The translations under genes were made by a program, and so were the position numbers. Below are positions 1-31,840 of a DNA stretch of 31,840 bases, in pieces (within the stretch, counting starts at the first letter, position 1; each line of letters begins with the position of its first letter). The notes beneath the pieces are model-generated. The model ran no database searches. It was not told the DNA's origin and was given only the letters and a program-made list of their open reading frames with translations. Origin of the DNA: a virus; the IMG/VR virus record IMGVR_UViG_3300042934_001343, positions 1 to 31,840 of that record; one strand, given 5' to 3'.

Positions 1-648
1 GAAGTAACCTTAAGTCATAATGGTGTGCTTTTTTTGGACGAACTTCCCGAGTTTCCCCGGGCAGTACTGGAGGTACTGCGCCAGCCACTGGAAGATGGTG
101 AGGTGCATATAGCACGAGTAAATGCAGCCTTGTCCTATCCTGCTGAATTTATGCTCATTGCTGCAATGAATCCCTGTCCGTGTGGCTATGCAACGGATTC
201 AGAAAAACAGTGCACTTGCAGTCTGAGTGAGATACGGCGGTATATCAAAAAAATATCCGGTCCGTTATTGGACCGGATTGATTTACATGTGCATGTTCCA
301 AGACCGAACTACACAGAACTAACTGCAAGCATTCCTGCCGAAAGTTCGAAAGGAATTGCTGAACGTGTGTCGGCTGCGCGCAGAATTCAATTACAGCGCT
401 TGGAGAAGTATGCTATTGCCTGTAACGCTCAAATGGGTCATAAGCACTTGAAAGCAACGTGCCACCTTACCGAGGAAGCCCAACTGATCCTAAAACAAGC
501 TTTTATAAAAATGAATTTAAGTGCCCGTAGTTATGACCGTATGATAAAAGTAGCCCGTACAATAGCAGATCTAAGTCATGCAGAGCAAATTGAAGCGGTT
601 CACATTGCAGAAGCAATTGGCTTTCGCAGTCATTTACAGCCAGTATAA
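1..648 (+). CDS. comM: ComM/YifB-family Mg-chelatase-like AAA+ ATPase (5' truncated by window)
   Basis: The frame is open from base 1, so only the C-terminal part (about 215 residues) of a protein usually near 500 residues is present. Visible are a Walker B-like LFLDELPEF, the family signature AAMNPCPCGY followed by a Cys-rich loop, SGPLLDRIDLHV (sensor/arginine-finger region) and a C-terminal helical domain with LSARSYDRMIKVARTIADL. This combination is characteristic of the YifB/ComM group. ComM is a hexameric helicase that promotes branch migration during natural transformation; in most Firmicutes the role is less well established. It is a normal chromosomal gene and marks the host side of the window. 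Family assignment is confident, the exact function less so. Confidence 0.93.
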   Translation, partial: EVTLSHNGVLFLDELPEFPRAVLEVLRQPLEDGEVHIARVNAALSYPAEFMLIAAMNPCPCGYATDSEKQCTCSLSEIRRYIKKISGPLLDRIDLHVHVPRPNYTELTASIPAESSKGIAERVSAARRIQLQRLEKYAIACNAQMGHKHLKATCHLTEEAQLILKQAFIKMNLSARSYDRMIKVARTIADLSHAEQIEAVHIAEAIGFRSHLQPV

Positions 649-686
649 TCTGTTTGTAGTAGAGGTTGATTCTTTGGAGGTTATTC

Positions 687-881
687 ATGATTAGTCTTGT
701 TGAGAATTGCGGTATAAAGCGAAAGGTAGCAATAGGGTTTCGCTTAAAATGTGAAAAATGCGGAGCGGAAGAAGTGGAGATAATCAACCACCGTGCCTGT
801 GAAATGGCAGAGGCCTGTGGTAATAATACTGTTGAATTACATTGCCTTGCCTGCGATAGTACAGCAATATTAGTTGAATAA
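687..881 (+). CDS. Small Cys-rich, zinc-ribbon-like protein (chromosomal copy)
   Basis: A 64-residue protein. I chose the ATG at 687 because GGAGG lies 6 nt upstream; an upstream in-frame TTG has no ribosome site. It has seven cysteines (positions 8, 22, 25, 38, 44, 53, 56), including a CEKC and a CLAC pair 27 residues apart, which suggests a four-Cys zinc ribbon. A diverged paralogue lies inside the phage head operon at 14120, identical at 49 of 64 residues with all seven cysteines kept. It follows comM by 38 nt, so it may be cotranscribed, and it ends in a strong terminator at 895. I do not recognise a characterised family. Metal or nucleic-acid binding is inferred from the Cys pattern only. 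Confidence 0.8.
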   Translation: MISLVENCGIKRKVAIGFRLKCEKCGAEEVEIINHRACEMAEACGNNTVELHCLACDSTAILVE

Positions 882-894
882 GATTATTTTTTTT

Positions 895-922
895 AGCGAT
901 TGCCAAATGGCAATCGCTTTTT
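895..922 (+). terminator. Rho-independent terminator after the chromosomal Cys-rich gene
   Basis: AGCGATTGCCA at 895-905 pairs perfectly with TGGCAATCGCT at 908-918, followed by a T run. The T run lies only on the plus-strand exit side, so it serves comM and the small gene rather than the convergent minus-strand gene. A close relative of this hairpin follows the paralogous gene at 14328. Confidence 0.85.
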
Positions 923-938
923 CTATGGATGTTAGGGG

Positions 939-1496
939 CTATAATTGTACGGGAAGTTCAGGTGATATTTGCAGAGTCTTTATTACTAAATCAAATACTT
1001 TGCGGTCTTCGGAATACTCTCTATAATGTCCTTGCATCGTAATTACATAGTCGTAGGTATCGGTTGTAATAAAGTGCATAAGAGTGTAGATATCTATCGT
1101 CGAATGATCTGTAAAACGGCTTAAGGACATTTTTGCTTTATAGCCATTAAGCATTACCTCGCCTTGTTCTTCCGTTGTTGATTTAAACTTACTATTTTTA
1201 ATCACCTTCTGTGGTGGCGTAGTCTGTTGCGGCTCCTCATGTGGTGCAACAATGAAGCCTATAACCGGGAAATGAGTAGGAGAATAAGCAGAGAACTGGA
1301 GCATACCTGGCTTCGAGAATGGGGAGGGTGAAATACGCCACGATAACGGAAGTTCAACCCGAAGGTTAAAAGCTTGGCTATTGTATATTTGACTAGTTGA
1401 AGTCCTGGTTAGTATATCCTGATTAGCTGCAGTAGAGCTGAATGGCAAGCAGAACAGTAATGCGAATATAAAAATAGCTTTTAAGAGGGATTTCAC
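939..1496 (-). CDS. Exported protein of unknown function, PsbP/DUF1795-like fold
   Basis: A 185-residue protein starting at GTG 1496, with AAAGGAG about 10 nt upstream. The N-terminus is a clear Sec signal: KSLLK, a hydrophobic core IFIFALLFCLPFSS, and a likely cut after STAA. The mature part has the pattern seen in PsbP/LpqN-like single-domain exported proteins: RVELPLSWRISPS near the N-terminus, a central A-rich YKAKMS strand, then a YDYVITMQGH strand and a final helix KVFDLVIKTLQI. That resemblance is by eye. It is a monocistronic gene with an extended -10 promoter just upstream, convergent with the small Cys-rich gene. It probably belongs to the host chromosome. Its function cannot be named. 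Confidence 0.75.
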   Translation of the reverse strand: MKSLLKAIFIFALLFCLPFSSTAANQDILTRTSTSQIYNSQAFNLRVELPLSWRISPSPFSKPGMLQFSAYSPTHFPVIGFIVAPHEEPQQTTPPQKVIKNSKFKSTTEEQGEVMLNGYKAKMSLSRFTDHSTIDIYTLMHFITTDTYDYVITMQGHYREYSEDRKVFDLVIKTLQISPELPVQL

Positions 1497-1546
1497 GGGG
1501 CGTTATCTCCTTTACAGTTGGATCTCTGAAAAAGTAGAGCGCGGTA

Positions 1547-1555
1547 ATTATAGCA
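1547..1555 (-). promoter_or_regulatory. Extended -10 promoter of the exported-protein gene
   Basis: On the minus strand the sequence reads TGCTATAAT, a consensus TGn plus TATAAT extended -10 element. No good -35 is visible, which is usual for extended -10 promoters. It leaves a leader of about 45 nt before the GTG at 1496. Confidence 0.55.
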
Positions 1556-1576
1556 ATTTAATTATACAGTTCTTTT

Positions 1577-1783
1577 CTAATTATTACCATATTTGTATAA
1601 AAGCGGTTTAAAAAGAAAACACCGCCCTTTGAGGCGGTATAATATCACTTTTTCTTTGGGAGCTGTGGGTTTATCGATCGAATTTACTTCTTCGGCGCTT
1701 TCCTTGTTGGAGACATATTTAGGATCACCCAGGGTAACACGGGGAGAATTGCCGGTTTTCTTGCTTTGATATAAATCGCTCAT
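1577..1783 (-). CDS. Small hypothetical protein, 3' end uncertain
   Basis: I chose ATG 1783 because AGAGGTG sits 4-5 nt upstream; the longer frame starting further upstream has no ribosome site. The 68-codon product begins MSDLYQSKKTGNSPRVTLGD and is polar and probably disordered. The last third of the frame runs straight through a textbook intrinsic terminator (1612-1638), so those residues are unlikely to be real protein. A one-base shift in the A-rich stretch just before the hairpin would end the protein at TGA after about 45 residues. The 3' end may therefore be a frameshift or sequence error. No family is recognised. Confidence 0.45.
   Translation of the reverse strand: MSDLYQSKKTGNSPRVTLGDPKYVSNKESAEEVNSIDKPTAPKEKVILYRLKGRCFLFKPLLYKYGNN
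1612..1638 (-). terminator. Rho-independent terminator inside the 3' end of the small minus-strand frame
   Basis: Read on the minus strand, ACCGCC and GGCGGT form a stem around a TCAAAG loop, followed by a run of Ts. It must end transcription of the small gene starting at 1783. Confidence 0.75.
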
Positions 1784-1877
1784 AAAGCACCTCTTTTGAG
1801 TACTGATCGATGTTAGCTTTTCCATGGATAAGGTAAGACATACTCACTGTAATTAATTGAATTTGGAGGAAGATGAT

Positions 1878-2273
1878 ATGAAAGCCATAACCATATTACA
1901 GCCGTGGGCAAGCCTTATTGCCTGTGGTGCCAAAAGAATAGAGACAAGAAGCTGGTCAATGAGTCACCGGGTACCACTGGCGATTCACGCTGGGCGGACC
2001 GTGCCCAGTATGGAGTTTTTTACTCCGAGAGTGGAGAAGGCGTTATGGAATGAAGATACGCCGTTTGGCAAGGTAATAGCTATAGCTGAGCTGGTTGATT
2101 GTGTCGAAATGACCAATGAGAGAATCGCAGCATGGAGAGAGATGTACGGGGACGATGAGATTGCATTTGGCCACTTTGAGCCCGGCCGCTATGCCTGGAT
2201 ACACGCTAATGTGCGGCGGATTGAGCTGGTACCAGCAAAGGGCCGGCAGCGGATTTGGGAGTGGGAACAATAA
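1878..2273 (+). CDS. ASCH-domain protein
   Basis: A 131-residue protein. The ATG at 1878 is preceded by GGAGGA 8 nt upstream, which decides it over an upstream in-frame TTG. The N-terminus ITILQPWASLIACGAKRIET is the typical opening of phage and host ASCH proteins, followed by the basic patch RSW..HR and a conserved GRYAW near the end. ASCH is a PUA-like beta-barrel expected to bind RNA or modified nucleotides; some members act as nucleotide or RNA hydrolases. Such genes are common in the early or middle region of Firmicute prophages beside a late regulator, as here. It is the first gene with clear phage flavour, so the left prophage edge lies at or before it. The substrate is unknown. Confidence 0.82.
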   Translation: MKAITILQPWASLIACGAKRIETRSWSMSHRVPLAIHAGRTVPSMEFFTPRVEKALWNEDTPFGKVIAIAELVDCVEMTNERIAAWREMYGDDEIAFGHFEPGRYAWIHANVRRIELVPAKGRQRIWEWEQ

Positions 2274-2275
2274 AA

Positions 2276-2361
2276 AGCCAGAACTCTGCAGATGCAGTCG
2301 CTCTGGCCTAGGGAGTTGCGCACTCCAGTAATAGTATAGCCAATATTTGCTATGTCTATAC
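2276..2361. other. Three consecutive inverted repeats after the ASCH gene
   Basis: Directly after the stop codon there are three potential stem-loops in a row. First, GCCAGA (2277-2282) pairs with TCTGGC (2302-2307), enclosing a second stem CTGC/GCAG (2286-2297). Next, GGAGT (2312-2316) pairs with ACTCC (2322-2326). Last, GTATAG (2334-2339) pairs with CTATAC (2356-2361). None is followed by a clear T run, so these are not ordinary terminators. They could be a structured RNA, protein-binding sites or a recombination remnant. Confidence 0.4.
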
Positions 2362-2466
2362 AGCAATCAAGGTGATCTCGTTGTCTTCGTTATCCACGTT
2401 ACATATAGAGAAATAGAAAAAGGGCGGCGTAGACTGCCCTATAGCCCATTTGTCGGGAGGGATAGC

Positions 2467-2929
2467 ATGAACTACATCAGAGAAGCTGAAAATTATTTAC
2501 GATACTACCGTGATTTGCAACAAAGCATTAGACATGCTAACAGAATGATTGCCAAGCTGACTTGGCAAGGTGCACCCAGAGATGCCGGCGCCGTGAATAT
2601 GGATGTGACTGGCGTTAGAGCGTCCAAGCCGGTGAATACGCTTAACCAAATATATCAGCTGTAGAAGTGGCAGGAGATGCGGGAGCGGACGCAGGTTGAA
2701 ATAGATAAGGTAGAAGAGTCGCTAAGCGTGATCTGCGTGGACCCGGGCTGCGAGTGGTACCGGGGTCGATAAGCTGGAAAAGGAAGCGATTGCGGAGGCA
2801 ATAGGGTATAGCCAGACATCGAAGAAATCAGTATATGAGATAAAGAATAGGGCGATAAAGAAGTTTGCGGTGTCTTTGTTTGGCGTAGCTACATTAGAGG
2901 GATGTGAATATACGAGTTTGGCTATTTAA
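2467..2929 (+). pseudogene. Broken phage late-gene regulator (ArpU/DUF1492-like, sigma region 4-like)
   Basis: The frame starts at ATG 2467 after GGGAGGG. The first 65 codons (MNYIREAENYLRYYRDLQQS and on) match the N-terminus common in Firmicute phage late regulators. A TAG at 2662 interrupts the frame, which then stays readable: KWQEMRERTQVEIDKVEES up to GCEWYR. At the G run 2762-2765 one extra base shifts the frame. Removing it joins GCEWYR to VDKLEKEAIAEAIGYS and a C-terminal helix-turn-helix-like end, IKNRAIKKFAVSLFG, stopping at 2929. Proteins of this type are thought to activate the late promoter upstream of terminase genes. Two independent lesions argue for real decay rather than a single sequencing error. 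The 65-residue fragment might still be translated. Confidence 0.8.
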
Positions 2930-2930
2930 G

Positions 2931-2962
2931 AAAGAGCATGTATTGTTATATGCTCCTTTTTA
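2931..2962 (+). terminator. Rho-independent terminator after the broken regulator
   Basis: GAGCAT (2934-2939) pairs with ATGCTC (2950-2955) and is followed by CTTTTTA. It insulates the upstream unit from the promoter at 2972. The stem is short, so strength is uncertain. Confidence 0.55.
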
Positions 2963-2971
2963 TTTGTTATA

Positions 2972-2980
2972 TGCTATAAT
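2972..2980 (+). promoter_or_regulatory. Extended -10 promoter of the two-gene accessory unit
   Basis: TGCTATAAT is a perfect extended -10 element, placed just after a terminator and about 65 nt before the ATG at 3047. The block TTGTTATATGCT occurs twice here (2944-2955 and 2964-2975), the second copy overlapping the -10, which could be an operator repeat. Confidence 0.6.
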
Positions 2981-3046
2981 TTTACATGAAGTGATTTTTG
3001 AAATCGATTTATAAAACACTACAAATATAGTATTTGGAGAGGTTTA

Positions 3047-3787
3047 ATGAAAAAAATTACTTTTGAGAGTGTTTTATCCGTACGTAAGAATACAGCTGAT
3101 TCAATTTCAACTATTATCATAATGTTATCGATATCAATAGTAGTCATTACTTTTAGGTATGTAGAGTTATTCCACTTCAACAGGTTGAAGATCAAGTGAA
3201 ACTTCCAACAGTATAAGTTCTATTCTGAAAGTGATCTGTTTGATGTAATAGAGCTTTTATATGATTTAGTTTCGTACCCAGTTTACTCAACGCTAATGGG
3301 TAGCAAAATTTTCCAAAGGTATGATAAGAAAGTAGGTCAAAATCAGTTCAGGAATGATATAAATGGCTATCTTAAAAATTATAAAGATGGCTTTGAATTA
3401 GAAGTTAATGGCGAAATCGCTGCGGTATGTGATACGGTGATGGAGGAATTAATTAATTCTAAAGTTCCTGAATATAACACTGATAACGTTGAAGCAAAAA
3501 TTGATAGGGCTATAAAGAAATATAAAAGTAGGCATTCTAGCGATGCAGATAAAAAAGATGCGGTTAGGGATTTAGTCGATGTTTTGGAATTCATTCGTCC
3601 GGAACTAAAGGGCGTCTTATTCAAACAGGAAGAAAATGAATTATTCATTATAGCTAACAAATTTGCAATTAGACATCACAATGAATCACAGAAAACTGAT
3701 TATGGTTCGGAATTTATTGATTGGATATTTTTTGCGTATTTGTCTACTATACATCTCAGCATTAAGCAGCTTAAAAAATACAAATAA
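3047..3787 (+). pseudogene. Membrane-anchored accessory protein interrupted by one TGA codon
   Basis: From ATG 3047 (GGAGAGG upstream) to the stop at 3787 the frame is open except for TGA at 3197. The first 50 codons encode a membrane segment (STIIIMLSISIVVIT). After the TGA, 32 clean codons lead into the part starting MGSKIFQRYDKK at 3296, which has no ribosome site of its own. The whole would be about 246 residues: N-terminal anchor, then a soluble, charged, helical domain. A single base change from TGG (Trp) would explain the stop. It is the first gene of a unit bounded by a promoter at 2972 and a terminator at 4566, with a partner gene 29 nt downstream. I do not recognise the family. An abortive-infection-type membrane protein is a guess from context. 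Confidence 0.6.
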
Positions 3788-3816
3788 AATAATTAATAAT
3801 ATTATTGAGGTAATTT

Positions 3817-4518
3817 ATGTACGAAATAACCGAAGATATTAAAAAGAAAGTCCAAGAGTTTCGTTACGATACATTAGATGTTGTGGCTGAAGGGGCTGTC
3901 TCAATAATCGCATCTTTTGTAACTGATACTGTTATTGGGCAGGTTGCTCCCGGTATATGTTCGGCAGTAGTGAGTTATAAGCAGAAAAGATTTGAAAAGA
4001 ATATATTGAAGGTACTGAGTGAGCTGCAATCAAGACAGACATATATGGATAATATTATTACTACACTTCCGCAAAATTTTAATCAGACTTTAAAAGACCA
4101 TATGTTCCCTATGATTTTTGATTATTCGTCTGAAGTGAAACAAGAAGATAAAATTAAATTTATAGTTAATGGATTTGAAACAGTAATTGAAACTAGAATG
4201 GTGACTAACCAAGAAAAAATACTTGTTTATTATGACACCCTTAGTGATCTAAGTATGATAGATCTTAAATTACTGGAAAGAATAAAGATAGAACAGGTAA
4301 GCACTGATATTCTTTATCCTAAACCAGTAAAGATAGAAACCGAAGAACTTGCTATTGAAAGACAATCCTTAAATAAGTTACAAAGATTAGGAATTGTTAG
4401 TTTACCTAATCTTGCTTATGATTATGATCAGAATAATGAGATGTATTATTTAAGAGATATTGAATTTACTCAGTTTGGAATAAGGTTTTTTAACTTTTTT
4501 AAAATTAACAATAATTGA
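3817..4518 (+). CDS. Accessory protein, possible Abi-alpha/DUF4393-like organisation
   Basis: A 233-residue protein starting at ATG 3817 behind TGAGG. Residues about 20-52 form a hydrophobic, Gly/Ala-rich stretch (AEGAVSIIASFVTDTVIGQV and on) that may insert in or lie on the membrane. The middle is helical. The C-terminal third (LSMIDLKLLERI, then LNKLQRLGIVSL, then EFTQFGIRFFNFF) has the helix-helix-wing layout of a small winged-helix domain. That order resembles Abi-alpha/DUF4393 proteins, which are linked to phage exclusion, but this is visual similarity only. It is the second gene of a two-gene unit with its own promoter and terminator, is AT-rich relative to the structural genes, and is probably cargo. 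Confidence 0.6.
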   Translation: MYEITEDIKKKVQEFRYDTLDVVAEGAVSIIASFVTDTVIGQVAPGICSAVVSYKQKRFEKNILKVLSELQSRQTYMDNIITTLPQNFNQTLKDHMFPMIFDYSSEVKQEDKIKFIVNGFETVIETRMVTNQEKILVYYDTLSDLSMIDLKLLERIKIEQVSTDILYPKPVKIETEELAIERQSLNKLQRLGIVSLPNLAYDYDQNNEMYYLRDIEFTQFGIRFFNFFKINNN

Positions 4519-4565
4519 TGATAATGAGGAAAGAAGAACTGATTATAAATCCTTGATGAAATAGC

Positions 4566-4594
4566 GAAAGACCGCCAGAGGGGCGGTCTTTTAT
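4566..4594 (+). terminator. Rho-independent terminator of the two-gene accessory unit
   Basis: AAAGACCGCC (4567-4576) pairs with GGCGGTCTTTT (from 4582) around an AGAGG loop, followed by Ts. It is a strong, GC-rich stem. Confidence 0.85.
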
Positions 4595-4632
4595 TTTGCA
4601 GGGAATTGTTTCCTTTTGTCGAACGGAAAAAC

Positions 4633-4641
4633 TGTTATAAT
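4633..4641 (+). promoter_or_regulatory. Extended -10 promoter of the membrane-anchored protein gene
   Basis: TGTTATAAT fits the extended -10 consensus and lies about 40 nt after the preceding terminator. Transcription would begin near 4648, which excludes the in-frame TTG at 4616 and supports ATG 4670 as the start of the gene. Confidence 0.6.
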
Positions 4642-4669
4642 CCCTATTTTAATATGTGCGAGGGAACAA

Positions 4670-5161
4670 ATGCAGTCTCAAAACAACTCGTCAACAGGAT
4701 GTTTTAGGTCGATATTGAAGATTTCAATATGGGGTGTAATTATACTTATGGTCATTTGTGGGCTGGCATCGTCGCCTCAGGAGCACCCAAATGAGAAACC
4801 TACGAAAAATTTAAAAAGTGAATGGAGCAGAATCGAACTATTTCCTGGTGCCAAGGAAATATCAATGATCAACCCTTATTTTCGTTCTCATACTAAATTA
4901 ATTAGTATGTACGCGAAGTATGCAACGGATAAAAATTCTAGTGAAGTACGCACTTTTTATTTAGAACAGGCACAAAAAAATGGATGGATTATTGTCCAAG
5001 AAGAGTTAATAAAAGCAACGGAGAAAGAACCAAATGAGAAATTTCATATTAGTTTTAAGAAAGATGAAGGGGTATTCTTTGTAAACTACTCAGTGTTTAA
5101 AGATCTTGATGGATCAAATTTATATGTAAAAATGAACCAGTCAGTACCACCGTCTAGGTGA
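4670..5161 (+). CDS. Membrane-anchored protein of unknown function
   Basis: A 163-residue protein from ATG 4670, with GAGGGA just upstream and a promoter whose start site lies before it. After a short polar N-terminus, residues about 12-33 form one membrane segment (ILKISIWGVIILMVICGLAS), followed by a Pro/Lys-rich linker and a soluble domain. In that domain, LFPGAK at the start and EVRTFYLEQAQKNGW form a pattern often seen in small exported proteins in which a helix follows the YAT-type strand. It stands alone between a terminator and a 214-nt gap, so it is an independent cargo gene. No specific family is recognised. It is expected to be anchored in the membrane with the C-terminal domain outside. 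Confidence 0.65.
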   Translation: MQSQNNSSTGCFRSILKISIWGVIILMVICGLASSPQEHPNEKPTKNLKSEWSRIELFPGAKEISMINPYFRSHTKLISMYAKYATDKNSSEVRTFYLEQAQKNGWIIVQEELIKATEKEPNEKFHISFKKDEGVFFVNYSVFKDLDGSNLYVKMNQSVPPSR

Positions 5162-5375
5162 TCACAATAAGAATTACTAGCTGGAGTGGCAGCTTTGCTC
5201 ACCCAAAGGAACGCACGGTTATACGGAAACAAAATGACTACATTTTTTTGACTTTAGCTGTGTTAAGATGATAGCGTGAAAAGTAGAAGCTGCACTGCTG
5301 TGACAGACGATTTTATATGCAGGACATTATTGCTTTTTAACGAAGCATAAAGGGGATATCGAATGGAGGATACTG

Positions 5376-5954
5376 ATGAAAAATCCATTTTATGCTATAC
5401 TTGCATTTGTTTCATTAACTATTGCTGGATTTGTTTATGCATTGGACCATATTCAAAGTAACGATTCGTTGGTTGGTGCTGCTTTAGGAGTAGTAGGAGC
5501 GCTGCTTGGTGCGGCTGTTGGAGGTGGTTTTAGCGGTTGGTATAGCTATCAAGCAGGTATTCAAGTTGCAAAAGAAAACTATGAAATGCTCGATAAACAA
5601 CAAAAGAATATTTCGCGTGCTCAGTTGTTTAATCAAATTGAGTTTAGCGCAATTAAAATACATAAATGGTATGACACGGCAAAAGTAGAAGGCGGTAATA
5701 ATAAATTTTTTAGCTACGGGCAATTAGTTTATGATCAAGAATGGCATAAACATCTTGCAGTTCTTAATGATGATATATCAATAGATCATCAGGATTCAAT
5801 AATACTTTGGTTTAATGCATTAAATGACCTCAGCTTAATGAGAAATGGATATCTGATTAAAGGTGGAGATGTTGTACAATTTTTAGACGAAAATAGGGAG
5901 CTTAAAGAAAATGTCTTAAATACCCTTAAGTATTTAAGGGATTTAAAGTATTAA
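5376..5954 (+). CDS. Two-helix membrane protein with cytoplasmic helical domain, accessory
   Basis: A 192-residue protein starting at ATG 5376 with GGAGG 6 nt upstream. Two membrane segments lie at residues about 6-23 and 33-55, the second very Gly/Ala-rich (GAALGVVGALLGAAVGGGFS). They are followed by a basic, helical domain (AKENYEMLDKQQKN and on) expected in the cytoplasm. Membrane-plus-helical layouts like this occur among abortive-infection effectors, but no diagnostic motif is visible and no family is recognised. It is a monocistronic gene closed by a terminator at 5953 and AT-rich like its neighbours. A TTGACT at 5248 may be part of its promoter, though no convincing -10 is seen. Confidence 0.65.
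   Translation: MKNPFYAILAFVSLTIAGFVYALDHIQSNDSLVGAALGVVGALLGAAVGGGFSGWYSYQAGIQVAKENYEMLDKQQKNISRAQLFNQIEFSAIKIHKWYDTAKVEGGNNKFFSYGQLVYDQEWHKHLAVLNDDISIDHQDSIILWFNALNDLSLMRNGYLIKGGDVVQFLDENRELKENVLNTLKYLRDLKY
5923..5940. repeat. Perfect inverted repeat at the 3' end of the two-helix membrane protein gene
   Basis: CCCTTAA, a GTAT loop and TTAAGGG lie in the last codons of the gene, 13 nt before the terminator. It may form a tandem hairpin stabilising the mRNA end. Confidence 0.5.
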
Positions 5955-5977
5955 AAAGGGCCGAAAGGCTCTTTTTT
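5953..5977 (+). terminator. Rho-independent terminator with GAAA tetraloop
   Basis: GGGCC and GGCTC pair around a GAAA loop (one G-U pair) and run into CTTTTTT. It ends the preceding accessory gene. The next gene starts 28 nt later, leaving no obvious room for a promoter. Confidence 0.8.
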
Positions 5978-6004
5978 CATGCCTAAATCCAGGAGGTGAA
6001 CCAC

Positions 6005-6196
6005 ATGCCAGTAATTATATGCAGTCGGTCAGACTGCCTAAACCAAAGCGCCAAGGGATGCACAGCCAATTTAGTAAATTGGCGTAAAGGTAAATGCGAT
6101 GGCTATATCACAAGTGCTGGCGGCATGAAGTTGCAAGTGCCTCCAATGGAGAGAAAAAACGGTAGTCTGCAGAACCTGCGGACAAGAACAAGATGA
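6005..6196 (+). CDS. Small Cys-rich protein upstream of the methyltransferase
   Basis: A 63-residue protein. ATG 6005 is preceded by AGGAGGTGA at the ideal distance, which decides it over an upstream in-frame start. Four cysteines (C6, C11, C19, C31) in IICSRSDCLNQSAKGC...GKCDGY resemble small metal-binding proteins found in many Firmicute prophages; a loose DUF1540-like pattern is possible. The C-terminus is basic. It lies 9 nt before the ParB-methyltransferase gene and is probably translated with it. Function unknown. Confidence 0.65.
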   Translation: MPVIICSRSDCLNQSAKGCTANLVNWRKGKCDGYITSAGGMKLQVPPMERKNGSLQNLRTRTR

Positions 6197-6205
6197 GGTG
6201 AGTTA

Positions 6206-7588
6206 ATGGCTCAAGAAAAGGATATTCCGGTTCATTGCGCTCACGATGATCTGGTTGATATAACAGAATTAGTACCAAACCCACGCAATCCTAACCAACA
6301 TTCTGATAGGCAAATTGAATTACTGTCTAAGATCATCAAAAACCAGGGCTGGCGCGCACCAATTACGGTAAGCACTCGCTCTGGTTTTATCGTTCGTGGT
6401 CATGGTCGGTTATTGGCAGCTCAACTGTTAGGAGCCAGCCTGGTTCCGATAGATCGGCAGGACTATGCAACTGAAGCTGAAGAATGGGCTGACCTGATTG
6501 CAGACAACCGTATTGCGGAGCTGTCTCAAATAGATGATTCACTATTGGCTAGTTTAATGGCTGAGCTAAACACCAATAATTTTGATGTGAACCTAACTGG
6601 TTTTTCGGATAAGCAAATAGATAATCTCTTAGCTGACTTTAATGCTGCGGAGGTGCGTGAAGATAATTTTGATCCAACTACGGCAGCCGCAAAAATAAGT
6701 GAGCCTATGACCAAGCCGGGTGATGTTTGGCAGCTCGGCCGGCACCGGCTCATGTGCGGTGATGCCACGGTCCTCAGCGATGTAGAAGAGCTGATGAATG
6801 GTAAGCAGGCGGCAATGATCTTCACCGATCCACCATACAATGTGAACTACCAGGGCGGTACCGGTGATAAGTTGACGATAAAGAATGACAATATGTCGGC
6901 AGGCCAATTCAACCAGTTTCTACATGATGCCTTTACCTCAATGTACGCCGTGACAGAGTCTGGTGGAGCGATCTATGTTTGTCATGCTGACTCTGAGGGG
7001 AGTAACTTCCGGGGTGCGCTACAGGAGACTGGGTGGTTGCTGAAGCAGTGCCTGATATGGGCTAAGAATCAGTTTGTACTTGGCCGGCAGGATTATCAGT
7101 GGCAGCATGAGCCCATTCTGTATGGATGGAAGCCTGGTGCAGCACATAAGTTTTTCGGTGGCAGAAAGCAAGGGACCGTTATAGAAGAAGCAGCGCCCAT
7201 TATCGTCAGACAAGATGATGAAGGGGCGCTGCTAACATTTACGGCCGGTATTCAGACTGTGACTTTGCGAGTGCCATCGTTTAAGGTCCTGCAAGCCGGG
7301 GATGATAGCTTGTCCACTGTTTGGCGCTTTGAGAAGCCGGTTCGCAATGGCGAGCATCCGACGATGAAGCCGATCGGGCTTTGTGCTAGAGCTATAGAGA
7401 ATTCCAGCCGGCCAGGCGAGATTGTAGCCGACTTCTTCGGCGGATCCGGAAGTACATTGATGGCAGCCGAGCAGACTGGGCGAACGTGCTTCTCAATGGA
7501 GTTGGATCCTGTATATGTCGAGGTGATACTTCGCAGGTGGGAAGAGTTTACCGGTCAGAAGGCTGAGCTAGTTAAGCAAATAACTTAA
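6206..7588 (+). CDS. ParB-like domain / DNA methyltransferase fusion
   Basis: A 460-residue protein, start ATG 6206 after GAGGTGAG. Residues about 10-125 are a ParB/Spo0J-type domain: ELVPNPRNPNQHS, then IVRGHGRLLAAQ (the GHGR box at 65-68), then DNRIAELS. Residues about 170-455 are an amino-group DNA methyltransferase: motif IV TDPPYN (DPPY at 208-211) precedes motif I FFGGSGST (410-417), the order of the beta class that makes N6-methyladenine or N4-methylcytosine. Fusions of this type are common in Firmicute phages, often just before the terminase genes, and probably protect phage DNA or mark packaging sites. The target sequence cannot be read from the protein. It is a full-length, intact gene. 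Confidence 0.92.
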   Translation: MAQEKDIPVHCAHDDLVDITELVPNPRNPNQHSDRQIELLSKIIKNQGWRAPITVSTRSGFIVRGHGRLLAAQLLGASLVPIDRQDYATEAEEWADLIADNRIAELSQIDDSLLASLMAELNTNNFDVNLTGFSDKQIDNLLADFNAAEVREDNFDPTTAAAKISEPMTKPGDVWQLGRHRLMCGDATVLSDVEELMNGKQAAMIFTDPPYNVNYQGGTGDKLTIKNDNMSAGQFNQFLHDAFTSMYAVTESGGAIYVCHADSEGSNFRGALQETGWLLKQCLIWAKNQFVLGRQDYQWQHEPILYGWKPGAAHKFFGGRKQGTVIEEAAPIIVRQDDEGALLTFTAGIQTVTLRVPSFKVLQAGDDSLSTVWRFEKPVRNGEHPTMKPIGLCARAIENSSRPGEIVADFFGGSGSTLMAAEQTGRTCFSMELDPVYVEVILRRWEEFTGQKAELVKQIT

Positions 7589-7619
7589 TTGGTTCCATTG
7601 AGTTAAACAAATGTCTTAA
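7570..7619. repeat. Imperfect direct repeat spanning two convergent stop codons
   Basis: AGTTAAGCAAATAACTTAA (7570-7588) and AGTTAAACAAATGTCTTAA (7601-7619) match at 16 of 19 positions. Each can fold into a small hairpin. The first holds the methyltransferase stop, the second the stop of the minus-strand gene. No T-rich terminator is seen here. Confidence 0.5.
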
Positions 7620-8713
7620 CTATTCATGTTCAGCTTTGTAATTAAATCTTTATCTTCAATTATCTTTAGAATAGTGTCTTCACTATGTTTTTGGCCTTCT
7701 AATATTGGAGTGACGATGGAGTATAGCTGGTCAGGATTAATTGAAAGCACTTTATTGTTAAACTCATTTAAGGATAAAGCTTCTTCATATGATTTTTTTA
7801 ATGCAAGGCCAACACGAATCGCATCGTTTTGGGTTAAATCAAGAGAATTTAATGCAAGAATTATAGCAGATTTAATTATTCCATAGCCTTCGGCTTTGTC
7901 AGACATGCCCTTTTCAACGGCTTTGTTATAAAGTTCTCGTAGACCAGCTACCTCCAAGTAGTCTGATTTAGTTGATGCACACTCAATTCGGAATAACATG
8001 TAATCATAGCCCTCTAGGGGGCGGCATGATTCAAGATCATTACCAAAGTGTAGCTGAGAATTTTTAACGAATAGCTTACTTTTGTCAAATTGGCTTGCAT
8101 CTGCATTAATTACAGCAAAGTAACCATTTTCTAATTCAGATCCACCATCTGGACCAGTACCACCAAACCCTTGCTGATAAACAAGATGGAGATGTTTGTC
8201 ATCTAAATTAAGAAGGCTTTGAAAACCACTAACGACGGTATTGGTGACGTTTAATACTGAGGAAAGTTGACCGAGGGTTAAGTATTTTGAAATATTATTT
8301 AAAACACCTAAAAATTCTTGAAAATAGTCTTTTTCTACATAGGCGAATAATCCAGCGCAGATTGATAAATTACCGCCACGATAAGGGATAAGATTAGTTA
8401 ATTGAAAATCGATTTTTACGCCTCTTCCTAAGGTGTTTTTATCGAGGTTAAGATTAAGCGGTCCTGCAATATATGGGAATGTTTCTGAATCCTTTGATCC
8501 AACTTTTATTTCCACGGCTGACTGGACAACTGGAGAATAAGACCTAAATAAACTACCGTCATTCTTCAAGTACATTTCAGCTAACCACAAACGAAAGTAA
8601 TGTTTATTTGCTACAAATTTAGTGCTCACTACTGTGTCTGTTGGAACTCTAGTTAGAACGTAGTGTTTAGAGTCATGGTTAAATTGCTTGCTAAACCAGT
8701 CAATAATACTCAT
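7616..8713 (-). CDS. Minus-strand accessory protein of unknown family (365 residues)
   Basis: The only long minus-strand gene in the phage part. ATG 8713 has GAGGAGG just upstream. The protein is soluble with no signal or long hydrophobic helix. It opens MSIIDWFSKQFNHDSKHYVL, then has beta-rich stretches (PYIAGPLNLNLDKN, VKIDFQLTNLIPYRGGNLSI), a Gly-rich turn GFGGTGPDGGSELENG, and a helical C-terminal half. I do not recognise the family. It lies between the methyltransferase and the terminase operon and points against late transcription. That is typical of cargo genes expressed in the lysogen, such as superinfection exclusion or defence genes. That role is inferred from position alone. Confidence 0.75.
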   Translation of the reverse strand: MSIIDWFSKQFNHDSKHYVLTRVPTDTVVSTKFVANKHYFRLWLAEMYLKNDGSLFRSYSPVVQSAVEIKVGSKDSETFPYIAGPLNLNLDKNTLGRGVKIDFQLTNLIPYRGGNLSICAGLFAYVEKDYFQEFLGVLNNISKYLTLGQLSSVLNVTNTVVSGFQSLLNLDDKHLHLVYQQGFGGTGPDGGSELENGYFAVINADASQFDKSKLFVKNSQLHFGNDLESCRPLEGYDYMLFRIECASTKSDYLEVAGLRELYNKAVEKGMSDKAEGYGIIKSAIILALNSLDLTQNDAIRVGLALKKSYEEALSLNEFNNKVLSINPDQLYSIVTPILEGQKHSEDTILKIIEDKDLITKLNMNS

Positions 8714-8840
8714 TTCGTTCCTCCTCTTTTTAAATAAAGATCACAACAGTATTTACATCATGGAAAATTATTGAAATAAATGTAAAATCCTTCTAGGGAG
8801 GGACTGAATAATAAAATATTTATTTTAATGACAAAAGGGC

Positions 8841-8930
8841 GGACGCGCTAACGTCCACCCCATTCCGGACACCTCCGGCGGGAGATAGTAGGCAATACTG
8901 TGGCCACAGATTATGGAGGCTACTATCTCG
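8841..8930. promoter_or_regulatory. Structured leader upstream of the terminase operon
   Basis: Several inverted repeats lie in about 90 bases before the first late gene. GGACG (8841-8845) pairs with CGTCC (8852-8856); CCGG boxes flank a short loop near 8865-8878. A long element follows in which GAGATAGTAG (8882-8891) pairs perfectly with CTACTATCTC (8920-8929) and encloses the 12-base palindrome CTGTGGCCACAG (8898-8909). No T run follows. It may be an operator, an RNA antitermination element or a processing site. No long reading frame occupies it. Confidence 0.5.
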
Positions 8931-8949
8931 TTTCCATTTTAACCCATGG

Positions 8950-9198
8950 ATGGGGGTGTCGGCAATACAAAAATCAAACAAATGTTCGCAAGAAGATAAT
9001 GGTAATTTGCTATTGAAACATCAGATAGCAGTAAGCGAAGGGATATCAGATTCTAAGGCTAAGTACCGCAGAATTGTACAGGCGGGGATTGCAAAATGGG
9101 TAAGCGACTTCCAAAAGGGCGCCATTGAAATTAACAGCGTCGATGATTTAAAGAAGCTGATTGAATTAGATATTGAGCTCCAGCGTGATGAGTTATAG
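8950..9198 (+). CDS. Small phage protein preceding the small terminase
   Basis: An 82-residue protein, first gene of the late operon. The start is uncertain: ATG 8950 has no clear ribosome site, and GTG 8956 behind GGATGGGG is an alternative. The C-terminal half is helical (SKAKYRRIVQAGIAKWVSDF, then DDLKKLIELDIELQRDEL). It ends 21 nt before the small terminase start. No family is recognised; small DNA-binding or packaging-accessory proteins are common at this position. Confidence 0.55.
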   Translation: MGVSAIQKSNKCSQEDNGNLLLKHQIAVSEGISDSKAKYRRIVQAGIAKWVSDFQKGAIEINSVDDLKKLIELDIELQRDEL

Positions 9199-9219
9199 TG
9201 GAGGTGGGTGATATGTAGT

Positions 9220-10116
9220 ATGGCAAGAGCCAGAAATCCTGATCGCGATCGAGCTTTTCAAATATGGCTTGAGAGTGGTGGAATTGCAAAGCTATCCGAT
9301 GTAGCTGCTCAAATTGGAGTGCCTGATTCGCGGATCCGCAAGTGGAAAAATGAAGACAAATGGGATGAAAAAATAAAGGAGCGCTCCGATTCAGCAAAAG
9401 GAGCGCTCCTTTATTCCAATCGGAGCGCTCCGAAACGAGGCGCTCCGAAAGGCAGCAAAAATGCCAAAGGGCATGGTGCTCCAAAAGGCAATAAAAATGC
9501 AGTTGGCAATCGCGGTGGATCAGGTGGTCCCTACGGTAACAAAAAGGCCGTTACTACTGGAGAGTACGAATCGATTTGGTATGATTGCCTCACTGAAGAA
9601 GAAAAGGTACTCTGCAATACGATAAATACGGATACACTCGCACAAGTTGAAGAGGATATTCGGCTTATTACCTTGCGAGAGCGCCGCATGATGGAGCGAA
9701 TACGCCGACTGATGGATGGCCTTACGGAGAAAGAGCGTAAGGTGCTGCAGGAGTTACATACTGAAAAGAAGACAGTTGAAGTCTTTGACGAGCAATCAGG
9801 TACCTATAAGATTGTTCGTATTCCAGAAACCAAGATGGTTGTAACGGAAATAACAGAAACTGAGTGCCGAGCCATTGATGATATTCTTAAGATCGAAGAA
9901 GCTCTTACCCGGGTGCAGGATAAAAAGACCAGAGCCATCGCGCTTAAACATAGTATTGAGGTAACTGAAAGCATTGAATTTGAAAAGCTGAAAATCAGTA
10001 AGGCCAGGTTATTGCTTGAAATCGAGAAAGCCAAAGGGGAGAATAAAGAAAACCAACACGTTGATGCTCTAAGGAAGAAGATGGCCGAGAGGAAGATGAA
10101 GAATGGAACCACTTGA
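9220..10116 (+). CDS. terS: Terminase small subunit (XtmA-like)
   Basis: A 298-residue protein. I chose ATG 9220 (MARARNPDRDRAFQIWLESG), the standard family opening; GGAGGTG lies about 13 nt upstream and a GTG at 9208 is too close to it. Residues about 17-45 form a helix-turn-helix (KLSDVAAQIGVPDSRIRKWK) that should recognise the packaging site. Next comes a Gly/Lys/Asn-rich linker (about 60-110) and a long coiled or helical part for oligomerisation, ending in very basic helices. It recruits the large subunit to phage DNA for packaging. The linker-coding DNA carries a strong symmetrical repeat (9378-9431). It overlaps the large subunit gene by 14 nt. Confidence 0.9.
   Translation: MARARNPDRDRAFQIWLESGGIAKLSDVAAQIGVPDSRIRKWKNEDKWDEKIKERSDSAKGALLYSNRSAPKRGAPKGSKNAKGHGAPKGNKNAVGNRGGSGGPYGNKKAVTTGEYESIWYDCLTEEEKVLCNTINTDTLAQVEEDIRLITLRERRMMERIRRLMDGLTEKERKVLQELHTEKKTVEVFDEQSGTYKIVRIPETKMVVTEITETECRAIDDILKIEEALTRVQDKKTRAIALKHSIEVTESIEFEKLKISKARLLLEIEKAKGENKENQHVDALRKKMAERKMKNGTT
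9378..9431. repeat. 54-bp dyad with three GGAGCGCTCC palindromes inside terS
   Basis: GGAGCGCTCC occurs at 9378, 9400 and 9422, exactly 22 bp apart. The outer copies extend to a 14-bp inverted repeat (GGAGCGCTCCGATT with AATCGGAGCGCTCC), and the central copy to the 16-bp palindrome AAAGGAGCGCTCCTTT. All share one symmetry centre at 9404.5. A degenerate fourth copy, GAGGCGCTCC, follows at 9437. Packaging initiation sites in several phages (for example SPP1 pac) lie in the small terminase gene, so this is a candidate pac or cos site. Confidence 0.6.
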
Positions 10117-11623
10117 CCGTTTCCTCGAGGCATTGGACTTGCTTGGTAAGAGTACTATTGAGCTAATTGAGCTCGAGGGCGTTAACCTGGTTTCGGCCAC
10201 TGAAAAGATCGAGCAAATCGATTATGGCGAGATGGTCGATCTTTATTATGATGATCCGGTTGGCTTTGCTGAAGATGTTCTGAGCTTTTATCCGGACGAG
10301 AAGCAAGTTGAGATTATGCTTTCCGTCAGAGATAATAAGCGGACCTCGGTTCGCTCTGGGCAAGGCGTGGGCAAAACAGCAACTGTTGCCTGTATCATCA
10401 TTTGGTACATGCTCTTTCGGGATAATGCAAAGATCGTTGCAACGGCGCCAACTAAGCAGCAACTTAACATTGTTCTCTGGCCGGAAATAGCCAAGTGGTT
10501 ATCCGGTACCTATGCCGATTACTTTTTAACGCTTACTAAGACCATGCTTTACATGATTGGCTATGAGCTGGAATGGTTTGCTACAGCTAAGACTGCCACG
10601 AAGAAAGAAAACATGGCCGGCTTACATGCGGACAATATGCTAATCATCGTCGATGAGGCTTCTGGTGTGTCCGATGAAATCCTTGAGACATTACTCGGAA
10701 CCATTACCGGGGTTGATAACCGGATCCTGTTTATCTCGAATCCGACTCGAAACAGTGGGATCTTCTATGAATCGCATCACAAGGACCGTGAGCAGTTCTG
10801 CTGCATCCACATTGATGCTGAGCGGTGTGAGCGGACCGATAAAGAAAACATCGAGATGCTCAAGCGTAAGTATGGCGCTGATAGCAACGTTGTTAAGGTT
10901 CGGGTAAAGGGTGATTTCCCAGACCAGGAAGACGATGTCTTCATCCAGCTGCATTTGGTTATGCGTGGGATTCAGACAGAGTATGATGAAACTGCTCCGG
11001 TGCAGACAATTGATATAGCTTGTGACGTTGCCCGGGAAGGTGGAGACGAGACCGTAATCGGCACTAAGGTTAACAACAAGGTGCTACCGTTTCTGATTCG
11101 CAATGGACAGGATACAATGGCAACCGTTGGTGATATCATGCGAACAGCAAATCTACTTCATGATCGATATCCTAATATAAGCATATCGGTACGTATCGAT
11201 GATACCGGTGTTGGCGGCGGTGTTACAGATCGGTTAAAAGAGATCAAGAAGCTAGATAGTTTGGACTGGCTATGGATCATACCGGTCAAGTTTGGGATCC
11301 CGATCAAGCACAAGTTCTATTACGATACCACAACCTTAATGGCAGCTATCGTAAAAGAGCTGTTGAATGAGTTTGATGAACAAGGCCGGGCAAAAGAGTG
11401 TGAGTTGATTCTCCCGGAGGATGACGAGCTCATTGCTCAGCTCACCGTTAGAAAATATGGCATTTATGAGAGCAAGGGCAAAATCAAGTTGGAAAGCAAG
11501 AAAGAAATGAAGAAGCGAGATCTCAAATCACCAGACAGGGCAGACTGTCTTTTTTTATTGTGTCTACCAGTTAATGTTCAAGAAGCTGTCTCGGCGAAAC
11601 GTGAAAGGCAGCATCGCTTTTAA
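10103..11623 (+). CDS. terL: Terminase large subunit (ATPase-nuclease)
   Basis: A 506-residue protein whose ATG overlaps the small subunit by 14 nt. The ATPase half has Walker A SGQGVGKT (85-92), Walker B MLIIVDEA (179-186, catalytic Glu) and the coupling motif FISNPT (210-215). The RNase H-like nuclease half has acidic residues in DVAREGGDE (308-316) and RIDDTGVGGG (364-373), and a final DRADCLFL. It cuts concatemeric DNA and drives it through the portal into the prohead. All motifs are intact and the length is normal, so packaging should be possible if expressed. Confidence 0.95.
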   Translation: MEPLDRFLEALDLLGKSTIELIELEGVNLVSATEKIEQIDYGEMVDLYYDDPVGFAEDVLSFYPDEKQVEIMLSVRDNKRTSVRSGQGVGKTATVACIIIWYMLFRDNAKIVATAPTKQQLNIVLWPEIAKWLSGTYADYFLTLTKTMLYMIGYELEWFATAKTATKKENMAGLHADNMLIIVDEASGVSDEILETLLGTITGVDNRILFISNPTRNSGIFYESHHKDREQFCCIHIDAERCERTDKENIEMLKRKYGADSNVVKVRVKGDFPDQEDDVFIQLHLVMRGIQTEYDETAPVQTIDIACDVAREGGDETVIGTKVNNKVLPFLIRNGQDTMATVGDIMRTANLLHDRYPNISISVRIDDTGVGGGVTDRLKEIKKLDSLDWLWIIPVKFGIPIKHKFYYDTTTLMAAIVKELLNEFDEQGRAKECELILPEDDELIAQLTVRKYGIYESKGKIKLESKKEMKKRDLKSPDRADCLFLLCLPVNVQEAVSAKRERQHRF

Positions 11624-11635
11624 GGAGGTGAAACC

Positions 11636-13138
11636 TTGCAAAGAGTAAGAGCCAGGGTAATTACTAGCGTTCAAAAAGCCGAATCGTCTACGGCTAAAGG
11701 TACGGATGAGAAGCAATATTCAATAGCTGATGTACTTGAGCCCAAGTATTCGATAAGTAGCCTCTTAGAAATGAAAGAGATGTCTACAATCTTGCCACAG
11801 TGCGTTGAGGCCTATAAGCAAAATATCTGTGGTTTTGGATATCAGCTAAAATATAAGGACGATGAGACGCGAAAGATAGAGACTCCAGAAATGATGGCTG
11901 AGTGGAATCGAGTTGATGCAGCACTGAAGTATCTGCATATGGAAAAGTCGATGATTGAAGTGTGGAAAGAGGCAATAGACGATCGGGAGACCTGCGGCAA
12001 TGGCTATATTGAAGTTATCCGCAACGGTAAGAACGAGGTTGTTGAACTTGCCAAGATTGAAGATGCTGCAAGTATTCGAACGACCAAAAAGGGAGAGGCT
12101 GTTGATGTTAAATATTACAGAGATGGTCAAGTTTTTGAGAGGAAAAAGAAGTTTCGCCGATATGTCCAGATTATCAATGGAGCAAAAGTGGTGTGGTTTA
12201 AAGAATTCGGTGATCCGAGAATTCTGGACCTGAGGTCAGGTAAGTTTGATAATACGACTCCAGCGGAATTCCAGGCAAATGAGATACTTCATCTTAAGAT
12301 TGGTAGCGGCGCCTACGGTGTTCCCCGGTGGATTTCGGCTTTAATGGACATGTATGGCAGCCGAAATGCATCCGAGCTTAACTATCGATATTTTAAGCAG
12401 GGACGCCATTTACCGGCCGCAATACTGATTAAAAATGGGCGATTAACTGAGGGCAGCGAAGCTGCTTTGAGTGAGTATGCATCTTCTGTAGAAGGGCAGG
12501 AGAATGCGCATAAGTTCTTGCTGCTTGAGGCTGAGGCATTAGAGGCTGAGCCAAGCTTTGGACTTGAAAAAGAAAAGTCTAGTGTAGATATTGAAATAAA
12601 GCCATTGGCTGAAATGCTGCAGCGAGATGGCCTATTTGTTAATTACGATGATACCAATCGGAAGAAAGTACAATCACACTTTCGTCTTCCTGACTTGTAT
12701 GTGGGCTACTCAAAAGACTTTAACCGTGCTACAGCTAATACAGCTATGTTGGTAACTGAGCAGCAGGTGTTCATTCCGGAAAGGAAGGCGTTATCGTTTC
12801 TGATTAATAACTTACTGTTGGCGGACTATGAGTTGAAATATGTCAAAGTAGAGCTGAAGAATCCTGACATCAGCAACCCGCAAGATGTTGCCACTATCCT
12901 GGGGGCTATTAATGGGATTGGAGCAGTTGCGATAAACGATACCCGGGAGCTATTGGGGAACGTACTTGGTAAACAGCTAGAGAACTTTGATGATGAGCGA
13001 GCTAATTTGCCTACAGCCTTACTAAACCAGGGCGCGACAATGCCCGGGATGCTTCTTAAATCGACAGATGATAAAGCAAATCTGTTTAGCGTTCTTAAGG
13101 ATTTGAGAGACTTGCTAGAGGAGCAAAGGCATGGATAA
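11636..13138 (+). CDS. Phage portal protein (XkdE/YqbA, PBSX family)
   Basis: A 500-residue protein starting at TTG 11636 behind AAGGAGGTGA, a strong ribosome site that fixes the unusual start. Typical portal features are the N-terminal IADVLEPKYSISSLLEMKEM, then CGNGYIEVIRNGKNEV, then EILHLKIGSGAYGVPRW, SALMDMYGSRNASELNYRYF, and an ENAHKFLLLEAE segment. It forms the dodecameric ring at the head vertex through which DNA enters and to which the connector binds. It overlaps the minor head gene by 8 nt. A full-length member of the PBSX portal family. Confidence 0.92.
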   Translation: MQRVRARVITSVQKAESSTAKGTDEKQYSIADVLEPKYSISSLLEMKEMSTILPQCVEAYKQNICGFGYQLKYKDDETRKIETPEMMAEWNRVDAALKYLHMEKSMIEVWKEAIDDRETCGNGYIEVIRNGKNEVVELAKIEDAASIRTTKKGEAVDVKYYRDGQVFERKKKFRRYVQIINGAKVVWFKEFGDPRILDLRSGKFDNTTPAEFQANEILHLKIGSGAYGVPRWISALMDMYGSRNASELNYRYFKQGRHLPAAILIKNGRLTEGSEAALSEYASSVEGQENAHKFLLLEAEALEAEPSFGLEKEKSSVDIEIKPLAEMLQRDGLFVNYDDTNRKKVQSHFRLPDLYVGYSKDFNRATANTAMLVTEQQVFIPERKALSFLINNLLLADYELKYVKVELKNPDISNPQDVATILGAINGIGAVAINDTRELLGNVLGKQLENFDDERANLPTALLNQGATMPGMLLKSTDDKANLFSVLKDLRDLLEEQRHG

Positions 13139-14033
13139 GTTAGAGCGATTGTTCAAAGCTATTAATGCCATTGTAAAAGAAGAGGCCGATGAGCTGAAAG
13201 ATGAGATAGCTGAATTCCCGGCTTTAGATGCCACAATTACGGCTATAGAAAGATATGAGGTAATTGTAGCTGGCTTATTTCGTAAGCAGAAAAAGCACTT
13301 TATCGATGGCCTGAAAACGCTTATTGTTAAAGATGAGTTTGATCACATGGCAAAAGTGGCCGACTTGATGGTAAAGCTATATGAGGCCGATGATTTTGCC
13401 GATAGCATGGCTGACTATACGGAAGACTTTTTGCTGGAGATCTTAGAGGAACTGGTTGGCGAAATCATGAAAAGCATTGATGAAGATGTGGCGTTCAATA
13501 CTCTTTCAAGTAAGGCTGTCGCATGGATTGATGAGTGGTCGAAAGACCTGGCTAAAATGATGAAGCTAACCACCCATAGTGAAATCGAAAAAGTGATAAG
13601 TATCGTAATTGAAGATGGCGAGAGCATTGATAAGGCAATAAAGCGCCTTAGGGAGCTGCCAGAATTTGATCGAGCCAGAGCTAGGACAACGGCGATTACC
13701 GAGGTACTTCGGGCTAATTCTGTTGCTGCTCATGAGGCTTATGTGCAGTCGCCGGCGGTCATTCAAAAAGTATGGAAACATTCCGGCTCTAAGAAGAATA
13801 AGCCGAGGCAAGCACATGTTAATCTTAGCGGCACAGTTGTTGGGATAGATGAGAAGTTTGATGTAAATGGAAAACAGGCTCTTTATCCTCGAGATAAGGA
13901 CTTGCCGGCTGAAGAAGTAATTAATTGTCATTGTGTGCTTGGGCCGGTTGTCGATCCGGCTATCTTGGGACTATCCAAAGAAGAAAAGCAAAGGCTGAGA
14001 GATCAGGCAATAGCTGATTATGAAGCTGGTTAG
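13131..14033 (+). CDS. Minor head protein, SPP1 gp7 / Mu F-like
   Basis: A 300-residue protein; the ATG overlaps the portal gene by 8 nt. The N-terminal two-thirds is acidic and helical. The C-terminal third carries the F-type signature: RARTTAITEVLRANSVAAHE, then WKHSGSKKNKPRQAHVNLSG, then LYPRDKDLPAEEVINCHCVL. In SPP1 the homologue gp7 binds the portal and influences DNA entry into the host. It corresponds to YqbB of the skin element. No anomalies are seen. Confidence 0.9.
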   Translation: MDKLERLFKAINAIVKEEADELKDEIAEFPALDATITAIERYEVIVAGLFRKQKKHFIDGLKTLIVKDEFDHMAKVADLMVKLYEADDFADSMADYTEDFLLEILEELVGEIMKSIDEDVAFNTLSSKAVAWIDEWSKDLAKMMKLTTHSEIEKVISIVIEDGESIDKAIKRLRELPEFDRARARTTAITEVLRANSVAAHEAYVQSPAVIQKVWKHSGSKKNKPRQAHVNLSGTVVGIDEKFDVNGKQALYPRDKDLPAEEVINCHCVLGPVVDPAILGLSKEEKQRLRDQAIADYEAG

Positions 14034-14119
14034 TAGTTTTAGAGCCTTGGCAGGAGCGAGGCCACCTGGTAGGGAAATAAACTGCAGTGTGTGAGATGTG
14101 ATTCATTGGAGGTTTATCG

Positions 14120-14314
14120 ATGATTAATGTTGTTGAGAACTGCGGTATAAAAAGAAAGTCTATAAAGGGATTTAAGTTAACGTGTGATAAATGCGGAGCA
14201 GAAGAGGTTGAAATAATTAACCATCGCGCCTGTGAGATGGCAGAGGACTGTAGTAATAAAACTATTGAGGCGCATTGCCTCGTCTGTGATAGTACGGCGA
14301 TATTAATTGAATAA
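14120..14314 (+). CDS. Small Cys-rich, zinc-ribbon-like protein (prophage copy)
   Basis: A 64-residue protein from ATG 14120 with GGAGG 7 nt upstream. It is 49/64 identical to the protein at 687, with all seven cysteines kept, and about 79% identical in DNA. Similarity extends into the leader (GATTCATTGGAGG here, GATTCTTTGGAGG there) and into the terminator. It sits between the minor head and protease genes, where the Bacillus skin element has the variable small gene yqbC. It lies within a late operon yet carries its own terminator, so it behaves as an inserted independent cassette. The 86 bases before it contain no obvious promoter. Function unknown. Confidence 0.8.
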   Translation: MINVVENCGIKRKSIKGFKLTCDKCGAEEVEIINHRACEMAEDCSNKTIEAHCLVCDSTAILIE

Positions 14315-14327
14315 GCTTAGCATTTAA

Positions 14328-14358
14328 AGCGATTGCCAATTGGCAGTCGCTATTTTTA
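14328..14358 (+). terminator. Rho-independent terminator inside the head operon
   Basis: AGCGATTGCC (14328-14337) pairs with GGCAGTCGCT (14342-14351) around AATT with one G-U pair, followed by ATTTTTAT. It is homologous to the terminator at 895. It lies only 22 nt before the protease start, so late transcription must pass it. Confidence 0.75.
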
Positions 14359-14379
14359 TGAGTGAAAGGAGGTGATACA

Positions 14380-15576
14380 TTGCCAACTGAAATAAAAAAC
14401 GCTCAAATATCATTTGTGTCGTTGGTCGATAAAGCGGCCAATAAAAAGAAGTTTGCCATTATAAAAGCAGAATCAGTACCTACCTTTGAAAAGCCAGTGC
14501 CAATCCTGAAGGTGGATGATGATAAAAGGATTGTCACTGGCATTGTTTATGAGCCCGATATCCTGGATGCTCATGATGAGTTTATGACTGCTGATGAGAT
14601 TGAGAAGTCCGCTCATCAATTTCTAAAGGACTATCGCAATATCGATAAACAGCATGATTTTGTCGGCGGACAGGCTGAGGTGGTTGAAAGCTGGATCGCC
14701 AAGGAAGCAGGTAAGTTGGGTGATCAGGATATTCAAAAAGGGACTTGGCTGTTATCGGTCCATGTACCTGATAATGACACTTGGGAAGAGATTAAAAAAG
14801 GTGAGCTGACGGGCTTTAGTATGGGAGGTGTGGGTGAAAGAGTGGAACATGAAGTTAAAAAGTCCGAGCAAGAGCAGGCTGCCGGGTTGCTGGCATTACT
14901 GAAAAACTTTTTAGGTGTAGGTACCGTTCAAAAAGGCGAAATGGCGACCAATTATGCTCAGAACATCAAGCGTGATAACTTTTGGACAGCCTTTTATACA
15001 CTGCAAAATCTATTGCAAAGATATAACTGGTCTTCGGATCGGTATGAATTTGAGTCAGATGCCGATAAGGTAAAGGAAGCACTTGTTGAGTTTTCAACTA
15101 TCCTTACTGACTTGCTAACTGCTGATAACATCATTAAAGCCATGGGCAAACCAACGGAAGAGGTATTAAAAGCTGGGAAGAAAATATCAACGGCCAACAT
15201 GGCTGAGATTAAGTCAGCTCATGAGGCTCTAAGTAAAATCATTGAAGCTAATGTTGAAGAGGAGGCTGAAGAAGTGAAAAAGGAAGATATCGATAAGCTG
15301 GTGAGCGAAGGAGTCAAGAAGGCTTTAGAGCCGATTGTTGCAAAGCTGGAAGCTGTTGAAAAAAATGCGGAACCTGCTGCAGCAACCCAAGAACAACCGG
15401 AGCTTACTGCTGCTGATGTTACAAGCATCGTAGCTGAAGCAGTGACCAAAGCAGTAGAACCCTTGTCTCAACGACTTGAAAAGGTTGAAACTGCCCGCGG
15501 AATCACAAAACAGGTTGAAACTGAACAAGCTCAAAGTACGCCGGTTGTCAAAGGCTACATGGATTATTTGAAATAA
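14380..15576 (+). CDS. xkdF: Prohead protease, XkdF/YqbD-like, with C-terminal scaffold-like region
   Basis: A 398-residue protein. TTG 14380 is chosen because AAAGGAGGTGA ends 4-5 nt upstream; the in-frame GTG at 14362 overlaps that site. The first 160 residues are XkdF-like: FVSLVDKAANKKKFAIIK, VDDDKRIVTGIVYEPDILDAHDEF, then KQHDF (His92) and LTGFSMGG (Ser147), the likely catalytic His and Ser of a prohead serine protease. A helical middle follows (160-290). The last 100 residues are a Glu/Lys/Ala-rich coiled coil with a doubled motif (VSEGVKKALEP, VAEAVTKAVEP), typical of scaffolding. The protease should mature the capsid and degrade the scaffold. A nested start may give the scaffold separately. 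Confidence 0.85.
   Translation: MPTEIKNAQISFVSLVDKAANKKKFAIIKAESVPTFEKPVPILKVDDDKRIVTGIVYEPDILDAHDEFMTADEIEKSAHQFLKDYRNIDKQHDFVGGQAEVVESWIAKEAGKLGDQDIQKGTWLLSVHVPDNDTWEEIKKGELTGFSMGGVGERVEHEVKKSEQEQAAGLLALLKNFLGVGTVQKGEMATNYAQNIKRDNFWTAFYTLQNLLQRYNWSSDRYEFESDADKVKEALVEFSTILTDLLTADNIIKAMGKPTEEVLKAGKKISTANMAEIKSAHEALSKIIEANVEEEAEEVKKEDIDKLVSEGVKKALEPIVAKLEAVEKNAEPAAATQEQPELTAADVTSIVAEAVTKAVEPLSQRLEKVETARGITKQVETEQAQSTPVVKGYMDYLK
15274..15576 (+). CDS. Possible nested scaffold protein from an internal start
   Basis: Within the protease gene and in the same frame, AAGAGGAGG (15257-15265) is followed 8 nt later by GTG 15274. This would yield a 100-residue protein covering exactly the coiled-coil C-terminus (KKEDIDKLVSEGVKKALEP to the end). 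The arrangement mirrors the lambda C/Nu3 genes. The caution is that the ribosome-site bases also encode Glu-Glu codons, which occur by chance in acidic coils. Confidence 0.4.
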   Translation: MKKEDIDKLVSEGVKKALEPIVAKLEAVEKNAEPAAATQEQPELTAADVTSIVAEAVTKAVEPLSQRLEKVETARGITKQVETEQAQSTPVVKGYMDYLK

Positions 15577-15603
15577 TATTAATTGTTAGGAGATGAAGAG
15601 ATA

Positions 15604-16548
15604 ATGACGATGAGCAATAAACAAGTAATCACAAAAGAGGCAGCAATGTCTAGTATCCGGAAAGATCTCAATATTACGTTGCCAGGAGATCAGGCATATC
15701 AATTTCTAATCGACACAATTGCCAATGCGACAACGTTGCAGAAGCTGCAGCCGCTATTTAGAAATAGCGGTACCGGTAACATCGACACTCTTTCTGTGGG
15801 ATCAAGAAAGATCCGGGAGCATTCTAAAACGCATACACCCACTGGTGTGAATGGTATTACTCCCGGGCAAATCCCGTACAATGTCAAAAAAGTGTTCTGG
15901 GATGAATGGATTCAGGATGATGATGTTTGGTACAACCAGCAGGCTCGCGGAGAAGATGTTGAGCAAACAGTTATTGCTATGATTCAAAAGCAGTTCGGCG
16001 TGGATCTGCAGGATCTTATCTTTAATGGTGATACTGCAACGGTTAACACTGATCCTAATTATGCGTTTCTCAGTATTTTAGATGGGTTCGTTAAAAAAGC
16101 TAAGGCATCGCCGAATAAAACTGATCTGGCAAGTGCAGCGCCTACAATTGCTGACTTCACCAACCATATTCAAGTGTTGCCAGAGAAATATAAAAATGCT
16201 CATGATGATATCACCTGGTTCATCACCCGGGGGACGCATGACAGGATTGTCTCTTTGGCTACTCAGCGGCAGACCGGATTCGGTGATGCTGTACTGCAAG
16301 AAGGTCGCTTAAGTCGTCTCGCCGGCTACAATGTTGAAGTCGTGGCTAATCTGCAAAGTGGCTTTGCGGCACTTACGCCTTTCAAAAATTTTAAACCCGT
16401 CTTTACCCGGGAGCTGCGCTATAACCGTACTTCGCAAGGTGCCACGGCGGCGGCTAAAGATGCGACTTATCACATTATCTATGCCTATCTTGATGCGGTT
16501 GTCCGGGAAGTAGATGCTGTAGCATGGATGACCGGTACTAAACTATAG
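15604..16548 (+). CDS. xkdG: Major capsid protein (XkdG/YqbE family)
   Basis: A 314-residue protein. ATG 15604 lies 11 nt after AGGAG; a second ATG two codons later and an upstream TTG are alternatives. Family features are KEAAMSSIRKDLNITLPGDQ, TLQKLQPLFRNSGTGNIDTL, FWDEWIQDDDVWYNQQARGE and a C-terminal YIIYAYLDAVVREV-like segment. It assembles the icosahedral head on the scaffold. It follows the protease at 27 nt, the usual protease-capsid order. Length is normal for this HK97-fold group. Confidence 0.9.
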   Translation: MTMSNKQVITKEAAMSSIRKDLNITLPGDQAYQFLIDTIANATTLQKLQPLFRNSGTGNIDTLSVGSRKIREHSKTHTPTGVNGITPGQIPYNVKKVFWDEWIQDDDVWYNQQARGEDVEQTVIAMIQKQFGVDLQDLIFNGDTATVNTDPNYAFLSILDGFVKKAKASPNKTDLASAAPTIADFTNHIQVLPEKYKNAHDDITWFITRGTHDRIVSLATQRQTGFGDAVLQEGRLSRLAGYNVEVVANLQSGFAALTPFKNFKPVFTRELRYNRTSQGATAAAKDATYHIIYAYLDAVVREVDAVAWMTGTKL

Positions 16549-16557
16549 GAGGCAGAC

Positions 16558-16830
16558 ATGGCTAAACAATATAAACTCAAACAGGAAAAGGGCGTTCTAC
16601 ATATAGGTGGAGGGCGCTTTTTTTACCCGGGTGTCGCTTACTCATTAGAGGATGATGTAGTTGATACCTTTGGTTATTACTTTAGTGAAGATCAAGAATC
16701 CCCTGGTCCAGTAGAAGAGCCGCTGCAGCCTGGTCAAACGGACGAGGAAAATGCAAATAAGAAGACAGTCGAGCCCAAGAAGGCGGTAAGCTCCCAAAGT
16801 CGTGGCAAAGCCGATAAAACCGAAGAGTAG
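16558..16830 (+). CDS. YqbF-like small head protein
   Basis: A 90-residue protein starting at ATG 16558 behind AGGAGGCAG. Residues 1-45 (KQEKGVLHIGGGRFFYPGVA, then DVVDTFGYYFSED) resemble the N-terminal beta domain of B. subtilis YqbF, which occupies the same place in the skin element. The remainder is a disordered Pro/Glu/Lys tail (GPVEEPLQPGQTDEE and on). The role is not known; a head-surface or connector-accessory protein is plausible. It ends one base before the next reading frame. Confidence 0.65.
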   Translation: MAKQYKLKQEKGVLHIGGGRFFYPGVAYSLEDDVVDTFGYYFSEDQESPGPVEEPLQPGQTDEENANKKTVEPKKAVSSQSRGKADKTEE

Positions 16831-16839
16831 GTGATGTTG

Positions 16840-17226
16840 GTGGCTCTAATAACACCGGAACAAGTTGTTGCTTATACAGACTTTGAATCTGTAAAGGCAA
16901 GAGCACCTAGTAAACTAGCAAGTGATATCTTACAGGCTGAAACTGAACTATTCACTAAGGCAGGGCATTGTTTTGATGTTCCTGCTTATATTCCCTTACC
17001 GGCGCCTGTTGAACTGGCGTTAATTAAGATGACTGAATACTATGCATTGATCAATTCTGATGAAAGCATTGCCAAAGGCTACAGCTCTGAAAGGCTGGGC
17101 GATTACAGCTATACGTTGCCTGATGGCCGTACAATAAGTAAGCCGGCAATTGACTTGCTTATAGCTGAGTATGTACAGAAGCCGGCGCCTAAAAGGCCAG
17201 TAAGCTTTAAAATGAGGGCACTGTGA
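16840..17226 (+). CDS. Head-tail connector protein, DUF3199 (YqbG-like)
   Basis: About 128 residues from GTG 16840 (VALITPEQVVAYTDFESVKA). TAGGTGA lies 5 nt upstream, matching the spacing of other genes in this phage; ATG 16834 is an alternative. The alpha-helical pattern SDILQAETELFTKAGHCFD and APVELALIKMTEYYALIN is typical of adaptor proteins that dock on the portal. Context and family both point to the first connector ring. Its stop overlaps the next start (GTGA). Confidence 0.8.
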   Translation: MALITPEQVVAYTDFESVKARAPSKLASDILQAETELFTKAGHCFDVPAYIPLPAPVELALIKMTEYYALINSDESIAKGYSSERLGDYSYTLPDGRTISKPAIDLLIAEYVQKPAPKRPVSFKMRAL

Positions 17227-17567
17227 GCTTTCGATCATTGTTAACGGATAAATGCGATATATACCACTTACGGAGCGAATCAGTCTCTACCGGCTACGGC
17301 TTGCCGGGAGAGGCTGGTTTTGTTTATGCTGATAATCCGGATGAGGTAGATGTTCCCTGTAAGTTTACGGAGAAAAGCCAGGCGATTACGCAAGGCGAAC
17401 CGGGCAATGAAATTGTTCATAGCTATTCAGTTAGCTTCCCTTACGGCGTGGATGTGCGACTAAATGATAAGTTTGTCTTTGGTGGCGTGAAATATAAAGC
17501 CCAGATTCCCCAGGCGATAAAAAAACACCATGTTGAAGTGGTGGTAACCAGAAAGGGTGCATTATAG
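17223..17567 (+). CDS. xkdH: Head closure / stopper protein, DUF3599 (YqbH/XkdH-like)
   Basis: A 114-residue protein starting at GTG 17223, overlapping the previous stop by 4 bases. The beta-rich sequence has SFRSLLTDKCDIYHLRSES, then VPCKFTEKSQAITQGEPG and VVTRKGAL. This is the PBSX XkdH/skin YqbH stopper group, which seals the connector after packaging and gives the tail attachment face. No anomalies. Confidence 0.82.
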   Translation: MSFRSLLTDKCDIYHLRSESVSTGYGLPGEAGFVYADNPDEVDVPCKFTEKSQAITQGEPGNEIVHSYSVSFPYGVDVRLNDKFVFGGVKYKAQIPQAIKKHHVEVVVTRKGAL

Positions 17568-17568
17568 C

Positions 17569-17988
17569 TTGGCTGGCAAATCGATGGTTGATATTCGTGA
17601 ACTAAAAAAATTCGCAACTAAACTTGAAAAAGCCGCCAACGGCAAGTTGAAAAAACAGTTTGCTGTCTGGCTTGAAGCGGTAGGCATGGAGTTTTTAGGT
17701 GTTGTACAAGATGAAATTATTCGTCTTGGCGTTGTAGATACTAGGCGACTATTAAATTCGTTTTCGAGGGGTAATGGCGATTGCGTGTTTAAAATGAAGA
17801 ACAACGCTCTACTTTTGGAAGTGGGAACTAATGTTGAATATGCTGCCATTGTAAACGATGGACACAAACTGGTTAATGGTTCTTGGTGGGAAGGATATCA
17901 TTATTTTGACTTATCCATAGCAACTTTTGAAAAAATGCTCCCTGCATCCCTGGAGAAGCGACTACAAGAATGGCTGGATGAATTTTAG
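17569..17988 (+). CDS. xkdI: HK97 gp10-like tail completion protein (YqbI/XkdI)
   Basis: About 139 residues. The start is uncertain: TTG 17569, placed 9 nt after AAAGGGTG, is preferred; GTG 17557 would overlap the previous gene, and ATG 17584 has no ribosome site. The opening helix MVDIRELKKFATKLEKAANG, central VVDTRRLLNSFSRGNGD, and EVGTNVEYAAIVNDGH followed by GYHYFDLSI are typical of gp10-like proteins. It acts at the head-tail junction or tail terminator complex. Confidence 0.8.
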   Translation: MAGKSMVDIRELKKFATKLEKAANGKLKKQFAVWLEAVGMEFLGVVQDEIIRLGVVDTRRLLNSFSRGNGDCVFKMKNNALLLEVGTNVEYAAIVNDGHKLVNGSWWEGYHYFDLSIATFEKMLPASLEKRLQEWLDEF

Positions 17989-17999
17989 GTGGTGGACAC

Positions 18000-18452
18000 A
18001 TGTTGCAAGATGAAATTGGCAGCATAATGAATTTTTGCTACAATCAAAACCCTGTAAAAGTTTATACAAACCGCATCCCTCAGAATATGGTCATTCCTTC
18101 GATGTACTTTCCGGTACCGATTGTGATAAGTTCCGGCGATACGATAACTACTTATCGAAACTCCTATCATTTATTTGTGAAGGTGTTTGCAGTTTCATCT
18201 CAACAGGCCCATCTTGTGGCGCATTCAATTGCCGAGAAACTACGACAAAGGCGGTGCGTTATACCGGTTATTGCTTTGGACGGAACATATACTGGAAAGT
18301 ATATGAGACTTAATACAGATATACAGACAAAGGAACTGGATGACGGAGTGGCGCAAATTACCCTAAAGTGGCATAGCCGATATTCATACGAGCGAGATGT
18401 TGTCGAATATATGGAAACGTTAAAACAAAGCCGACGGCTGAAAGGAGAATAG
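18000..18452 (+). CDS. xkdJ: Tail terminator/completion protein (YqbJ/XkdJ-like)
   Basis: A 150-residue protein starting at ATG 18000 with GGTGG about 5 nt upstream. The alpha/beta pattern is typical of tail terminators: NPVKVYTNRIPQNMVIPSMY, PVPIVISSGDTITTYRNSYH, FVKVFAVSSQQAHLVAHSIA, then a C-terminal QITLKWHSRYSYERD. It lies directly before the sheath gene with one small gene between, as in PBSX. It caps the tail tube and joins it to the stopper. Confidence 0.75.
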   Translation: MLQDEIGSIMNFCYNQNPVKVYTNRIPQNMVIPSMYFPVPIVISSGDTITTYRNSYHLFVKVFAVSSQQAHLVAHSIAEKLRQRRCVIPVIALDGTYTGKYMRLNTDIQTKELDDGVAQITLKWHSRYSYERDVVEYMETLKQSRRLKGE

Positions 18453-18453
18453 C

Positions 18454-18657
18454 ATGGCGAAAACAACGGAGTCCCCAACGGGATCTATCTATACCGCAGA
18501 GCAGATTTGCGCGTCTGAGCGCTTCCGGGCTGAACGGGATGTTCTGGCATCGCTTTTACGATCTGGACAAGCCTATGCATTACAGGAAGTTGAGAAACTT
18601 CTTCGAGACTTTAAACAGTCCAAAATTAAAGAACGAATCAACGGAGGCGAGCTCTAA
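18454..18657 (+). CDS. Small hypothetical protein preceding the sheath gene
   Basis: A 67-residue protein from ATG 18454, with AAAGGAG just upstream. It is predicted all-helical after a short Ser/Thr-rich N-terminus (EQICASERFRAERDVLASLL, then LQEVEKLLRDFKQSKIKERI). Its stop overlaps the sheath ATG by one base, implying coupled translation. No function is recognised; its conserved position suggests a small assembly factor. Confidence 0.65.
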   Translation: MAKTTESPTGSIYTAEQICASERFRAERDVLASLLRSGQAYALQEVEKLLRDFKQSKIKERINGGEL

Positions 18658-19994
18658 TGGCACACGGAGGTGGTACTTGGATATTTCAGAACAAGGTCCT
18701 ACCGGGCGCATACATTAATTTCAAAAGCAAGGATCGGCCAATCGTCAACTTTGCCGACAGAGGATATGCTGCGATTCCGATTGAACTGGATTGGGGCCCA
18801 GAGGGTTCAATTTTCACTGTAGACCAGGCTGATTTCCAAACCGATAGCCTGGAACTGTTCGGTTACGACTATACTCACGACAAATTAAAATCCTTACGTG
18901 ACCTGTTCTTGAACCTCAAAACAGGTCATTTTTATCGCCTAAATAGCAGCGGCGCAGCTAAGGCGGAAAACGCAATTGCCAAGGCGAAATACAGCGGCGT
19001 CCGCGGTAACGACTTGAAAATCGTCATTGCTGAAAGCCTGGATCATGAAGACAGTTACGAAGTTGTTACCTATCTTGGTCTATCGGTTGTGGACCGGCAG
19101 ACAGTGGTCGTTATGACCGCTATTGCAGACAATGACTATGTTGTTTTTAAACGCGACTTTGAACTGGCAGCAACAGCTGGAACGCCACTGACCGGCGGCA
19201 CAAATGGAACAGTGACCGGTGCCGACTATCAATCCTTCCTTGACCTATCCGAACAGAAATACTTTAATATCCTAATTTGCCCATCCACTGAGGCGACGAT
19301 CAAGAGTCTGTTTATCGCCTATACCAGACGCATGCGCGATGATGTGGGGATGAAATTCCAGGTAGTCGTGCACGGCGTAGAAAATGCCGATTGCGAGGGC
19401 GTTATCTCTATAAAAAATAGCGTTACCGATGCAGGTTCATCTCCGGCAAGCCTGGTGTATTGGCTGGGTGGGGCTGAGGCCAGCTGCGCGATTAATGCTA
19501 GCCTTACCAACACCACCTACAATGGCGAATATACAGTGGACGTCAATCTGAAACAGTCGGAACTGGCAAAATATCTGCAGTTAGGACATGTGGTGTTTCA
19601 CGGTGTTGGTAAACGCATTAGTGGAGAGTATGTAGAAAGTGTCCGGATACTCGAAGATGTTAATAGCTTTACCAGCTTTACGCCGGAGAAAAACAAGGAT
19701 TTTAGCAATAATCAGGTCATTCGCATTTTGGACCAAATAGCTATTGATATTGCCACGCTGTTCAACGACAGCTTCCTCGGTAAAGTCGGCAATGACGAAA
19801 TCGGCCGGGCGTCGCTCAAATCCAATATTATCTACCATCATAAGGAACTGGAGCGAATCCGGGCCATTCAGAATTTTAATGCCGACGATGTTGTTGTAGA
19901 AAAAGGCCTGGAAAAAGGTGCGGTGCTGGTCAATGATCCAGTGGAGCCGGTAGGAGTCATGGACCGGCTGTATATGCAGGTCATCGTAGCCTAA
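18657..19994 (+). CDS. xkdK: Tail sheath protein (XkdK family)
   Basis: A 445-residue protein. The opening AHGGGTWIFQNKVLPGAYIN and FVSK-like KDRPIVNFADRGYAAIPIEL are diagnostic of the PBSX XkdK sheath. The middle domain (VRGNDLKIVIAESLDHEDSY) and the C-terminal insertion arm (NNQVIRILDQIAIDIATLFN, then the terminal VMDRLYMQVIVA strand) are intact. It polymerises around the tube and contracts on infection, so this is a myovirus-type particle. It is the strongest evidence for a contractile tail. Confidence 0.95.
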   Translation: MAHGGGTWIFQNKVLPGAYINFKSKDRPIVNFADRGYAAIPIELDWGPEGSIFTVDQADFQTDSLELFGYDYTHDKLKSLRDLFLNLKTGHFYRLNSSGAAKAENAIAKAKYSGVRGNDLKIVIAESLDHEDSYEVVTYLGLSVVDRQTVVVMTAIADNDYVVFKRDFELAATAGTPLTGGTNGTVTGADYQSFLDLSEQKYFNILICPSTEATIKSLFIAYTRRMRDDVGMKFQVVVHGVENADCEGVISIKNSVTDAGSSPASLVYWLGGAEASCAINASLTNTTYNGEYTVDVNLKQSELAKYLQLGHVVFHGVGKRISGEYVESVRILEDVNSFTSFTPEKNKDFSNNQVIRILDQIAIDIATLFNDSFLGKVGNDEIGRASLKSNIIYHHKELERIRAIQNFNADDVVVEKGLEKGAVLVNDPVEPVGVMDRLYMQVIVA

Positions 19995-20011
19995 AGAAAG
20001 GAGGTTGAAAT

Positions 20012-20488
20012 ATGAAACAGACAACAATGCATGCCAAAGATGTATTACTGGCCAAATTGGCCAGTTGCTATATCACAGTTAACGGCGAGCGCCGGTTAGT
20101 ATTGCAGGCGAAAAATCTGACAGCGACCGTAGAAAAAGAAAAAGTGGAAGTGTCCATTCTTGGCCGGATGATGAAAGGGCATAAAACTGTCAGCATGACC
20201 GGTTCTGGCAGCTTGACCATTTATCAAAACACCTCGCTGTTTACTAATATGGTAAAGAAAGCGAAGGACACCGGTCAAGATCAGTATTTTGACATGATGG
20301 TGGTCAATGAAGATCCGACATCTGATGCCGGAGCCCAGATAGTGACGTTGAAAGACTGCAATATTGACGGCTGCGATATTGCGGCGTTTGATGCAGACGG
20401 CGAACTGCTGGAGCAAGACATTGATTTTACTTTTGAAGATTTTGAGATTATTAAAAGCTTTAGGGAACTTGAAGGAGTGGAACAGTAA
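20012..20488 (+). CDS. xkdM: Tail tube protein (XkdM family)
   Basis: A 158-residue protein from ATG 20012 behind AAAGGAGGTTG. Features are MHAKDVLLAKLASCYITVNG, then RMMKGHKTVSMTGSGSLTIY and the C-terminal DIDFTFEDFEIIKSFRELEG, typical of the PBSX XkdM tube. It stacks as hexameric rings inside the sheath. The stop shares one base with the chaperone start. Confidence 0.93.
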   Translation: MKQTTMHAKDVLLAKLASCYITVNGERRLVLQAKNLTATVEKEKVEVSILGRMMKGHKTVSMTGSGSLTIYQNTSLFTNMVKKAKDTGQDQYFDMMVVNEDPTSDAGAQIVTLKDCNIDGCDIAAFDADGELLEQDIDFTFEDFEIIKSFRELEGVEQ

Positions 20489-20913
20489 TGGATATGAAGT
20501 CTTTTTTCAAAGAAAGTTCAATTCCGGTTGAAAATGTGAAATATGCAGCATCCGAGCGTTTTCGGGGCGCGGAAGGAAATTCGCTGGAATGGGAACTGCG
20601 GCCGCTGACCAGTGAGGAATTCGAAGCAATCCTGGACAAAGCCAAAAAGAAAGTACCCAGTCCGGATAATCCGCGCAATCTGATGGTGGTTACCGACCAA
20701 GGCAAGGTTCGCGACGAAATGTTGAAAGCCTCCGTTGTATTTCCAAATCTGAAAGCGGCTGAACTGCAGGATTCATGGGGGACAGTCGGGGAAATCGCTA
20801 CGCTCCGGGCTATGCTGCTGCCGGGCGAGGTCAATGACCTGGCAAATGTTGTGCAGCAGATTTCGGGCTTTGAAACCGGAATGGAAGAAAAAATTAAGAC
20901 CGTAAAAAATTAA
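20488..20913 (+). CDS. xkdN: Tail assembly chaperone, short form (XkdN family)
   Basis: A 141-residue protein with start ATG 20488. The sequence SFFKESSIPVENVKYAASER, then WELRPLTSEEFEAILDKAKK and AELQDSWGTVGEIATLRAML, is typical of the XkdN/gpG-like chaperone that keeps the tape measure soluble during tail assembly. It stops at TAA 20911 directly after an A AAA AAT slippery heptamer. A fraction of ribosomes should shift -1 and make a longer form (see the next entry). Confidence 0.9.
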   Translation: MDMKSFFKESSIPVENVKYAASERFRGAEGNSLEWELRPLTSEEFEAILDKAKKKVPSPDNPRNLMVVTDQGKVRDEMLKASVVFPNLKAAELQDSWGTVGEIATLRAMLLPGEVNDLANVVQQISGFETGMEEKIKTVKN

Positions 20914-20946
20914 TTGCAGGGGGGGACGTTTGGGCGAACGTCCTCT
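20904..20946 (+). promoter_or_regulatory. -1 programmed ribosomal frameshift signal
   Basis: The slippery heptamer A AAA AAT (20904-20910) is in the zero frame and touches the stop TAA. The minus-one frame opens only after a stop at 20895, so the shift must occur within about 15 bases. Downstream, GGACGTT (20924-20930) and AACGTCC (20937-20943) form a perfect stem, extendable outwards by three pairs including two G-U, leaving a 10-nt spacer. This fits the stimulatory hairpin of phage tail chaperone frameshifts. Confidence 0.75.
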
Positions 20947-21122
20947 ATTTTTGCCTGCATAAGCTCCATATTCTGCCCAGCGCATTTTTCACACTATCGG
21001 CTGAAGACCGCGCATTTATTATGGGATCCATAGCTCACAAAACAGAAAAAGAGGCTCAGGCCGCAAAAGAAGCGGAAAAGAAATCAGGCAAGGCAACAAC
21101 TGGCCGTCGGCGCAAGAGGTGA
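20910..21122 (+). CDS. Tail assembly chaperone, -1 frameshift extension (gpT-like)
   Basis: The minus-one frame reads on from the slippery site for 70 codons (LIAGGDVWANVLYFCLHKLH, then ILPSAFFTLSAEDRAFIMGS and a basic tail) to TGA 21120-21122, 4 nt before the tape measure ATG. It has no start or ribosome site of its own. With the shift it would give a 211-residue fusion. The CLHKLHILPSAF...DRAF pattern is typical of second chaperone segments in PBSX-like phages. It fills what would otherwise be a 213-bp gap in a tightly packed operon. Confidence 0.82.
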   Translation, partial: LIAGGDVWANVLYFCLHKLHILPSAFFTLSAEDRAFIMGSIAHKTEKEAQAAKEAEKKSGKATTGRRRKR

Positions 21123-21126
21123 CAGT

Positions 21127-23094
21127 ATGGCTTCATTGGAGGCGGTAATATCCCTAAGAGATAGGTTTACAGATACAATTCAAAAAATGTCCGGTTCTAC
21201 CCGCCAGTTGACCAGTGGCATGGATAATCTACAGGTAGCAATTGCTCGTACGGATGTAGCCCTTGCCTCAACTGCAGGCAGCGTGGGCCGTATGGGCAGC
21301 GGGTTTAGTGGTATCATCAGCAGCGCAGGGATGGCAGGGAACGCGTTGGGCGCCTTTGCGACCCAAGCGATTGCAGCGGGAACAGCCTTAGCTGCTGTTT
21401 ACGTGCAGAAGATGGCAAAGGAGTTGTCTGATGAATATTCACAAACCAAAGCCCGGATTGATTTAATGAATGACGGTCTGCAGACAACAGCGCAACTGCA
21501 GAATATGATCTTTCGCTCGGCCATGAATGCCCGCGGCGATTACCAGGCAACGGCAGATGCTGCCGCTAAAATGGGCGTACTGGCCGGGGAAGCTTTTTCC
21601 GGTAATGGGGAACTGGTAGCATTTATGGAGCAGATTAATAAGCAGTTTGCTATATCTGGTACATCCGCAGTAGGTGTTCAGGCGGCCATGCTGCAGCTGA
21701 CACAGGCCATGGGAGCGGGTGCGTTACGAGGCGAGGAATTGAACTCGGTACTGGAACAAGCGCCGACCATTGTTAAGACTATCGCCAAGTACCTGAATGT
21801 GACGACCGGGGGACTCAGGGAAATGGCTTCGGAAGGAAAAGTCACTTCAGGGATTGTTAAAGCTGCAATGCTGGCTGCGGCGAATGAAACAAATGCTACC
21901 TTTGAAAAAATGCCTGTGACGTTTAGCCAGGCTTTTACCATGGCAGGCAATGTGGTCTATAAGGCGTTTACACCGGTATGGGAGGCACTTGGCCGGATTG
22001 CCAATAATAAAAACCTGGACAGCATGTTGAACCGAATTTACCCGGTGCTGCTGATTGTCGGTACGGCACTAGCCGACACGGTTGACGGTGTCATCTGGTT
22101 GGCCGGCGTTGTTGTGGATGTACTAGGATACGCGTTTGGCTGGATATCAGCAATCGCCGTAATTGGCTTTAATGGAATTACAGCAGCGATTCCGTTCGTT
22201 CTGGCCGCTATACTGGGGCTGGCTGCGGGATGGACTGTTCTGAATGCTGGAATGGTCTACAATGTCGCTATGAATGCAATGGTGACGGCATATATATGGG
22301 GCCAGATTGCAGTAATGGCAACAGCCAATGCAATTATGGCTGCCTATAGATGGGTCATTCTAGCGATAGCTGCGGCAAAAATGTCATGGACAATTGCCGC
22401 TAGCGGTGCTACGGCTGCGCAAATCCTGCTTGCAGTGGCAACGTGGGCTGTATCTGCGCCTATATTGGCGGTTGCGGCTGTTATTGTTGGTGTTATGGTG
22501 GCTGCTCTTGCTCTTTGGGGATTATCCAGCATGAATTTACGGGATACCTTCGCAGATGTAATGGATTTCATGATTGATGCCTGCGAAGGCGGTGTCAACA
22601 CCATGGCTCGGATGATTAATGGCCTTGTCGGAATCATTAATAAAGCAGCAACCGGGCTGAACTCCTTACTTGGCACAAAGATTGGCACGGTGGATTATGT
22701 CGGTACCGTTGACTTCCAAGGGGCTAAGAAATGGTCCAGTTATGTCCGGGAAGGCACATTTATGGAACATTTGACTGGCGGTCTTAAAGACATGTTTAAT
22801 ATACCGGATATGTCGAATGATGATTTTAAGTTTGATCCCTCTAATGCTGAAACCGCTAACAACACCAAAGGTATTAAAGATGCGCTTGGCATTTTAGATG
22901 AAGATATCAAATATATGCGGGATATCGCTGACCGGGAGTATATCAGTCAGACCAAATACAGCACAGTAAAAATCGACATGACCGGCATGACAACTACCGT
23001 GCACAATAAAGGAGATCTGGACGGCTATATTGATGGGCTCGGCCAGTATATGCAGGAACGATTGGCTAACGCTGCCGAGGGGGTACACGAGTAA
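21127..23094 (+). CDS. Tail tape measure protein
   Basis: A 655-residue protein starting at ATG 21127 with AAGAGGTGA upstream. Residues 1-300 match TP901-type tape measure cores: SLRDRFTDTIQKMSGSTRQL, then TQAMGAGALRGEELNSVLEQ and TFSQAFTMAGNVVYKAFTPV. Residues about 300-475 hold several long hydrophobic helices (AAIPFVLAAILGLAAGW and others) that may form a membrane channel during ejection. It sets tail length; by the usual 0.15 nm per residue, the tail would be near 100 nm, shorter than PBSX with its roughly 1,300-residue XkdO. No frameshift is seen. Confidence 0.92.
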   Translation: MASLEAVISLRDRFTDTIQKMSGSTRQLTSGMDNLQVAIARTDVALASTAGSVGRMGSGFSGIISSAGMAGNALGAFATQAIAAGTALAAVYVQKMAKELSDEYSQTKARIDLMNDGLQTTAQLQNMIFRSAMNARGDYQATADAAAKMGVLAGEAFSGNGELVAFMEQINKQFAISGTSAVGVQAAMLQLTQAMGAGALRGEELNSVLEQAPTIVKTIAKYLNVTTGGLREMASEGKVTSGIVKAAMLAAANETNATFEKMPVTFSQAFTMAGNVVYKAFTPVWEALGRIANNKNLDSMLNRIYPVLLIVGTALADTVDGVIWLAGVVVDVLGYAFGWISAIAVIGFNGITAAIPFVLAAILGLAAGWTVLNAGMVYNVAMNAMVTAYIWGQIAVMATANAIMAAYRWVILAIAAAKMSWTIAASGATAAQILLAVATWAVSAPILAVAAVIVGVMVAALALWGLSSMNLRDTFADVMDFMIDACEGGVNTMARMINGLVGIINKAATGLNSLLGTKIGTVDYVGTVDFQGAKKWSSYVREGTFMEHLTGGLKDMFNIPDMSNDDFKFDPSNAETANNTKGIKDALGILDEDIKYMRDIADREYISQTKYSTVKIDMTGMTTTVHNKGDLDGYIDGLGQYMQERLANAAEGVHE

Positions 23095-23786
23095 TGTATT
23101 ATTTTTTCATCAATGACAATCCGCTGCCAGTACCTCCTCCCAAGATGGAGGTCAAAGTTAATAACAAGAATAAAACGGTCAGTCTGATCAACGAAGGGGA
23201 AATCAATATCATCAAGACGCCAGGGCTGGCGGAGATCAGCTTTGAGGTAATGATGCCAAATCAATTTTACCCTTTCGCGCTCTATGGTAATAGTGTGTCT
23301 AACTTTATTACCCGACTGTCTGGAGCGCAGCCGGAAATTACCTATGCGAAGGATTACATTGCGGGCTTCGAACGACTGAAGATGGATAATAAGCCTTTTC
23401 GCCTTATCATTGCTCGCTTTGGGCAGAGCTTCGAATACCTGTCCGATACCAATATGCAGGTTACACTTGAAGATTACACTGTTAATGAAAGCAGCGAATA
23501 CGGATTTGACTGGCAAGTGCCGATGCGGTTTAAGCAGTACCGAGATTATGGGACCAAGGAGCTAGTAATTACTAAAAATGAAAAAGGCGAAGATGTGGCC
23601 ACCGTAAAACAAACGCGACCGGACACCAAAGAAGTGCCTAAAGCGTACAAAGTAGTTGCCGATATGTCCCTATGGGAGGCGTGTAGGCGTGCTGCTGGCG
23701 GCAGCCTGGACTGGCGCAGTGTGGCAGAATTGAATGGTATTCGAAATAATAAAGTTGGCAAAGGAACAGTTTTAAATATGGAGTGA
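23094..23786 (+). CDS. xkdP: LysM-containing tail/baseplate protein (XkdP family)
   Basis: A 230-residue protein whose ATG overlaps the tape measure stop by one base. It opens YYFFINDNPLPVPPPKMEVK, typical of XkdP/YqbP, and has the central DYTVNESSEYGFDWQVPMRF. The C-terminal 50 residues (YKVVADMSLWEACRRAAGGS, then VAELNGIRNNKVGKGTVLN) form a LysM-like fold expected to contact peptidoglycan. It connects the tube to the hub. Intact. Confidence 0.88.
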   Translation: MYYFFINDNPLPVPPPKMEVKVNNKNKTVSLINEGEINIIKTPGLAEISFEVMMPNQFYPFALYGNSVSNFITRLSGAQPEITYAKDYIAGFERLKMDNKPFRLIIARFGQSFEYLSDTNMQVTLEDYTVNESSEYGFDWQVPMRFKQYRDYGTKELVITKNEKGEDVATVKQTRPDTKEVPKAYKVVADMSLWEACRRAAGGSLDWRSVAELNGIRNNKVGKGTVLNME

Positions 23787-23790
23787 TGGT

Positions 23791-24768
23791 ATGCCGACAG
23801 TGCAATTAATGATACAAAATCGAAATAAAGAAAAAATCTATCAGCCGGCACTTTGTGAAGGGGTTCAGATTGAGTGGGAGCGATATGGCGCTCCGGGCAA
23901 GCTGACCTTTAAGGTCATTAATGATGAAGTCTTGGAGTTTTCCGAAGGCGATCCGGTAAAAATGAGTGTCGATAATAAAAATATGTTTGCCGGTTATGTT
24001 TTTACTAAAACCAGAAACAAAGACCAGATTATCACGGTCACAGCTTATGACCAATTGCGCTACTTGAAAAATAAAGAGATCAAAAATTATTCTAACCTGC
24101 GAGCGGATGAAGTGGTCAAAACCATCGCCGATGACTTCCAACTAAATACCGGTACGCTTGAAAATACCGGCTACACCATTCCGAAGCGCCGCGATAATAA
24201 CCAAACCTTGTTTGACATTATTCTGACGACTCTTGACTTGACGCAGAAGGCCACTGGTGAAGTCCATGTTCTCTATGATGATTTCGGGCAGTTGATGCTG
24301 AAAAATGCCAAGAACATGCGAGTGGATATCCTGATCGATGCGGAAACGGCTGAAGATTTTACCTACACTTCTAGCATCGATAAGGACACCTACAACAAAA
24401 TCAAACTGTATTTTGATAACGAGGAAACACAGAAACGAGAACCGTATATCGAGCTTGACAGTCAAAGCATTGCCCGCTGGGGCGTGCTGCAATACTGCGA
24501 ATCCATTGATGACAAGCAAGTCGCCAATGCCGTGACGTTGGTCCAACAGCTGTTAAAAACCTACAACCAGGCCACGCGCAGTTTGACCATTAAAAATGCA
24601 ATCGGGGACACCCGCGTCCGGGGCGGCAGTGCAATTGGTGTCTCTCTGGACTTGGGAGATATTGTACTCAATCAGCATTATATGTTGGTGGAAAAGGTCA
24701 CTCACACCTTTGAAAACAATGAACACACTATGGATTTGCAGATTCGAGGCGGTGTGATCAATGTCTGA
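23791..24768 (+). CDS. xkdQ: Baseplate hub protein (XkdQ, gpD-like)
   Basis: A 325-residue protein. MPTVQLMIQNRNKEKIYQPA, then VQIEWERYGAPGKLTFKVI, MFAGYVFTKTRNKDQIITVT and AYDQLRYLKNKE are XkdQ/late-control-D features. The C-terminal part (GSAIGVSLDLGDIVLNQHYM, then HTMDLQIRGG) closes the hub barrel. It is the central hub of the baseplate through which the tube passes. It overlaps the next gene by 8 nt. Confidence 0.9.
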   Translation: MPTVQLMIQNRNKEKIYQPALCEGVQIEWERYGAPGKLTFKVINDEVLEFSEGDPVKMSVDNKNMFAGYVFTKTRNKDQIITVTAYDQLRYLKNKEIKNYSNLRADEVVKTIADDFQLNTGTLENTGYTIPKRRDNNQTLFDIILTTLDLTQKATGEVHVLYDDFGQLMLKNAKNMRVDILIDAETAEDFTYTSSIDKDTYNKIKLYFDNEETQKREPYIELDSQSIARWGVLQYCESIDDKQVANAVTLVQQLLKTYNQATRSLTIKNAIGDTRVRGGSAIGVSLDLGDIVLNQHYMLVEKVTHTFENNEHTMDLQIRGGVINV

Positions 24769-25159
24769 CCATGACGTTGTTACTCTTATTAAAAAAGCCG
24801 CTCTTGCTGCCGTTGAGGCTGGCTATCCTGCTGACTGGATTGTAGGCACGGTTGAAACTGTCAATCCTCTCACAATAAAAACTGAACAGCAGGAAGTTCT
24901 GGATACTGAATTTCTTTGGCTAACGGACGCGGTCAGGGATTATGAAGTGGATATTGAAGTCAGCCATGTCACTGAAACGCGAGCTGGCGGCAGCGGTAGC
25001 GGTCACGACCATGATTATAAAGGTCGTAAGAAAATAACTGTCTGGAATGGCCTGAATGTGGGTGAAAAGGTATTTATGATACAGAAAAAAGGTGGACAGG
25101 CGTTTATTGTCCTGGGGCGCGTATTTGCTCATGCCAATTTGAGCGGACAATGGCTGTAA
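24761..25159 (+). CDS. xkdR: Baseplate protein XkdR, DUF2577
   Basis: A 132-residue protein; the ATG overlaps the hub gene by 8 nt. A helical N-terminus (VVTLIKKAALAAVEAGYPAD) is followed by an OB-like barrel with TVETVNPLTIKTEQQEVLDT and the C-terminal LNVGEKVFMIQKKGGQAFIV. A His/Asp-rich loop GSGHDHDYKG could bind metal. This is the DUF2577/XkdR spike or hub-cap position in the PBSX order. Confidence 0.87.
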   Translation: MSDHDVVTLIKKAALAAVEAGYPADWIVGTVETVNPLTIKTEQQEVLDTEFLWLTDAVRDYEVDIEVSHVTETRAGGSGSGHDHDYKGRKKITVWNGLNVGEKVFMIQKKGGQAFIVLGRVFAHANLSGQWL

Positions 25160-25172
25160 AGGGGGTGAGGAT

Positions 25173-25577
25173 GTGATACCGGCTGCCGGCAAAACGGTGA
25201 TTCCCCAAAACATCCAAACTGTCCAATTTCCTAACCTTACCTATAAAATGAATTTTGAGGATGAATCCATCCGCAACAAAACAAGCGACATGGAGGCAAT
25301 CCGACAAGCCTGTTATAAAATCCTTAGTACGGAGCGATACCGCTATATTATTTACAGTTGGAGCTACGGCATCGAACTTGAAGATCTGTTCGGCAAGCCT
25401 CTGCCGTATGTGTATTCGGAACTGCCGCGGCGAATTAAGGAGGCCCTGCAGTATGATGACCGGATAACCGATGTTAGGGAGTTTAAGCTAAGTCACAAGA
25501 AAGGCGACGTTATAGCAGTGTTTACGGTGGTAACGGCTGCAGGCATGCTAGAACTGAGTAAAGAGGTGAGTATTTAA
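25173..25577 (+). CDS. xkdS: Baseplate wedge protein XkdS, DUF2634 (gp25-like)
   Basis: A 134-residue protein with GTG start at 25173 behind AAAGGGGGTGAGG. QFPNLTYKMNFEDESIRNKT and ILSTERYRYIIYSWSYGIEL, with YSELPRRIKEALQYDDRITD, are the DUF2634/gp25-like wedge signature. It joins the hub to the baseplate J wedge. Intact. Confidence 0.88.
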   Translation: MIPAAGKTVIPQNIQTVQFPNLTYKMNFEDESIRNKTSDMEAIRQACYKILSTERYRYIIYSWSYGIELEDLFGKPLPYVYSELPRRIKEALQYDDRITDVREFKLSHKKGDVIAVFTVVTAAGMLELSKEVSI

Positions 25578-25579
25578 GC

Positions 25580-26617
25580 ATGTACGAATCCATGACATAT
25601 GAAGCCATCCTGCAGCGGATGCTCGACCAGGTGCCCAACACCCTCGACAAGCGGGAAGGCAGCGTCATTTATGATGCATTGGCACCTGCTGCTGCCGAAC
25701 TTACCCAGGCATATATTGAACTAGACATTAACTTGCAATTGGCTTTTGTTGATACCTCAAGTGATGAATACCTTACCATGCGTGCCGCCGAAATGGGAAT
25801 AGACCGGATTGCTGCTACTTACGCACTGCGTAAGGGCTTTTTTTATGCCGCTGGCAACGTCCCTCTTAACGTGGATATTGGCGCTCGCTTCACGATTGAA
25901 AAGTTAAACTATATCGTTTTCGAGCGGATTAGCACCGGTAAGTATAAGGTGCAATGCGAAACTTCCGGTGATGTGGGGAATATCCCATTTGGAAACATGG
26001 TTCCAGTCAATTATATTGAAGGATTGGCTAAAGCGGAGCTTGCAGATGTTATCACACCCGGCGAGGATGAAGAAACTGACGATTCCCTAAAGAAACGTTA
26101 CCACTTCCGAGTACGGCAGCCTATTACTAGTGGCAATATTTATCATTACAAACAGTGGGCGCGGGAAGTAGCCGGTGTAGGTGATGCTAAGGTATTTCCC
26201 TTATGGAATGGCAATGGTACTGTCAAAGTGGCTATAGCTGATTCCGATATGAAACCCGCTATTCCGGCACTGGTTACAACGGTAGCTCAATACATTGAAA
26301 CCGTTTGTCCCATTGGAGCGACAGTTACAGTAGTATCTGCAAGCGGTAAGACCATCATCGTGGCTGCCACTGTTGTCCTAGCGCCCGGAGTAGGCCTGCA
26401 AGGTGTATATGAAGCTTTCACCGTGGTAGTACAGGCCTATTTAAAAGAAATCGCCTTTTCCAGCAGTTATGTTAGCCATGCCCGGATTGGCACATTGATC
26501 TTAGCCGTGCCCGGTGTGGATGATTATAGCGGTCTGACGCTGAATGGTATTTCCGGCAATGTTACTCTGACCGGCGAGGAAATACCGGTGCTTGGTAGCG
26601 TTGACATGGAGGTGTAA
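25580..26617 (+). CDS. xkdT: Baseplate J protein (XkdT family)
   Basis: A 345-residue protein with start ATG 25580. Diagnostic segments are YEAILQRMLDQVPNTLDKRE, then SVIYDALAPAAAELTQAYIE, EYLTMRAAEMGIDR, and KKRYHFRVRQPITSGNIYHY in the middle. The C-terminal half is a repeated beta fold typical of the Baseplate_J family. Six or more copies make the wedge ring that triggers sheath contraction. Confidence 0.93.
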   Translation: MYESMTYEAILQRMLDQVPNTLDKREGSVIYDALAPAAAELTQAYIELDINLQLAFVDTSSDEYLTMRAAEMGIDRIAATYALRKGFFYAAGNVPLNVDIGARFTIEKLNYIVFERISTGKYKVQCETSGDVGNIPFGNMVPVNYIEGLAKAELADVITPGEDEETDDSLKKRYHFRVRQPITSGNIYHYKQWAREVAGVGDAKVFPLWNGNGTVKVAIADSDMKPAIPALVTTVAQYIETVCPIGATVTVVSASGKTIIVAATVVLAPGVGLQGVYEAFTVVVQAYLKEIAFSSSYVSHARIGTLILAVPGVDDYSGLTLNGISGNVTLTGEEIPVLGSVDMEV

Positions 26618-26620
26618 CCG

Positions 26621-28015
26621 GTGACCTATCCAAATCAAATAGACCAGTTTCCTGTGAAACTGAATAAAAAGACGGATGGCAGCGTCTACGTGATTGAAGA
26701 AGAATTACCGGTTATAGCCGGTAAATATGAAGGGTTACTTGATCATGACAATATTACCAATACCAGTATCCGGGTTTATACTGGCTCTAAATTGACTGGT
26801 GAAGAAATAACCAATTATATTATTTCAGTACCAACAGAGACGCCCTGGCGGCGTCATATCAAAGTCTTCGCATCTGCCACTAAAGTGTATGTAACTTATG
26901 AAACTACAGGGGATACAGTCGAGGCTGACGATGTAAATGTGTTGCAGCAGTCTATGACTGCTACGCAAGAGGAACTAGAACGTTATCAAGCGGAAAACGA
27001 TGAAGCAGTTGAGCAAATTGACAATCGTTTGACAACCCATGTTGCTAACAAGCAAAATCCGCATGGGGTAACGGTCACGCAAATTGGAGCAGAAACTCCT
27101 GTAGGTGCTCAGATTAAGGCGGATGCGGCCAAAGCTGCGGCCATTAGTGCAGCGGCACAGGATGCGACTACTAAATCTAATGCTGCGCAGGTCAATGCTA
27201 TTGCCGTTGCGGCCATTGATGCTACAAGCAAAGCCAATGCTGTACAGGCTAATGTCGATACACACACTGCTAATAAAAACAATCCCCATGCGGTAACCGT
27301 GGCCCAGATTGGGGCAGAGACACCGGCAAGCGCACAAGCTAAAGCAGATGCGGCTAAAACGGCGGCCATTAGTACAGCGGCCATTGATGCCACTAGCAAA
27401 GCCAATACGGTACAGAACAATCTAAATACCCATGCTGCCAATACTAATGACGCTCATGATATAGCTAATCGGCTGCAAGCTTTGAAAACAGTGCTGACTA
27501 TTTACATTGACCAAAGTATTGCCGCCATTGTGGACGGCGCGCCAGATATGCTGGATACGCTGTATGAACTATCTAACGCCCTGGGTAATGATCCGAATTT
27601 TTCAGCCACAATGGCAAATCTTATTGGTCAAAAATTGGCTGCTTCAGAAGTGGTTACTACAGCAGTAGCTAACAAAGTTTTACGACTGGATGCCAGCGCA
27701 AAATTACCTGCTACAGTAATTGCTCAAACTTCAACTTATCGGTTGGTTACTGATACCCAAATAACAAATTGGGAGGATAAATCCTCTTTGGTTTTAGGTG
27801 AAGCTTCTACGACAGCTTACCGAGGTGATCGGGGAAAAGTGGCATATGATCATAGTCAGATTACTCATGCCTTAGTTATAGATATTGCCACACAAGCAGA
27901 AGCGGAAGCAGGGATAAGTAACAGCAAGTATATGACACCACTCCGAGTAAAACAGGCTATTGCCGCTAATACCCTGGCAGGTAGTTTAACCTGGAACCAA
28001 CTAAAAGGAGTGTAA
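26621..28015 (+). CDS. Tail fibre protein with NPHxVTVxQIGA repeats
   Basis: A 464-residue protein starting at GTG 26621 behind GGAGGTG. Residues 1-115 form a baseplate-docking beta domain. Then a coiled region (about 110-290) contains two close copies, 75 residues apart, of the unit TH.ANK.NPH.VTV.QIGAE followed by an Ala-rich coil (KADAAK.AAIS), and a third remnant (THAANTNDAH). The rest has fibre motifs such as YRGDRGKVAYDHSQ, ending NSKYMTPLRVKQAI. The unit is widespread in Clostridium and Negativicute phage fibres. It sits between xkdT and xkdU rather than after xkdU. It is likely trimeric and receptor-facing. Confidence 0.82.
   Translation: MTYPNQIDQFPVKLNKKTDGSVYVIEEELPVIAGKYEGLLDHDNITNTSIRVYTGSKLTGEEITNYIISVPTETPWRRHIKVFASATKVYVTYETTGDTVEADDVNVLQQSMTATQEELERYQAENDEAVEQIDNRLTTHVANKQNPHGVTVTQIGAETPVGAQIKADAAKAAAISAAAQDATTKSNAAQVNAIAVAAIDATSKANAVQANVDTHTANKNNPHAVTVAQIGAETPASAQAKADAAKTAAISTAAIDATSKANTVQNNLNTHAANTNDAHDIANRLQALKTVLTIYIDQSIAAIVDGAPDMLDTLYELSNALGNDPNFSATMANLIGQKLAASEVVTTAVANKVLRLDASAKLPATVIAQTSTYRLVTDTQITNWEDKSSLVLGEASTTAYRGDRGKVAYDHSQITHALVIDIATQAEAEAGISNSKYMTPLRVKQAIAANTLAGSLTWNQLKGV
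27035..27436 (+). repeat. Tandem coding repeats in the fibre gene
   Basis: The units begin near 27035, 27260 and 27428, the third being short and degenerate. The first two match over about 40 codons. Unequal recombination could change fibre length here. Confidence 0.65.
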
Positions 28016-28016
28016 C

Positions 28017-28634
28017 ATGGCCTACGGAAAACAAATATACGCCCACTATCTTTATGGTGATGGAAGCTCAGATACTGATCAGCCAGAATACAACATACCT
28101 GATTTAATGAGATATTTGCCGTTGTATTACCAGGAATCCCGGGAAATGCTCAAACTGCAAGAAATACTCGCTAAAGATATTGGAGCTTTACGGTATTATG
28201 CAATACCGAACTTGCTGCAGCAGTTATTTATAAAAACGGCAACCTGGGGGCTTGACTACTGGGAGCATGAATTTGGTCTAGTAACAGATAAGAGTAATTC
28301 CTACGTTCGGCGCCGAGAAATTATTCAAGCAAAAATTAGAGGTTCCGGAACTTCTACAAAGGAGAGAATTAAAAGTGTAGCAATAGCGTTCTCAGGCGGG
28401 GAAGTCGACGTGATTGAGTACCCGGCAGAATATCGGTTTGAAGTAAAGTTCATAGGTGTTCTAGGGATCCCGCCGAATATGGCGGGATTTTTAGCTATGC
28501 TTGATGAGATTAAACCGGCTCATCTGGGATATTCGATAAGCTATACATACACGGTCTGGAATATGTTGTTGCCTCTTAAATGGAATGGGGCAGGAACTAG
28601 AACCTGGGCACAATTACGGACATACGGAGGGTGA
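28017..28634 (+). CDS. xkdU: Baseplate/tail protein XkdU (YmfQ/DUF2313-like)
   Basis: A 205-residue protein with ATG 28017 after AAAAGGAG. DLMRYLPLYYQESREMLKLQ, LLQQLFIKTATWGLDYWEHE and RRREIIQAKIRGSGTSTKER are typical of the XkdU/YmfQ group, with PPNMAGFLAMLDEIKPAHLG near the end. It is thought to attach fibres to baseplate wedges. The N-terminal 30 residues (AYGKQIYAHYLYGDGSSDTD) look like an added tag. Confidence 0.88.
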   Translation: MAYGKQIYAHYLYGDGSSDTDQPEYNIPDLMRYLPLYYQESREMLKLQEILAKDIGALRYYAIPNLLQQLFIKTATWGLDYWEHEFGLVTDKSNSYVRRREIIQAKIRGSGTSTKERIKSVAIAFSGGEVDVIEYPAEYRFEVKFIGVLGIPPNMAGFLAMLDEIKPAHLGYSISYTYTVWNMLLPLKWNGAGTRTWAQLRTYGG

Positions 28635-28638
28635 TGAT

Positions 28639-29922
28639 ATGCAACAAACACCGAATTTGAATCTAAATAAGCCAGCTGGCACAGATGTTGTTGATATTGC
28701 TGATTTAAATGCCAATATGGATATTATTGATGGTAAATTAGGCACTACTGGACATGATCACAGCGGGACTGCTGGAAATGGGCCGAAGATTACAGCAGGT
28801 GGATTAGCTGCAGGGGCGGCAACAGATACGATAATTGGCAGCAGAACTGCGACAGACTCTACAGCGCCTACAAGTTTAACGGGTAGTCTCACCAATTTGT
28901 TAAATGGCATTTTTTACATGCTAAAATCAATTACAGGTAAGGCAAACGGCTACACTGCTCCTGCAACAACGCTGGAAGCCGCTAACACACATATGACAGC
29001 GGCTACCGGCGCACACGGCGCAACGAGTGCTAGTACAGCAAATGCAATTGTTCAACGGGACGCATCGGGGAATTTTATTGCCGGATCTATTACCGCTGCA
29101 TTAAATGGTAATGCAGCTACAGCGACAATATTGCAAACGGCCCGAAATATAAACGGGGTAGCTTTTAATGGCGGGGCAGATATAACTATTCCTGTTGGTG
29201 GTTTTGGGGTGCAGGGATCTTTTAAGAACTTAAAAATAACAAATGGCGGTACTCCAAATACTCAAATCGCTGTTACTGCAGATCAGGTTGTATTGTTTAA
29301 TGCGTCTAATCTTGCGTATTTGGCTGTTAGTCCATCTATAACAATTAGTACAGGAACTTCTGGTGCAAATGGACTTGATACTGGACCTGTCGCAAATTCT
29401 ACATGGTATTCCGTTTGGCTTATTTATAACGGCACAAGTGTAGCCGGATTGCTGTCCGCTAGTGCAACTACGCCAACTATGCCAAGTGGGTATACCTATA
29501 AAGCGCGCCTTGGATGGATAAGAACCAATGCTAGCGGAAATCTATACAGAACATTGCAATATGGTCGTAAAGTACAATACATTGTGGATGGCACTATATT
29601 AACGACACCAGTAACAATGGCAACCGGACCAGCAAATGCGTGGACAGCGGTAGCTGTTGCCTCGTTTGTTCCGTCCACGGCTATGACTATACGTGTTGGG
29701 ATAGTGGGTAACGCTTATAGCGGAACTCTTTTTGCTGTGGCTCCAAATAACAACTATAACGTTACAAATGCTCCAATCTACTTCCGAAACGATGTACCTA
29801 ACGGCGTTGCTCCCTTATTAACAGAGGGCATTATATTAGAGTCTGCTAATGTATACTGGGGTTGCAATGTCCCCGCCAATACTGGCGCACTCTATTGCTA
29901 TGGGTGGGAGGATAACTTATAA
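28639..29922 (+). CDS. Second tail fibre / receptor-binding protein
   Basis: A 427-residue protein. ATG 28639, preceded by GGAGGGTGATG, is preferred over an in-frame GTG at 28585 inside xkdU. The N-terminal MQQTPNLNLNKPAGTDVVDI, then LNANMDIIDGKL and GHDHSGTAGNGPKITAGGLA, form the common fibre docking and shaft motif. A Gly/Thr/Ala-rich shaft follows (NAIVQRDASGNFIAGSITAA), then a C-terminal beta-rich head (about 200-427) with no recognised family that probably binds the host receptor. It is the last structural gene before the lysis genes. Confidence 0.82.
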   Translation: MQQTPNLNLNKPAGTDVVDIADLNANMDIIDGKLGTTGHDHSGTAGNGPKITAGGLAAGAATDTIIGSRTATDSTAPTSLTGSLTNLLNGIFYMLKSITGKANGYTAPATTLEAANTHMTAATGAHGATSASTANAIVQRDASGNFIAGSITAALNGNAATATILQTARNINGVAFNGGADITIPVGGFGVQGSFKNLKITNGGTPNTQIAVTADQVVLFNASNLAYLAVSPSITISTGTSGANGLDTGPVANSTWYSVWLIYNGTSVAGLLSASATTPTMPSGYTYKARLGWIRTNASGNLYRTLQYGRKVQYIVDGTILTTPVTMATGPANAWTAVAVASFVPSTAMTIRVGIVGNAYSGTLFAVAPNNNYNVTNAPIYFRNDVPNGVAPLLTEGIILESANVYWGCNVPANTGALYCYGWEDNL

Positions 29923-29954
29923 CTAGGGAGGCTTTAACAGGAAAATCGTCAATA

Positions 29955-29987
29955 TAAAGCGGCCTAAGTAGGAGCCGATTTTTTTAT
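29955..29987 (+). terminator. Possible weak terminator after the fibre gene
   Basis: CGGC (29960-29963) can pair with GCCG (29974-29977), followed by ATTTTTTT. The stem is only four pairs; an alternative outer pairing AAAATCG with CGATTTT exists. The long T run is the main support. Confidence 0.4.
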
Positions 29988-30030
29988 GGGAACAGCGCAT
30001 ATACTATAAAAAATAACTGGGGGGTGGCTT

Positions 30031-30165
30031 ATGGAAGACAAAATACCTAAGCAGCCGGTCAAAGATCACCACGGATTTTTTACTGTGGTACTCGATGATA
30101 AACCCGATCGGCGAATGGAACTAGAAGATCAGCATAAAAACGAACAAAACGATTCTGAAGAATAG
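30031..30165 (+). CDS. Small acidic hypothetical protein
   Basis: A 44-residue protein from ATG 30031 with GGGGGGTGG about 5 nt upstream. It is highly polar (MEDKIPKQPVKDHHGFFTVV, then a D/E/K/N-rich tail) with no membrane segment. It sits between the fibre gene and the holin, where Firmicute phages often carry XkdX-like small proteins, though I see no XkdX motif. Its stop codon lies inside the terminator that follows. Confidence 0.6.
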   Translation: MEDKIPKQPVKDHHGFFTVVLDDKPDRRMELEDQHKNEQNDSEE

Positions 30166-30191
30166 GGGCGAAAGCTCCTATTCTATTTTAT
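30161..30191 (+). terminator. Terminator between structural and lysis genes
   Basis: AATAGGGGC and GCTCCTATT form a nine-pair stem (one G-U) closed by GAAA, followed by CTATTTTATT. It includes the stop codon of the 44-residue gene. The T tract is broken, so termination may be partial and could tune lysis gene expression. Confidence 0.6.
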
Positions 30192-30204
30192 TGGAGGCGG
30201 GAGA

Positions 30205-30729
30205 ATGGGAGAAATATTCTGCAATGTATTTACTTCAGCAAGAGGGGCCGCTCAGTCCTTAGGGGATGTGGCGTTAGCAAAAATTTCAGTAGCAAGCATT
30301 TTGACAGTATTCTTTAGCAGTCACGGCACTGCGTTAATGGCCTTTGTGGTGCTAATTTTAATAGATCTAGCTACAAAATGGCTGTCACTGACGTACAAAT
30401 ACTTGATTGACCAGGGGGTGTGCCAAGAAAAGGCCGGACTATGGCAATGCGCCCGGAATATGGGCAATGCCTTTAATCAGAAATACATTACGTCGGAAAT
30501 GATGAAAACGAAGTTTGCCGGAAAAATCATTCTGTATATGATTTTAGTTTCCGCGGTAGTGCATGTAGATTTTATGGTGGGCGGCGAAGGGATCTTCTTG
30601 AAAGCAGCCTGGTACTACCTTGCTGCAACTGAAGCAGTTAGCATTATAGAAAACCTGAGAGATGCCGGAGTACAGAGTCTTGACCCGCTGCTGACGTTTA
30701 TCCGGTCAAGGCTGGGAGGGCTGAAATAA
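30205..30729 (+). CDS. Phage holin (holin_4_1 / TcdE-UtxA type)
   Basis: A 174-residue protein with ATG 30205 after GGAGGCGGGAG. Three or four membrane segments lie at residues about 27-38, 42-57, 107-124 and 131-147. The sequence VLILIDLATKWLSL is the hallmark of the Bacteriophage_holin_4 group. It opens the inner membrane at a set time so the endolysin can reach peptidoglycan. Its stop overlaps the amidase ATG by one base. Confidence 0.87.
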   Translation: MGEIFCNVFTSARGAAQSLGDVALAKISVASILTVFFSSHGTALMAFVVLILIDLATKWLSLTYKYLIDQGVCQEKAGLWQCARNMGNAFNQKYITSEMMKTKFAGKIILYMILVSAVVHVDFMVGGEGIFLKAAWYYLAATEAVSIIENLRDAGVQSLDPLLTFIRSRLGGLK

Positions 30730-31295
30730 TGATAAAAGTATTTATAAATCCCGGCCATGCTCCCGGTGGTAATCCTGATCCGGGAGCCGTTGGCCCGTCC
30801 GGATTGCGAGAAGCGGATGTAGTAGCTGAGGTAGCTGCACAGGTTGCTGATTACCTTAATGGTGCAGGCTGTGAGGCAATCAGTTATCAGTCGGATAGCC
30901 TACAAGACATTTGTAACCAGGCTAATGGTTGGGGTGCTGATTTGATCGTCAGCATACATTGTAATTCGTTTACGTCTGCTGCGGCCACTGGCATGGAGAT
31001 ATGGACTAGCAGGGGGCAAACCCGGGCTGATAGGCTGGCTACTTTGATTATGTCGCAGATGGCCGGTGAATTCCCTACATTACCTGTTCGCGGTGATTGG
31101 TCAGATGGTGATGTTGATAAGGAAGCCGGTTTGTATGTACTGATTAACACCTCTGCCCCTGCTGTGCTGGTAGAGCTGGCTTTTATAAGTAACCCGAATG
31201 AAGAAGCTATCCTGGGCAGCGTAGAAGGCAAGAGGATGTTTGCTGCAGCTATTGCTAGGGGCGTAACTGATCATATAGTGAAGGTGGGAGCATGA
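30729..31295 (+). CDS. N-acetylmuramoyl-L-alanine amidase (Amidase_3 endolysin)
   Basis: A 188-residue, single-domain enzyme. Zinc ligands and catalytic residues are visible: INPGH (His10), READ (Glu28), VSIHCN (His77) and the catalytic Glu149 in AVLVELAF followed by ISNP. It cuts the amide bond between N-acetylmuramic acid and L-alanine. There is no signal peptide and no separate wall-binding domain, so release depends on the holin. Endolysins without a wall-binding domain are usual for phages of hosts with an outer membrane, a weak hint of a diderm host. Confidence 0.93.
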   Translation: MIKVFINPGHAPGGNPDPGAVGPSGLREADVVAEVAAQVADYLNGAGCEAISYQSDSLQDICNQANGWGADLIVSIHCNSFTSAAATGMEIWTSRGQTRADRLATLIMSQMAGEFPTLPVRGDWSDGDVDKEAGLYVLINTSAPAVLVELAFISNPNEEAILGSVEGKRMFAAAIARGVTDHIVKVGA

Positions 31296-31840
31296 TGGAG
31301 ACAGTAAAAACGTTCGTGAAAGAGAATTGGAAATATATCGTCGTGGCTGTCGTGGTGGCAGTCCTGCTTTACTTTGCAAAAGCAGAATATCAGGAGTGGA
31401 AGCAGCACATTAAGGAGCAGTCGGCAAAGCCGGCAGTTATAGCACCGATACCGCAAATTATAAATACTAAGACCGAAACAATCCGGGAAGTTGCAGTGCA
31501 GACGCCCAGCACACCGGGAGCGGTGTTGCAGTTTGTGGAGAAGCAGGGCAAGATTATTGCTGTTGTAAATGGGCAGGAGGTAGAGGTGCCGAATCTATCC
31601 GGCCATCCTGAGGTTAAACTGGGAGAAAATGGTGAACTGCGTTTCTCTACAACGTCAACAGCCAGAATAGATGTAACTGAAATGGCTAATGCACAGGCGC
31701 GGCTTATCGCAAACCAGGAATTAGAGAAACAGGAAGCTGTACATAAAAAGGAAATGGACAAAGAAAAATCCGCTCGAAAGAAAGAGCGGATAGGATGGAT
31801 TATTGGTGCTGCTGCAGGTGGGTATTTGCTTACCCAGTAA
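31292..31840 (+). CDS. Lysis-region protein with membrane segments at both ends, possible spanin-like
   Basis: A 182-residue protein; ATG 31292 overlaps the amidase stop (ATG 31295 is equally possible). The N-terminal helix (YIVVAVVVAVLLYFA, about 15-29) is followed by a charged linker, a small beta domain (about 75-115: VLQFVEKQGKIIAVVNGQEV), a long charged coiled coil (about 125-163, rich in E, K, A, Q) and a final Gly-rich hydrophobic segment (IGWIIGAAAGGYLL). In lysis cassettes of diderm hosts, proteins linking inner and outer membranes (spanins) occupy this place. No lipobox is seen. The gene is complete; the window ends on its stop codon. Function is inferred from context. Confidence 0.6.
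   Translation: MMETVKTFVKENWKYIVVAVVVAVLLYFAKAEYQEWKQHIKEQSAKPAVIAPIPQIINTKTETIREVAVQTPSTPGAVLQFVEKQGKIIAVVNGQEVEVPNLSGHPEVKLGENGELRFSTTSTARIDVTEMANAQARLIANQELEKQEAVHKKEMDKEKSARKKERIGWIIGAAAGGYLLTQ

Follow-up and report, generated by a model that had tools for sequence, protein, structure and literature searches.

A low-G+C tract in the late genes of a tailed prophage appears to be a variable cargo slot, in which ORF2, a self-contained one-gene moron of the abortive-infection type, lies next to ORF1, an unrelated and decayed PDC-S32/AbiJ-like gene; we give this reading as a whole a probability of roughly 0.6. A more limited claim, that ORF2 is an Abi-alpha-like gene standing alone next to a decayed ORF1, is probable when taken by itself. 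The DNA analysed (the window) comprises 31,840 bases of an IMG/VR record and holds the late genes of the prophage (Table 1). A sequence-only reading had proposed ORF1 and ORF2 as an undescribed two-gene phage-exclusion system made of two unrecognisable proteins. Both are recognisable: ORF2 matches phrog_11520 and, weakly, Abi_alpha, and ORF1 matches PDC-S32 and phrog_20667. The defence reading of ORF2 is now better supported than it was from sequence alone, whereas the pairing and the membrane anchor that had been assigned to ORF1 fall away.

Table 1. Features of the cargo slot and its borders (window coordinates)
Feature	Position	Strand	Remarks
RinA-type late transcription regulator, C-terminal remnant	2768–2929	+	Left border of the slot; phrog_36 transcriptional regulator, E 9e-4
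Intrinsic terminator, upstream	2934–2955	+	−14.5 kcal/mol, z −5.5
Extended −10, likely promoter of the accessory unit	2972–2980	+	Exact TGnTATAAT; predicted function
ORF1, probable pseudogene of a PDC-S32 / AbiJ_NTD4-like family	3024–3787	+	Family profiles and frameshift alignment
GAGG, likely ribosome-binding site of ORF2	3807–3810	+	Read from the sequence
ORF2, intact Abi-alpha-like protein (phrog_11520)	3817–4518	+	233 residues
ORF2 residues 22–40, hydrophobic Gly/Ala-rich segment	3880–3936	+	Kyte-Doolittle 1.70; alignment A5; low model confidence
ORF2 residues 144–227, predicted winged-helix-like domain	4246–4497	+	Predicted model
Intrinsic terminator closing the unit	4567–4591	+	−18.3 kcal/mol, z −3.6
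Separate accessory gene, same slot	4670–5161	+	Start at ATG 4670, 163 aa; a single hydrophobic segment, N-terminal
Separate accessory gene, same slot	5376–5954	+	192 aa; hydrophobic N-terminus; phrog_24629, E 0.0015
ParB-domain DNA methyltransferase	6206–7588		phrog_498; terminase genes beyond

The slot stands out by composition. G+C content is 0.32–0.35 in the tract, which extends to about position 6000, compared with 0.41–0.51 in most other 1-kb steps of the window, so the unit is AT-rich (0.32) as had been claimed. Bounded by the broken RinA-type regulator on one side and the methyltransferase on the other, the tract contains ORF1, ORF2 and a further two small genes; the frame of the regulator is interrupted, with stops in all frames upstream. 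The terminators described earlier on either side of the unit are both present and fold well; the downstream one is supported by the folding test and is absent from the list produced by the consensus scan. The promoter-like element is likewise exact, and because TGnTATAAT occurs 4 times in the window against 1.9 expected, with 10 of 100 shuffles reaching 4, the count itself is weak evidence. Another copy (4633–4641) precedes the accessory gene that starts at 4670. That gene is without a convincing family match, and both it and the gene at 5376–5954 are nearly orphan. In the closest prophage relatives with sequence over this region (L030 and L027; terminase 87%) other genes occupy the slot, which indicates a variable cargo space. 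The cargo position suggested from the sequence gains further support from the moron-like positions of related genes in other phages and from a Gabija/Shedu neighbourhood on a plasmid, both described below.

The open frame of ORF2 is intact, and residues 19–165 of its product match phrog_11520 (E 4.8e-19), a family of single accessory genes in prophages that carries the function label ‘unknown’. ORF2 resembles the members of this family in size and in its conserved QEEKIxYIxNGF and YYDTL segments, but, like the protein of locus L017 (27% identity), it is one of the short forms, its linker ahead of the final motif being reduced. Its best Pfam match is Abi_alpha (PF14337, formerly DUF4393; 0.0094), which at 16.4 bits lies below the gathering cut-off of 29 bits, and PADLOC returned no match at E 1. 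Abi_alpha is matched by all five members of alignment A2 (best 1e-4) and by 5 of the 13 members of A5 (best 4.3e-4), the other eight having no such match at E 0.05. When A5, with its 13 ORF2-family members, was compared by hhalign with seven Abi_alpha/DUF4393 proteins, the result was 91.1% over 182 columns (E 1e-6), as opposed to 0.2% for A5 against the ORF1 family as a negative control. The similarity spans the middle and C-terminal parts, including a terminal FG-x-x-F motif, whereas the N terminus of ORF2 is different; both are single prophage genes of about 230–300 codons. As judged from sequence profiles, the ORF2 family is a distant sister of Abi-alpha/DUF4393. The Abi-alpha layout that had been proposed for ORF2 is therefore borne out by the profile comparison and the predicted fold, but not at the Pfam threshold.

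Relatives of ORF2 were found in 3 phage records, 5 plasmids and 16 viral contigs; of 398 genomes sampled from a single Bacillota group, five had one (weakest 5e-4). ORF2 finds the orf29-like proteins of Tuc2009 directly; used alone as the query, it found nothing in close-relative scans of viral and genome contigs, where relatives of both ORF1 and ORF2 were reached by alignments only.

The predicted model of ORF2 is moderately confident (pLDDT 69, with most of the first 50 residues below 50). Its N-terminal part and its middle are helical, the former at low confidence, and its C terminus is winged-helix-like. The hydrophobic segment that had been read from the sequence is present and lies near the N terminus. 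The winged-helix-like end, which had also been anticipated, aligns with the winged-helix proteins MarR, HrcA (structure 1stz, which we take to be HrcA), DtxR and MepR at Z 5–6.4, modest values that can mean a common arrangement. Foldseek at E 0.001 gave no PDB match for the models of either protein and none in BFVD for ORF2, and sequence searches against solved structures gave no credible match for the ORF1 or the ORF2 family.

The genomic settings of ORF2 relatives bear on whether the gene serves defence or the phage itself. In Tuc2009 the relative lies between an Alt-like activator and the annotated terminase small subunit gene (terS). Two further loci have a profile-confirmed terminase small subunit behind the relative (L014 and L018), and in six others the same order was read by eye (L012, L019, L022, L023, L024 and L203). 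A role for ORF2 not in defence but in its own phage, as a regulator of the winged-helix type or an accessory to packaging, would explain this frequent position directly before terS in several unrelated phages, and the winged-helix-like C terminus is compatible with such a role. Several observations speak against this account, which we regard as unlikely. Relatives are flanked by minor head and scaffold proteins in L015 (by profile) and lie between the corresponding genes in L016 and L204 (by eye), and those of L205 and L206 are on chromosomes outside evident phage genes. On plasmid pBMV_2 of Priestia megaterium, the relative is directly upstream of gajA–gajB (PADLOC 5e-287 and 5e-231), with an annotated sduA after gajB and an Mrr-like nuclease before the relative; this Gabija/Shedu neighbourhood represents one plasmid lineage, four of the five plasmid matches being from Priestia. 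Moreover, none of the 80 loci fetched by the terminase of the window (L027–L106) holds an ORF2 relative, and although many of these stop short of the slot, L030 and L027 reach it and carry the other genes mentioned above. ORF2 also has promoter-like and terminator elements of its own. Five proteins that neighbour three other non-phage copies (Exiguobacterium, L205 and L206) had no PADLOC match.

Positions also distinguish the ORF2 family, often found before terS in the late region, from Abi_alpha itself, as repressor or replication genes surround four of the six phage Abi_alpha genes that we fetched (L207, L208, L211 and L212). The two occur side by side in one phage, G240, the portal protein of which is 44% identical to that of the window. 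Here (L203, 7093–9081) a true Abi_alpha gene (174 bits) adjoins an ORF2 relative (29% identical to ORF2 over 139 residues) in the opposite direction, and the pair lies between a transcriptional activator (phrog_248) and the terminase genes. G240 would thus have two branches of the Abi-alpha superfamily in one slot.

On the evidence of its sequence, ORF1 is most likely a pseudogene of the PDC-S32 family, an older piece of cargo in decay. The frame that follows its in-frame TGA (3200–3787) matches PDC-S32, a candidate family of PADLOC, and the read-through form matches phrog_20667 and PDC-S32 (PDLC04995, 1.7e-11; PDLC04997, 0.0013); PDLC04995 is also matched by all five members of alignment A1 of the ORF1 family. 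ORF1 itself has no Pfam match, and a literature search by name found no paper on PDC-S32. The similarity to PDC-S32 and phrog_20667 covers most of ORF1 and includes the conserved C-terminal helical domain, but ORF1 is frameshifted, interrupted by stops and devoid of the CGxH of most relatives. The gene is recognisable from 3024, has frameshifts and a stop before about 3160 and a further stop at 3197–3199, after which the open frame encodes the C-terminal helical domain with the conserved residues of the family kept. The TGA interruption reported earlier is this last stop, and at the corresponding column of alignment A4 every one of the 15 intact relatives has an aromatic residue. Decoding of the TGA as an amino acid was considered and ruled out: 6 of the 31 other genes in the window end in TGA, which is therefore a normal stop here.

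ORF1 relatives are widespread, with 80 loci kept from genome contigs of many phyla. The closest are from Heliobacterium chlorum (44–46%), and among 199 genomes of the Heliobacterium phylum the ORF1 profile matched two, one of them Heliobacterium itself. The C-terminal part of ORF1 alone found no relatives in close-relative scans of viral and genome contigs, and tblastn against phages gave nothing. Of seven intact relatives, five match AbiJ_NTD4 (Pfam) with E values no higher than 0.0055, all below the Pfam cut-off (best 9.6e-5, 23.3 versus 34 bits), and on this basis we place the family near the AbiJ-NTD4/HEPN proteins, which are described in PMC3710099. As in AbiJ, in which AbiJ-NTD4 is fused to HEPN, the family model has a C-terminal helical bundle after the NTD4-like part; unlike in AbiJ, no HEPN domain is detectable by sequence. 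Compared with the HEPN-MNT structure 8xeh_B, the model scores Z 6.6 over 99 residues (rmsd 3.8), a value that ties with unrelated helical bundles. The catalytic motif of HEPN domains is R-x4-6-H, and the conserved stretch N-x-F-x-I-R-H of the ORF1 family is not clearly a canonical form of it.

The reconstruction of the damaged 5′ part of ORF1 relies on translated alignment across frames. Residues 30–49 of the closest relative align to 3024–3086, partly out of frame with ATG 3047 and with a stop inside, with a score of 48; 1,000 dinucleotide shuffles had a mean of 25.2 (sd 3.7) and a maximum of 43, so that none reached it. When nine relatives were tested singly with 200 shuffles each, the closest was matched by 0 and the second by 6 of the 200, and none of the remaining seven reached significance (25 to 192 of 200); in six of the nine, the best path covers 3043–3063. 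A family-average version of the test was weaker than that with the closest relative, with 1 of 60 shuffles reaching its score. For residues 1–29 of the closest relative, no counterpart could be recognised upstream of ORF1 (423 of 1,000 shuffles reach the score).

These results change the view of the N-terminal membrane anchor that the sequence-only reading gave to ORF1. Read from ATG 3047, the frame has a hydrophobic run of 2.12 (Kyte-Doolittle), which comes mostly from the out-of-frame part, and among 83 relatives only six reach 1.6, in each case through the C-terminal WIFYxYL helix. We therefore rule out ORF1 as a membrane protein; the anchor is an artefact that arises when the frameshifted gene is translated from ATG 3047. 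A pseudogene read from the wrong start can thus mimic a membrane protein and suggest a two-gene system that is spurious.

The stops and frameshifts of ORF1 and of the regulator remnant could instead be sequencing or assembly errors, in which case the natural ORF1 would be an undamaged PDC-S32 gene. In favour of this, the sequence comes from an IMG/VR contig and the damage falls in two neighbouring genes within about 0.6 kb; yet each of the 31 other genes in the window has an uninterrupted reading frame, so errors would need to be confined to the ORF1 and regulator region. Nor would errors readily explain that ORF1 also lacks, in the middle of its frame, the conserved stretch YHxxxxCGxH (CGxH is present in 12 of 15 relatives, read by eye from the alignment), or that nothing recognisable upstream corresponds to the first 29 residues of the closest relative. 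We consider this explanation quite improbable, and genuine decay of ORF1 the better reading.

The remainder of ORF1 from ATG 3296 to 3787 (163 aa) could in principle still be made and act, partnered by ORF2, as a solo HEPN-like toxin. The conserved residues of its C-terminal domain are kept, and AbiJ proteins that lack the NTD exist, according to PMC3710099. Against this, the sequence shows no ribosome-binding site before 3296, the start at 3296 cuts through the N-terminal domain, and none of the fetched loci has a solo form adjoining an ORF2 relative. Of all the readings considered here, we give this one the least weight and regard it as extremely unlikely.

Whether ORF1 and ORF2 belong together can be assessed from their relatives. 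phrog_20667 occurs in none of the 20 records with an ORF2 relative (Tuc2009 counted twice), and an ORF2 relative in none of the 29 genomes with an ORF1 relative. Among the fetched loci, 93 were positive for the ORF1 profile and 26 for the ORF2 profile, counts in which some loci appear twice (for example, L002/L020, L006/L108 and L010/L111/L141), and only the locus of the window itself has both. A genuine two-gene sensor and effector system, of which the window would hold a damaged copy, might be argued from the arrangement of the two genes on the same strand 29 bases apart, enclosed by one promoter-like and one terminator element, and from the defence-type character of both families. With no second pair in any of these samples, and with each family occurring alone in many settings, we judge it very unlikely. 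The sequence-only reading had itself held that genes not found as neighbours elsewhere would tell against a system, and in the other material searched the two families were found apart. What it had presented as an undescribed exclusion system thus comprises a pair seen, among all loci fetched, in the window only, one half of which is a pseudogene of an already listed defence candidate. Because an Abi-alpha-like gene adjoins a wrecked and unrelated gene of the defence type, the locus probably represents a site for defence cargo, as opposed to a new two-gene system. On the Methylobacterium plasmid pVL1_5 (L006, 3982–5579), a PDC-S32 relative of ORF1 lies directly behind a gene annotated as ‘abortive infection family protein’, which has no PADLOC match; BrnT and BrnA annotations follow.

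For ORF2 as a one-gene defence moron, Abi-alpha provides the analogy. Abi-alpha is ef2833 of prophage 6 in Enterococcus faecalis V583 and causes premature lysis of infected cells, an abortive phenotype known only for this E. faecalis protein; PMC6356687 reports that Idefix still adsorbs and kills, with lysis about 10 minutes early and fewer productive infections, and its authors consider whether holin timing or membrane potential is affected. By this analogy, ORF2 would be made in the lysogen from its own promoter and would be attached to the inside of the membrane by its hydrophobic N-terminal segment, from where it might sense an infecting phage through the helical middle and the winged-helix-like C terminus. 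Once triggered, it would damage the membrane or bring about early lysis, and the infected cell would die without a burst; ORF1 would no longer yield a full protein. Beyond the family link and the predicted domains, these steps (expression in the lysogen, the membrane site, a trigger in the C-terminal half and early membrane failure) are tentative, and taken together somewhat less likely than not.

More broadly, the prospects seem to us evenly balanced that phrog_11520 is an unrecognised second branch of Abi-alpha: a one-gene abortive-infection protein with a membrane-active Gly/Ala-rich N terminus and a winged-helix sensor. In phages of Bacillota it would travel as a moron, ahead of terS or between genes of the head, and on plasmids it would accompany Gabija and Shedu. 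If the ORF2 family is a working branch of this kind, genes labelled ‘hypothetical’ in Tuc2009 and in other prophages of Bacillota can be tested as defence genes. Genes of the ORF2 type are missed by current tools, as they have no PADLOC match and fall below the Pfam cut-off. The winged-helix end would, if correct, hint at the part that recognises infection.

Several other features of the window are worth recording. Its left end (1–648) is, by eye, the 3′ part of a comM/yifB-type magnesium-chelatase-like gene, and nothing ahead of the late region was recognised as an integrase, a repressor or a replication gene, whereas the upstream part of L030 seems to hold replication-type genes; the early region of the prophage of the window may have been lost. 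Two copies of a small cysteine-rich protein (about 64–71 aa, strongly similar by eye) occur at 666–881, beside the chromosomal-looking gene, and at 14120–14314, in the head module, and neither had a match in the PHROG search at 0.001. Between the methyltransferase and terminase genes, the minus strand encodes a 365-residue protein (7616–8713) with no match in Pfam, PHROG, PADLOC or NCBIfam. The corresponding site of L030 is occupied by a different gene, likewise on the minus strand, which points to a second cargo slot.
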